This document shows positions 1 to 48,823 of a stretch of DNA of 48,823 nt, in pieces (position 1 is the stretch's first letter; the number at the start of each line of letters is the position of its first letter). Position numbers and translations under genes: made by a program. A model generated the notes under the pieces. The model did no database searches. It had not been told where the DNA came from and saw only the letters and a list, made by a program, of their open reading frames with translations. Source of the DNA: Methanomassiliicoccales archaeon (GTDB lineage: Archaea; Thermoplasmatota; Thermoplasmata; Methanomassiliicoccales; UBA472); assembly GCA_028682915.1 (NCBI GenBank), contig JAJRAN010000059.1:1-48823 (forward strand), written 5' to 3'.

Positions 1-2
1 CA

Positions 3-515
3 TTCAAGCGCATCTCCCGATATATTGAGGGCGACCCTCGCTTCCAGGGCCTCCATGGATCAAGGCGTAAGGTCATTTTCGCATGGGCCACCAAGGAATT
101 CCGCAACCTCCAGAGGTTGAAAGATGCCAAGGTGCGCGTTCCTGAGCCCATCAAGTTCAGCCAAAACATGTTGGTAATGGAATTCATAGGCGAGGAGGGC
201 ACCCCCGCCCCTGTGCTTAGGAACGTAGAGCTAGAGGACCCATCTAAAACCTACAAGACCGTCGTCAAATATGTGAAGCTCGCTTACAAGAAGGCAGGGT
301 TGGTCATTGGGGACCTGAGCGAGTACAACATCCTCATGCAGCGGGGGGAGCCAGTGATTATCGATGTCGGCCAGGGAATGACGACGGACCATTACAACTC
401 AAAGGAATTCCTAGTAAGGGACATAAAGAACATCAATCACTTCTTCCGTTCCTACGATGTGAAGATAATCGAGAACGAGGTCCTTTTGAAACAGATCATG
501 GGGGTCAAGAAATGA
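3..515 (+). CDS. rio1: RIO1-type serine/threonine protein kinase, 3' part
   Basis: The window edge cuts off the 5' end; the open frame runs in from position 3 without a stop. The visible part has the RIO signature block KRISRYIEGDPRF, then the catalytic loop GDLSEYNIL with its catalytic Asp and Asn, and the metal-binding Asp in IIDVGQGM. RIO1 kinases act in maturation of the small ribosomal subunit, probably as ATPase switches on pre-40S/30S particles. The residues before the catalytic Asp read VIG rather than the commoner VHA. The stop overlaps the next start (ATGA), so it is translationally coupled to the KH-domain gene, a standard archaeal pairing. The TTG at 117 lies inside the kinase fold and is not the start. 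Confidence 0.93.
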   Translation, partial: FKRISRYIEGDPRFQGLHGSRRKVIFAWATKEFRNLQRLKDAKVRVPEPIKFSQNMLVMEFIGEEGTPAPVLRNVELEDPSKTYKTVVKYVKLAYKKAGLVIGDLSEYNILMQRGEPVIIDVGQGMTTDHYNSKEFLVRDIKNINHFFRSYDVKIIENEVLLKQIMGVKK

Positions 516-1054
516 AGACGGTTAGGATCCCAAAGGAACGCGTGGGTGTCATCATTGGCACGAACGGTGAGACCAAGGCTTACCTGGAGGAGAAGCTCGG
601 CCTGCAGCTGGTGATCGACTCGGAGGGCGAGGTCAACATCATGGAGGAGAGCGCCAAGGACCCCATCGCCATTCTGAAGGCCATGGACATTGTCAAGGCC
701 ATCGGAAGAGGCTTCAGCCCACAGCACGCCTCCCGGCTCCTGGACGACATGGAGTACCTCGAGATCATAGACATGAAGGACTACGTCGGAAGCAAGCCGG
801 AGCAACTCTCCCGCCAGCGGGCAAGGGTCATCGGCTCCAACGGCAAGACCCGTCGCCTGATCGAGGACCTTACCGGGGCCGATATCTCGGTCTACGGCAG
901 CACGGTGGGAATCATCGGCCAGCCGGAGCAGGTTGAGGTGGCAAGGAAGGCAGTGGACATGCTTTTGCGCGGAAGCGAACATGCCACGGTATACCGCTAC
1001 ATGGAGAGAAGCAGGCCCAAGCTCAGGGTCATCGAGATGGGCTTCGAGCCTTGA
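512..1054 (+). CDS. KH-domain RNA-processing protein, archaeal Dim2/Pno1-like
   Basis: A 180-residue protein with two KH domains. The first begins at the N terminus with IPKERVGVIIGTNGE, where GTNG stands for the GxxG loop. The second lies near residues 100-155 and has VIGSNGKTRRLIEDLTGA. This is the layout of archaeal Dim2/Pno1, which binds the 3' end region of 16S rRNA during 30S assembly and works with RIO kinases and the Dim1/KsgA methyltransferase. Both partners are in this cluster (RIO1 upstream, KsgA at 3544). It overlaps rio1 by four bases. The assignment is firm at family level; the exact biochemical role is inferred from homologues. Confidence 0.93.
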   Translation: MKTVRIPKERVGVIIGTNGETKAYLEEKLGLQLVIDSEGEVNIMEESAKDPIAILKAMDIVKAIGRGFSPQHASRLLDDMEYLEIIDMKDYVGSKPEQLSRQRARVIGSNGKTRRLIEDLTGADISVYGSTVGIIGQPEQVEVARKAVDMLLRGSEHATVYRYMERSRPKLRVIEMGFEP

Positions 1055-1107
1055 CATGTTCAAGTCAAGATAGCTTTAAGAACCGGTTGGGTTTGGAGGC
1101 GGATAGG

Positions 1108-2340
1108 ATGAACGACCTCGTAGTCAGGGCTGAGAAGGCCCTCGCCCAGGACCTTTGTGACCATTGCTTAGGCCGCCTCTTCGCCCTGGTCGACACCGGG
1201 CTCTCCAACCAGGAGAGGGGGGAGTCCCTGCGCATGGCCGTGCGATTCTCTCGGGCATTGGAGGGCATGGAACCTTTGTCCCCTCATGAAAGATGCAGCG
1301 TCTGCGACGAGATCTTCGCCATGGTGCCCAGGTTCGCTGAGGCGGTGGTCGAGAAATTGAGGGACCTGGAGTTCGAGACCTTTCTGATCGGGACCCGGGT
1401 GGACCCCATCATCACCGAGAGGGAGGAGAGGCTGTGGGGCTTGGTAAGCCAGGACAAGGCTGAGACCATCAAGGCGGAATTGAACCGGGAGATCGGCAAG
1501 GCCGTGCAGGCGCTGATACCTCACGAGGTGGAGTTCGCCACCCCAGATGTCGTGGCTCTGGTGGACACCCGTTTCTCCCACGTCGAGCTCGACGTATCCC
1601 CCATTTTCGTCTACGGGAGATACCGCAAGTTCTCAAGGGAGATACCTCAGACCAGATGGCCCTGCAATCGCTGCCGGGGAAAGGGCTGCTCGAAATGCGG
1701 TGGCACGGGAAAGATGTACCAGACCAGCGTGCAGGAGATCATCGGGGACCCCTTGCAGCGTGACGCGCAGGGCGTGGACCATTTCTTCCATGGCATGGGA
1801 AGGGAGGACATCGATGCCAGGATGCTCGGGAACGGAAGGCCGTTTGTGCTCGAGGTCCGAGAGCCCAAGAAGAGGAGGATCGACCTGCTAGCGCTGCAGT
1901 CGGAGATCAACGAATTCGGCAGGGATCGGGTGGAGGTGGAAGGGCTTCGGTTCTCATCCCGCGAAGAGGTGCGCCAGATCAAGGAAGCCGCCCCGGACAA
2001 GGAGTACCGGGTGAGGGTGCGCCTCGAAAGCAAAGTTAATAAGGAGCAATTGAATGAGGTAGTCCAATCGTTCAAGCGCACACGCATCACCCAGCAGACG
2101 CCAACACGAGTATCGCATCGGCGGGCTGACCTGGCGAGGGAGCGTGAGATCAAGGACCTGGTGCTCGAGGAGCTCGATGGTCTGGTCGCCACGCTGAGGG
2201 TGCGGACCGAGGCCGGGACGTACGTCAAGGAACTCGTCCACGGGGACTCGGGCCGAACCGTTCCATCCCTTGCGGGGAAGCTAGGCATCGCATGCGTCGT
2301 GGAGGCGCTGGACGTGATCGCGATCGCGGATCAAACTTGA
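1108..2340 (+). CDS. pus10: tRNA pseudouridine synthase Pus10
   Basis: A 410-residue Pus10, which makes pseudouridine 54 and 55 in the T arm of archaeal tRNA. The N-terminal half has paired zinc-type cysteines (CDHCLGRLF, then CSVCDEIF) and a further CNRCRGKGCSKCGGTG cluster; the catalytic half has GREDIDARMLG, whose Asp is the nucleophile. The C terminus carries the EAGTYVKELVHGD segment typical of the fold. The frame is open back to a TTG at 1051 overlapping the KH gene, but ATG 1108 is preferred because GGAGG lies 8 bases upstream and the protein then starts just before the conserved zinc region. It leads the ribosomal/Rpo4 cluster. Confidence 0.94.
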   Translation: MNDLVVRAEKALAQDLCDHCLGRLFALVDTGLSNQERGESLRMAVRFSRALEGMEPLSPHERCSVCDEIFAMVPRFAEAVVEKLRDLEFETFLIGTRVDPIITEREERLWGLVSQDKAETIKAELNREIGKAVQALIPHEVEFATPDVVALVDTRFSHVELDVSPIFVYGRYRKFSREIPQTRWPCNRCRGKGCSKCGGTGKMYQTSVQEIIGDPLQRDAQGVDHFFHGMGREDIDARMLGNGRPFVLEVREPKKRRIDLLALQSEINEFGRDRVEVEGLRFSSREEVRQIKEAAPDKEYRVRVRLESKVNKEQLNEVVQSFKRTRITQQTPTRVSHRRADLAREREIKDLVLEELDGLVATLRVRTEAGTYVKELVHGDSGRTVPSLAGKLGIACVVEALDVIAIADQT

Positions 2341-2349
2341 GGGATCACA

Positions 2350-2643
2350 ATGGTTCGACCGTCACATGGCCCAAGGAAGAAGACGAGGCAGATACTCAGC
2401 AAGAGCCCCAGGTCTAGGGGTCTCAGCCCAATCACCCATGAGTTCCAGGAGTTCGAGGTCGGTGAGAAGGTTAACATATACCTCGACCCCAGCATCCACC
2501 ACGGGATGCCCGCGGTCCGATTCCACGGGAAGACCGGCACCGTCATGGGCATGCAGGGCAAGGCCTTCGTCCTCGCCGTCAAGGACGGCGACAAGACCAA
2601 GACCGTACTTGCCACCCCAGAGCACCTTAGGAAGGTAAATTAG
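2350..2643 (+). CDS. rpl21e: 50S ribosomal protein L21e
   Basis: A 97-residue, strongly basic N-terminal protein matching L21e in length and in the segments VRPSHGPRKKTR, RGLSPITHEFQEFEVGEKV and PAVRFHGKTGTVMG. L21e is a large-subunit protein shared by archaea and eukaryotes and absent from bacteria, so it anchors the window to archaea. It lies 9 bases after pus10 and 5 bases before rpo4, so one transcript is likely. It stops with TAG, one of several genes here showing that UAG is an ordinary stop in this genome. Confidence 0.97.
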   Translation: MVRPSHGPRKKTRQILSKSPRSRGLSPITHEFQEFEVGEKVNIYLDPSIHHGMPAVRFHGKTGTVMGMQGKAFVLAVKDGDKTKTVLATPEHLRKVN

Positions 2644-2648
2644 GGCTG

Positions 2649-2981
2649 GTGAGCAAAATGCCCGAAGAACGCCTGGTCGCCCTGGCCGAGGTCAAGGAGA
2701 TGCTCGAGCAGGAGTCGAAGGACCGCACCGAGCTCGCCAACGAGCAGAAGGTGGCCCTGGACCATGCTAGCAAATTCGCCAAGCTCTCGACCAAGGAAGC
2801 GCAAAAGCTCCTGGCCGACCTGAAGGAGCTCGATTTCATATCCGAGCCAGTGGCCTACCGGATCATCGATATCTGCCCACAGTACCCCGAGGACGTACGA
2901 GCCCTTTTTGCCAAGGAAAGACTTATCCTTGATAAGAAACAAATAGACCAGGTAATCGCCGCGGTCAAGAAGCACGTCTGA
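2649..2981 (+). CDS. rpoF: DNA-directed RNA polymerase subunit Rpo4 (RpoF)
   Basis: A 110-residue helical protein of the Rpb4/RpoF family. It pairs with Rpo7 to form the stalk of archaeal RNA polymerase, used in open-complex formation and in binding exiting RNA. The C-terminal half has the conserved HRDC-like region (EAQKLLADLKELDFISEPVA, then IIDICPQYPEDVRALFAKER). The start may be GTG 2649 or ATG 2658, nine bases apart; both follow a GGGCTGGTG stretch. Its position between L21e and the DUF655 gene is a conserved archaeal order. Confidence 0.95.
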   Translation: MSKMPEERLVALAEVKEMLEQESKDRTELANEQKVALDHASKFAKLSTKEAQKLLADLKELDFISEPVAYRIIDICPQYPEDVRALFAKERLILDKKQIDQVIAAVKKHV

Positions 2982-2994
2982 GCTGGTGGGACCA

Positions 2995-3543
2995 ATGGAG
3001 GACTACGCGCACATCCTCGACTATTTACCACAGGGACTCCCAGCGGAGCGTGGGTTCAAAAGAGAGCCGCTCGCCTACGCCTTGGGCGAGACGGAGTTCA
3101 AGCTCTTCGAGCTCGTGCCCAAGATCGATGTCCCCATGTTGGTCGGTGAGCGCGTGTACATCGGAAAGGAGGCGGAGAAGCGCGACAAGATCGCGCATGT
3201 GAAGCGGCGAGTCTCCTACGAGGAGCTGACCTCCGCCGCCCACTCGGAGATGCCTTTCGTCATCGCGGAGATAGCCAAGCAGAACGAGGCCCGCTACGTC
3301 AAGTTCTTCAACGAGGCGCAGGCCATCACCACCAGGTTCCATATGCTCGAGCTTCTGCCTGGACTAGGAAAGAAGACCATGTGGGCCATCATCGAGGAGC
3401 GAAAGAAAGGCCCCTTCAAGGACTTCGCCGACATCGCGGCGAGGGTGCCCTCCTTCAAGCACCCCGAGAAGGTCATCGCCAAGCGCATCGAGATGGAGCT
3501 GGCCGACCCGACGCAGAAGTACCACATCTTCGTGGCCAGGTAG
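2995..3543 (+). CDS. DUF655 protein with helix-hairpin-helix motif
   Basis: A 182-residue archaeal DUF655 protein. The N terminus (MEDYAHILDYLPQG) and the central PMLVGERVYIGK block are family hallmarks; near residues 110-145 a helix-hairpin-helix (LPGLGKKTMWAIIEERKKGPF) suggests nucleic-acid binding. The family's biochemical function is not established. It almost always lies directly before ksgA, as here with no gap, which points to a role in rRNA or ribosome maturation. ATG 2995 is chosen over GTG 2986 because it follows a GGTGGG sequence and gives the family's usual N terminus. Confidence 0.92.
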   Translation: MEDYAHILDYLPQGLPAERGFKREPLAYALGETEFKLFELVPKIDVPMLVGERVYIGKEAEKRDKIAHVKRRVSYEELTSAAHSEMPFVIAEIAKQNEARYVKFFNEAQAITTRFHMLELLPGLGKKTMWAIIEERKKGPFKDFADIAARVPSFKHPEKVIAKRIEMELADPTQKYHIFVAR

Positions 3544-4338
3544 ATGACGCCCTCCGAAGTAAAGGCATTGTTGGCGCGTTACGGGATCTCCCCCACCAAG
3601 TCGAAGGGACAGAACTTCCTTTTGGACGAGCGCGTGGCGGACCGCGAGGTCGAGCACCTGGGCATAGTTTCAGGAGATGTCGTCCTCGAGGTCGGCCCTG
3701 GCTTGGGCATCCTGACGGAGCGTGTCCTTGCCTCGGCCAAAGCGACCGTCTGCATCGAGCTGGACGCGGCTGTCGCCGCCTACATCAGGGCAAGATTCGG
3801 GGAGAGGGTGGAGCTAATCCAGGGCGATGCCCTTGAGGTCGAGCTTCCAAGGTTCGACCGCTTCATCTCCAACATCCCCTACAGCATCTCCTCCCCGCTC
3901 ATCTTCCGCATCCTGGGGCAGGACTTCCGCAGGGCGGTAATCATGGTCCAGAAGGAGTTCGCGGACCGCATGGCGGCGGAGGCGGGAAGCGATGACTACT
4001 CCAGGCTGAGCGTGAACACCTATTATCGAGCCAGGTGCGAGCTGCTTGACCGCGTGCCCAGGTCCAAGTTCTGGCCACAGCCGGAGGTCGACTCCACCGT
4101 GGTCAGCCTAGAACCGAGGCCCCCTCCCTTCGAGGTGGCGAACGAACGCTTCTTCCTGCATCTGGTGAACCTGCTCTTCCAGCACAGGAGGAAGAAGATC
4201 GGGACGGTCCTCAAGATGACCGGGCAGGCGAACAAAGACTCGATACCCTCCCTCCCCTACGTCGAGAGGAGGGTGGAGGAGCTCTCTCCAGAGATGATAG
4301 GGGAGCTTGCCGACGCTATATCGCTCAAAGGGACGTAG
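3544..4338 (+). CDS. ksgA: 16S rRNA dimethyladenosine transferase KsgA/Dim1
   Basis: A 264-residue S-adenosylmethionine-dependent methyltransferase that dimethylates two adjacent adenosines in the 3' terminal helix of 16S rRNA late in 30S assembly. It shows KSKGQNFLLDE near residue 20, SAM motif I as VLEVGPGLGILTE, the acidic ribose-binding IELDAA, and the catalytic NIPYSISSPL (NxPY) near residue 120. The C-terminal helical domain has FWPQPEVDSTVV and LFQHRRKKI, both typical. The ATG directly follows the DUF655 stop. It closes the rightward cluster begun by rio1, putting three proteins acting on the same rRNA end together. Confidence 0.96.
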   Translation: MTPSEVKALLARYGISPTKSKGQNFLLDERVADREVEHLGIVSGDVVLEVGPGLGILTERVLASAKATVCIELDAAVAAYIRARFGERVELIQGDALEVELPRFDRFISNIPYSISSPLIFRILGQDFRRAVIMVQKEFADRMAAEAGSDDYSRLSVNTYYRARCELLDRVPRSKFWPQPEVDSTVVSLEPRPPPFEVANERFFLHLVNLLFQHRRKKIGTVLKMTGQANKDSIPSLPYVERRVEELSPEMIGELADAISLKGT

Positions 4339-4351
4339 GATATCTGAGCGC

Positions 4352-4588
4352 TCACTTGTTCCGTGCCCAGAAGTACAGGACTATCGCCACGAGCACCAGG
4401 ATGACCAGCATTACGGCGCTCCAAACCCATTGCCCGGCCGAGGCCAGCACCACCACCCCCATAAAAAGGGCCAAGAGGGTGAGGCCGAACCTCAAAGCCA
4501 GCGGCCTTCTGCCTAGTATGATCCTTTCGTTGCCTTGGCTTGGAGCCTTATCAGTGCTTTCCAGATCAACCGCCTCCAGTCCCCTCAC
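4352..4588 (-). CDS. small two-helix membrane protein
   Basis: A 78-residue protein of unknown function. The first 27 residues are polar; two hydrophobic segments follow at about 30-50 (LRFGLTLLALFMGVVVLAS) and 53-74 (WSAVMLVILVLVAIVLYFW), with a short basic tail (ARNK). That predicts a hairpin with both ends on one side of the membrane. It lies 13 bases from the convergent ksgA stop and 24 bases downstream of the NifX-like gene, so it may be cotranscribed with the latter. I recognise no family. Confidence 0.6.
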   Translation of the reverse strand: MRGLEAVDLESTDKAPSQGNERIILGRRPLALRFGLTLLALFMGVVVLASAGQWVWSAVMLVILVLVAIVLYFWARNK

Positions 4589-4612
4589 TTCGCATCTCTT
4601 GTAGGCGCGCCT

Positions 4613-4999
4613 TCATAGTTCGATGTTGCCAGCGTAGGTAGCGCCCGTGCATTCCTTCAATTTCCCCGCGGCGCACTTCTTCACCGCGTCCGAGACCGTC
4701 CCCTTGCATCCCGCTTTGACGATGATGCCCGCGTCCTTCAATATGGCAAAGGCGCGAGGGCCGATGGTGCTGGTGATCACGATGTCCACTTTCAGCTTGG
4801 CCAGTTCCTGCGCGGCGCTCGGTCCTTTCTCGTTGGGGGGACTCGACGACCCCGATTTCACCACTCGATGCTCCTTCGGGCTGCCCTCGAACACGATGAA
4901 ATGAGTGCAACGGGCCAGGGAGCCGATCTTGCTCTCCAGTCCAGGGCCCAAGCTCGAGACAGCCATCTTGCACTTCTTTTTCGAAGCCTTCTGAGCCAT
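4613..4999 (-). CDS. NifX/NifB-type FeMo-cofactor-binding domain protein
   Basis: A 128-residue protein of the dinitrogenase iron-molybdenum cofactor biosynthesis (NifX/NafY, MTH1175-like) superfamily. Evidence is the opening KMAVSSLGPGLESKIGSLARC, the central VDIVITSTIGPRAFAILKDAG and AGCKGTVSDAVKKCAAGKL. Members bind iron-sulfur or Fe-Mo clusters, but many archaeal ones are not linked to nitrogen fixation. No nif gene is in the window. The N terminus has a basic KASKKKCK stretch and the protein carries several cysteines. The likely role is a small metal-cluster-binding or redox protein; the substrate is unknown. Confidence 0.8.
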   Translation of the reverse strand: MAQKASKKKCKMAVSSLGPGLESKIGSLARCTHFIVFEGSPKEHRVVKSGSSSPPNEKGPSAAQELAKLKVDIVITSTIGPRAFAILKDAGIIVKAGCKGTVSDAVKKCAAGKLKECTGATYAGNIEL

Positions 5000-5185
5000 G
5001 CTCGACCCTCGATAAAGAGCTAGTTCGAAGGCTAGATTAACCTATCCTTTGAGCGTTCGTAGCATCCGTCTGAATGATTGATGGCCGAGCGCATTGGTAT
5101 CGCCAGGCCCAACCTCTACGGTCTGGAATCGGTCGATAGCAATCATTTTTGAACGCCTTTCCATATATTGTCCGGGGAGAGGCAA

Positions 5186-6379
5186 ATGCTGATAGGCATC
5201 GTAGGCAAGCCAAACGTCGGAAAGTCGACCTTCTATTCCGCGGCCACACTGGCACCGGCCGAGATAGCTGACTATCCTTTTACTACCATCAAGCCTAACA
5301 AAGGGGTCGCCTACCTGCGCACGAGATGCCCGCACTTAGACCTGGGCCATAAATGCAACCCGCGCAACTCGGCCTGCGAGAACGGGGTGCGCCTGGTCCC
5401 CGTCGAGCTGCTGGACGTCGCTGGGCTGGTCCCCGATGCCTGGCAGGGGAAGGGGTTGGGGAACCAGTTCCTCGATGACCTGAGGCAGGCGGACGCCCTG
5501 ATCCATGTCGTGGACTCCTCCGGCTCCACGAACTCCGAGGGGGTGCCCGTGCCGGCACACTCCCACGACCCCATGGTCGACGTCTGGTTCCTGGAGAAGG
5601 AGATCGACCATTGGATCAAGGGCATCATGGACAAGGGCTGGGAGAAGAGTGCTCGACAAGCCCATCTAGAGGGGGAGAAGATCGAGGAGCTCATCTACAC
5701 CAAGCTCACCGGCCTCAGCGTGTCCATCGGCCACATCCATGCCGCCATCAGGGAGGCCTCCCTTCCCGAGTCGGTCGTCGCCTGGAAGGATGAGGACCTG
5801 ATGAGGCTTTCAGCGACCATTAGGAAGCATTCCAAGCCCATGACCCTGGCCCTCAACAAGGCGGACATCGCCGAGGATGCCACCCTGCAGAGGATGACCA
5901 AGACCGAGGGCTACCTCAGTTTGCCCACTTGCGCCCAATCGGAGCTCGCCCTCAGAAGGGCGGCCAAGGGCGGATTGATCGATTATCTGCCAGGAGACGT
6001 TGAGTTCAAGATGAGGGACGCGAGCAAGCTCAACCCAGCCCAGAAGAAGGGGCTGGAGTACATCCAAACACATGTAATGGGAAAGTTCAAGGGCACGGGG
6101 GTGCAGCAGTGCTTGGAGAACGCGGCCTACAACATGCTGGACCTAATCCCCGTCTACCCAGTCGAGGACGAGCACCGATGGACCGACAAGCAGGGGAACG
6201 TCCTTCCCGATACCCACCTGGTCAAGAGAGGGGCGACCGCCAGGGACCTGGCGTACAAGATCCACACCGACCTGGGCGACAACTTCATCCGCGCCATGAA
6301 TTGCCGCACCCAGAGGGTCGTGGGGCACGACTACGTGCTGCAGCCCTCGGATGTGATAACCATCATCACCAAGAAGTGA
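5186..6379 (+). CDS. archaeal OBG/YchF-family GTPase with TGS domain
   Basis: A 397-residue translation-factor-class GTPase. It has a P-loop GKPNVGKS at residues 7-14, switch/G3 DVAGLVPDAWQGKGLGNQF, G4 LNKAD and a C-terminal TGS domain (DTHLVKRGATARDLAYKIHTD). G4 is a canonical NKxD, so GTP specificity is expected, unlike bacterial YchF, which has an altered G4 and prefers ATP. The cysteine-containing insert HKCNPRNSAC is typical of the archaeal MJ1332-like branch. ATG 5186 follows GGGGAGAGG by 3 bases; the TTG at 5168 would place the start within a TATA-like CATATATT. polB begins 4 bases downstream. Function in ribosome or stress response is inferred from homologues. Confidence 0.93.
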   Translation: MLIGIVGKPNVGKSTFYSAATLAPAEIADYPFTTIKPNKGVAYLRTRCPHLDLGHKCNPRNSACENGVRLVPVELLDVAGLVPDAWQGKGLGNQFLDDLRQADALIHVVDSSGSTNSEGVPVPAHSHDPMVDVWFLEKEIDHWIKGIMDKGWEKSARQAHLEGEKIEELIYTKLTGLSVSIGHIHAAIREASLPESVVAWKDEDLMRLSATIRKHSKPMTLALNKADIAEDATLQRMTKTEGYLSLPTCAQSELALRRAAKGGLIDYLPGDVEFKMRDASKLNPAQKKGLEYIQTHVMGKFKGTGVQQCLENAAYNMLDLIPVYPVEDEHRWTDKQGNVLPDTHLVKRGATARDLAYKIHTDLGDNFIRAMNCRTQRVVGHDYVLQPSDVITIITKK

Positions 6380-6382
6380 GCC

Positions 6383-8866
6383 ATGAGCGAGTCCTATGAC
6401 GTCCGCCTGATCACCGCGACCTACAAGCGGCCCAGCGAGAACGAGCTGATCATCGAGATGTTCGGGAAGACCCGAGAGGGGCTTTCCATAACCATCCGAT
6501 ACTCTGGCTTCATGCCCTACTTCCACGTCTTCGGGGCGAGCGAGGAGCTGGTGGAAGGCCTGAGGAAGGACAAGGACGTGGTCAAGGTGGAGTGGGTCGA
6601 CCTGCTGCACAAGGGGCAGGTCAAGAGGTCCGCCATGGTCACGGTTCGCTATCCTGGACTGGTCCCGGAGTTCCGGGACAAGATCAAGCATCGCTTCGAG
6701 GTGCTGGCCGCGGACATCCCCTTCCATCGCCGGTTCATCTTCGACTTCGACATGGGCGCGTGCATCAGGGTGCACGGCCCGAGGATCAAGAGCGAGCGCC
6801 ACACCACTGACGTGGTCCTGGAGCTGGAGCAGAGGGACGGTGCGCCGCACTTCGAGAACATAGAGGCCTTCAGCCCGCCCCTGAAGATCCTTGCCTTCGA
6901 CGTTGAGAACTCCATCACCGATGGCCACCTCTACACGATCTGCTATTTCGTCAAGCTGGGGGACGAGCTTCGCGCCGGGGAACCCATCTGGGGCACGGAG
7001 AGGGAGATAATCGAGCGCTTCACCCAGGCCATACAGAGGGAGGACCCGGACGTCCTCACCGGCTACAATATCGACGGCTATGACATCCCCACCATCCAGG
7101 ACCGGGCGAGGAAGAACGGGATAAGGTATCTGCAATGGGGGAGGGACATGTCGGAGCCCCGCCAGGTGTACCAGAAGTTCTGGCGCCTCAACGGCAGGCT
7201 GGTGGCGGACGCCTGGTGGGCGGTCAAGAGCGACCTCAAGCCCAAGCAGGAGACCCTAAACGCGGTCTCGAAGCTCCTCCTAGGGGAGCAGAAGCACGAT
7301 GTGGACATGGGCATGAGGGTGGGCTCGGATTACGACCCCAGGAAGATAGACAAGGAATGGCAGAGCAACCGGGACCGCATCCTGGCCTATTGCACCCGGG
7401 ACGCGGAGCTGTCGCTGCGCATCCTGGACAAGGTCGGCACCCTCCGCCGCACCCTGGACATGGCCACGGTCACCAAGCTCCCCCTGGACGACGTGCTGAA
7501 CATCGGCTCCTCCTTCCTCATCGACTCCATCCTCATCCGAGCGGCGGACCGCGCCACCCCGAGGGTGGGCGTGCCGATGACCGGTTCCTTCGACGAGGTG
7601 GAGGCGATCGAGGGAGGGTACGTGCACGAGATCAAGGCTGGCCTCTACCATTGGGTCTGCGTGCTGGACTTCAAGTCCATGTACCCCTCGCTGATCATCG
7701 CCAAGAACATCTGCTTCACCACCTTGGACCCCAAGGGCGAGGTGGTGTCGCCCACGGGCGTGCACTTCCTTTCCAAGGCGCAGCGCCCCGGCCTGCTCCC
7801 GACCATACTCCAGAGCCTGATGGGGGAGAGGGACGAGACCAAGCGCAAGATGCGCGAGGCCAAGAGCCCCGAGGAGCATCGTTACTACGACGGCCTGCAG
7901 CAGGCCATAAAGATACTGATGAACGCGTTCTATGGAGTGTTCGCGTCATCGTTCTACCGTTTCACGGACCGGGCCATCGGGTCGAGCATCACCGCCTTCG
8001 CCCGGGAGACCACCAAGGGCATCATCAGCGAGCTCGAGGCGGAGGGCTTCGAGGTCATCTACTCCGACACGGACTCCGTGTTCGTACGCAGCCCCGAGGC
8101 CAACCTGGACGGGGCGGTGAGGTTCGGAAAGGATGTGGCGGAGCGCTTCTCCCGGGAAGGAGGACAGCTGGAGTTCGAGAAGATTCTCGACCCTTTGTTC
8201 TCGCACGGCAAGAAGAAGAGGTACGTCGGCCGGGTGGTATGGCCCCGCCGGCAGGATGAGCTCCTCATCAGGGGATACGAGACCAGGCGCACCGACTCCT
8301 TCGACCTGCAGACCGAGCTGCTGATGGAGGTGTTCGAGAAGGTGCTCGATGAGAGGCCCGAAGAGGCGGTCAAGATCGCCAGGAAACGCATCTCCGAGAC
8401 CTTGGAAGGCACGGTTCCGGTGGAGAAGTTGGTCATCTCCCGAGGGGTCAAGAACTTCAACGAGTACGAAGACCCCGACCGGCTGGCGCATGTGCAGGCC
8501 GCGAAGAAGCTCATGGCCCTCGGCTACGAGTTCGTGCCCGGGATGAAGGTGTCCTGGATCGTCACCAACTCCAAGCGCACTCCCCAGGAGGTCCAGCCCT
8601 ACGTCTCCGGGACCCCGTTCGAGGGCACCCCCGACTGGAAGTACTACTCTACCAGGCTGGCTCAGAGCGTCGCCCGCGCCACAGAGAACTTCGGCTGGAC
8701 GGAGAAGGACCTGTTGGCAGGGTCTCAACAGGTCGACCTGTTCTCCAGCTCTTTCTCGGGAGAGGAGAGCTCGATCAAGGGAGAGCAGCGGAAGGAAACG
8801 CCGAAGGAGAGGAAGGACGGGGTCAAGAAAACAGAGAAGAAGGTCAACCTACAAGATTTCATGTGA
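6383..8866 (+). CDS. polB: family B DNA polymerase with proofreading exonuclease
   Basis: An 827-residue replicative-type DNA polymerase. The 3'-5' exonuclease has Exo I DVE at 173-175, Exo II YNIDGYD ending at D234, and Exo III Y336/D340 in AYCTRDAEL. Polymerase motifs are DFKSMYPSLI at 429-438, KILMNAFYG at 510-518 (Ala where many have Ser) and YSDTDSV at 560-566. All catalytic acidic residues are present and there is no intein. The C terminus has a charged, disordered tail and ends in KVNLQDFM, which resembles a PCNA-binding PIP box. It follows the GTPase gene with a 3-base gap. Confidence 0.97.
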   Translation: MSESYDVRLITATYKRPSENELIIEMFGKTREGLSITIRYSGFMPYFHVFGASEELVEGLRKDKDVVKVEWVDLLHKGQVKRSAMVTVRYPGLVPEFRDKIKHRFEVLAADIPFHRRFIFDFDMGACIRVHGPRIKSERHTTDVVLELEQRDGAPHFENIEAFSPPLKILAFDVENSITDGHLYTICYFVKLGDELRAGEPIWGTEREIIERFTQAIQREDPDVLTGYNIDGYDIPTIQDRARKNGIRYLQWGRDMSEPRQVYQKFWRLNGRLVADAWWAVKSDLKPKQETLNAVSKLLLGEQKHDVDMGMRVGSDYDPRKIDKEWQSNRDRILAYCTRDAELSLRILDKVGTLRRTLDMATVTKLPLDDVLNIGSSFLIDSILIRAADRATPRVGVPMTGSFDEVEAIEGGYVHEIKAGLYHWVCVLDFKSMYPSLIIAKNICFTTLDPKGEVVSPTGVHFLSKAQRPGLLPTILQSLMGERDETKRKMREAKSPEEHRYYDGLQQAIKILMNAFYGVFASSFYRFTDRAIGSSITAFARETTKGIISELEAEGFEVIYSDTDSVFVRSPEANLDGAVRFGKDVAERFSREGGQLEFEKILDPLFSHGKKKRYVGRVVWPRRQDELLIRGYETRRTDSFDLQTELLMEVFEKVLDERPEEAVKIARKRISETLEGTVPVEKLVISRGVKNFNEYEDPDRLAHVQAAKKLMALGYEFVPGMKVSWIVTNSKRTPQEVQPYVSGTPFEGTPDWKYYSTRLAQSVARATENFGWTEKDLLAGSQQVDLFSSSFSGEESSIKGEQRKETPKERKDGVKKTEKKVNLQDFM

Positions 8867-8887
8867 GGGGGCTTCGGACCTGGGCTT

Positions 8888-9283
8888 CTATTTGCGACCT
8901 TCCCTCTTGGCTTTGGCCATGTCCTCTTTTACGCGGAACTTGACCATCTTCCTCACCAGCTCGAGGGGGACCGGTTCGTCGATTGGGAATTGGACTGCGC
9001 CTTTCGAATGCTTGAATTGTGACAGCTCCTCTTTAAAAGCGCTGATACCAGAAGCCGTCGGATAGAACCCTATGTGCTTTTTTTGAGCGACAAAGTACAC
9101 TAAAACCTTGTTCAACTTGAATGCCGGCATGCCATAGCTCATGACCTCCTGAGCATCGGGCGCCTCTTCCTTGACTGCCTTCCTGATGCTCTCGAGCTTG
9201 CTCTGGATGTCCTTCGGGAAAGTCCCTATGTACTCATCAATGCTTTGAGGTGCCTTCCTTAGGCCTCGGCTGTCCATATTCAT
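8888..9283 (-). CDS. DUF1801 domain protein (YdhG/frataxin-like fold)
   Basis: A 131-residue protein with the DUF1801 pattern: IDEYIGTFPKDIQSKLESIR near residue 15, then APDAQEVMSYGMPAFKLN, VYFVAQKKHIGFYP and a C-terminal KGAVQFPIDEPVPLELVRKMV. The family shares a fold with iron chaperone YdhG and is common in soil bacteria and some archaea. Its function here is unknown. The C terminus is basic (KAKREGRK). It is convergent with polB, 21 bases away, and is probably transcribed alone. Confidence 0.85.
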   Translation of the reverse strand: MNMDSRGLRKAPQSIDEYIGTFPKDIQSKLESIRKAVKEEAPDAQEVMSYGMPAFKLNKVLVYFVAQKKHIGFYPTASGISAFKEELSQFKHSKGAVQFPIDEPVPLELVRKMVKFRVKEDMAKAKREGRK

Positions 9284-9346
9284 CGCCTAGACGAAATCGC
9301 ATTCCCGCGTTAAGAAGGCTGATTCTCCGTGCTTCGAGCGACCCCC

Positions 9347-9877
9347 CTACGCTGTCAGAACCCTCGGTCCTTTCCATTCCTCCCTCAGGACGCTATAAAT
9401 CCAACTGTCCGTCCATTCCCCTCTTATGAAGAAGGTCTTGCGGAGCACGCCCTCCTTAATGAATCCGGCCTTCTGCAGGACTTTCTGCGAAGCCAAATTC
9501 CTTGGATCGGTCTGAGCTTGAATTCGGACCGTGTCCTGGGTAAGGAACACGAAATCCACCATCACCTCCAAGGCCTCGGTCCCATAACCCTTCCCTCTCT
9601 CGCTGGGGATGAAGCTATAGCCGACTTCCAATTGCTTGCTCGCAGGATGCAGGACATAGAAGTAATCGATGAAGCCAACTTTGGCCCCCTCCTTGTTCTC
9701 CACGATGAACGACCGCAACTCATGCGGGCTTGTGAATATCTTACCAACGTCATCCATGTTCACCTGATGCAGGGGATTGTACCTGCCGAAGATCTCTGGC
9801 TGGTTGAGCCATTCCATGAGGAGAGGGTAATCGTCTCGCCCCAAGACTCTGAGATTGACCTTCTTTCCTTCTAGCAT
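9347..9877 (-). CDS. GNAT-family N-acetyltransferase, RimJ/RimL type
   Basis: A 176-residue acetyltransferase. It opens with VNLRVLGRDDYPLLMEWLN, typical of the RimJ/RimL group, and has the acetyl-CoA-binding motif A as SERGKGYGTEALEVM (Q/RxxGxG/A form). That is followed by DPRNLASQKVLQKAGFIKEG, the motif B/C region in which an Asn and a later Gly contact CoA. The acceptor could be a protein N terminus, an aminoglycoside-like compound or another amine; the sequence does not decide. It appears monocistronic. Confidence 0.88.
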   Translation of the reverse strand: MLEGKKVNLRVLGRDDYPLLMEWLNQPEIFGRYNPLHQVNMDDVGKIFTSPHELRSFIVENKEGAKVGFIDYFYVLHPASKQLEVGYSFIPSERGKGYGTEALEVMVDFVFLTQDTVRIQAQTDPRNLASQKVLQKAGFIKEGVLRKTFFIRGEWTDSWIYSVLREEWKGPRVLTA

Positions 9878-10047
9878 TCCGAGCCGCTCCTTGAAAATGA
9901 TAGTCCCGACCCGATTATAACGATTGGGTTCCAGCGTCTCCCCTGCTCTGGATCTCCACTATTTCAACCAAAACAACCCTATGTGGCAAGGCAATCTGAG
10001 GACCGAGAGGGGTGTAGATGCGTTCTCTCAGGGGCTCGTGAAAACGA

Positions 10048-10054
10048 TTAAATA
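10048..10054 (+). promoter_or_regulatory. TATA box for rpl15e
   Basis: TTAAATA, preceded by the purine-rich AAAACGA (possible BRE), in the 279-base gap before rpl15e. Transcription would begin near 10078 and give a leader of roughly 80 bases. The rest of the gap, 9878-10047, shows no gene I can support. Confidence 0.5.
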
Positions 10055-10156
10055 CCTTCTCATGATTGGCAGGAGTGCTCTCCCTTAACGGAGCGCACGG
10101 AGATGTGCCCTTCGCGGGTGAATCCGAAGACCGTTTCGACGGCAAGGTGAATCGAG

Positions 10157-10804
10157 ATGTCAGCACAGCAGAACCAGCCCGCCCCGGAAGAGGGCGAGGC
10201 GAAGAAGGGGCCCTCAGGCAAGGGCATGTATCACTATATCGAGGACGCTTGGAAGAACCCGGACAAGAGCTACGTCGGGGACCTGCTCTGGGAACGCCTC
10301 ATCCAGTGGCGCAAGGAGGAGAACTTCATCCGCGTGGAGAAACCCACCCGGCTGGACCGCGCCCGCAAGCTCGGCTACAAGGCCAAGCAGGGCATAGTGG
10401 TCGTCCGAGGACGCGTGCGCAGGGGTGGGCTCAGGAAGCACCAGATCCACAAGGGGCGCCGCGCCAAGCGCCGTGGCATAAACAAGATAACCATGGAGAA
10501 GAACCTGCAGCGCATCTGCGAGGAGAGGACGGCCAAGCGCTACCCCAACCTGGAGGTCCTCAACTCCTACTGGGTCGGGGACGATGGCAAGCACGTCTGG
10601 TACGAGGTCATCATGGTGGACAAGCACCACCCATGCATCAGGAACGACCCCGTCTACTCCTGGATGGCCGAGCCGCAGCACCAGGGGCGCGTGTACCGTG
10701 GTCTGACCAGCGCTGGAACCAGGGGACGTGGCCTGCACAACAAGGGAAGGGGCGCGGAGCGCGTCCGGCCCTCGATAAAGGCGCACGGGCGCACGGGCAA
10801 GTGA
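10157..10804 (+). CDS. rpl15e: 50S ribosomal protein L15e
   Basis: A 215-residue basic protein of the archaeal/eukaryotic L15e family. Conserved blocks are [51 protein letters not shown] and [15 protein letters not shown], with the C-terminal [18 protein letters not shown]. It has an N-terminal extension of about 23 residues ([17 protein letters not shown]) before the usual start of the family; the extension is acidic and proline-rich and probably disordered. The gene has its own promoter and a long leader. Its stop directly abuts the stop of the convergent THUMP gene. Confidence 0.96.
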
Positions 10805-11662
10805 TCAAGCCCGAATCCTTTCCAACCTTTCCTCAATCTCCTTGGGATCCATCCCCACCAGCGGGAAGAAGGCTGGCACGGGGATGTCCATTGTTTTTAT
10901 CCTATCGAAATCCTCGATGGTGTAGCCGAAGACCGCCGCCAAGGCCTTATGCCTCTTGACGGCCTCGGCCATGTCCTGGTCGGATGCTATCTTCAGCGAT
11001 GGGTCCCAGCTCCTCAGCAGCTTGGTAGCGGCCGAGCCATCCTCCCCTATAGCGATGGCGCGGCAGCCGCGCTTCATGATCAGCCATGCGGCGAGCGCGT
11101 CCCTCTCCTCCTCCAGGTTCACCACCACCTTGCCCTGGCTCCCCAAGGGTAGCCCTCCTGGGCCAGGGATGTAGGCGGAGAAGAAGTAGGCCTTCTTATC
11201 TCTGACCTCGGTGAAGATCTCCACATCCGGATCGGTCAGGTTCACCCTTATACCCTTCTCCTCATTGGCCAGGTAGACGGCGGAGCCGAGCTCTCGGCCC
11301 AGGTCCATGGATGTGAAGCTGTGGACCCCGGTCCTTCTGGCACGCACGGCGAAGCTCTGGCCCCTGTGGACGAGTGGCTTAGAGAACTCGGCGATCTTGG
11401 CCTTCATCTCCTCCATATCGCTCGAGCATCGGATGACAGGGGACACGGAGGAGACCCCGAAGACCCGGGACAGCGCGAGGCTCGCCTTCTTCGGGTCATC
11501 GACCTCGACAAAGATGCGGCCATGCTCAGTGGCGACAAGCCCCTCCAGCCCTGAGTTGGCCAAGGAGCTCATTAGGTTGTCTACGAGTATCGACTCGAAG
11601 CGCTTGCGAACGGACCGGCTCTTTAGGCCCATCTCCGCGTATCGTACCAGTATCGACCCCAT
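10805..11662 (-). CDS. ThiI-like THUMP protein with degenerate PP-loop
   Basis: A 285-residue relative of tRNA 4-thiouridine synthetase ThiI. The N-terminal ferredoxin-like segment (ILVRYAEMGLKSRSVRKRFE) and THUMP domain (about 60-165, with VNLTDPDVEIFTEVRDKKAYF) are well preserved, as is the linker GPGGLPLGSQGKV. At the site where ThiI has the ATP-binding SGGxDSxVA loop, this protein reads VNLEEERDALAAW, so the glycines, Asp and Ser are gone. The remaining domain is short but keeps VPAFFPLVGMDPKEI. It may bind tRNA without thiolating it; that is inference. It could be a regulatory paralogue or a decaying enzyme. Confidence 0.85.
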   Translation of the reverse strand: MGSILVRYAEMGLKSRSVRKRFESILVDNLMSSLANSGLEGLVATEHGRIFVEVDDPKKASLALSRVFGVSSVSPVIRCSSDMEEMKAKIAEFSKPLVHRGQSFAVRARRTGVHSFTSMDLGRELGSAVYLANEEKGIRVNLTDPDVEIFTEVRDKKAYFFSAYIPGPGGLPLGSQGKVVVNLEEERDALAAWLIMKRGCRAIAIGEDGSAATKLLRSWDPSLKIASDQDMAEAVKRHKALAAVFGYTIEDFDRIKTMDIPVPAFFPLVGMDPKEIEERLERIRA

Positions 11663-11697
11663 ATCCCTACCCTGAGGATGAGCCCGAGGCGCTGACC

Positions 11698-12042
11698 TTA
11701 CTTCTTGGCCTTCTTGGCTGGTGCTTTCTTGGGCTTCTTAGCTGGCTTGGCTGGGGACTTCTTCTCGTTGAGGTCGATTATCTCGTCGATGAGCTCGTCC
11801 ATCTCCCCGTCGTACATCTCCTCCATGAAGTCGAGGAGGAAGGCGTTGACCACCCTCTGCGCCAAAGCCACATCATAGAAGCTGAGACCGTCCTTGTAGA
11901 TGTCATCGAGGAGCTTGGCGAAGCCTTCCATGAGCTGGACCACCTTCTGTTCCTCCTGATCGAACTCCTCGATCAGGTCCTCGAAGTCCGCCTTCTTCAT
12001 CTCCTGCACGTCCTGCTTAGCCCCCTTCTTCTTGCTCGGCAT
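11698..12042 (-). CDS. acidic helical protein with lysine/alanine/proline-rich tail
   Basis: A 114-residue protein with no family I recognise. A basic start (PSKKKGAKQ) leads to a strongly acidic helical core at about 12-90 (DLIEEFDQEEQKVV, GEMDELIDEIIDLNE). The last 22 residues are a basic, low-complexity tail of KPAKKPKKAP type, like the C-terminal domain of histone H1. The bipolar charge suggests a nucleic-acid-associated scaffold or chaperone, but this is inference. A TATA-like element lies about 30 bases before the ATG, so the leader would be only a few bases. Confidence 0.7.
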   Translation of the reverse strand: MPSKKKGAKQDVQEMKKADFEDLIEEFDQEEQKVVQLMEGFAKLLDDIYKDGLSFYDVALAQRVVNAFLLDFMEEMYDGEMDELIDEIIDLNEKKSPAKPAKKPKKAPAKKAKK

Positions 12043-12070
12043 AGGATCGTTCCCGATTATGCGCCTTAGG

Positions 12071-12078
12071 TATATATG
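12071..12078 (-). promoter_or_regulatory. TATA box for the H1-tail protein gene
   Basis: TATATATG on the plus strand, read as CATATATA on the minus strand, centred about 32 bases before the ATG at 12042. The near-symmetric sequence could also serve the divergent TauE gene, whose start is 75 bases the other way. Confidence 0.5.
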
Positions 12079-12152
12079 GAAGTGTCTGGAGAGCGCTCAG
12101 GGAACGATTATCTATCTGCCGCTCAATTCACCGTCGGAGGCCAGTGGCACCC

Positions 12153-12980
12153 ATGGACCCGGTCATCGCCCTAGGCATCGTCCTCACCGCGGCTGCGGCT
12201 GGGCTATTGGGCTCTCTACTCGGCCTGGGCGGAGGAATCATAATCGTCCCTGCCCTCACGCTCCTCTTCGGCTACTCCATGCAAGAGGCCATCGGCGCTA
12301 GCCTGGTGGCGGTCATCGCCACCTCCACCGGCTCCGCTTCCTATTATGTGGAGGAAGGGGTGAGCAACGTGCGCCTAGGACTTATCCTGGGCATCGCGAC
12401 GTCTTTGGGTGGGCTCATCGGGGCGATGGTCGCCGTCTACACCGACCAGTACATCCTGGCCCTTCTTTTCGGCTTCATGCTGATCTACACCGCGTACTAC
12501 ATGATCCGGAACAGCGACTCCACAGGTATCTGCCCATCTGGTCCCTGCGGAGCTTTCGACCTCTCCTGCTCCTATAAGGAGGAGAATACGAAGGTTGAGT
12601 ATGGGGTGAGGAACCTTGGAAAGGGAATGGCCGGCTCCGCCGTGGGGGGGGTGACCTCTGGGATGCTGGGGGTCGGAGGAGGGGTCGTCAACGTGCCGGT
12701 GATGCGCCTCTGGATGGGGGTCCCTATGCGAGCCGCCTGCGCCACGTCCAACTATATGATCGGGATAACCGCGTTAGCAGGAGCAATCGTCTATTTCCAG
12801 TTCGGGATGATCTTGGCGGGTTTGGCCGCGGTGGTGGCCATCGGTGTGTTCTGCGGCTCATTGCTAGGCTCCCGCTTGTCCAAGCGTCTTCAGGGTAAGG
12901 CTTTGAAGACCGTCTTCTCGATCGTGCTGATCTCGGTGTCTATCCTCATGTTCCTGAAAGCAGCGGGGGTGATGCCTTGA
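12153..12980 (+). CDS. TauE/SafE-family membrane permease
   Basis: A 275-residue polytopic protein of the TauE/SafE (sulfite exporter/DUF81) family with about eight hydrophobic segments. The duplicated family motif appears twice: GLLGSLLGLGGGIIIVPALTL near the N terminus, and GGVTSGMLGVGGGVVNVPVM in the second half, each with the Gly-rich GxGGGxxxVP. Members export or import sulfite, organosulfonates or related anions; the substrate here is unknown. ATG 12153 is chosen over GTG 12144 because GGAGG (12136-12140) is too close to the GTG. It overlaps the DUF1634 gene by 4 bases, a common partner of TauE. Confidence 0.9.
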   Translation: MDPVIALGIVLTAAAAGLLGSLLGLGGGIIIVPALTLLFGYSMQEAIGASLVAVIATSTGSASYYVEEGVSNVRLGLILGIATSLGGLIGAMVAVYTDQYILALLFGFMLIYTAYYMIRNSDSTGICPSGPCGAFDLSCSYKEENTKVEYGVRNLGKGMAGSAVGGVTSGMLGVGGGVVNVPVMRLWMGVPMRAACATSNYMIGITALAGAIVYFQFGMILAGLAAVVAIGVFCGSLLGSRLSKRLQGKALKTVFSIVLISVSILMFLKAAGVMP

Positions 12981-13333
12981 GCATTCCTAGGAAGGAGGTC
13001 GATCGGCTCCTTAACCGAAGTGTGATGCTCGTGCTCCGAGCCGGTATGTACATCAGCCTAGCCTTGCTGTCGGTGGGAGTGATCCTCTATCTTGTCGACG
13101 GAGGCGAGGTTGGCAGCGTCCTCGGGCCGGTCGAGGCGATCGCATCCGCCCTCAACTTGGAAGCCGAGGGTTGGATGTCGTTGGGGATCATCAGTTTGAT
13201 CATGACCCCGCTGGCCGGAGTGGTGGCCGCCCTAGCTGTCTTCGTCCGGGCCAAAGAGCTCAGGATGGTGGGCGTCTCGCTGCTGGTAATTTGCGTCGTG
13301 GCCTTGGCCATATTGGTGAAGCTGATAGCATGA
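12977..13333 (+). CDS. DUF1634 membrane protein
   Basis: A 118-residue protein with three hydrophobic segments: about 13-39 (VMLVLRAGMYISLALLSVGV), 63-87 (WMSLGIISLIMTPLAGVVA) and 98-117. DUF1634 proteins are small membrane proteins found almost only beside TauE/SafE permeases, so it is probably an accessory subunit; direct function is unproven. It starts at TTG 12977 inside the TauE stop (TTGA), giving tight translational coupling. Its own stop overlaps the next ATG in the same way, making three coupled genes. Confidence 0.85.
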   Translation: MSIPRKEVDRLLNRSVMLVLRAGMYISLALLSVGVILYLVDGGEVGSVLGPVEAIASALNLEAEGWMSLGIISLIMTPLAGVVAALAVFVRAKELRMVGVSLLVICVVALAILVKLIA

Positions 13334-13842
13334 GCGGTCCTCCCGGCACGATCTTCAGAGAGGCGCAAAGGCCGAGGCATTGGTACTTCTGGGCGTTCCT
13401 GCTGTTCCTAATCCTTCTCATCTGGTCCATGGCCATTTTCCAGTTGCTGCTCGGGGTGCCATTGGGCGACAATCCCGCAGAAGATTGGGAAATGGCCATC
13501 ATCTTCATCCTGGCTGGTATCATCTTCCCTGCCTTCCTGCTCCTCATCAAACTTGAGGTGGAAGTTAGGGCGGACGGGCTCTTCGTCCGATTCCGACCCA
13601 TCCATCTACGCTTCGTCAGCATCCCATTGGACAAGGTCGTAGAAGTGCAGACAGCCGCCTTCTCGCCGTTGGGCGACTTCGGTGGTTGGGGTATCCGTTA
13701 CGGGGACGGAATGAAGGCTTACACCATCAACGGGAAGCGTGGAGTCCGCCTCACGTACGATGATGGCGATGGGCTGCTCATCGGTTCCCTGAGACCTGAG
13801 GAGCTGGAGATGGCCATCCGAACAATCTTGAAGAGGAAATAA
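13330..13842 (+). CDS. DUF6141-like membrane-anchored PH-type protein
   Basis: A 170-residue protein starting at the ATG that overlaps the DUF1634 stop. Two hydrophobic helices (about 17-40 and 54-76) are followed by a beta-rich cytosolic domain with GLFVRFRPIHLRF, GGWGIRYGDGMKAY and RGVRLTYDDGDGLLIGS, ending in RPEELEMAI. This pattern matches DUF6141, a bacterial PH-like membrane family of unknown role. The open frame upstream of 13330 lies within the previous gene and is not used. Coupling to TauE-DUF1634 suggests a shared membrane function, possibly sensing; this is inference. Confidence 0.82.
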   Translation: MSGPPGTIFREAQRPRHWYFWAFLLFLILLIWSMAIFQLLLGVPLGDNPAEDWEMAIIFILAGIIFPAFLLLIKLEVEVRADGLFVRFRPIHLRFVSIPLDKVVEVQTAAFSPLGDFGGWGIRYGDGMKAYTINGKRGVRLTYDDGDGLLIGSLRPEELEMAIRTILKRK

Positions 13843-13915
13843 TCGCCACCTCGTTGAACTTTTAGATAAATTCAGATAGATTCATATCTCGGTCACGGTT
13901 TTTAGCTGAAAAGGG

Positions 13916-15253
13916 ATGGGATTGGCCAAATCGAAGGGCGAGGGCGACCGCTGGTACTACACCTTCCTGCCATACAACGTGGCGGGAGGGAGCACCTCCC
14001 CGATGATCCCGCTTTTCGTTACCGAGGGGCTGAAGGGCTCGATCGCGGAGGTCGGAATCGTCGGCGCCATATCATCCTTGGCCTCGGTCCCCGCGAACAT
14101 CCTTTGGGGGAACCTATCCGACACCACCAAGAAACGCAAGGTTTTCGTCCTGATCGGCTTCCTGGGGCTGGCCATCGCGCTCCTCACCATGGGCCTGAGC
14201 ATGGACATGGGGGCCTATTACTTCGGCAACTTCCTTCTTGGGGCGATAGCGGCCGCAGCCGCACCGGTCAGCACCGTCATCATCCTGGAGTCGTTCGCCA
14301 AGGAGCAGTGGGCCAAGAGGATCGGGGACTTCAGCAAGATAAGCGGCATCGGCTGGGTATTAGGCCTGGTTCTAGGGACGATATGGCTTCAGCTGGCCAA
14401 CGGGGATGGGAGCACGGTCGCGGCCATGCGGGGCCTGTTCATCACCTCCAGCGCGCTCTGCGTCGTCTCGGTCCTCCTGGCAATCAAGTGGGTTCCGGAA
14501 CCGGTGAAGAAGATGGAGAGGAAGGAGGCGGTGGGGGAGGTACCAGCGGGCGACCTGCTCCATTTCGAGAGAGGGCGCTACGCCCCCACCAAGATCATCC
14601 ACATCATGAAGGTGGGCGCGAAGAACCTCTCCCCGCGCAACTTCCCCTCCAACCTCAAGCTCTATTACGTCATGACCTTCCTGGCCTTCACCGGCTTCCT
14701 CACCTTCTACACCGCCTTCCCTATTTTCCTAAAGCGGGAGCTGGGCCTGACCATCTCCGAGGTTTTCCTGGTGTATCTGGCTAGCAGCATCACCTCGGCA
14801 CTGACCTATTCCCTTGCTGGAAGGTGGACCTCGATGTATGGAGGGAAGAGGGTGCAGACGGTCGCCTTCGTGGGCCGCATCATCCTCTTCCCCTCGGTCT
14901 TCCTGGTGACGCTCGTGGACCTGGAATTCTGGCCCCTGATGGCGATGCTTTGCGCCTTGCATGCTGGCATTGGCTTCTGCTGGGCCAACCTCAGCGTCGC
15001 CGGCAATACCATCGTCTCCAGAATATCCTACAGGGACTTTCGCACCGAATCCCTCGGAGCCTACAACGCGATCATGGGGATAGGGACGATCGTTGGGTCG
15101 TTGGTAGGAGGGTTCGTCGCCACTTTGTTTGGCTACGAGGCGACGTTCCTGGTCGCATCGGTGTTCGTGGTCTCCGCCCTCGCGCTCCTCTTGGTGCTTA
15201 AGGTGGACGAAGAACCTGATGAAGCGAGCTCGCCTCATGCGGCCGAGAGCTAG
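13916..15253 (+). CDS. MFS transporter, 12-TM
   Basis: A 445-residue major facilitator with two six-helix halves separated by a charged loop near 190-245 (PEPVKKMERKEA and ERGRYAPTKI). The loop-2/3 signature reads GNLSDTTKKRKVFVLIG, equivalent to GxxxDRxGRR. The first helix region has TFLPYNVAGGSTSPMIPLFV. The substrate cannot be read from the sequence; the nearest general class is sugar- or drug-type MFS. The upstream gap (13843-13915) is AT-rich with TTTAGATAAATT and TTCATATC as TATA candidates. The gene stands alone. Confidence 0.9.
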   Translation: MGLAKSKGEGDRWYYTFLPYNVAGGSTSPMIPLFVTEGLKGSIAEVGIVGAISSLASVPANILWGNLSDTTKKRKVFVLIGFLGLAIALLTMGLSMDMGAYYFGNFLLGAIAAAAAPVSTVIILESFAKEQWAKRIGDFSKISGIGWVLGLVLGTIWLQLANGDGSTVAAMRGLFITSSALCVVSVLLAIKWVPEPVKKMERKEAVGEVPAGDLLHFERGRYAPTKIIHIMKVGAKNLSPRNFPSNLKLYYVMTFLAFTGFLTFYTAFPIFLKRELGLTISEVFLVYLASSITSALTYSLAGRWTSMYGGKRVQTVAFVGRIILFPSVFLVTLVDLEFWPLMAMLCALHAGIGFCWANLSVAGNTIVSRISYRDFRTESLGAYNAIMGIGTIVGSLVGGFVATLFGYEATFLVASVFVVSALALLLVLKVDEEPDEASSPHAAES

Positions 15254-15291
15254 GAATTTGGGTCATTCCAGCTGCTTCCAAATCTTACCCA

Positions 15292-15567
15292 TCAAAGCTT
15301 GAACCCGGGGAGGCCGTCGAAGAGGGTCCCGTACATCTTCGAGAAGAGAGTGATGTACTCTTGGGCTTTGCCTGTGGTTATGTAGGTCGTCTTCTCATCC
15401 TTCTTTTCGATCTGAAGATAGCCCTTGTCCACGAGGAACCTGAGGTGCTGCTGGCCAATCTTCGAGTTCAGGTCGCAGCGGTTGATGATGTTAGTGAAGG
15501 CCCTGGGCTCGCGGCAGTAGACCAGTATCTCCCAGTATATCTCGAAGGAGGTGCGGCGGCCCTTCAT
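15292..15567 (-). CDS. winged-helix DNA-binding protein (HTH_45 type)
   Basis: A 91-residue single-domain winged helix. It starts at the ATG at 15567, one base after the stop of the upstream membrane-protein gene (TGAGATG). The recognition region is AFTNIINRCDLNSKIGQQHL, followed by the wing FLVDKGYLQIEKKDEKTTYITT and a C-terminal helix (QEYITLFSKMYGTLF) suited to dimerisation. That is the layout of archaeal HTH_45 regulators. It is coupled to the membrane protein, so it may regulate that operon or transmit a membrane signal; this is inference. Longer upstream starts lie inside the neighbouring gene. Confidence 0.85.
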   Translation of the reverse strand: MKGRRTSFEIYWEILVYCREPRAFTNIINRCDLNSKIGQQHLRFLVDKGYLQIEKKDEKTTYITTGKAQEYITLFSKMYGTLFDGLPGFKL

Positions 15568-15568
15568 C

Positions 15569-16210
15569 TCATTTGGCCTCCAGCTCATGTTCCAGGGCGT
15601 CTTCGATCTTCGCGCTCTCATGGAGCCTAGCATCCCAGAGCCTGGCGTAGATGGAAAAATAGCGGGAGACCAAGAGTCCCGCGATGCCCACCCCGAAGGC
15701 GATGACACCTCCGACCAGTTGACCGGTGTTCTCCAAAAGAATTCCGGAGGATGCGATCGATGACCCCGCGCCGATCACGCCGAGCGCTCCGAGGATGAGG
15801 AAGATACCCCCGCCGATCCTGCCTAGCATGATCATCCTGGAAATGGTCGACTTATTTGACCGATAGTACGCCATCATCTTGATGGACAGTCCAGTGAGGT
15901 GGTCCTGGTCCCCATCGTCCAACCCTTCGTAAGCGGTCCTTAGGTCGTCTACCCCGTCGATGATCTCGGCGATCTCGATTATCCAGTAGAAGCCCGCGCC
16001 GATGGCCATGGCGCCCAGCCCGACCAGCAGCACCGACAATGGGTCGATCCGCCCTGCGTCCACCATCCCCAGCAGATGAGTCACCGCCAAGGAAATCCCC
16101 AAGGCCAGCATCATCGCCCCGATCATCAGGTTGAGGATGGTGAGCCCGAAGAAGCTCCTCAGCTCCGTCTTGAACTTCTGTTTTAGCCCATATTCCATGA
16201 GATGATTCAC
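15569..16210 (-). CDS. four-helix membrane protein paired with winged helix
   Basis: A 213-residue protein of no family I recognise. Four hydrophobic helices fall at about 19-46, 59-86, 124-150 and 160-184. An acidic loop (EIIDGVDDLRTAYEGLDDGDQD) lies between helices 2 and 3, and the acidic C-terminal tail reads ESAKIEDALEHELEAK. Helix 1 and helices 3-4 are glycine-rich. Its stop is one base from the start of the winged-helix gene, so the two are cotranscribed. It may be a sensor or simply a small channel-like protein; the sequence does not decide. Confidence 0.72.
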   Translation of the reverse strand: MNHLMEYGLKQKFKTELRSFFGLTILNLMIGAMMLALGISLAVTHLLGMVDAGRIDPLSVLLVGLGAMAIGAGFYWIIEIAEIIDGVDDLRTAYEGLDDGDQDHLTGLSIKMMAYYRSNKSTISRMIMLGRIGGGIFLILGALGVIGAGSSIASSGILLENTGQLVGGVIAFGVGIAGLLVSRYFSIYARLWDARLHESAKIEDALEHELEAK

Positions 16211-16299
16211 CTGATCGCGAGTATGCCCGGTCCAGGGGTATCAATACCCAAGAAACTAAGGTACATACCTCCGTTACATGCCAGGTAAGCGGGACGTGG

Positions 16300-16749
16300 C
16301 TACGGTCTCAGGGCGCCGGCGATCTTGCGACCGAAGGTCGTGGCCTTAGCCTCCTCCCCTTCCGCCAACGGCCCTTTCGTCCCCGTCACCACGAACCATT
16401 CTGGGGGCACCACTATTTGGACGCCAGCCTCCTCCATCATCTTGCGCAGCTTTTCCGCGCCTCCCTTCCCTGAGCTGGCGAACCTGGTGTCGAACGTCGT
16501 ACCCTTCTTGCCTGACGCCCCGGTGGCGATCCCGAGCTTGAGGGCTTTCTTGGCCTCGCCGGTGGCCGAGCCGATGTGAGTCGGTGCACCGACGATCCAT
16601 GCTTCCGCCCCTTTGAAATCGTCCTCTGTGGCGTCATCTGCCTTCTTAACCACCACGCTGGTGCCTACCTCTTTCATCCCTGCGGAGATCGCCAAGGCGA
16701 TCTTCTCCGTCATCCCGGTCTTGGTGTCGTACACGATTAAAGCCTTCAT
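16300..16749 (-). CDS. flavodoxin
   Basis: A 149-residue flavodoxin. It starts MKALIVYDTKTGMTEKIA, where YDTKTGMTEK is the FMN phosphate loop (T/SxTGxT). The second loop is WIVGAPTHIGSATGEAKK, which contacts the isoalloxazine ring. The third is FDTRFASSGKGGAEKL. Flavodoxins carry low-potential electrons between cytosolic redox enzymes, often replacing ferredoxin under iron limitation. No partner reductase is adjacent. The gene looks monocistronic, with AT-rich sequence just upstream (16750-16833). Confidence 0.92.
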   Translation of the reverse strand: MKALIVYDTKTGMTEKIALAISAGMKEVGTSVVVKKADDATEDDFKGAEAWIVGAPTHIGSATGEAKKALKLGIATGASGKKGTTFDTRFASSGKGGAEKLRKMMEEAGVQIVVPPEWFVVTGTKGPLAEGEEAKATTFGRKIAGALRP

Positions 16750-16833
16750 TGCTTTCCCCCGATGCTCATTTTTCTGCCGACCTTATTTGGGTTTCGATAC
16801 CTCATATCGCCTCAGGAGCTTAAGGTCAATGGA

Positions 16834-17811
16834 TTAGCTCCGATAGGCGACGTAGATGTCGGCCTCGATCATAGTGCCGTTATCAAAGAAATGATGGACG
16901 AAGTAGAGGTTGCCCTCCTGGTCCAACGTCGGTTCCCCTGCGAACGAGGAGACTATCAGCTCCGGCTCAGACCACGATCCGTCGGTCCATGTCGAACGGA
17001 AGACCCCTGGCGACCCTAGGTAGGTCCTGGTGAACCAAAGCTCGTTCCCGTCCTGGCTGATGAAAGGCCAGCCCTCGTCGCCTGCCGAGTTCACCTCTTC
17101 CACGTTGACCGGCTCCTGCCATTGCCCGCCCACCATGTCGGAGCGCCAGATATCCAATCCGCCCTGGCCTCCCGTGCGTCCGGAATGGAAGAACAGATGC
17201 TGCCCGTCCGCCGTTATGTGCATCTCCCCCACCTCGTATTGCACGTTCAGCAGGTCCCCGGCATATTGCCAATCGGCCCAATGCCCGTTCTCGAAGTCGG
17301 CGATGAAGAGGTTCACGTCAGTGTAACCCTCGCGGGCCGAGGCGAACCACATCTCGTCGCCCTGAACGAAGGCCGCGCCGTCCAAGGCGAGCTTGCCCTT
17401 GTCCTGAAGCCAGACCCGCGACGGTTCCGACCAACCGCTTCCGTTCCATTGCGAATACCAGATGCCGGACACCCCGTCGAAGAGCTGCTCGTTGGCGGGC
17501 TTGCGCACGTCCGGGGTGAAGAAGAAGTACAGCCCGCTCCCGTCCGGAAGGACGAAGGGAGAGTCCTCGGCCCCGGCGGTGTTGATGGGGGCAGGCACCG
17601 GGACCGGCGACTGCCATGAAGGCGAGTGGAGCACAGGCGGGTAGATGTCAGAGGAGGGAAGGGCCTTGACAGCATCGGAAGGAATGGATTCCAGGCGGTC
17701 CTTGTCGGTCTCCTCGCCCTCGTTGCCCGTCCCTGCCACAAGAACATAGATGGTGACCAGCATCAACGCCACGATCACCGCACCGATCGCCAGGACCATT
17801 CCTCTCTTCAT
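16834..17811 (-). CDS. secreted or membrane-anchored PD40 beta-propeller protein
   Basis: A 325-residue protein with an N-terminal hydrophobic helix (GMVLAIGAVIVALMLVTIYV, about 4-26), acting as anchor or signal, then an extracellular domain. The domain is made of PD40/TolB-like blades: DSPFVLPDGSGLYFFFTPDV, DEMWFASAREGYTDVNLFI, GQHLFFHSGRTGGQGGLDIW and GWPFISQDGNELWFTRT. Each blade has the aromatic-rich xxLYF/xxLWF strand and a Trp-Ser/Trp-x-EP turn (SEPSRVW, QEPVNV, SEPELI). About six blades are visible. Such proteins bind ligands outside the cell or are periplasmic-type scaffolds; the ligand is unknown. Confidence 0.8.
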   Translation of the reverse strand: MKRGMVLAIGAVIVALMLVTIYVLVAGTGNEGEETDKDRLESIPSDAVKALPSSDIYPPVLHSPSWQSPVPVPAPINTAGAEDSPFVLPDGSGLYFFFTPDVRKPANEQLFDGVSGIWYSQWNGSGWSEPSRVWLQDKGKLALDGAAFVQGDEMWFASAREGYTDVNLFIADFENGHWADWQYAGDLLNVQYEVGEMHITADGQHLFFHSGRTGGQGGLDIWRSDMVGGQWQEPVNVEEVNSAGDEGWPFISQDGNELWFTRTYLGSPGVFRSTWTDGSWSEPELIVSSFAGEPTLDQEGNLYFVHHFFDNGTMIEADIYVAYRS

Positions 17812-17883
17812 GTACCCTCGCAGCCCTAAGATCGCCGATCCATATCGACATTCAGCATTGGGATACTTGCATTTTACTGATGC

Positions 17884-19413
17884 TCAAGGCGTCGTCCTTA
17901 TCCCCGCGACCGCCGCCTCGACCCGTTCCTTGGTGCCAGCAAGCAAAGAATCCAGCTTGGATCGGGCCTGAGCCTTGAACTCCTCGTCCTTGATCGACGC
18001 TAGGTTGATCTCGACGTTGAGGCACGCCCCGAGAAGCCCGGTGAGGGTGCTCTCCAGCCCGACCGCGGCATCGCTGGCCGCGTTCTTGTTGCATTTGGGC
18101 GCGACTGCTAAGAGGTGCTCGATCACCTCCTTGCTCAGGGCCGCCGTGCGCATGGGCACCTCGGCCGCGGCCTTGGTGGCGTCCTGGATGGCCCTCGAAC
18201 GGACCAATTTCTCTTCCTCGCTCCCCTTGGGGAGCCTGAAGGCGCCCATGACCTTCTGGTAGGATGCGGCGTCCTCGTCTATCAGACGGACCAGCACCTT
18301 GCGCAGGCCCTCGAAGCGCTCCAGCTTCTCCAACATCAGCGGTTGCGCCTCCTCGTACCCCTTCTTGCCTATGGTCAGCCGGCAGACCATGGCGCCTAGG
18401 GAGGCGCCCAGGGCGCTGGAGAGGCAGGAGGTGCTCCCTCCACCTGGCGTCGGCTCGGCGGACGCCACCTTGTCCAGGAACTGCTCCACGCTCAAGGAGC
18501 GCAAAGGCGTCAGCCCTGCGCCAAGTTCCTCCAATCTCCTCTCGATGACCTGCTCCCGGGTCCATCCCTTCCCCAGCTGGAGCTCGTGCTCGGCAGCGGC
18601 GAAGAGGGCGTCGGCGGGGACCATGCCATAGACCTCGGTCTCCGTCACCTCCAAGCCCATGAGCCTGGCCTCGGACCTTATGGCGTCGAGGACCTCATGG
18701 ACCGGCGTCCTGCGGAAGTTGGTGAGGTTCATGGACACCTGCACGAAGGGCTTGGTGTGGAAGCCCATGGCCTTGACGAACGGGAAGCCCCCTCCCTTCT
18801 CCCTTATCTTCCTGGCGATCTCCTTCGCCTTCTCCACATCGTACGTGTTCAGGTAGGCATTGTAGGCGATGAGGAATTCGCGGGCCCCGACCACCGTCGC
18901 CCCGGCCCTTGGCAGCTCCGTCGGGCCGAAGTCCGGCTTGCGGGCGGGATCGCTCCTTATCGCCTCCCTCAGACCCTCGTACTGACCTCGGCGGAGATCC
19001 GCCAGGTCGATGCGGTCCGGGCTGGTGGCGGCGGCCTCATAGAGGTAGGTCGGTATGCCCAGCTCGCGCGATACCCTCTCGGCCAGGCCGCGGGCCAGGG
19101 GCACGCACTCCTCCAAGCTAATGCCGCTCACGGGAACGAATGGGACCACGTCCGTCGCCCCAATGCGCGGATGCTCACCCTTGTGCGCATCCATATCTAT
19201 GAGCTCGGCGGCCTTCTTGATCCCCGAGAAGGCAGCCTCCACTACGTCCGCTGGCGCACCGACCATGGTGACCACGGTCCGGTTATGGTCAGGGTCGCTC
19301 CTCGCATCGAGTATCCTCACGTTTGAGGCCGACCTCATCGACTCGATGATGGCCTCCACCACCTCCGGCCTCCTTCCCTCGCTGAAGTTCGGGACGCATT
19401 CCACGAGAGCCAA
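17884..19413 (-). CDS. ftcD: bifunctional glutamate formimidoyltransferase / formimino-THF cyclodeaminase
   Basis: A 509-residue fusion. Residues about 1-305 are formimidoyltransferase (LVECVPNFSEGRRPEVVEA, DHNRTVVTMVG, DMDAHKGEHPRIGATDVVPFVP). Residues about 310-509 are cyclodeaminase (VEQFLDKVASAEPTPGGGST, then CNKNAASDAAVG). It moves the formimino group of formiminoglutamate to tetrahydrofolate and cyclises it to 5,10-methenyl-THF, the last step of histidine degradation to glutamate. The start is TTG 19413, with GGGAGG 8 bases upstream; that places it 5 bases after the hutI stop. An ATG at 19461 lies inside hutI and gives an atypical N terminus. The two genes are probably one transcript. 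Confidence 0.93.
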   Translation of the reverse strand: MALVECVPNFSEGRRPEVVEAIIESMRSASNVRILDARSDPDHNRTVVTMVGAPADVVEAAFSGIKKAAELIDMDAHKGEHPRIGATDVVPFVPVSGISLEECVPLARGLAERVSRELGIPTYLYEAAATSPDRIDLADLRRGQYEGLREAIRSDPARKPDFGPTELPRAGATVVGAREFLIAYNAYLNTYDVEKAKEIARKIREKGGGFPFVKAMGFHTKPFVQVSMNLTNFRRTPVHEVLDAIRSEARLMGLEVTETEVYGMVPADALFAAAEHELQLGKGWTREQVIERRLEELGAGLTPLRSLSVEQFLDKVASAEPTPGGGSTSCLSSALGASLGAMVCRLTIGKKGYEEAQPLMLEKLERFEGLRKVLVRLIDEDAASYQKVMGAFRLPKGSEEEKLVRSRAIQDATKAAAEVPMRTAALSKEVIEHLLAVAPKCNKNAASDAAVGLESTLTGLLGACLNVEINLASIKDEEFKAQARSKLDSLLAGTKERVEAAVAGIRTTP

Positions 19414-19417
19414 GAGC

Positions 19418-20707
19418 TCACCCTCCCGTCGGGCCCGGGGCCCGCATGATCCGCTTTCCACCCTTGATGATCAGTGAGGGAGATAGCGCCCCTTGTCGGT
19501 ACAGTATCTCCTCGTACGAATCGCAATTGAACCCGATCAGGTCAGCCAGGTGATCGGTCATGATCGCGCCTCGGTCCTCCAGGCCCAAGGCTCGCGCCGC
19601 CCTGATGGTGAGGCCGGCGAACGTCTCCGCCGCCGTCAGCCTCTGGTTCGCGGAAAGGAGGGAGGCCTGGGTCAGGAGGCCGCCCATGGGAGCCGTCCCC
19701 GGATTCCAATCGCTGGCGATGGCCACGCAGAGCCCTGCGTCCAGCATGTGGCGGGCGGGAGCGAAGGGGTCCCCGAGCCCCAGCGAGCTCCCTGGCAGGG
19801 CGACCGCCACCACGCCCTTGTCCCTCAGCCACTTGAACTCGCGCTCCGTTGAGCGTTCCAGATGGTCGGCGCTGATGGCGCCTACCCTGGCAGCCACCGC
19901 CGCCCCGCCCACGACGAACTGGTCCGCATGGACCACTGGCGTGAATCCCATGTTCTTGGCCTGGAAGAGGTACCCGTCCGCCAGCTCGGGTGCGAACGCG
20001 CCCCGGTCGACGTAGATGTCCACCCGATTGGCCAGGCCTTCCCTCTTCACCGGGGGAAGCAGCTTGCTGACCAGGAAGTCCAAGTATTGTTGGTCCGTCC
20101 TGAACTCTGGCGGCCGCACATGGGCAGCCAGGCAGGTCGGCACCAACCTGGGCATGGGATCGATGGACCCGTCCACGCGCCGGATGGCTCGAAGCATCTT
20201 GATCTCGGTCTCCAAATCAAGTCCGTATCCGCTCTTCACCTCGCAGGTGGTCACGCCCCGCAGCAGGTGCTCGAAAGCCCTCTCGGCCAGAGTGGAGGCC
20301 AGCTCCTCTTCCGTGGCCTGCCTGGTGCTGCGCACCGTGCTCATGATCCCCCCGCCGCGCTCCGATATCTGAAGGTAGGACTCCCCCGAGATCCTCTTGG
20401 AGTACTCCTTGGCCCTGGACCCCGCATAGCAAATGTGGGTGTGGCAATCGATCAGGCCGGGCAGCAGCACCATCTTCCTTCTTATTGGCGTGTGCCCGAG
20501 CGGGCTGCCCTTCATCTCGGCAAGCGCCTTGACCTGCTTGAACCGCTCCTCGTCCAGGACGTCCAGAATCCTGTCGCCCTCGATGATCACGCCCCCGTCC
20601 CGGATGATCTCCAATCGCTCGTCCAGCAGTGGCCCTTTTTCGGGCAAGTGGTCCATGGTGACCATCTCTGCGAAAGGGCCGAGGAGTTGCTTCGCCATCG
20701 CCATCAT
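19418..20707 (-). CDS. hutI: imidazolonepropionase HutI
   Basis: A 429-residue amidohydrolase opening the imidazolone ring to N-formimino-L-glutamate. Metal and catalytic motifs are LLPGLIDCHTHICYAG (H89, H91), VVHADQFVVGG, the conserved SADHLER and the Asp of AIASDWNPG. The substrate-binding SGESYLQISERGGGI and EVKSGYGLD blocks are specific to HutI. It is about 20 residues longer than most homologues because of an N-terminal beta-domain insert. The start ATG at 20707 has a second ATG directly after it. It has its own TATA box in the 63-base gap from hutU and is coupled to ftcD downstream. Confidence 0.95.
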   Translation of the reverse strand: MMAMAKQLLGPFAEMVTMDHLPEKGPLLDERLEIIRDGGVIIEGDRILDVLDEERFKQVKALAEMKGSPLGHTPIRRKMVLLPGLIDCHTHICYAGSRAKEYSKRISGESYLQISERGGGIMSTVRSTRQATEEELASTLAERAFEHLLRGVTTCEVKSGYGLDLETEIKMLRAIRRVDGSIDPMPRLVPTCLAAHVRPPEFRTDQQYLDFLVSKLLPPVKREGLANRVDIYVDRGAFAPELADGYLFQAKNMGFTPVVHADQFVVGGAAVAARVGAISADHLERSTEREFKWLRDKGVVAVALPGSSLGLGDPFAPARHMLDAGLCVAIASDWNPGTAPMGGLLTQASLLSANQRLTAAETFAGLTIRAARALGLEDRGAIMTDHLADLIGFNCDSYEEILYRQGALSPSLIIKGGKRIMRAPGPTGG

Positions 20708-20740
20708 CCTTGAACGGTTACTGTCGTCATTCGTGCCACG

Positions 20741-20750
20741 ATGATAAAAA
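20741..20750 (-). promoter_or_regulatory. TATA box for hutI-ftcD
   Basis: Read on the minus strand the element is TTTTTATCAT, about 38 bases before the hutI ATG, with a purine-poor AACGC upstream. Transcription would begin near 20720. It lies between hutU and hutI, so the hut genes probably have at least two promoters. Confidence 0.5.
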
Positions 20751-20770
20751 GCGTTCTGCCTAGGAGTTCG

Positions 20771-22858
20771 TCATTTCCTCGCCCTCTTGGCCATTACCTC
20801 CTCGACCAGACCATCCCTGGTAGCATGGGGCAGGGTCATATGGCCTCGATCCTGGTCGTTCCAGAGCATGGCGGTCTCCAGGGCCGCCGGGTTCCCCGCC
20901 CAGGCCCGTCGGGCGATGCCACAGGCGACGTCCCAGTCCATGGCATCATGGATGACGTCATCGACCTTCTCGCTCCCGTCGAGGACCAGGCCGAACCCGC
21001 CGTTCACCGCCTTCCCCACCCCCACACCGCCGCCGTTCGAGAGCACGACCAGGGTCATCCCCCTTACCGCGTTCCCGGCCCAGCATTGATGGCTCATCTC
21101 GGCCATGACGTTGCTACCATCCTTGATGTTCGCCGTCTCGCGGAAGGGGCTGTCCGTCCCGCTCACATCGTGATGGTCCCTTCCCAGCATCACCGGGCCT
21201 ATCTCACCCCTTCGGACCAGCTCGTTGAAGTGCCTGGCGATCCTCGTCCGACCGGTCCCGTCAGCGTAGAGGATCCGCGCCTTGGTGCCAACGACCAGCT
21301 CGTTACCGCCCGCGTCCTTGAGCCATTGGTAGTTGTCCCTGTCCTGCCCCCGCTTCTCCTTCCGGGACAGCCAGATCTCCTTGATCACCTCCATGGCGAC
21401 AGCGTCGGTCCTATCCAGGTCCTCCTGCTTGCCGCTCAGGCAGACCCAGCGAAAAGGCCCGTATCCATAGTCGAAGCAGATGGGGCCGATAATGTCCTCG
21501 ACGTAGGAGGGGAGGATGAACCCGTTCCTTGGGTCGCCTTTGACCGCCACCGCCTTCTCCCCGGCATCGAACACGGCCTTGAGGAAGGAGTTGCCGTAGT
21601 CCCAGAACTTGGTGCCCCTCTCCCTCATCGCCATAATCAGCAGGTATTGCCGGCGTAAGGAGGCGTCCACCATGTTCCTGAACTGCATTGGGCTATCGGC
21701 CAGAAGCTGACGCCCCTTCTCGAAGGAGGCGCCAGCCGGCGTGTAGCCTCCCTCATAAACGGCATGGCATGAGGTCTGGTCGGACGCCAGCTCCACCTTG
21801 AGGCCGTGGTCCAGCACATATTGCCACAGGTCCACGACGTTGCCATGGTAGGCGATGGACATCGAGCCCCCTGAGGCACGCAGTTCGCCGACCCATCCGA
21901 AAATCTCCTCCAGGTCACTGGACCATCGGGAGAGCCAGCCCTGCTCCGATCTGGTCTTGATTCTGGAGATATCAACCTCGGCGATGACCCCGATCCCGCC
22001 GGCTATCTCGATGGCCTTGGCCTGGGCGCCGCTCATTCCTCCTAGCCCGGAGCTGAGATAGAGGATTCCAGCAAGATCGTCCTCGCTTCCGATGCCCAGG
22101 TATTTCCTCGCGGCGTTGAGCAATGTGAGATATGTACCATGCACGATGCCCTGGGGGCCTATGTACATCCATCCGCCCGCGGTCATCTGGGCATAGTTGC
22201 AGACGCCTAAGGCTTGGGCCCTTTGGAAGTCTGCGGGGTTGTCATAGGCGCCGACCATCAGTCCGTTGGTGAGTATGGCCCTTGGTCCATCGGGACGAGA
22301 GGGGAATAGCCCGAGGGGATGGCCGGACATGACCGCCAGCGTCTGATCGCCCCGCATGACCTCCAGGTAGCGCTTGATGAGCTGGTATTGCATCCAATTC
22401 TGGCAGACCTGGCCTGTCTCCCCGTAGGTCACCAGCTCATATGGGTATAGCGCAACCTCGAAGTCCAGGTTGTTGTCGATCATCACTTGCATTGCGCGGG
22501 CCTCTAGTATCCCGCGGTAATCATCGACCGGCCTGCCCCATATCCTGCCAGGCGGTCGGAAGCGATAGGCGTATATCCTCCCCCGGGTCAGTAGCTCCTC
22601 GAGGAATTCAGGGGCCAGCTCCTCGTGCCACGCCGACGGGACGTAACGCAAGGTGTTCTCCACGGCCAATACGATTTCTGCATGGCTGAGCTCTTGCCGG
22701 CGGTCAGGCGCCCTCCTGATCTTCGGATCGAAGATTGGAGGCGGAGGGAGCTCTCCTGAAATGCTCACCTCAATGGGAATGGCGCTCCTGCTCGCTCTCA
22801 TCTCCCCTACCTGGGGGATGTTTGCACCTCCCCCACCATTATTCTTTCCAATGTCCAT
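20771..22858 (-). CDS. hutU: urocanate hydratase HutU, long form
   Basis: A 695-residue NAD-dependent urocanase turning urocanate into imidazolonepropionate. Motifs are QLIKRYLEVMRGDQTLAVMS, MTAGGWMYIGPQGIVHGT, the NAD-binding SSGLGGMSGAQAKA, and SDQTSCHAVYEGGYTPAG. The catalytic region is CFDYGYGPFRWVCLSG. The length matches the roughly 680-residue eukaryote-like form rather than the 555-residue HutU of most bacteria. The start is uncertain: ATG 22858 avoids overlap with the divergent MFS gene; ATG 22801 has GGGGAG close by; ATG 22921 would overlap the MFS gene. hutI and ftcD follow on the same strand. Confidence 0.93.
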   Translation of the reverse strand: MDIGKNNGGGGANIPQVGEMRASRSAIPIEVSISGELPPPPIFDPKIRRAPDRRQELSHAEIVLAVENTLRYVPSAWHEELAPEFLEELLTRGRIYAYRFRPPGRIWGRPVDDYRGILEARAMQVMIDNNLDFEVALYPYELVTYGETGQVCQNWMQYQLIKRYLEVMRGDQTLAVMSGHPLGLFPSRPDGPRAILTNGLMVGAYDNPADFQRAQALGVCNYAQMTAGGWMYIGPQGIVHGTYLTLLNAARKYLGIGSEDDLAGILYLSSGLGGMSGAQAKAIEIAGGIGVIAEVDISRIKTRSEQGWLSRWSSDLEEIFGWVGELRASGGSMSIAYHGNVVDLWQYVLDHGLKVELASDQTSCHAVYEGGYTPAGASFEKGRQLLADSPMQFRNMVDASLRRQYLLIMAMRERGTKFWDYGNSFLKAVFDAGEKAVAVKGDPRNGFILPSYVEDIIGPICFDYGYGPFRWVCLSGKQEDLDRTDAVAMEVIKEIWLSRKEKRGQDRDNYQWLKDAGGNELVVGTKARILYADGTGRTRIARHFNELVRRGEIGPVMLGRDHHDVSGTDSPFRETANIKDGSNVMAEMSHQCWAGNAVRGMTLVVLSNGGGVGVGKAVNGGFGLVLDGSEKVDDVIHDAMDWDVACGIARRAWAGNPAALETAMLWNDQDRGHMTLPHATRDGLVEEVMAKRARK

Positions 22859-22914
22859 CGGAAATTCATTGGCAAGCTTGATGTCCGTCCCTCGGCATTG
22901 CCCCAAGGAAGCCG

Positions 22915-24366
22915 ATGTCATCCTCTGAGGTTCGCTACAGGCGGTGGGTCCTCCTCATCGCCTGCATAGGATCGATGATGGCGCCCCTGGATAGCACCAT
23001 CGTCAGCGTGTCCCTCCCTCAGATCGCCCAGGACCTGGGCATGGACTATGCCGAGATAATCTGGGTGCCGACGGCCTACCTCGTGGTGCTGGCGGTCATG
23101 ATCCTGGTCATGGGACGGGCCTCCGACCTCTACGGCCGCAAACCGATCTTCATCGCTGGCTTCGGCATTTTCACTCTGGGATCGTTGCTCTGCTCCTTGG
23201 CCACCTCCGGCAACGAGCTGATCCTCTTCCGAATATTGCAGGGGTTCGGGGCGGCGTGCTTCGGGGCGACCTCTATCGCCATCGTCACCGAGACCTTCCC
23301 CAGCAACGAGAGGGGCAAGGCGCTGGGGATCAACGCCATGGCGGTTTACGTCGGACTTTCCCTCGGACCTCCTCTGGGCGGCCTGCTGACGCATGCGCTC
23401 GGCTGGAGGTCAATATTCTGGGTGAATGTCCCCATAGGCATCCTTACCATGGTCCTTGCCTTCTATAAGCTGAAAGCCGTCAGTCCCGAAGCAAAGAAGG
23501 TGAGGTTCGACGTCCCTGGCCTGCTGCTGTTCTCGATGACTCTCGTCAGCCTCTTGGTGGGCCTGACCATGGGGGAGCAGCTAGGATGGGGAAGCGTAGA
23601 GATCGTGTCCCTTTTCGCCGTTGCGATCCTGGGGTTCGTGCTCTTTGTCTACGTGGAATCGAGAAAGGGCGAATCCGCGTTGTTGGATCCCAGGTTGTTC
23701 ACCAGGAACCGGCTTTTCGCGGCCGCGAACATCTCCGCTTTTCTCAATTACACTTCTTACTTCGGGGTCACCTTCATGATCTCCTTCTATCTGCAGAGGG
23801 TGCTTGGCCTCTCGGTCCTGGAGGCGGGAGCCGTACTCCTGATCATGCCTATCACCATGGCCATCCTCTCTCCCATTTCGGGAAGGTTCTCGGATCGGCT
23901 TGGATCGAGAGCGCTCTCTTCGACGGGGATGTTCATCATCGCCCTTGGTTTGGCCTGGTTGGCCACATTGGAGGTGGATTCCCCTCTGTGGCGCGTCGAG
24001 ATCGGGCTCCTGCTCCTAGGGATTGGGATGGGCATCTTCTCCAGTCCGAACACCAGCGCCGTCATGGGCTCGGTCGACAAGCGCAAGCTTGGCATCGCTT
24101 CGGGTACGCTGTCGACAATGCGCTGCGCGGGGCAAGCGACCAGCCTGGCGGTGATGGGGGCGATCATAGCGACGGTGGCTGGGGCGGGAAGCCTCTCGGG
24201 CCTGTTCTCAGGCGACCCTTCCAGCGTGCTCGTTGGCGCGGAGGACTTCGTCGAGGGCATGGACGTGGCCTTTCTGGTCTCGACCGTCATCGCCTTGCTG
24301 GGTGGCATCACCTCCCTTGCTCGAGGCAAGCCGGTGACCAATTCGGATACGAGTCCATCCACCTAG
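22915..24366 (+). CDS. 14-TM MFS transporter, DHA2 (EmrB/QacA) type
   Basis: A 483-residue major facilitator with 14 predicted helices. DHA2 hallmarks are LDSTIVSVSLPQIAQDLG at helix 1 (motif D1) and GRASDLYGRKPIFIAG (motif A). GLSLGPPLGGLLTHALGWRS is motif C, the antiporter motif, followed by IFWVNVPIGI. That predicts proton-coupled export of drugs, metabolites or amino-acid-like compounds. It is divergent from hutU with a 56-base gap, so coregulation with histidine degradation is possible but unproven. Codon and base use match the neighbours. Confidence 0.92.
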   Translation: MSSSEVRYRRWVLLIACIGSMMAPLDSTIVSVSLPQIAQDLGMDYAEIIWVPTAYLVVLAVMILVMGRASDLYGRKPIFIAGFGIFTLGSLLCSLATSGNELILFRILQGFGAACFGATSIAIVTETFPSNERGKALGINAMAVYVGLSLGPPLGGLLTHALGWRSIFWVNVPIGILTMVLAFYKLKAVSPEAKKVRFDVPGLLLFSMTLVSLLVGLTMGEQLGWGSVEIVSLFAVAILGFVLFVYVESRKGESALLDPRLFTRNRLFAAANISAFLNYTSYFGVTFMISFYLQRVLGLSVLEAGAVLLIMPITMAILSPISGRFSDRLGSRALSSTGMFIIALGLAWLATLEVDSPLWRVEIGLLLLGIGMGIFSSPNTSAVMGSVDKRKLGIASGTLSTMRCAGQATSLAVMGAIIATVAGAGSLSGLFSGDPSSVLVGAEDFVEGMDVAFLVSTVIALLGGITSLARGKPVTNSDTSPST

Positions 24367-24447
24367 GCATGAATCATTCACCTATTGAATGCGAAATCAC
24401 TCGTGCCTGAGTGGAACCCAAGTCTCTTAATTCTCAATTGACACAGG

Positions 24448-24455
24448 TTTATTAA
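24448..24455 (+). promoter_or_regulatory. TATA box for the LRR surface protein
   Basis: TTTATTAA lies 42 bases before the TTG start at 24490. A start of transcription near 24477 would leave a leader of about 13 bases containing GAGGGGA. The upstream sequence 24367-24447 is AT-rich and holds a weak hairpin (CATTC...GAATG), with no gene seen. Confidence 0.5.
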
Positions 24456-24489
24456 TGAGCGGTCGAATGAATCTTAGAGGGGAACTTCC

Positions 24490-26316
24490 TTGGTAAGAAA
24501 GGCCACCAGGGCTGCTATCCTCGTGCTAATGGTCCTATCCAGCATGTCTTTTATCGTCATAGCCACGGACACGGTTACCGCCGAGACCTATGGCGACTTT
24601 GAATATCGGCTCATAAACGATGGCACGGAAGTCGAGATTACGCGATATAATGGACTCGAAGGGCACGTCGAGATACCGAGCGTAATTGATGGGGAACCTG
24701 TCACGTCCATCGGCAACTATTCGTTTTTAAGGGCTTCCATGACCTCTGTGATTATTCCCAATAGTGTCAAATCTATCGGAGATTCTGCGTTCTATGCCTG
24801 TAACTACCTAACCTCGTTGACCATCCCCAATGGAGTACTTTCTATTGGGATAGAGGCCTTTTTTAGATGCAGCTCCTTGTCCAACGTGACAATACCTAGC
24901 AGCGTCACCTCGATCGGGGTCCTTGCCTTCAATAGGTGCAACTCCCTACTCGCCATCGCTGTGGACGAGAGCAGCACTAACTATGCTAGCCTCGACGGTA
25001 TTCTTTACAACAAGACCTTAGCCACCTTACTACAATGCCCAAGTGGAAAAGTTGGGGCGCTCACCATACCATACGGCGTCGCCTCCATCGGAGACGGCGC
25101 GTTCTATTTTTGCATATACCTCACCTCCATAACCATCCCTAATAGCGTCACCTCCATCGGGCTTATGGCGTTCTATCAATGCTCCTCCTTGACCTCCGTG
25201 ACCATTGGATGCAATGTTACTACCATCGGAGACTGTGCGTTCTACAACTGCGACTCTCTGACCTCCCTGACCATTCCTGATTGCGTCATTGCCATCGGGA
25301 ATCATGCGTTCTCAGGCTGCTCCTCACTGACCTCCTTGACCATCCCAGATAGTGTCACCTCCATCGGTTCCTTTGCGTTCTCCAGATGCACTTCACTGAT
25401 TGCGATTAATGTGGAAACGAGAAACGCGAACTATGCGAGCGTCGATGGAACTCTGTTCAACAAGACCATCACCACCTTGCTCCGGTGCCCAGAAGGAAAG
25501 GCTGGAGCAGTCACCATCCCCAGCAGCGTCAAGTCCATCGGGGATTCTGCGCTCTATGGCTGCGCCGCCCTGACCTCCGTGACAATTCCCGATGGCGTCA
25601 CCTCAATCGGGATTTATGCGTTCTCCGGCTGCACTAGCCTCACATCCCTGATCGTTCCCGACAGTGTCACCTCAATCGGGATACTAGCGTTCAATCAATG
25701 CTCCTCCTTGACCTCCGTGACCATCGGAAGCAGCGTCAGGTCCATAGGGGACTGGGTGTTCAGCGGCTGCAACAATCTGACCTCAATAATGTTCTTAGGG
25801 CTCATTGCACCGGCCTTCGTTGGCATTAGTTGGATTGGTGAAACAGGAGCGGGAATACTAGGCCACGCATACGCCGCCTCGAACTTCCCCGCTCCAGGGG
25901 AAGTTTGGAATGGATTGACGATGGGCGAGGTCATACCCGTAATTCCTGGCGTCCCCACAGACCTCGTCGCCACCGCAGGCGATGGCAAGGTGACACTGAC
26001 CTGGAACCCTCCCATTAGTAACGGTGGCTCTGCCATCACCAGCTACAAGGTCTATCGCGGCACAGTGTCTGAAAACGAGACACTGCTGGTAATCCTAGGC
26101 AACGTCCAAACCTATAATGACACGGGTCTCAACAACAGCCATACTTACTATTATTTGGTGTCTGCGGTCAGCTCTGTCGGTGAGGGGGCTCCAGCGGGGG
26201 TCTCGGCCACGCCTATTGCTAAATCCGATGACACTTTGTTTTTCGTTGGCATTGGGTTGGTAGCTATAATAGTTATAATCGCAGCCGCCATCCTGATGTT
26301 TAGAAGAAAGAAGTGA
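24490..26316 (+). CDS. BspA-type leucine-rich-repeat surface protein with FN3 domain
   Basis: A 608-residue surface protein. A signal peptide covers about 1-30 (RAAILVLMVLSSMSFIVIA, cleavage near TVTAET). Then come about 14 LRR_5/BspA repeats of roughly 23 residues (SVTSIGxxAFxxCSSLTSxTIP) to about residue 430. Two variant repeats carry an insert NYAS-DG-NKT--TLL-CP-GK. One fibronectin type III domain (VATAGDGKVTLTWNPP to YYYLVSAVSSVGEG) follows. The C-terminal helix (FVGIGLVAIIVIIAAAILMF, about 583-604) and RRKK anchor it outside-in. Starts at TTG after GAGGGGA. BspA proteins act in adhesion and surface contacts. Base composition is clearly AT-richer than the flanks, suggesting recent transfer. 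Confidence 0.9.
   Translation: MVRKATRAAILVLMVLSSMSFIVIATDTVTAETYGDFEYRLINDGTEVEITRYNGLEGHVEIPSVIDGEPVTSIGNYSFLRASMTSVIIPNSVKSIGDSAFYACNYLTSLTIPNGVLSIGIEAFFRCSSLSNVTIPSSVTSIGVLAFNRCNSLLAIAVDESSTNYASLDGILYNKTLATLLQCPSGKVGALTIPYGVASIGDGAFYFCIYLTSITIPNSVTSIGLMAFYQCSSLTSVTIGCNVTTIGDCAFYNCDSLTSLTIPDCVIAIGNHAFSGCSSLTSLTIPDSVTSIGSFAFSRCTSLIAINVETRNANYASVDGTLFNKTITTLLRCPEGKAGAVTIPSSVKSIGDSALYGCAALTSVTIPDGVTSIGIYAFSGCTSLTSLIVPDSVTSIGILAFNQCSSLTSVTIGSSVRSIGDWVFSGCNNLTSIMFLGLIAPAFVGISWIGETGAGILGHAYAASNFPAPGEVWNGLTMGEVIPVIPGVPTDLVATAGDGKVTLTWNPPISNGGSAITSYKVYRGTVSENETLLVILGNVQTYNDTGLNNSHTYYYLVSAVSSVGEGAPAGVSATPIAKSDDTLFFVGIGLVAIIVIIAAAILMFRRKK
24700..25780 (+). repeat. tandem LRR-encoding repeats (about 69-bp period)
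   Basis: The LRR region repeats with a period near 69 bases, each unit carrying a version of GTCACCTCCATCGG followed by GCGTTCT and TGCTCC. One 30-base stretch is identical at 25176-25205 and 25695-25724 (begins TCAATGCTCCTCC), consistent with recent internal duplication or gene conversion. These are coding repeats, not a CRISPR array: there are no unrelated spacers and the frame stays open. Confidence 0.85.
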
Positions 26317-26333
26317 AACCCAATTCTTCTACC

Positions 26334-26339
26334 TTTTTT
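26334..26339 (+). terminator. T-run terminator after the LRR gene
   Basis: TTTTTT in the pyrimidine-rich stretch 18 bases after the stop, followed by another TTTT. Archaeal termination commonly uses such U-tracts. The 61-base gap is between convergent genes. Confidence 0.45.
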
Positions 26340-26377
26340 CGTGATTTTGTGAAGAAGTTCACATTGTGGGAGAGCTT

Positions 26378-26722
26378 TCAATTCTTTGGTTTGTAAATAT
26401 CGTACAGCTCTCTGTACTTCTTTTCCTTTCTTCTACCATAAAATATAGCTAAAAAGCCAGCAACGAGCATACATACCCCAATCAGAAGGAAATCGGTATT
26501 GTCCTCGAGGACTATCGTGATGATGAAAAGAACTAGAAGAACGATGCTCAAGATTACGAACGCGATTCCCAGGATTTTCCACTCTCGCGCATCCAGGATC
26601 TCTATTGCCAGATTGACATCCCTAGATGCTGTGATCTCGCCACCGACCTCCTTACCGCATTTATGACAGAATTCGGCATCAGATTGCAGGACGCTACCGC
26701 ACCGCTTGCACGTTCGCTCCAA
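26378..26722 (-). CDS. zinc-ribbon two-helix membrane protein
   Basis: A 114-residue protein. The N terminus is a zinc ribbon, CKRCGSVLQSDAEFCHKCGK (CxxC at about 5-8 and 19-22). A linker follows, then two hydrophobic helices at about 50-72 (ILGIAFVILSIVLLVLFIITI) and 77-96, and a basic tail (RRKEKKYRELY). It starts at TTG 26722. Small zinc-ribbon/TM proteins of this layout are common in archaea with no known function. It shares the AT-rich composition of the LRR gene and lies between that gene and tRNA-Leu, so it may belong to the same insertion. Confidence 0.75.
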   Translation of the reverse strand: MERTCKRCGSVLQSDAEFCHKCGKEVGGEITASRDVNLAIEILDAREWKILGIAFVILSIVLLVLFIITIVLEDNTDFLLIGVCMLVAGFLAIFYGRRKEKKYRELYDIYKPKN

Positions 26723-26810
26723 TCAAACCCCGGAAATGCCAGGATGCTCGATGGCTTAAACATATCTCCTAAAGAACGTGCTACTCAGTCAGTTATCAGA
26801 GAAGAGGGAA

Positions 26811-26898
26811 TGGTGCAGGGAGGAGGATTCGAACCCCCGAACGCCTTCGCGATGAGACCCTGAATCTCACACCGTTGGCCAGGCTTGGTTATCCCTGC
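26811..26898 (-). tRNA. tRNA-Leu (CAG), CCA encoded
   Basis: Class II tRNA read on the minus strand. The acceptor GCAGGGA (26892-26898) pairs with TCCCTGC (26815-26821). The anticodon arm is TGAGA-TTCAGGG-TCTCA with anticodon CAG. The variable arm is long (TCGCGAAGGCGTTC), as expected for leucine. The T arm GGGGG-TTCGAAT-CCTCC has one G-T pair. Discriminator A and a genomically encoded CCA follow (26811-26814). It decodes CUG, a frequent codon in this GC-rich genome. No intron is seen. Confidence 0.95.
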
Positions 26899-26930
26899 AT
26901 GCGTTGCGGAGAAGGAACATCACCTCTATC

Positions 26931-26938
26931 TACTAATA
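26931..26938 (-). promoter_or_regulatory. TATA-like element for tRNA-Leu
   Basis: Minus-strand TATTAGTA centred about 37 bases before the mature tRNA 5' end, the usual place for an archaeal tRNA promoter when a short leader is removed by RNase P. The interval to ppk1 (26899-27052) must also hold the divergent ppk1 promoter, for which I see no clear TATA box. Confidence 0.4.
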
Positions 26939-27052
26939 CCTTGCCCAACTGCAGGCGCGGTCCCTAACCAGGCATGGCATTCACTTTTTTTCAAGTGGAA
27001 TCGAATTAGGAAACGCAGAAATGCCCGTAGCATCATCGGTGTCCGCGTAAGC

Positions 27053-29185
27053 ATGGTGACCGAACGATCAATTTACCCGAGGACGAGGCCAGCAAAACGA
27101 GCGGACCTTGACAAGGGCGATTGCTACATCAATCGCGAGCTGAGCTCGTTGGCGTTCAATCGCCGGGTCTTGGAAGAGGCCTGCGACGAATACCATCCTC
27201 TGCTGGAGCGGGTAAAGTTCCTGGCTATCTGCGGGTCGAATCTGGACGAGTTCTTCATGAGCCGGGTCTCCGACCTCAGGCGACAGATGGTCCGCGGCGT
27301 GGCCAAATTCACGGCCGACGGCCTCCCTCCCGCCAACACCATCGATAGGGTCAGGGAGATGTTGGAACCGATACTCGCGGGCCATGCGCATTGCTGGAGG
27401 GACCTGATCTGCCCCGCATTGAGACAGAACGGCATCCATGTGCACAAATGGTCCGAGCTGGACGAAGGACAGAAAGCGGTTCTGCGCCAGTTCTTCGAGC
27501 ACGAGATCTTCCCCGCCTTGACGCCTTTGGCCTTCGACGCCCATCGCCCTTTCCCGTTCATCTCGAATTTGACGATCAACCTGGCAATAACAGTGCAGAA
27601 CGGCAGCAGATCTGGATTCGCCCGAGTGAAGGTGCCGACGACCACTTTCCCTCGATTCGTGAAGGTTCCAGAGGAGGCCTTCGAAGAGGAGCGCGCTGTC
27701 GGCAGGGGCACCATGGACTTCATCTTGCTGGAGGATCTCATCGCGGCCAACCTCGATTTATTATTCCCCGGTATGGATGTCCTATCGTCCTACCCTTTCA
27801 GGGTCACGCGGGATGCGGAGATAGAGATCCAGGTCGAGGAGACGGACGACATGCTCACGGCAGTGGAGGAGGGGGTGGAGAGCCGGCGATTCGGGCCCCC
27901 GGTCCGTCTGGAGGTGGACGCCAGCATGCCTGAGGGCGTCCGCGACATGCTCATCAAGAACATGGACTTACCGCGGTACCTCGTCTACCAGCATGCGGCA
28001 CCGCTCGGGCTCGTCGACTTCTGGCAGCTGCTCGCTCTCGATCGACCAGACCTAAAAGATGCTCCGTTCAGCCAATTTGTCCCCAAAGACCTCTCCAGCT
28101 CCAAGAACCTGTTCGCGGCGTTGCATGCGAGGGACCATCTTTTCTTCCATCCATATGACTCGTTCCAGCCGATCGTGGCCATGCTTCAGCAGGCGGCCGT
28201 CGACCCCGACGTCCTGGCAATCAAGATATCATTGTACCGTATCGACAAGCGCTCTCCAGTAATCGAGTCATTGATCGAGGCCCGGAAGCTGGGGAAGCAG
28301 GTGGCGGCGGTGGTCGAGCTCAAGGCCAAGTTCGACGAGGAGAACAACATCTCCTATGCCCGCGCGCTAGAGCAGGAGGGGGTGCATGTCATCTACGGCC
28401 CCGTCGACCTCAAGGTGCACGCCAAGATCTGCATGGTGGTGCGCAAGGAGCGCAAGGGCATCGTCCGCTACTGCCACCTCTCCTCGGGCAACTACAACAA
28501 TGTGACCACGAAGGTCTATGGCGACCTCGGTTACTTGACCACCGATCACGAGATGGGTGTGGACGTCTCCAACCTGTTCAACGCCTTGACCGGATATTCC
28601 AAGATCTCCAGCTACCACAAGCTCCTGGTCGCTCCTGTGGGCCTCAGGTCCGGAATACTGGAGCGGGTACGCCGGGAGATCGAGCGCCACCAGGAGCTCG
28701 GTAACGGGCTAATCGCATGGAAGCTGAACGGGCTCCTTGACAAGGAGGTCATAAAGGCTCTCTACCAGGCGTCGCAGGCGGGCGTGGAGGTGCAGCTCAA
28801 CGTGCGCGGGCTGTGCGCCCTCCGCCCAGGCATCAAGGGCGTGAGCGATAACATAACCGTGACGTCGATCGTCGGCCGTTTCTTGGAGCACTCGAGGATC
28901 TATTACTTCCGCAACGGGGGGCAGGAGGAGGTGCTCCTCGGCAGCAGCGACATGATGCCGCGCAACCTGGACAAGAGGGTAGAGCTGCTCTTCCCCGTCC
29001 AGGACGATAAGATAAGGAAGGCGCTGGTGGAGAAGATCCTGGCCAACCATCTCAAGGACAACGTGAAGGCCAGGATGCTTCGGCCCGATGGGACCTACGT
29101 CAAGGTCCGACCGAAGAAGGGAGAGGCGACGTTCGACTCGCAGAAGCATTTCGTCGAGCATAGGGGGGAGTGGCATGACGGTTGA
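27053..29185 (+). CDS. ppk1: polyphosphate kinase PPK1
   Basis: A 710-residue PPK1, which reversibly polymerises the gamma-phosphate of ATP into polyphosphate. The N domain has CYINRELSSLAFNRRVLEEA, and the head domain starts at FLAICGSNLDEFFMSRVS. The autophosphorylated His is H456 in DLKVHAKICMV. A second conserved His lies in GRFLEHSRIYYF. ATP-pocket residues include YHCTVSTS-frame-free KISLYRIDKRSPV. The frame is open upstream through the tRNA-Leu gene to 26885, but that extension is not PPK-like; ATG 27053 gives the usual length. It overlaps the CHAD fusion gene by 11 bases. PPK1 is uncommon in archaea outside some euryarchaea. Confidence 0.95.
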   Translation: MVTERSIYPRTRPAKRADLDKGDCYINRELSSLAFNRRVLEEACDEYHPLLERVKFLAICGSNLDEFFMSRVSDLRRQMVRGVAKFTADGLPPANTIDRVREMLEPILAGHAHCWRDLICPALRQNGIHVHKWSELDEGQKAVLRQFFEHEIFPALTPLAFDAHRPFPFISNLTINLAITVQNGSRSGFARVKVPTTTFPRFVKVPEEAFEEERAVGRGTMDFILLEDLIAANLDLLFPGMDVLSSYPFRVTRDAEIEIQVEETDDMLTAVEEGVESRRFGPPVRLEVDASMPEGVRDMLIKNMDLPRYLVYQHAAPLGLVDFWQLLALDRPDLKDAPFSQFVPKDLSSSKNLFAALHARDHLFFHPYDSFQPIVAMLQQAAVDPDVLAIKISLYRIDKRSPVIESLIEARKLGKQVAAVVELKAKFDEENNISYARALEQEGVHVIYGPVDLKVHAKICMVVRKERKGIVRYCHLSSGNYNNVTTKVYGDLGYLTTDHEMGVDVSNLFNALTGYSKISSYHKLLVAPVGLRSGILERVRREIERHQELGNGLIAWKLNGLLDKEVIKALYQASQAGVEVQLNVRGLCALRPGIKGVSDNITVTSIVGRFLEHSRIYYFRNGGQEEVLLGSSDMMPRNLDKRVELLFPVQDDKIRKALVEKILANHLKDNVKARMLRPDGTYVKVRPKKGEATFDSQKHFVEHRGEWHDG

Positions 29186-31517
29186 GACCGATCCCACCTG
29201 GATGATGCTCTGCGCCGACGCCATCACCACCCAGATAGGACTGCTCAAGCAGGAGGGGGAAGGCGCGATCGCGCAGAGGGACGTGGAGAATGTGCATCGC
29301 ATGCGCGTAGCCTCCCGGCGTATTCGAGCGGCTCTTGATACCTTCGAGGACTGCGTCCCAGCGGACCGGGCGGGGTCTTGGCGCAAGGAGATCAGGCGCA
29401 TCACCCGTGCCCTCGGGGCCGCCAGGGATGTCGACGTGCAGATCGGGTTCCTGAAGGGCTCCCTCCCCCCCGCTGGACCGAAAGAGGCGCCAGGGATTGA
29501 CCTGGTGCTAAGGCTCAAGACGAAGGAGCGGGCCCGGCTGCAGCCTCCCCTCGTGGACGCGCTCCAAAGGCTCGAGGAACGGGGGGTGCTCGTCGAGATG
29601 CTCGAGCATTTCAAAGCTGAGAGGGAGCGGGCTTTGGCAAATGGCGCGCAGCAGCGCTCGCCGATCGCCTCCCAAAAGGCATGGGAGCGCACCCACGTCA
29701 AGGTGGAGGAGCTGGTGGAGCATGAGGCCTGCGTGCATGTCGAGCAGGCCATGGCCGAGCATCACGCCATGCGCATATCCGCCAAGAGGCTCCGATATGC
29801 ATTGGAGATGGTCCGGCCGCTCTTCGACGACGGCCTGGAGGATGAGATCGCCCAGGTGAAGAAGCTGCAGGATCTGCTCGGGGACCTGCATGACTGCGAC
29901 GTTTGGGTCCAGGACCTGGGGAGGTCGATCGGGTCCCTTCGGAAGGGGGGATCGAAGCTGACCAAGGGCACGAGCGCCGAGAGCGTCGAGCCCGGGATGG
30001 CATTCCTGATGGGGGACCGAGCCAGGCGGAGGAAGGAGATATACGTCCAGTTCGTGGAGTTCTGGGACAAGCTGGTCGAGAGGAGGTTCGTCGTGTCCCT
30101 GCTAAGGAAGCTGGAGGCGGCGGCGGACCAGATGCCGGACCTGACGGCCAAGGCCATCGACCTGCTCGTCACGGACCCAAGCACCAAGGTCGCGGTCATA
30201 GGGGACGTCCACGGCAACCTGCAGGCACTGCAGGCGGTCCTGGAGGACGCGGACAGCCGTGGGGCGGAGGTCGTGCTCAACGCCGGCGACCTCCTGGGAT
30301 ACGGCGCCAACCCCGAGGAGGCGGTGGTCCTATTGCGCTCCCGGCCCTCGATCAGCGTCATCGGCAACTACGACCTGAAGGTCTTCCGCATCCAGGACCG
30401 GGAGGAGCTATGGCCATCGAATAAGTCCAAGGACAAGCTCCTGGCATTCCGGTGGGCTTTCGAGCACGTCTCGCCCTCCAGCCGAGCATGGCTCAGGTCG
30501 CTGCCCAAGGAGGTGCGGATGGAGGTGGGAGGGAAGGAGCTGCTGATGGTGCATGGCAGCCCTGATTCCATGGACGAGCACCTAGGCCCGGAGACTCCAG
30601 TTAGAAGGCTGGAGAGCATAGCCGAGGAGGCCAAGGCGGACGTCATCATCATGGGGCATTCTCACAAGGCCTTCTCCAAGGAGGTCCGTAAGACCTTCTT
30701 CCTGAACCCTGGCTCGGTGGGCCGGCCGGACGACGGCGACCCCCGGGCCTCCTATGCCATGCTGCAACTGCATCCTTACAAGGTCTCCCTGCTCCGGGTG
30801 GCCTATGACGTGAAGGGCGCGGCGCGGGCCATCAAGGAGGCTGGCCTTCCCAAGCAGTTCGCCAAGATGCTCCTCGAGGGGAGGGCCTACGACCGCGTGG
30901 TTGGTAAGGAGGAGGGAGGGAGGGCCGACCGAGATTCGGCCATGGCGAAGGTCCGGAAGGTGGCCCGTTCCTACCTGGGCGAGGACCCGCATTCCGAGCA
31001 AGTGGCCAGGCTGTCGATGATGCTGTTCGACGGCCTCTCCGAGAGGATGGGGCTCGGTGCCGATGACCGTTATTGGCTGGAGTGCGCGGCCGTGCTGCAC
31101 GACATCGGCTGGTCGGAGGGACAGCAGGGACATCACAAGACCTCATTGCGCATGATCCTGGAGGAGGAGGGGCTGCCCTTCGACGTCCGGGAGAGGAAGG
31201 CGGTGGGAAGCATAGCCAGGTACCATCGCAAGGCCTTGCCTAGCCCGAAGCACGCGCACTTCTCCTCCCTGAGCAAGAAGGACAGGGCGCGGGTGATGAG
31301 CCTGGCTGCGATACTCAGGCTGGCGGACGCCCTCGACTGCTCGCATGGCATCAGGGCCCGCTCCCTTCGCTGCGAGCTCTCCTCCGACAGGATCATCCTT
31401 CATTGCAGCGCCAGCGGCGGAATGGAGTTGGAGGAGAGGGAGGTCCTAAAGAAAGGGGACCTCATCAGGAAGGTCTTGGGGCTCGGCCTTGAGATGCATT
31501 GGGAGTTGGAGAGATGA
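29175..31517 (+). CDS. CHAD - metallophosphoesterase - HD fusion protein
   Basis: A 780-residue, three-module protein. Residues about 10-300 are a CHAD domain with its paired signatures ENVHRMRVASRRIRAALDTF and HHAMRISAKRLRYALEMV; CHAD binds polyphosphate through conserved His, Arg and Lys. Residues about 338-525 are a calcineurin-like phosphoesterase: GDVHGN (D344, H346), NAGDLLGYG, IGNYD, MVHGSP and MGHSHKAF. Residues about 600-780 are an HD domain like the C-terminal part of Ppx/GppA (LHDIGW, H642-D643; LRLADALDCSH). The metal ligands of both hydrolase-type modules look intact. SD GGGGGAG precedes ATG 29175. It is translationally coupled on both sides, to ppk1 and ppx. Substrate is unknown; polyphosphate-linked hydrolysis or signalling is inferred. 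Confidence 0.9.
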   Translation: MTVETDPTWMMLCADAITTQIGLLKQEGEGAIAQRDVENVHRMRVASRRIRAALDTFEDCVPADRAGSWRKEIRRITRALGAARDVDVQIGFLKGSLPPAGPKEAPGIDLVLRLKTKERARLQPPLVDALQRLEERGVLVEMLEHFKAERERALANGAQQRSPIASQKAWERTHVKVEELVEHEACVHVEQAMAEHHAMRISAKRLRYALEMVRPLFDDGLEDEIAQVKKLQDLLGDLHDCDVWVQDLGRSIGSLRKGGSKLTKGTSAESVEPGMAFLMGDRARRRKEIYVQFVEFWDKLVERRFVVSLLRKLEAAADQMPDLTAKAIDLLVTDPSTKVAVIGDVHGNLQALQAVLEDADSRGAEVVLNAGDLLGYGANPEEAVVLLRSRPSISVIGNYDLKVFRIQDREELWPSNKSKDKLLAFRWAFEHVSPSSRAWLRSLPKEVRMEVGGKELLMVHGSPDSMDEHLGPETPVRRLESIAEEAKADVIIMGHSHKAFSKEVRKTFFLNPGSVGRPDDGDPRASYAMLQLHPYKVSLLRVAYDVKGAARAIKEAGLPKQFAKMLLEGRAYDRVVGKEEGGRADRDSAMAKVRKVARSYLGEDPHSEQVARLSMMLFDGLSERMGLGADDRYWLECAAVLHDIGWSEGQQGHHKTSLRMILEEEGLPFDVRERKAVGSIARYHRKALPSPKHAHFSSLSKKDRARVMSLAAILRLADALDCSHGIRARSLRCELSSDRIILHCSASGGMELEEREVLKKGDLIRKVLGLGLEMHWELER

Positions 31518-33091
31518 GCTTCCCGGGCAAGGTCGTCTCGTTCATCGACATCGGCACCAATTCCATCCGCACGGCCGTGGTCCGTCTCAACCCCAACTAC
31601 TCCTACTCCATCTTGTCAAGGCAGAAGCAGGTGGTGCGCCTGGGCGAGAACGAGTTCCTGGAGCACAGGCTGATCCCCGCGGCCATGGAGCGGTGCGTGG
31701 TGGTGTGCAAGCGCTTCGTGGAGATGGGGCGCGCCTACGGCGCCGAGGAGTTCGTGGCCGTGGCCACCTCCGCCACGAGGGAGGCTAGGAACCAGGGAGA
31801 GCTGCTCGAGAGACTGCGCACGGAGGTGGGGATCGAGGTCAAGGTCATCTCGGGCAAGGAGGAGGCCCGCCTCATCTACCTGGGCGTGTCTTCCGCCTTC
31901 CACCTCGAGGACAGGTTCGGGGTCTTCATCGACATCGGGGGAGGGAGCACCGAGGTCTCGGTGGGCAACCAATCAGATTACGTTTACTTGGACAGCCTCA
32001 AGCTAGGGGCGATCCGGCTGAGCGAACTGTTCATCTCCGAGGGGGAGACCGGCCCCGTCTATCCCGAGAAGTACGCCCAGATGAAGAAGTCCGTGCGGGG
32101 CGAGATCGTGCGCACGGTGCAGAGGGTGAAGCGGTACAAGCTGGAGCTGGCGGTCGGCACCTCGGGGACCGTCATCAACCTGGGAGAGGTGGCGGCGCGC
32201 AACCTCAACGGGATGCAAGGCAAGGACAGCTCCCTCACCCTTGCCAAGCTCAAGAAGACCATCGCCCTGCTCTGCTCCCTCGACCTCAAGGAGAGGAGGG
32301 CGCTTCCCGGCATCAACCCCGAGCGGGCGGACATAATCATCGGCGGTGCCGCCATACTCGAGACGCTCATGGAGGAGATCGGCCTGCAGGAGGTGGTGAT
32401 CTCGGAGCGAGGACTGCTGGACGGCATGCTCGTCGACTTCCTTTCGCAGATCGAGGGGTTCCCCAGCCACCAGAGGATGTCCGTCCGGGAGAGGAGCGTG
32501 CTGCAGCTTGGCCGATCGTGCAACTTGGACGAATTGCACGCCGAGACGATATCCCGAATATCGTTAGAGATGTTCGACTCGGCCAAGGAGGAGGGCGTGC
32601 ACGGCTTCGGGGCGAAGGAGCGGGAGCTGCTGCGCTACGCCTCCTATCTCCACGACATCGGGGACTTCATCAGCTTCAGCAACCACCACCAGCACTCATA
32701 TTACATAATACGTAACGCAGAGCTGCTCGGCTTCGACCAGAGGGAGATCGAGATCATGGCCAGCCTGGCAAGGTTCCACCGCAAGAAGTCCCTGGGCAGG
32801 AAGAGCTCGGACCTGGAGGGGCTAGACGCCCCCGCCCAGAGGGTCGTGGTCGCGCTCTCCGCCTTCCTGCGCATCGCCGAGGCGCTGGATCGGAGCCACT
32901 GCGCCCTCATCGACCATGCCCGCTTCATCAACGCCACCGAGGACGAGGCGGTCCTGGAGGTGTCCGCCAAGGGGGATTGCCAGCTCGAGCTCTGGGGCGC
33001 GGAGTCCCAGGGGAAGGGGTTCATGAAGGCGTTCGACCGGGAGCTGCGCATCCGCTTCAAAATGTCCACGGCCTTGGACGAGGCCCGCTGA
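31514..33091 (+). CDS. ppx: exopolyphosphatase, Ppx/GppA family
   Basis: A 525-residue Ppx/GppA protein. The ASKHA phosphatase half has SFIDIGTNSIRTAVV, ATSATREARNQ, FIDIGGGSTEVSVG and VGTSGTVINLGEVA. The C-terminal half is a complete HD domain (YLHDIGDFISFSNHHQHS, ASLARFHRKKSLG, LRIAEALDRSH). This matches long bacterial Ppx/GppA. It releases phosphate from polyphosphate or the 5' phosphate of pppGpp; neighbours favour polyphosphate. ATG 31514 overlaps the previous stop (ATGA) with GGAGAG directly before it. The HD part is visibly related to that of the upstream fusion, so the domain was probably duplicated. Confidence 0.94.
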   Translation: MSFPGKVVSFIDIGTNSIRTAVVRLNPNYSYSILSRQKQVVRLGENEFLEHRLIPAAMERCVVVCKRFVEMGRAYGAEEFVAVATSATREARNQGELLERLRTEVGIEVKVISGKEEARLIYLGVSSAFHLEDRFGVFIDIGGGSTEVSVGNQSDYVYLDSLKLGAIRLSELFISEGETGPVYPEKYAQMKKSVRGEIVRTVQRVKRYKLELAVGTSGTVINLGEVAARNLNGMQGKDSSLTLAKLKKTIALLCSLDLKERRALPGINPERADIIIGGAAILETLMEEIGLQEVVISERGLLDGMLVDFLSQIEGFPSHQRMSVRERSVLQLGRSCNLDELHAETISRISLEMFDSAKEEGVHGFGAKERELLRYASYLHDIGDFISFSNHHQHSYYIIRNAELLGFDQREIEIMASLARFHRKKSLGRKSSDLEGLDAPAQRVVVALSAFLRIAEALDRSHCALIDHARFINATEDEAVLEVSAKGDCQLELWGAESQGKGFMKAFDRELRIRFKMSTALDEAR

Positions 33092-33112
33092 CAGCAAATG
33101 ATACTTATCCTT

Positions 33113-33143
33113 CATGTCGCTTGATTGATGGCGATGCGACATG
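33113..33143. repeat. 8-bp inverted repeat across the phosphoesterase start
   Basis: CATGTCGC (33113-33120) and GCGACATG (33136-33143) are perfect inverted arms with a 15-base spacer. The right arm includes the ATG at 33141. ACTTATCC just upstream is a possible TATA element. The repeat could be an operator or an RNA hairpin hiding the start codon; chance occurrence is not excluded. Confidence 0.5.
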
Positions 33144-33590
33144 GGGCTGGAGCAGTACAAGGCTAAAAGAGACTTCCACAAGACCACTGAGCCTGCGGGG
33201 AAGGAGCGCGCCGGCGAGGAGGGGATATTCGTGGTACAGGAGCACCATGCCTCCCACCTCCACTATGATTTCCGCCTGGCCTTGGACGGGGTCCTGAAGA
33301 GCTGGGCCGTGCCCAAGGGGATCCCCGAGGAACCGAAGGTTAAGAGGCTGGCAGTGCAAACGGAGGACCACCCCCTAGACTACGCTGATTTCGAGGGGAC
33401 GATACCCAAGGGAGAATACGGCGCCGGGGAGGTCGATATCTGGGACAAAGGGTCCTTCCAGCTTCAGGAGAGGAGCCCTGACAAGCTGGTCTTCGAGCTG
33501 ATGGGGGACCGGCTAAAGGGGCCCTATGCCCTGGTCCGCTTCAAGGGGAAGGAGAAGGAGGCCAAGAACTGGCTAATCATGAGATTGTGA
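33141..33590 (+). CDS. stand-alone LigD-type DNA 3'-phosphoesterase
   Basis: A 149-residue protein that is just the PE module of bacterial ligase D. These enzymes trim 3' phosphates and ribonucleotides at DNA ends before joining. Catalytic and metal residues are visible: QEHHASHLHYDFRLALDG (His, His-x-Asp-x-Arg), TEDHPLDYADFEGTIPKGEYG with the later His, and YALVRFKG near the end. KAKRDFHKTTEP is the usual N terminus. No ligase or polymerase module and no Ku gene is in the window. Archaeal stand-alone PE proteins are known, so the activity is expected but the repair partner is not evident. Confidence 0.92.
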   Translation: MGLEQYKAKRDFHKTTEPAGKERAGEEGIFVVQEHHASHLHYDFRLALDGVLKSWAVPKGIPEEPKVKRLAVQTEDHPLDYADFEGTIPKGEYGAGEVDIWDKGSFQLQERSPDKLVFELMGDRLKGPYALVRFKGKEKEAKNWLIMRL

Positions 33591-33610
33591 AACGGCTGCG
33601 TCTGGACAAG

Positions 33611-33640
33611 TAAAAAGTAATAGAAGGTAAAAGGAAAAAG
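33611..33640 (-). terminator. T-rich terminator after the small 70-residue gene
   Basis: On the minus strand, three T-runs (five, four and five T) follow the stop at 33661 within 50 bases. U-tracts of this sort end archaeal transcripts. The element lies between this gene and the convergent phosphoesterase gene. Confidence 0.5.
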
Positions 33641-33660
33641 GATTGGAGCGTCGAATTGGA

Positions 33661-33873
33661 TTACTTCTTCATTATCTTCATCCAGCCGCCGCTCTCGAAG
33701 ACCGCCAGGCTCCTCTTGCTCAGGGTCTTCTCGAAGTCGTCCCAGGAGACAATCTCAAGGCGAGCATTGTTCCCCTTTGTGAATTGGACCCCGTTCGTCC
33801 CCTTAACGCGGCCGGGCTTCAGGCCTTTCTTCTTAGCGATCTCCTTGGCCTTGTCGAGGCTTATTTTCTCCAT
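33661..33873 (-). CDS. small conserved archaeal protein, about 70 residues
   Basis: A 70-residue basic protein: MEKISLDKAKEIAKKKGLKP, then TNGVQFTKGNNARLEIVSWD and a C-terminal VFESGGWMKIMKK. I associate this pattern with short conserved hypothetical proteins in methanogens; no function is known. The start is ambiguous. GGAGGG lies 13 bases before the ATG but 7 before an in-frame TTG two codons upstream. An ATG at 33921 would add 16 residues of unconserved look. It has its own promoter at about 33955 and a T-rich terminator. Confidence 0.7.
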   Translation of the reverse strand: MEKISLDKAKEIAKKKGLKPGRVKGTNGVQFTKGNNARLEIVSWDDFEKTLSKRSLAVFESGGWMKIMKK

Positions 33874-33908
33874 CACCAAATAATATCCCTCCTGTTCAGT
33901 TTCCTGGC

Positions 33909-33924
33909 CATGTGCTGGCACATG
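33909..33924. repeat. compact palindrome near a transcription start
   Basis: CATGTGC-TG-GCACATG, two 7-base arms with a 2-base spacer. It lies just downstream of the TATA box at 33951-33960 for the minus-strand 70-residue gene, so it would sit at about +5 to +20 of the transcript. That suits a dimeric repressor site, but no regulator is identified. Confidence 0.45.
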
Positions 33925-33950
33925 ACCCAGTATGTAATACCTCGGACCTA

Positions 33951-33960
33951 TATATAAAAT
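33951..33960 (-). promoter_or_regulatory. TATA box for the 70-residue protein
   Basis: Minus-strand ATTTTATATA within an AT-rich stretch, the best TATA match in this gap. Initiation near 33930 would give a leader of about 55 bases to the ATG at 33873. Confidence 0.55.
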
Positions 33961-34147
33961 TTATCCTATAATGAGAGCGTTCCAGTAATTCTTTCCTTTA
34001 ATACCTTTGCCTCAAATCGCTCCGATGCTGGGTGAAGCTGGATGACGAGCCAGATGATGAGCGAAGGACGGGAAATTAAGAAAATCATCCAGCTTGCCTA
34101 GCGGAAAAAGGTTTATCTTGATTTCGCGCGCTTAAGAGGTCGTTCAA

Positions 34148-35452
34148 ATGTCATTGTTCGGTTCTTCCGGAATAAGAGGGGTGGTCGGCCAGGCCATCAC
34201 CCCGGAGCTGGCCATCAACATCGGCGCAGCCGTCGGCTCGTTGGGCCGTGAGGTCCTGCTGGCCAAGGACACCAGGACCAGCGGGGATATGATGGTCAAC
34301 GCCCTTTGCGCGGGGATCACCTCCACTGGGGCGAACGCGTCCTATGCGGGCATGGTACCCACGCCGACGCTGGCACGAGCGGCAGAGTCCTATGATTGCG
34401 GATTGATGGTCACTGCGTCGCACAACCCGCCCGAGTACAACGGGGTCAAGATGTGGAACCCGGACGGTTCGGCCTTCGATTCGGCGCAGATGCGCCAGAT
34501 GGAGAGCCTGATAGAGGGCAGGGGATACCGATTGGCGGACTGGAGAGGGGTAGGCAGATGCTTGGCCCACACCGGCGCGATCGAGAATCACATCTCCGCG
34601 GTCCTGGACTCGGTGGAGGCGACGGACGCCGATGTGATCCTGGATTGCGGTTGCGGGGCCACGGCCTCCGTCAGCCCCGTCATGTTGAGAAGGCTGGGCT
34701 GCTCGGTCCTCGGGATCAACTGCCACCCCGACGGCTACTTTCCAGGCAGGATGCCAGAACCGACCGAGGAGAACCTGGCCATCCTGAAGCAGCTCGTCCT
34801 CCAGAAGAAGGTCGACGTCGGCATCGCCCACGACGGGGACGGGGACAGGATGGTCGCCTTCGACGAGAAGGGCAGGTTCATCGATGGCGATAGGTTGCTC
34901 GCTCTGTTCACCGTCTTCCTTGGGGCCAAGAACGTCGTCGCTCCGGTGGACGCCTCCATGGTCCTCGATGATCTGGTGAAGGGTAAGGTGGTCAGGACCA
35001 GGGTGGGGGATGTCTACGTCGCCGAGGCCTTGAAGGCTAGCGGCGCGGAGTTCGGGGGAGAGCCCTCAGGGACCTTCATATTCCCGGATGAGACCTACTG
35101 CCCCGATGGGATCTATGCCGCCGCCCTGCTCGCCTCGATGACCGAGGAGGGCAAGCTCTCCCAGATGGTGGACGATGTGCCGAGGTACCCGGTCTCAAGG
35201 GGTTCCTACCCCTTCGAAGCCAAGAACAGGAAGAGGCTCGAATCAAAATTGGAGAAGGCCATGCGCTCGCTCAGATGTCTGGAGCTTGTCACCGTGGACG
35301 GCTACAGGGCGCAGTTCGAGGACGGGTGGTTCCTCATCCGCCTGTCCGGTACCGAGCCGAAGCTGCGCCTTACCGTCGAGGCGAGAAAGGATAAGGACCT
35401 CAAGGGCTTAGTGTCCAAGGCGGACAAGGTCGTAAGGGAGTGTCTAAGATGA
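34148..35452 (+). CDS. glmM: phosphoglucosamine/phosphohexomutase, GlmM-like
   Basis: A 434-residue alpha-D-phosphohexomutase. The catalytic serine loop is TASHNPPEYNG (S91), the magnesium loop is AHDGDGDRMVAFDE, the sugar-binding loop is GGEPSGTFIF, and the phosphate-binding loop near the C terminus is RLSGTEPKLRLTVEA. The start SLFGSSGIRGVVG is typical. Archaeal members interconvert glucosamine-6-P and glucosamine-1-P, some also mannose and glucose phosphates. The overlapping GlmU-like gene supports the amino-sugar role. A TTTATC element 36 bases before the ATG may be its TATA box. Confidence 0.92.
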   Translation: MSLFGSSGIRGVVGQAITPELAINIGAAVGSLGREVLLAKDTRTSGDMMVNALCAGITSTGANASYAGMVPTPTLARAAESYDCGLMVTASHNPPEYNGVKMWNPDGSAFDSAQMRQMESLIEGRGYRLADWRGVGRCLAHTGAIENHISAVLDSVEATDADVILDCGCGATASVSPVMLRRLGCSVLGINCHPDGYFPGRMPEPTEENLAILKQLVLQKKVDVGIAHDGDGDRMVAFDEKGRFIDGDRLLALFTVFLGAKNVVAPVDASMVLDDLVKGKVVRTRVGDVYVAEALKASGAEFGGEPSGTFIFPDETYCPDGIYAAALLASMTEEGKLSQMVDDVPRYPVSRGSYPFEAKNRKRLESKLEKAMRSLRCLELVTVDGYRAQFEDGWFLIRLSGTEPKLRLTVEARKDKDLKGLVSKADKVVRECLR

Positions 35453-36675
35453 AGGCGTTGGTCTTGGCGGCGGGCGAGGGGACTAGACTCCGGCCCCTCA
35501 CCTCGAACGTGCCCAAGCCCCTTCTGCTGGTCGCGGGGAAGCCTTTCCTGAGCCATATCTTCGGGGCTTTGCAGGCCGGCGGGGTGAGGGAGGTCGCTCT
35601 CCTTGTGGGCTGGAAGGCTAACCGAATCAAGGAGTTCTATGGGGACGGGTCGGAGCTCGGGCTCAAGATCACCTATCTCGAACAGAGGGAGAGGATGGGG
35701 ACCGCGGATGCGGTCGGCCATGCCGAGGGGTTCATGGATGAGCCTTTCTTCTGCGTGAACGGGGACGTGGTCATCTCCGAGCTGGACGTGAAGGAGATGC
35801 GCTCTCTGTTCGAGGCCAAGGACAGAATGGTCATGGGCGCGGTGACGGTCCCCAACCCATCCGCATTCGGGGTGATCGAGGAGAGGGAGGGCAAGCTCGT
35901 CCGCATACTTGAGAAGCCGAAGCAGCCGCCCTCGGACCTCATCAACGCGGGAATGTTCGTATTCACGCCCGAAATCTTCCAGGAGATAAGGAGGACGGGC
36001 AAGTCGCCCAGGGGAGAATATGAGATAACCGACACCTTGACCAGCTTGGCGAGGTCGGAGGGGGTTATGGTGCACCGCATCGCCACCGAATGGATCGACG
36101 TCGGGCGGCCTTGGGACCTCCTCAAGGCGAACGAGATATTCATGTCCCGCCTGGTCGGAAGGGTGGAAGGGGAGGTGGAGCCCGGCGCCATGCTCAAGGG
36201 GAACGTGGTGGTGGAGAAGGGCGCCCTGGTCCGCTCCGGCTCGTACGTCCTCGGCCCCGCTTACATATCCAAAGGGTGCGAGGTCGGGCCCAACTGCTAC
36301 ATCCGTGGCGGAACCTGCCTAGGTCCCAACGTCAAGGTCGGAGCCTCGGTGGAGGTCAAGAACTCCATCATTATGGCTGGGTCGCATGTGCCCCACCACA
36401 ATTACGTGGGGGACAGCATCATCGGGGAGCGGTGCAACCTGGGCGCCGGCACCAAGGTGGCGAACCTGCGCTTCGACGACAAGAACGTGAAGGTGTCCTC
36501 GGGCGGCAAGGTCATCGACACCGGCCGGCGCAAGCTGGGCGTCATCATGGGCGACAACGTGAAGACCGGCATAAACTCCATGATCGACGCGGGCACCATA
36601 ATCTGGGAGGACTCCTTCATAGGGCCAGGCGCAATGGCCAAGGGGACCATCGGCCCAGGATCCAGGGTCTACTGA
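35449..36675 (+). CDS. bifunctional sugar-1-phosphate nucleotidylyltransferase/acetyltransferase, GlmU-like
   Basis: A 408-residue, two-domain enzyme. The nucleotidylyltransferase half starts KALVLAAGEGTRLRPLTSNV with the signature GxGTRLRPLT and has the metal Asp in CVNGDVVIS. The left-handed beta-helix half, from about residue 240, has hexapeptide repeats (GAMLKGNVVVEKGALVRSGS, NCYIRGGTCLGPNVKVGASV). The motif HNYVGDSIIGERCNLGAGT resembles the acetyltransferase active region. In archaea such proteins acetylate glucosamine-1-P and form UDP-GlcNAc. ATG 35449 overlaps the glmM stop (ATGA). UDP-GlcNAc would feed N-glycans or surface polymers. Confidence 0.92.
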   Translation: MKALVLAAGEGTRLRPLTSNVPKPLLLVAGKPFLSHIFGALQAGGVREVALLVGWKANRIKEFYGDGSELGLKITYLEQRERMGTADAVGHAEGFMDEPFFCVNGDVVISELDVKEMRSLFEAKDRMVMGAVTVPNPSAFGVIEEREGKLVRILEKPKQPPSDLINAGMFVFTPEIFQEIRRTGKSPRGEYEITDTLTSLARSEGVMVHRIATEWIDVGRPWDLLKANEIFMSRLVGRVEGEVEPGAMLKGNVVVEKGALVRSGSYVLGPAYISKGCEVGPNCYIRGGTCLGPNVKVGASVEVKNSIIMAGSHVPHHNYVGDSIIGERCNLGAGTKVANLRFDDKNVKVSSGGKVIDTGRRKLGVIMGDNVKTGINSMIDAGTIIWEDSFIGPGAMAKGTIGPGSRVY

Positions 36676-36679
36676 GGCA

Positions 36680-37054
36680 TCAATCGACTACCTCGAGCTC
36701 GACCCTCTCCCCGTTGGAGTTGTAAGCCCTCCAACTGGTCTCATCGAAGGGCAGGCAGGTGATGATGTGCACCCCTCCGAAGTGCGAGAAGAACTGCAGG
36801 TCGGCGTCCGAGGGCCGGTTGGAGTGCCCTGGATGGGAATGTATAGTGCCGATGACGCTGTAGTCGATAGGGAGCATGTTCGTGTTCATTATCCCGTGGC
36901 TGTCGCCTTGGACGGTGCCGGGGAGCACCACCAGCTCGATTATCACTCCCTCCTCCGCCTTCAGCGCGGCCAGGAACTCTTTGGGAAAGGTCTCGATGGC
37001 CGCCTCGTTGATCATGCGCAGGGCGCTCTTCCTGATGGCGGTGGTCCTCCTCAT
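36680..37054 (-). CDS. JAMM/MPN-type metalloprotease
   Basis: A 124-residue single-domain JAMM protein. The zinc motif is HSHPGHSNRPSDAD, matching HxHPx6SxxD, and an upstream Glu (EEGVIIEL or FPKEF region) can complete the site. The family removes ubiquitin-like modifiers; archaeal JAMM1 cleaves SAMP proteins from targets. Others cleave small-molecule conjugates. ATG 37054 overlaps the NAD kinase stop by 4 bases; an ATG three codons upstream is possible. Its coupling to NADP(H) enzymes is unusual. The substrate is not indicated by the sequence. It ends 4 bases from the convergent GlmU-like gene. Confidence 0.9.
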   Translation of the reverse strand: MRRTTAIRKSALRMINEAAIETFPKEFLAALKAEEGVIIELVVLPGTVQGDSHGIMNTNMLPIDYSVIGTIHSHPGHSNRPSDADLQFFSHFGGVHIITCLPFDETSWRAYNSNGERVELEVVD

Positions 37055-37866
37055 ACCCAGCACGGTCCGCCTGTCAGCTTCTCGCGCATCTTGGTGTAGA
37101 AGGTCCTTCCGAGCGATACGAAGCGGGCGGTCTTCTCCGAGGTCGTGAAGCGCAGCTCCTCGTGGCCCTCCATCCCCACCTCTTCCTGCCCGTCGAACAC
37201 GATCACGCAGGGCTTGGGGCGCATGACCTCGATGCGGATGTCGCTATGTGCCGGAACCACCGTAGGGCGCCCCCCGAACTTGAACGGTGCCATGGGCGCG
37301 ATGACCAGGGCTTTCAGCCTAGGGTCCAGGATGGGGGCCCCGACCGACATGGCGTAGCATGTGGAGCCAGTGGGCGTGGAGATTATTATGCCATCGGCCC
37401 TGACTTCCAGCGCCAGCTCGTCGTCGACGAAGACGCGGAAATGCCTCAGCTTGGCTATGTGGGCGGTATGGACCACGACCTCGTTGGTGGCGTCCTGCAT
37501 CCGCTCCCCTTTGAAGTCCGTGCGCAGCTTGGTCCTCTCCTCGAGGGTGTACTCATGGTTGAGGATGCATTCCAGCCCGTCCTCGACCATGTCCTCCTGT
37601 ACTTCGGTGAGGAAACCGAGGTCGCCGGCGTTGATCCCGAAGATCGGGGCGTCGTTCTTCATCAGCGCGCGCAGGATCGTCCCGTCCCCGCCGATGGTGA
37701 CCAGCACGTCCACCTTCATGTCCTCGATGCGCATGCCCTTCTCGCCCAGCACCTGGGCGACGTTCTTCTCCAGCAGCAGCTCGTGCCCTTTGAGGGTATC
37801 GCGCACCAGGCGCGAGAGCCTTAGGGCATCGGGAACGTTGACGTTCGCGGTCATCCCGAACCTCAC
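37051..37866 (-). CDS. nadK: NAD kinase
   Basis: A 271-residue NAD kinase converting NAD to NADP with ATP or polyphosphate as donor. GGDGT is at residues 59-63 (VTIGGDGTILRALMK), followed by FGINAGDLGFLTEV. The NAD site has DATNEVVVHTAHIAKLRHF and ADGIIISTPTGSTCYAMSVG. The start is GTG 37866, overlapping the IMPase stop (GTGA). In some methanogens NAD kinase is fused to an IMPase-type NADP phosphatase; here the same two activities are separate but overlapping genes. Archaeal NAD kinases often accept polyphosphate, which is notable given the polyphosphate operon 4 kb away. Confidence 0.94.
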   Translation of the reverse strand: MRFGMTANVNVPDALRLSRLVRDTLKGHELLLEKNVAQVLGEKGMRIEDMKVDVLVTIGGDGTILRALMKNDAPIFGINAGDLGFLTEVQEDMVEDGLECILNHEYTLEERTKLRTDFKGERMQDATNEVVVHTAHIAKLRHFRVFVDDELALEVRADGIIISTPTGSTCYAMSVGAPILDPRLKALVIAPMAPFKFGGRPTVVPAHSDIRIEVMRPKPCVIVFDGQEEVGMEGHEELRFTTSEKTARFVSLGRTFYTKMREKLTGGPCWV

Positions 37867-38636
37867 ATGACCACCTTCTTCACTTCCTTATCGCCATAGG
37901 CCAGGAAATTACTCCTTTCCTGGAGATCGAATCTCATGTCCAAGGGGCGGTCCGATAGGTCCACGATCTCCCCGCCCGCCTCCCTCAGTATAAGGGCGGA
38001 GGCGGCGATGTCCACCACCCGGATGGACCTCTCATACACCTCGCAGTTCATGTAGTAAGCGTCGGCCCTGCCCTCGGCGAGGAGGCACATCTCCAACGAG
38101 GCGCAACCCAAGGCCCTGGCCCTGACTCCTAGCTTGGCGAGGCGGAAATTGTCCACGCTCGAATACTTGCCGAGGTAGACCAGGAAGATGCTCTTGCGGG
38201 GCTCGAAGGGACGAGTATGGATCGGCTCGTCGTTCAGCGTCGCCCCCTTGCCCTTTTCCGCATAGTAAGCGTCTCCGGTCACCAGGTTCTGGACCAGGCC
38301 GGCTTCGACGTCGCGGAGGCTCTTCTTCCCGACGGCCAACGAGACCGAATAGAAAGGCAGGCCCATGGCCGAGTTGTAGGTGCCATCGATGGGGTCGATG
38401 ACCAGGGTCTTGGCCTCCTTGCGGTCGATGAAGCCGATCTCCTCGGAGAGCACGTTGAAAGGCAGATCCTGCTCCTCGACGAACTGAAGGATGACGTCCT
38501 CCGCCACCTTGTCCACCGTGCAGGTGGGGGTGCCGTCCGCCCCCATGTACAGCTCCTCGGTCCGGTCGTGGCCCCTGGGAAGGGCTCGCTCCGCCTCCCT
38601 CACCTTCTTGGCCATCAGGTGCAATATGTCCTTCAT
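37863..38636 (-). CDS. inositol-monophosphatase-family phosphatase, possible NADP phosphatase
   Basis: A 257-residue lithium-sensitive-type sugar phosphatase. Metal motifs are SEEIG (E65, E66), DPIDGTYN (D81, D84) and the distal VVDIAASALILREAGG. Archaeal members act on inositol-1-P, fructose-1,6-bisphosphate or NADP. The 4-base overlap with nadK, and the fused NADP phosphatase-NAD kinase known in Methanocaldococcus, favour an NADP phosphatase role; this is inference. A TTTAAA element 28 bases before the ATG implies a leaderless or nearly leaderless transcript. Confidence 0.9.
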   Translation of the reverse strand: MKDILHLMAKKVREAERALPRGHDRTEELYMGADGTPTCTVDKVAEDVILQFVEEQDLPFNVLSEEIGFIDRKEAKTLVIDPIDGTYNSAMGLPFYSVSLAVGKKSLRDVEAGLVQNLVTGDAYYAEKGKGATLNDEPIHTRPFEPRKSIFLVYLGKYSSVDNFRLAKLGVRARALGCASLEMCLLAEGRADAYYMNCEVYERSIRVVDIAASALILREAGGEIVDLSDRPLDMRFDLQERSNFLAYGDKEVKKVVM

Positions 38637-38660
38637 CGCCCCGAAGTATGGTCTGTTCTC

Positions 38661-38666
38661 TTTAAA
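38661..38666 (-). promoter_or_regulatory. TATA box for the IMPase-nadK-JAMM operon
   Basis: TTTAAA is centred 28 bases before the ATG at 38636, so transcription should begin at or next to the start codon. The flanking GGG on the minus-strand upstream side and AGAG downstream fit a basal archaeal promoter. Confidence 0.6.
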
Positions 38667-38717
38667 CCCTTCGCCAGCTCGGTCGGAGAAGGCGTCTGAG
38701 CGGGGCCAAGGGCAATT

Positions 38718-38725
38718 GTATTAAT
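38718..38725 (+). promoter_or_regulatory. TATA-like element for the RPH-like gene
   Basis: GTATTAAT, 70 bases before the ATG at 38795. Initiation near 38748 would give a leader of about 47 bases. It is back to back with the IMPase promoter. Confidence 0.4.
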
Positions 38726-38794
38726 GCCTAAGGCGATTCCTGACGGTCAGGGGAGAGCCTTCTCTCGATTGGTCTGGCTGGAACAGTTGATCGA

Positions 38795-41434
38795 ATGGAG
38801 AAGAAGCTGTTGCGCTTGGGGGGCATAGCGCAGGAGGACCGGGCATCGGTCGGAGCGAAGGCTGCCAACCTTTCCTCGTTGGCGAGCTCAGGCTTCAAGG
38901 TCCCGGAAGGATTCGTCATCCCCATCCAGACCTATAACAAGTTCTTGGAGAAACTGGCTCTGGAGCCAGAGATCAAGAGCATCCTGGACGGGATAGATTT
39001 CGATGACGAGACCTCGTTGGAGGCGTGCGCCAAGCAGGTCCGTGAGCTGGTCCTCGGGGCGGACGTGGAGCCTTGGGTGCGCAGGGAGTTCGCCGAGGAG
39101 CTGGGCGCGATGGGCGAGGATTCGCTGTGGGCCGTGAGGTCCTCCGCGGTTGCCGAGGACCTTGCGGAGGCGTCGTTCGCTGGCCAGCAGGACACCTACC
39201 TGAACGTTCCCCGGGAAGACGTCCCTCGGTTCGTCAAGCGCTGCTGGGCCTCCTTCTACAACGACCGCGCGGTGGCATACCGTCATGACGTCGGCATCCC
39301 TCAGACCGGTGGGGGGATCGCGGTGATCGTGCAGAGGATGGTCGACGCCAGGTCCGCGGGCATATTGTTCACCCGCGACCCGATGGACCAGGAGGACAGG
39401 CACATGATAATCGAATCCTCCTGGGGCCTGGGGGAGAGCATCGCCTCGGGGATCGTGGTACCGGACCGCTTCCATATCGAGCGCAGGTCCGGAAGGATCG
39501 TGAAGAGGGACATCTCGCGCAAGGCCAAGGCGGTGTACCTGAACTCCGACGGCAAAGGACCGGTCGACGTGGAGGCGGGCAAGCAGACCGAGCCTTCGCT
39601 GACGGACGCGGAGGCCAAGGAGCTGGCCTCGCTCGGCAAGAGGCTGGAGGAGCACTTCAAGGCGCCGCAGGACGCTGAATGGGCGATCGAGAACGGAACT
39701 GTTTATCTTCTCCAGTCCAGGCCCATCACCACCCTAGGCAAGAAAGGGGACACGCTCTGGACCAGGGGATACGGGGACGAGTACTGGTCCGATGTCACCT
39801 CGCCGCTCTTCTATTCCTGGCTAGGGTACTATCTCACCGAGATCGTCAACCACGAGGGCGCCAGGATCATGGGATATTGGGACCTGGCCGAGATAGAGCT
39901 CCTTCGCTTGCACAAGGGCCATGTCTACTTCAACACCGAGGTCTTGGAGGGGGTCTTCTGCTACAACCCTCGGTTCTCGCGCACCAAGGAGCTGCTGAAC
40001 TACTTCCCCGAGAAGGACCAGGAGCGCATCGCCAACGCCAGGGCGCGCCTGGGGAGAAGGGCTCTCGCCGAGCTGCGGATCGCCGTCATCGACCCCGACG
40101 GAATGATGAGCCGTACCGACAAGGCGTACAGGAAATGGGCGGAGGGCTTCATGGCTTACTGCCAGAGGTTCGACGCTTACGACCTGCCCCACTACACCAA
40201 CGAAGCGCTGGAGGAGGTGTTCTGGGAGCTGGAGGCGGCCTTCATCAAGCACTACCGCCTGATCCGCTACGGGATGGTCACGCATTCCATCGGGACCAAC
40301 CTCATCCTCAAGCGCCTGCTCATGGACTGGCTGGATGACAGGAGCGGAGAGCTCTACTCCAAGCTCATCTCCGGCCTGCCCGACAACAAGACCATAAAGA
40401 CCAACATCGCCCTGGCCAAGCTTGCCTCCAGGGCGAAGGAGGACAGGCTGGTCATGGAATACCTGGAGAAGCTCCCTTCCCAGGAGTTCGCCGAGGTGAT
40501 CCGCCAGGACCCGCGCTTCGATGCCTTCCGCCAGGACTTGGACTCCTTCATCGCCGAGTACGGATGCCGATCGCACACCAGGGAGCTGTTCTTCCCCCGC
40601 TGGGCGGACGACCCGAGCCTGGTCGTGGACATCGTAAAATCCCTCTCCCAGGCCACCGACCTGGACCTGGAGCGGATGGAGAGGGAGAAGATCGCGGAGA
40701 GGGAGGCCACGGAGAAGGCCGTGCTCGCCAAGGTCCGCGGCATGAAAGGCGGATGGGCGAGGAAGAAGGCGGTGAAACTGGTGATGGGCTATGCCCAGAC
40801 ATACCTCCAATTCAGGGAGAACCAGCGATTCTACCTGGACCACATTCTCCTGCGGACCAGGCGGCTCTTCAACGAATATGGGCGAAGGTTCCTTGAGAAT
40901 GGTTACATCCCGCAGCGGGACGACATCTTCTTCCTCAGCCGACAGGAGATATTCCAGATCGCTAAGGAGGGGGTCAGGGACAAGGACGACCTCCTGGCCA
41001 AGCTCATATCTCGGAGGAGGGAGTTCGACCGCTGGCGCAACCGGCTCCCGCCCAAGTTCCTCAGGGGCAGCGTGGAGTTCGACGACGCCGTTTACAAGCT
41101 GGGTAACGTGGTGAAGATCCCTGGCACGTCCGCCAGCCCGGGCGTGGTCCGGGGGTCGGTGCGCGTCGTCGAGTCCATCGAGAGGCTATCGGAGGTCAAG
41201 GAGGAGGAGATACTGGTCGCGTCCAACACCGACCCAGGCTGGACAGCGGTCTTCTCCAAGATCGGCGGCCTTGTCACCGAGACGGGGGGGATCCTGTCCC
41301 ACGGCGCCGTAGTGTCCAGGGAATACGGTATCCCCGCGGTCACGGCGGTCAAGGGAGCGACGAAAATATTAAAGACAGGGCAGAGGGTAACCCTCGACGG
41401 TAATGAAGGTATCATCTACCTAGAGGAGATGTGA
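38795..41434 (+). CDS. PEP-synthase-superfamily dikinase, rifampin-phosphotransferase-like
   Basis: An 879-residue enzyme. The N-terminal ATP-grasp region (about 1-315) has VGAKAANLSSLASSGFKVPEGF, WAVRSSAVAEDLAEASFAGQ and AGILFTRDP, ending VYLLQSRPITT. A long alpha-helical middle part (about 330-770) has no PEP-synthase counterpart. A swivelling phosphohistidine domain closes the protein (TDPGWTAVFSKIGGLVTETG, then SHGAVVSREYGIPAV with His836). True PEP synthase has a C-terminal PEP-binding TIM barrel, absent here. Domain order and length match rifampin phosphotransferase, which passes the beta-phosphate of ATP via His to an acceptor. The natural acceptor is unknown. It is coupled to the AttH-like gene. 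Confidence 0.88.
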   Translation: MEKKLLRLGGIAQEDRASVGAKAANLSSLASSGFKVPEGFVIPIQTYNKFLEKLALEPEIKSILDGIDFDDETSLEACAKQVRELVLGADVEPWVRREFAEELGAMGEDSLWAVRSSAVAEDLAEASFAGQQDTYLNVPREDVPRFVKRCWASFYNDRAVAYRHDVGIPQTGGGIAVIVQRMVDARSAGILFTRDPMDQEDRHMIIESSWGLGESIASGIVVPDRFHIERRSGRIVKRDISRKAKAVYLNSDGKGPVDVEAGKQTEPSLTDAEAKELASLGKRLEEHFKAPQDAEWAIENGTVYLLQSRPITTLGKKGDTLWTRGYGDEYWSDVTSPLFYSWLGYYLTEIVNHEGARIMGYWDLAEIELLRLHKGHVYFNTEVLEGVFCYNPRFSRTKELLNYFPEKDQERIANARARLGRRALAELRIAVIDPDGMMSRTDKAYRKWAEGFMAYCQRFDAYDLPHYTNEALEEVFWELEAAFIKHYRLIRYGMVTHSIGTNLILKRLLMDWLDDRSGELYSKLISGLPDNKTIKTNIALAKLASRAKEDRLVMEYLEKLPSQEFAEVIRQDPRFDAFRQDLDSFIAEYGCRSHTRELFFPRWADDPSLVVDIVKSLSQATDLDLERMEREKIAEREATEKAVLAKVRGMKGGWARKKAVKLVMGYAQTYLQFRENQRFYLDHILLRTRRLFNEYGRRFLENGYIPQRDDIFFLSRQEIFQIAKEGVRDKDDLLAKLISRRREFDRWRNRLPPKFLRGSVEFDDAVYKLGNVVKIPGTSASPGVVRGSVRVVESIERLSEVKEEEILVASNTDPGWTAVFSKIGGLVTETGGILSHGAVVSREYGIPAVTAVKGATKILKTGQRVTLDGNEGIIYLEEM

Positions 41435-42345
41435 ATTCTTTGAGCAGCGACGTTATCCACGAGTTCGGAAGCCAAGAGGAATGGAACGAGAGCTTCTACT
41501 TCAACTTCTATGACCGAGGGCAGGACATCTGCGGGTTCATGAGGGTCGGCCTCAAGCCGAACAAGAAGCTCAAGGACGTGTTCTGCTTCCTCATGCTGCC
41601 AGACGGCAGCGTGCTGGGCGTCAAGGACTCCGTGGCCATGGAGGACAGCGAGCTGGAGGCCAAGGGGCTGAAGCTCGTGAAGGTGGAGGACGAGAAGACA
41701 TGGCGTCTGGAGTTCTCGGGCGAGCTCCCCCGGATGCACAAGGATGCGGAGAAGGAGCAGGTCTCCTTCGCCCTGGACTTCACCGCCTTGAACAGCGTCT
41801 ACGACTACCGCGAGAGCGTCAGCGGGGAGAAGGAGAAGGTGGCCCAGGCCGTGGCCTCGGAGCACACGGAGCAGTTCGGGAAGGTCGTGGGCAAGCTCAA
41901 CATAGGGACCAGGGTGTACGACATCAACGGCATGGGTGAGAGGGACCACTCCTGGGGCGTCCGGGACTGGAACGCCCCGAAGATGTGGGTCTGGATCACC
42001 TGCCAGTTCGACGAGGGCTACGCCTTCAACCTGACCAAGCTCTTCATGGACAAGGGGGAGGTGGACGCGGGCTTCATCCACATCGATGGCAAGAATGTGC
42101 CAATAATGCGAGCGGACATCGTAACGGAGTACAACCGCGACAACAGCCCCAACACCGTCTACATGGCATTGCACGACAAGGAAGGAGACGTGCACGGCGT
42201 GAAGGCGGTGGTCAAGCACAAGTCGACCATGCCCTTCGCCTCCCGCGACGGAAAGGTGGTGTCGCACATGCACGAGTGCCTGGCCAAGTTCACCTTGGAC
42301 GACGACGTGGGGTATGGGATAGTCGAGTACCTGATCAGAAAATAA
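41431..42345 (+). CDS. AttH/CrtC-like (DUF7064/7065-type) protein
   Basis: A 304-residue, beta-rich soluble protein. The block GERDHSWGVRDWNAPKMWVW is the signature of the DUF7064/7065 group related to AttH/CrtC hydratase-like double calycins. The N terminus (NESFYFNFYDRGQDICGFMR) opens the first barrel. These proteins are thought to bind or modify lipids or terpenoids, but few are characterised. Starts: GTG 41431 overlaps the RPH-like stop (GTGA); TTG 41440 is also possible with GAGGAG 11 bases before. The coupling to the RPH-like phosphotransferase suggests a shared hydrophobic substrate; this is inference. Confidence 0.8.
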   Translation: MNSLSSDVIHEFGSQEEWNESFYFNFYDRGQDICGFMRVGLKPNKKLKDVFCFLMLPDGSVLGVKDSVAMEDSELEAKGLKLVKVEDEKTWRLEFSGELPRMHKDAEKEQVSFALDFTALNSVYDYRESVSGEKEKVAQAVASEHTEQFGKVVGKLNIGTRVYDINGMGERDHSWGVRDWNAPKMWVWITCQFDEGYAFNLTKLFMDKGEVDAGFIHIDGKNVPIMRADIVTEYNRDNSPNTVYMALHDKEGDVHGVKAVVKHKSTMPFASRDGKVVSHMHECLAKFTLDDDVGYGIVEYLIRK

Positions 42346-42396
42346 TCACCACGATGAGGCGGGCGGAGGTCACTTTGGATGGTCCAGAGCGCCCCG

Positions 42397-42648
42397 CTAT
42401 TTCTGCTTCCCCCAGCTCTTCATGATGGTGGAAAGGCTGACCATGTTGCAGTACTCGTCCCTGAGCTCGCGGGCCATGCTGGGGGGCATGCCATTGTCGA
42501 CCAGGGTACGATAGAACTCATTGCCAGCTAGCTTGGCCTGCTTCTTCATGCGCAAGTAGGACGTGAACAGGGCCCAGAGCATCCTGGGCAATCGGACCAT
42601 GAATATGGCGACGACCTCGGGCATCTGCTCCTTGGTGGCATTGGCCAT
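42397..42648 (-). CDS. small helical protein, paralogue A
   Basis: An 83-residue basic helical protein of unknown function. Its C-terminal half, NEFYRTLVDNGMPPSMAREL and RDEYCNMVSLSTIMKSW, aligns without gaps to the next gene upstream (FYKALVDAGMTKDQAFTL, TKEYMSNVSLGGMLKN). An amphipathic or membrane-touching stretch (VVAIFMVRLPRMLWALFTSY) precedes it. It starts 12 bases after its paralogue's stop, so they are cotranscribed. It is convergent with the AttH-like gene. Confidence 0.7.
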   Translation of the reverse strand: MANATKEQMPEVVAIFMVRLPRMLWALFTSYLRMKKQAKLAGNEFYRTLVDNGMPPSMARELRDEYCNMVSLSTIMKSWGKQK

Positions 42649-42660
42649 TTACGGGTCTCC

Positions 42661-42975
42661 TCAACGCTTGCCTTGGCTCATGTCCCCTGCCAGGTCCCTG
42701 CTGAGCCCTCCGGAGAAGATGTTCTTCAACATGCCTCCCAGGGAAACGTTGCTCATGTACTCCTTGGTCAGGGTAAATGCCTGGTCCTTGGTCATGCCTG
42801 CATCCACGAGCGCCTTGTAGAAAGCGGCCACTGACTGCCCGAACCTCTCGCCCTCGGCAGCGCTGTAGAGTATCTTGGTTATCTTGTCAAGCAGCTCGGG
42901 CACGCTCTCTCCGATGACGTTGAATATCTGCCTCAGCTGCTCCGGGTCCGGCATCTCGTCTTTTCCTTCAGCCAT
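42661..42975 (-). CDS. small helical protein, paralogue B
   Basis: A 104-residue protein of unknown function. An acidic start (EGKDEMPDPEQLRQ) leads to helices IFNVIGESVPELLDKITKIL, then the shared FYKALVDAGMTKDQAFTLTK-EYMSNVSL module at about 48-80. The tail is glycine-rich (GGLSRDLAGDMSQGK). The module resembles a pair of short helices ending in a proline- or glycine-capped turn and may mediate self-assembly. A CATAAAAG element on the minus strand at about 43010-43018 is a likely TATA box for the pair. Confidence 0.7.
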   Translation of the reverse strand: MAEGKDEMPDPEQLRQIFNVIGESVPELLDKITKILYSAAEGERFGQSVAAFYKALVDAGMTKDQAFTLTKEYMSNVSLGGMLKNIFSGGLSRDLAGDMSQGKR

Positions 42976-43082
42976 TTCTCACACCTCTTTTCCGCCTCTG
43001 ATTCCAGCTCTTTTATGGATCTTCATTTCCCGATTCGCTAGGGCTTTCCGACCGTCCTCGGACAGTAGGAGCGTTGGCCACC

Positions 43083-43580
43083 TTATTTGGACAATCCGAG
43101 CACTTGTGACCATTTCCGCACCACCTCCTCCGAGATCTCGTAGGTCTTCTCCTTCCGGTCCGACTTCTCCTTGATCAATCCCTCGGCCAAGAGCTCCCCC
43201 AGGCGGTCGCGCACGATCCTCCGGGAGGAAGAGCCCCTGCGAGCCCGCAGCTCCTCGGTGATCTCGGAGATGTTCAGGCCAGGCTTGTCCAGGAGGATGC
43301 GCATGATCTCCTTGGAGATGGGGTCCTTCACCTGGGGCAGGATGGTGTCTATGCTCACCACCCCGTGCTTCTGGTACAGGTCCATGAGCCGGAAGTACTT
43401 CTGGACCGTATCCTGGAAGATGGTGAGCTGGTGGACCAGCTCCGAATAGGGCTCGGCGACCTTCTTCAGAGTGGACTCGAGCTCCTCGATGCGTTCGGTG
43501 AGCTCCTGGATGCGCTTGGCCTCCTCCGAGCCTGCCACGATATCGCAATGCCCCGCTGTGATTTTAAGCTTCACCGCCAT
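43083..43580 (-). CDS. coiled-coil winged-helix transcription regulator
   Basis: A 165-residue regulator. A coiled coil covers about 20-45 (AKRIQELTERIEELESTLKK). A helical linker (YSELVHQLTIFQDTVQKYFR) follows. The C-terminal winged helix at about 85-160 has PISKEIMRILLDKPGLNISE, the recognition helix RRGSSSRRIVRDRLGELLAE and a basic wing (IKEKSDRKEKTYEIS). ATG 43580 is chosen since longer starts run into fibrillarin. Only 15 bases separate its start from the divergent flpA start, so each promoter overlaps the other gene. It may regulate flpA or itself; this is inference. Confidence 0.85.
   Translation of the reverse strand: MAVKLKITAGHCDIVAGSEEAKRIQELTERIEELESTLKKVAEPYSELVHQLTIFQDTVQKYFRLMDLYQKHGVVSIDTILPQVKDPISKEIMRILLDKPGLNISEITEELRARRGSSSRRIVRDRLGELLAEGLIKEKSDRKEKTYEISEEVVRKWSQVLGLSK
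43561..43568 (+). promoter_or_regulatory. TATA box for flpA, inside the regulator gene
   Basis: ATTTTAAG lies 32 bases before the flpA ATG at 43596, giving a leader of about five bases. It falls within the first codons of the divergent winged-helix gene, so binding of that regulator near its own start could block it. Confidence 0.5.
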
Positions 43581-43595
43581 GTCCCATGGACTCAG

Positions 43596-44261
43596 ATGGA
43601 GGAGACACGGCTGGTGGAGACCCGGGCCAAGGGGGTGTACTGGGACGGGGAGCGCTTGCTGACCCGGAATTCCAACCCCGGTCACCGGGTGTATGGGGAG
43701 AGGCTCTTCGCCTTCGAGGGCGTCGAGTACAGGGAATGGTCGCCGAGCCGCAGCAAGCTCGGAGCCTACCTACGCCTCGGGGGCCTGAGGTCCCCGTTCA
43801 AGGAGGACTCGCGGGTGCTCTACCTGGGGGCAGCCTCCGGCACCACGGCCAGCCACGTCGCTGACATCGCACGCAATGGCACCGTCTACTGCGTCGAGAT
43901 CTCCCCCCGCTCCTTCAGGGACCTGGTGAAGGTCTGCGAGGGTCGCAGGAACATGGTTCCGATCCTAGGCGACGCCACCAAACCGCAGGACTTCCACTTC
44001 CTGGTGGAAAAGGTGGATATAGTCTACCAGGACATTGCCCAGAAGAACCAGGCGGCGATTTTCGCCAAGGCCATGAGGTCCTTCGACTCAGGTTCGGGGA
44101 TGCTCTCGCTCAAGGCCCGCTCTGAGGACGTGACCCGCGAGCCCAGGGAGATATTCGAGGCAGCGCGGTCCCAATTGGCCAGGGAGGGGTTCAAGGTCTT
44201 GGACGTCTTGGACCTGGAGCCGTTCGAGAAGGACCATGCAATGATCGTGGTGGGCGTATGA
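43596..44261 (+). CDS. flpA: fibrillarin, rRNA/tRNA 2'-O-methyltransferase
   Basis: A 221-residue archaeal fibrillarin, the catalytic subunit of C/D-box RNPs. Motifs are NPGHRVYGERLFAFEGVEYR, SAM motif I as VLYLGAASGTTASHVADI, VYCVEISPRSFRDL and DIVYQDIAQKNQA with the catalytic Asp, then the Lys of LSLKARSEDVTRE. It usually sits beside nop5; no nop5 is visible here, and its downstream partner is a Nudix gene coupled by ATGA. Longer upstream frames are antisense to the regulator and not used. Length and motifs are complete. Confidence 0.96.
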   Translation: MEETRLVETRAKGVYWDGERLLTRNSNPGHRVYGERLFAFEGVEYREWSPSRSKLGAYLRLGGLRSPFKEDSRVLYLGAASGTTASHVADIARNGTVYCVEISPRSFRDLVKVCEGRRNMVPILGDATKPQDFHFLVEKVDIVYQDIAQKNQAAIFAKAMRSFDSGSGMLSLKARSEDVTREPREIFEAARSQLAREGFKVLDVLDLEPFEKDHAMIVVGV

Positions 44262-44644
44262 AATGGGTCTATTGTATCTGCTACGTCGGTGACCGGTTCG
44301 TCATGGTCTTCAACCCGACCCGCAAGGGATGGGAGATGCCTGGAGGGAGGATCGAGGAGGATGAAGCGGCGGAGCAGGCGGCCATCCGCGAGGTCAGGGA
44401 GGAATGCGGATGCGAAATGCTCCCGGTCGCGAACATGATGCGCAGGGACGGCGCGGTCTTCTGCGGCGAGCTGACCTGCCCCTCGGGCGCCGAGAAGGAG
44501 GCGGAGATGGCCTGGGACCTTTTTTCCGAGCTGCCCACGCCTCTCGCCTTTGGCGAGGACGAGTACTCTGAGGTGCTGACGTGGTCGAAGTTGAAGATGG
44601 AGGAGCGTCGTTCCGCCAGCAAGGGCTTCCGCTCCTGCCTTTAA
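44258..44644 (+). CDS. Nudix hydrolase
   Basis: A 128-residue single-domain Nudix protein. The Nudix box runs from G30 to G51 (GRIEEDEAAEQAAIREVREE), with E36, R44, E45, E48 and E49 in place. The fold start is YCICYVGDRFVMVFNP, followed by KGWEMPGG. It hydrolyses a nucleoside diphosphate linked to X; candidates are oxidised nucleotides or ADP-ribose, but the sequence does not decide. Its ATG overlaps the flpA stop, so it shares that transcript. Confidence 0.92.
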   Translation: MKWVYCICYVGDRFVMVFNPTRKGWEMPGGRIEEDEAAEQAAIREVREECGCEMLPVANMMRRDGAVFCGELTCPSGAEKEAEMAWDLFSELPTPLAFGEDEYSEVLTWSKLKMEERRSASKGFRSCL

Positions 44645-44660
44645 GACCAACGCTCAACCC

Positions 44661-44668
44661 TTATATAC
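44661..44668 (+). promoter_or_regulatory. TATA box for rps15-DHH operon
   Basis: TTATATAC, preceded by AACCC, in the gap after the Nudix gene. Initiation near 44691 would give a leader of about 55 bases before ATG 44745. This is one of the clearest TATA boxes in the window. Confidence 0.6.
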
Positions 44669-44744
44669 TAAGACACAAATGGGCTTCCGCTTCGCCACTG
44701 GTAACAAACGCTTTAGTCAGAGCAATCCAGGAATGATGATTCAT

Positions 44745-45200
44745 ATGGCAAAGATGCATGCGCGAAGGAGGGGGAAGTCCGCCTCCGCAAAACCCCTGGT
44801 GACCGAGAACCCCGAGTGGGTCACCATGTCCAAAGAGGAGATCGAGCAGATGGTGGTCAAGCTGGCCAAGGAAGGCATGACCTCCGCCAAGATCGGTCTC
44901 GTCCTCAGGGACAACTATGCCGTGCCGAGCGTACGCCTCGCCACGGGCAAGACCGTTTACGAGATATTGACGGAGCACGACATGAAGCCGGAGATCCCGG
45001 ACGACCTCATGGCCCTGATGAGGCGTGCGATCAACGTCAACAACCACATGCTGGAGAACAAGAAGGACATGGCCAACAACCGCAACCTCCAGCTCATCGA
45101 GTCCAAGATCCGGCGCTTGGTGAAGTACTACAAGCGCGAAGAGGTGCTGCCCCAGACCTGGGAGTACAGCCTCAAGAACGCGGAATTGCTGCTCGAGTGA
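44745..45200 (+). CDS. rps15: 30S ribosomal protein S15
   Basis: A 151-residue protein of the long archaeal/eukaryotic S15 (uS15) form. The basic N terminus AKMHARRRGKSASAKP is typical. The middle has TSAKIGLVLRDNYAVPSVRL, and the C-terminal rRNA-binding helices end NLQLIESKIRRLVKYYKREE. It binds the central domain of 16S rRNA. The frame is open to an ATG at 44679, but that would begin within 20 bases of the TATA box and lacks family similarity; ATG 44745 gives the family start. It is followed by the DHH nuclease gene, a conserved archaeal pair. Confidence 0.95.
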   Translation: MAKMHARRRGKSASAKPLVTENPEWVTMSKEEIEQMVVKLAKEGMTSAKIGLVLRDNYAVPSVRLATGKTVYEILTEHDMKPEIPDDLMALMRRAINVNNHMLENKKDMANNRNLQLIESKIRRLVKYYKREEVLPQTWEYSLKNAELLLE

Positions 45201-45206
45201 GGGCCG

Positions 45207-46559
45207 ATGGAAGGAGAAGGCCTTCCCAAACCCTTCTTTTCCCTTTTATCCCAGGCCGCGGAAGAGGTGCGCAGGCATGCCGAGGTCCGCGTTCTGACCC
45301 ATTATGATGCGGACGGCATCTCCTCGGCCGGCATCATCGCCAACACCCTCCTGCGCAAGGGAATCCGTTTCCAGCTCACCCTGTCGAAGAGCTTGGAGGC
45401 CGAGACCCTGGAGTCAGTCGGCAAGGGGGCCAAGTGCCTGATACTGGCGGACATGGGATCCTCGTTCTTGACCGAACTGGAGCGGCTGGATGCCTCAGTG
45501 ATCGTTTTGGACCACCATGCCCCGACAGGGAGCTCGACGAAGGTGATCCATGTCAACCCCCACCTGTTCGGGATAGACGGCATGACCTCGGGATGCGCCG
45601 GAGCAGTAAGCATGATGTTCGCCCTCGCCATGGACGAGAGGAACTGGGACCTTCTGCCCATCGCCTTCGCTGGCATCGTCGGGGATAGGCAGCACATCCG
45701 CGGGCTGAGCGGCGTCAACAAGTGGCTTCTGGATGGGGGTCTGTCCAGGAAGGTGCTGGAGCTCCGGCCCGGATCGCTTCTTCCAGAGGGTAAGCTGGCC
45801 GAAGAGCTCGCCGGGGGGTTCGAACCTTTCATCATCGGCGTGTCGGGCGACCTGCGCGGGGCGATGACCATGCTCAAGGAGGCGGGGTTGCCGGAGGACG
45901 CGTCCCTCGTCCAACTCAACGAGACCGAGAAGAGGAGGCTGACCTCCCTGGTAGCGGTGCGCCTGCTGGAGCAGGGTTGCACGACCTCGTCGATGGAGGA
46001 GCAGATCACGGACCGATATTTCTTCTCCAGCTGGCAGACGACTGCCGACGAACTCGCCCAGCTGCTGAACGCCTGCGGACGCAGGGACCAGGAGGGAGTG
46101 GGGGTGGCCTTGACCCTGAGGGACGCCAAGGCCATGCAGGCGGCGGAGCGCTTACGCAAGGAGTACAAGGAGAGCATGCTCGATGCGATGCTGGCAATCG
46201 TCAGCCAAGGCGTGAGGAGGAAGGAGAACCTGCAGTACTTCATCAGCACCAACCCCTCTTTGTCCGGAGCCCTGGCCGGCCTTACCATGCAGTTCGTGGG
46301 CGATTGCGACAGGCCCACCATCGCGCTGTCGATGCAGGGCGAGAAGGTCAGAATCTCCTCGAGGGCCAACTTCAGGCTGGTGGAGAAGGGGGTGGATCTG
46401 TCGACGGCCTTACGCGAGGCCGCGAGCGCCGTCGGGGGACAGGGAGGGGGGCATGCCGTGGCCAGCGGCGCCACCATCGCCAAGGGCAAAGAGGAGACTT
46501 TCCTTGAGAAGCTGGATGAGATCATCGGCCGTCAGAGGGCGGCCAAGGCCGCGGTCTGA
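45207..46559 (+). CDS. archaeal RecJ-like DHH nuclease (GAN type)
   Basis: A 450-residue DHH-DHHA1 phosphoesterase. Metal motifs are THYDADGISSAG (D34, D36), LILADMGSS and VLDHHAP (D102-H104). The C-terminal DHHA1 domain ends in GGQGGGHAVASGA, which binds the DNA backbone. Archaeal RecJ/GAN degrades single-stranded DNA and associates with GINS in the replisome; Cdc45 derives from the same family. All catalytic residues are present, so an active nuclease is expected. The gene lies 6 bases after rps15 and ends one base before the convergent kae1 stop. Confidence 0.93.
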   Translation: MEGEGLPKPFFSLLSQAAEEVRRHAEVRVLTHYDADGISSAGIIANTLLRKGIRFQLTLSKSLEAETLESVGKGAKCLILADMGSSFLTELERLDASVIVLDHHAPTGSSTKVIHVNPHLFGIDGMTSGCAGAVSMMFALAMDERNWDLLPIAFAGIVGDRQHIRGLSGVNKWLLDGGLSRKVLELRPGSLLPEGKLAEELAGGFEPFIIGVSGDLRGAMTMLKEAGLPEDASLVQLNETEKRRLTSLVAVRLLEQGCTTSSMEEQITDRYFFSSWQTTADELAQLLNACGRRDQEGVGVALTLRDAKAMQAAERLRKEYKESMLDAMLAIVSQGVRRKENLQYFISTNPSLSGALAGLTMQFVGDCDRPTIALSMQGEKVRISSRANFRLVEKGVDLSTALREAASAVGGQGGGHAVASGATIAKGKEETFLEKLDEIIGRQRAAKAAV

Positions 46560-46560
46560 A

Positions 46561-47568
<1,008 letters not shown>

Positions 47569-47572
47569 CTAA

Positions 47573-47818
47573 TTAAACGTCGCCGCGTTCCGCCTCCGAC
47601 CGCAGCTTGTCCATGATGTTGATGGCGCCCTCGGTGACCGTGTCATCGACCACCAGAATGGGGGTGTGCTTGTTGAGCAGCTCGTAATAGGCGGCCTCTG
47701 CCATGCCCTCGGCGGTCTCCATGTTGATGATGTTGACCTCCAGGCCAGGAGGGATGCGCTCCTTGATCCAATCGCACTTCTGGCAGCCAGGCTTGGTGAA
47801 TAGTAATATCTCGGGCAT
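47573..47818 (-). CDS. glutaredoxin-like thioredoxin-fold protein
   Basis: An 81-residue thioredoxin-fold protein with active site KPGCQKCDWIKE (CxxC, residues about 10-13) and the cis-proline segment KHTPILVVDDTV. The size fits archaeal glutaredoxin/MTH895-like redox proteins. Acting as a disulfide reductase in the cytosol is expected. ATG 47818 is preferred; a longer frame to 47962 overlaps the divergent methyltransferase and lacks similarity. It is probably cotranscribed with kae1. Confidence 0.88.
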   Translation of the reverse strand: MPEILLFTKPGCQKCDWIKERIPPGLEVNIINMETAEGMAEAAYYELLNKHTPILVVDDTVTEGAINIMDKLRSEAERGDV

Positions 47819-47850
47819 CCAGCACCCTTTTTCTGATAAGGGGGAGGAAC

Positions 47851-47857
47851 ATAAAAA
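47851..47857 (-). promoter_or_regulatory. TATA box for the glutaredoxin-kae1 unit
   Basis: Minus-strand TTTTTAT, centred about 36 bases before the ATG at 47818. A start near 47828 gives a leader of about 10 bases with GGGTG just before the ATG. Confidence 0.45.
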
Positions 47858-47913
47858 GGTACCGGGAAGGCCCGGAAAAGGATGATGTACTGAGTAGGCT
47901 CTAGGTCTCCGGC

Positions 47914-48675
47914 ATGGAAGGGCGGCTCGACCCCAAACAGCGATTCTCCGGGCGTGCCTCATCCTACGCGAAGGCTAGACCTGGCTATCCACCTGAGCTT
48001 TTCGACCATCTGTTCGCGGTCGGCGCTCTGAGCGCGGGATGCAAGGTTGCAGATCTCGGTTCAGGGACCGGTATCTTCTCCGAGCTCTTGCTTGATCTTG
48101 GGGTTGTAGTGTACGCCATAGAGCCGAACCAGGAGATGCGAGAGCTGGCCGAGGAAAGACTGTCCTTGGCCCCGGGCTTCCATAGCGTACCTGGTTGCGC
48201 GGAGTGCACCACCCTGCCTGACGGGAGCATGGACGCGGTGACGGCGGCGCAGGCGTTCCATTGGTTCGATCCAGACCAAACGAGGGAGGAGCTGAGGAGA
48301 GTCCTCAAGCCAAGTGGGCAAGTCATCATGGTCTGGAACAACCGGGAGAAGGAGGCCGATTCGTTCAATCGGGCCTACTCAGAGCTCGTCGACAGATATT
48401 CGCGGGACAAGCACGAGATCGATGCCCTGCGTCAGGACCCGCAGGAGCGCTTCTATCCCTTTGGGTATCACCATGAACAGTTCCACCATTCCAAGGACTT
48501 CGACCTCGCTGGCCTCGAATGCCTCATCACCTCGGCGTCCTACATGCCCAAGAACGGCGAGGCGGGCTATCAGGAGATGATCGAGGAGCTCGGTCAGCTG
48601 TTCGCCGGGCATCAGGTCGACGACAAAGTGAAGATCAAGTACGTCACCGACTGCTACCATGGCAGCCTGGAATGA
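47914..48675 (+). CDS. class I SAM-dependent methyltransferase, small molecule type
   Basis: A 253-residue methyltransferase. Near the N terminus SGRASSYAKARPGYPPELFD is the substrate-lid segment of the Methyltransf_11/UbiE-like group. SAM motif I is VADLGSGTGIFSELL, the acidic ribose-binding residue is in YAIEPNQEM, and motif IV is AVTAAQAFHWFDP. The HWFD block is typical of proteins annotated as trans-aconitate- or C5-O-methyltransferase-like. The substrate is unknown. It lies between the divergent glutaredoxin gene and tRNA-Val and is likely monocistronic. Confidence 0.9.
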   Translation: MEGRLDPKQRFSGRASSYAKARPGYPPELFDHLFAVGALSAGCKVADLGSGTGIFSELLLDLGVVVYAIEPNQEMRELAEERLSLAPGFHSVPGCAECTTLPDGSMDAVTAAQAFHWFDPDQTREELRRVLKPSGQVIMVWNNREKEADSFNRAYSELVDRYSRDKHEIDALRQDPQERFYPFGYHHEQFHHSKDFDLAGLECLITSASYMPKNGEAGYQEMIEELGQLFAGHQVDDKVKIKYVTDCYHGSLE

Positions 48676-48714
48676 CGAGAAAGCGGATTCGGAAGGGCCA
48701 TGCTGGGCGAAAGG

Positions 48715-48721
48715 CATATAG
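48715..48721 (+). promoter_or_regulatory. TATA box for tRNA-Val
   Basis: ATATAGT, with AAAGGC just upstream as a possible BRE, about 33 bases before the mature tRNA 5' end. The spacing is usual for archaeal tRNA genes. Confidence 0.55.
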
Positions 48722-48750
48722 TATCGAAGGTATTACAGCAGAACCCACAA

Positions 48751-48823
48751 GGGCTCATGGTCTAGTGGTTATGACGTCTGCTTGACACGCAGAAGTTCGC
48801 CAGTTCGAATCTGGCTGAGCCCA
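48751..48823 (+). tRNA. tRNA-Val (GAC)
   Basis: A 73-base cloverleaf that ends exactly at the window edge. The acceptor GGGCTCA pairs with TGAGCCC. The D arm is GGTCTAGTGGTTATGACG. The anticodon arm is TCTGC-TTGACAC-GCAGA with anticodon GAC. The T arm is GCCAG-TTCGAAT-CTGGC, with discriminator A at 48823. Whether CCA is encoded cannot be seen. It decodes GUC and GUU. No intron is present. Confidence 0.95.

Follow-up and report, generated by a model that had tools for sequence, protein, structure and literature searches.

The 48,823-nt stretch of Methanomassiliicoccales DNA analysed here (the window) encodes a 285-aa protein that resembles ThiI, the 4-thiouridine (s4U) synthetase, and has no PP-loop for ATP binding. 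The question raised by this locus is what a synthetase-like protein does without the residues of catalysis. An earlier note on the same DNA regarded it mainly as a ThiI derivative turned into a tRNA-binding regulator, or as a helper of another thiolase. The present analysis makes it highly probable that a ThiI split into two proteins has this one as its tRNA-binding subunit.

Gene and domains of the 285-aa protein

The gene was read on the minus strand from ATG to stop as one frameshift-free ORF, and stops are present in the corresponding frame of the plus strand. The predicted features are listed in Table 1.

Table 1. Predicted features of the PP-loop-less ThiI-like gene, in positions of the window
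Feature	Position	Strand	Basis or remark
CDS, PP-loop-less ThiI-like protein, 285 aa	10805..11662	-	proposed tRNA-binding subunit of split 4-thiouridine synthetase
ThiI N-terminal ferredoxin-like domain, residues 4-74	11441..11653	-	Pfam PF22025, 61 bits, complete
THUMP domain, residues 81-160 (putative CCA-end binding, by analogy)	11183..11422	-	Pfam PF02926, 50 bits, complete
Linker GPGGLPLGSQGKV, residues 167-179, conserved	11126..11164	-	sequence and 38-sequence alignment
Degenerate (pseudo) PP-loop domain, residues 177-284	10811..11134	-	profile-profile match and AlphaFold2 model
EEERDA, residues 184-189, where ThiI has the ATP-binding SGGxDS loop	11096..11113	-	sequence and profile alignment
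PLVGMDPKEIEE, residues 267-278, counterpart of RPLIGFDKLEIE of the catalytic domain	10829..10864	-	conservation and profile alignment

In an alignment of 38 sequences, the THUMP residues F104, R110, S118, G126, and V140 were invariant, and R7, K14, R19, and G48-R49 of the ferredoxin-like domain were invariant or at least 90% conserved. The latter residues align with the acceptor-stem contacts of T. maritima ThiI (contacts from PMC4041423). The CCA-groove positions, G126 and V140, are among the invariant or near-invariant columns.

The SGGxDS motif of the PP-loop (archaeal variants, SxGxDS) was not found in the protein. In profile alignment, SGGID(S) of the catalytic family has EEERD as its counterpart, which leaves Asp as the sole surviving residue. 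The catalytic Cys, the CxxC, the third Cys, and the LGQVASQT loop are also absent. Judged from its residues, the protein is predicted to be unable to bind ATP in the manner of ThiI.

The remnant of the synthetase domain is about 106 aa long. The ThiI catalytic domain, PF02568, was matched at residues 228-283 with 18.7 bits, i.e., a remnant below the cut-off of 20.5. TIGR00342 gave 144 bits, below its equivalog cut-off of 264.5, and only model positions 1-202 were covered. In profile-profile comparison, the remnant aligned end to end with stand-alone catalytic subunits (probability 97.4, E 1.5e-11). In the AlphaFold2 model (mean pLDDT 94, pTM 0.87, the C-terminal domain included), this pseudo-domain was predicted as a well-folded alpha/beta domain.

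The closest PDB sequence was 1VBK, P. horikoshii PH1313 (121 bits), followed by ThiI of B. anthracis and T. maritima. The best fold matches of the model were 1VBK (TM 0.85) and the ThiI structures 2C5S/4KR7 (TM 0.79-0.80). PH1313, known as an unassigned "ThiI-like protein", has the same ferredoxin-like domain, THUMP domain, and short PP-loop domain without SGGxDS in the same fold, at 28% identity to the 285-aa protein in structural alignment. A 2023 review described PH1313 as ThiI-like, with its PP-loop domain shortened, several conserved residues missing, and activity unconfirmed (PMC9957541). ThiI/TtuI of T. maritima (4KR6/4KR7), B. anthracis (2C5S), and M. maripaludis share the N-terminal ferredoxin-like and THUMP domains, the linker, and the acceptor-stem positions. 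However, their three core domains are on one polypeptide, whereas here all three are spread over two split proteins.

Matches to the 285-aa protein were found in 184 of 200 Thermoplasmata genomes, nearly always in single copy. This tally takes in the fused ThiI proteins that families f16, f20, and f28 carry, and the other matches are mostly open frames of about 280-310 aa; thus the ORF is not a chance one. In six close pairs of relatives, dN/dS was 0.11-0.24 over the whole protein; the THUMP part gave 0.06-0.15 and the remnant domain 0.15-0.39, which indicates that both parts are kept by selection. The 285-aa protein is neither orphaned nor decaying; it belongs to an old family under purifying selection across Thermoplasmata. 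No viral relatives of it were found.

These results bear out most of what the earlier note had described, i.e., a well-kept THUMP region and linker, the PP-loop lost to EEERDA with the tRNA-binding part retained, a synthetase domain shortened to about 100 residues, a preserved C-terminal end, and an intact frame under selection. Orthologues, whose absence the note had considered, occur across the class, with analogues in Pyrococcus, Thermococcus, and Theionarchaea.

The stand-alone catalytic half and its co-occurrence

In genomes with a protein of the 285-aa family, the missing ThiI catalytic domain was almost always found as a separate gene of about 208 aa, usually unlinked. When the ThiI model was searched over Thermoplasmata genomes, a second match covered only positions of about 174-369, and the open frames that held it were mostly 205-260 aa long. 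Twenty stand-alone catalytic loci were retrieved, and 18 proteins were aligned. SGGIDS and the third Cys were invariant in 18/18, and CxxC was kept in 16/18. The two halves without CxxC, L079 and L080 of family f11, probably have no Fe-S site. In M. maripaludis ThiI, CxxC and the third Cys are the signature that binds the Fe-S cluster (PMC5372739). A further stand-alone half (G146/L076) has SNGIDS. The stand-alone halves match PF02568 along the full length of the model with 189-203 bits.

The best NCBIfam name for the stand-alone half was NF006222 (PRK08349), "hypothetical protein". The P. horikoshii half matched it with 349 bits, and the tested Thermoplasmata members were below its cut-off. 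SSGIDS in the stand-alone half of Pyrococcus was considered as a sign of inactivity and dropped, because fused ThiI of Methanococci and Methanobrevibacter has SDG/SSG at this place. Separately, three full-length ThiI-like proteins of Aenigmatarchaeota (L112, L118, and L132) keep CxxC with the PP-loop motif changed to FNGNCSS, FRGDCSS, and ITGDCGS, which by their motifs may possibly represent a further way in which the ATP loop was lost.

In 168 genomes outside the fused-ThiI families (f16, f20, and f28 set apart), which are related by descent and so are not independent trials, hand counting from the match tables gave both halves in 134, only the THUMP half in 14, only the catalytic half in 16, and neither in 4. 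The two kinds of single-half absence were about equally common, which is the pattern that missing contigs would give. Among the genomes of at least 95% completeness outside the fused families, both halves were present in 49/50, and the single exception was without the THUMP half. In f16, f20, and f28, where ThiI is fused, none of the genomes with a match had a separate catalytic half. In most genomes, the genes of the two halves are not linked; overlapping gene pairs were found at L102, L101, and G228/L244, and neighbouring genes at G106/L074. G106 (L074, L075) has each half in duplicate, and in one of the pairs the genes are divergent neighbours.

The assembly of the window's own genome consists of 1.84 Mb in 148 contigs and is 93.7% complete. 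Neither an intact ThiI, for which the earlier note had proposed a search, nor a stand-alone catalytic half was found in this assembly. In the order, the catalytic-half gene adjoins csl4 and a METTL5-like methyltransferase gene (names from sequence). The csl4 gene was detected at E <= 1e-64 in 11/11 relatives searched, and it is absent from the window assembly, where the search gave nothing beyond a weak match, probably to Rrp4. Since the catalytic half and its usual neighbour are both missing, an unassembled stretch is the simplest reading. The half is likely missing through an assembly gap, and its true loss from this genome was rejected as unlikely.

The other PP-loop matches of this genome are on contigs C3, C50, C67, C96, and C10, and from motifs and family knowledge we take them to be NcsA-like, QueC, GuaA, NadE, and Dph6-like proteins, respectively. 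The NcsA-like thiolase gene (L003, C3, 2-619) is cut by the contig end. On the window itself, tRNA genes for Leu(CAG) and Val(GAC) were located at 26811-26898 and 48751-48823, respectively, with the tRNA-Val gene right at the contig end.

These distributions bear on what the protein works with. The main reading of the earlier note, a regulator or chaperone that descends from ThiI, binds tRNA on its own, and has no role in thiolation, draws on the absent catalytic residues and on the absence of a partner from the window assembly. However, the latter is matched by the absence of csl4, and the reading has against it the near-strict co-occurrence with the catalytic half, the joint absence of both halves in the fused-ThiI families, and the overlapping gene pairs. 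It is accordingly regarded as very unlikely, and the image of a stray ThiI turned regulator is not supported by relatives that carry a separate ThiI catalytic half or by a genome without intact ThiI. The note's other phrase, helper of another thiolase, came close to the answer. With no intact ThiI in this genome and a separate catalytic half in the relatives, the best reading makes the protein part of the s4U synthetase itself, as one subunit of two.

Service to a different thiolase, e.g., NcsA (s2U34), either in place of the stand-alone ThiI domain or in addition to it, would find a candidate enzyme in the NcsA-like protein of C3. It is nevertheless extremely unlikely, as it leaves unexplained the co-occurrence with the catalytic half and the joint loss where ThiI is fused. 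The same grade of improbability, hardly above zero, is given to an adaptor of the Tan1/THUMPD1 type that brings another enzyme, e.g., an ac4C acetyltransferase, to tRNA. Tan1 is a known THUMP partner protein without a catalytic domain (PMC9957541), and Tan1/THUMPD1, the adaptor of Kre33/NAT10, resembles the proposed tRNA-binding subunit in working for a separate catalytic protein. However, its partner and chemistry are different and it has no PP-loop remnant, whereas the 285-aa protein keeps the ThiI-specific linker and a PP-loop-derived C-terminal domain, is nearest to ThiI/PH1313 by sequence and fold, and tracks the ThiI catalytic half in its distribution.

Trees and probable repeated origin of the split forms

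In the THUMP tree, most split Thermoplasmata formed one group (89/79, not starred). The fused genes of f16, f20, and f28 were placed outside the split clade in the trees; in the THUMP tree, those of f16 and f28 were with Methanococci, and those of f20 with Hydrothermarchaeota at weak support. This grouping with other lineages suggests that both halves were seemingly replaced together by fused genes of other descent.

The truncated forms of Theionarchaea and Thermococcaceae were placed elsewhere on the THUMP tree than the Thermoplasmata group. PH1313 and the pair L101/L102 sit among intact Thermococcales proteins. PH1313 thus has a separate origin within Thermococcaceae, whereas the 285-aa protein lies in the Thermoplasmata group, and descent of the two from one already truncated protein was rejected. 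The long-branched truncated Thermoplasmatota rows L126 and L145 lie outside the main group with unsure placement. Counted on starred branches, at least three changes of state were found on the THUMP tree and at least three on the catalytic-domain tree. In Theionarchaea (L106, L107, L188, and L189), the THUMP half was with Thermococcales and the catalytic half was not, as if the two had different origins.

In Thermococcaceae, ThiI above the cut-off was found in 52/61 genomes. Six genomes have the truncated form without fused ThiI, and the stand-alone half was present in 6/6, P. horikoshii (PH1313) included. G240 carries the exact PH1313 sequence, with the partner catalytic half at L233:2684-3289. 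In Thermococcus (L091, L092, L094-L099, and L104), an intact or nearly intact fused ThiI is followed downstream by a second, stand-alone PP-loop protein of the PRK08349 type with SSGIDS and CxxC. In the T. paralvinellae assembly (L097:1905-3668), the fused ThiI has lost the CxxC and the LGQVASQ loop, and the adjacent stand-alone copy is intact. By their sequences, these arrangements look like a path from fused to split forms, with L097 as an intermediate. Truncated, stand-alone, and fused forms occur together in G236 and G250 of the Pyrococcus group.

Since many Thermococcus have the stand-alone half close to an intact fused ThiI, the two can coexist, and the half might do something else there. 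This position would also fit a stand-alone half that makes s4U by itself or with another THUMP protein, leaving the 285-aa protein as a conserved relic with another job. Such a division of roles is very unlikely, because the specificity of ThiI is set by THUMP recognition of the CCA end (PMC4041423) and because both halves are kept in 49 of the 50 near-complete genomes.

It is reasonable to consider that the s4U synthetase was probably divided at least three times independently in archaea, i.e., in Thermoplasmata, Theionarchaea, and Thermococcaceae, perhaps repeatedly in the last, into a tRNA-holding pseudoenzyme and an active PP-loop/Fe-S subunit. Because the remnant domain and the stand-alone half can be aligned over their full length, both proteins hold the same domain, in degenerate form in one and in active form in the other. 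Duplication followed by complementary degeneration fits this better than a cut through one gene.

The proposed split synthetase and its meaning

The reading as a tRNA-binding subunit is based on the domain content, the loss of the ATP site, the co-occurrence of the halves, their replacement by fused ThiI, the adjacent or overlapping gene pairs, the repeated origin, and the purifying selection. What speaks against it is the missing catalytic half in the window assembly, the lack of linkage between the halves in most genomes, the stand-alone half beside fused ThiI in many Thermococcus, and the mixed sets of G236 and G250. By analogy with ThiI, the ferredoxin-like and THUMP domains would hold the acceptor stem together with the CCA end and gauge how far away U8 lies. 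The separate protein of about 208 aa, with its predicted PP-loop, LGQVASQTL loop, and CxxC plus third Cys (probably an Fe-S site), would adenylate U8 and insert sulfur. One pseudo-domain and one active domain would pair into a single working composite site, and the degenerate PP-loop domain is probably kept as a docking surface. We infer in this way a physical complex, s4U8 as its product, an Fe-S cofactor, and the docking role.

Known enzymes offer a precedent for such an arrangement. In Ncs6/Ncs2 (Ctu1/Ctu2), the eukaryotic wobble-uridine thiolase, Ncs2 is a non-catalytic homologue. This thiolase is likewise a two-protein complex of an active PP-loop subunit and a second protein (PMC10067955), although it belongs to a different family, acts on a different site (U34, s2U), and has no THUMP domain. 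ThiI acts in trans inside a dimer held by its catalytic domains (PMC4041423). This geometry of the homodimer would explain how a heteromer could work at once. A dimer of pseudo-domain and active domain would leave one complete site, which may be why the degenerate domain is kept. Irrespective of whether ThiI is fused or split in these species, s4U is present in tRNA of T. kodakarensis (PMC11323500) and P. furiosus (PMC7668247).

PH1313 was already known as a ThiI-like protein, and its pairing with the catalytic half is the new point. No paper pairing PH1313 with the stand-alone protein, or describing a split ThiI or a role of PRK08349, was found in a search that left most subscription journals outside. 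PH1313, whose structure was released in 2005 with no function given, and the "hypothetical protein" PRK08349 would gain a joint and testable job. The split enzyme would supply the s4U machinery for most of an archaeal class that is otherwise seemingly without a complete ThiI. It would also illustrate how an enzyme can be divided more than once into a pseudoenzyme for binding and a subunit for catalysis, with forms in living species that look like intermediates.
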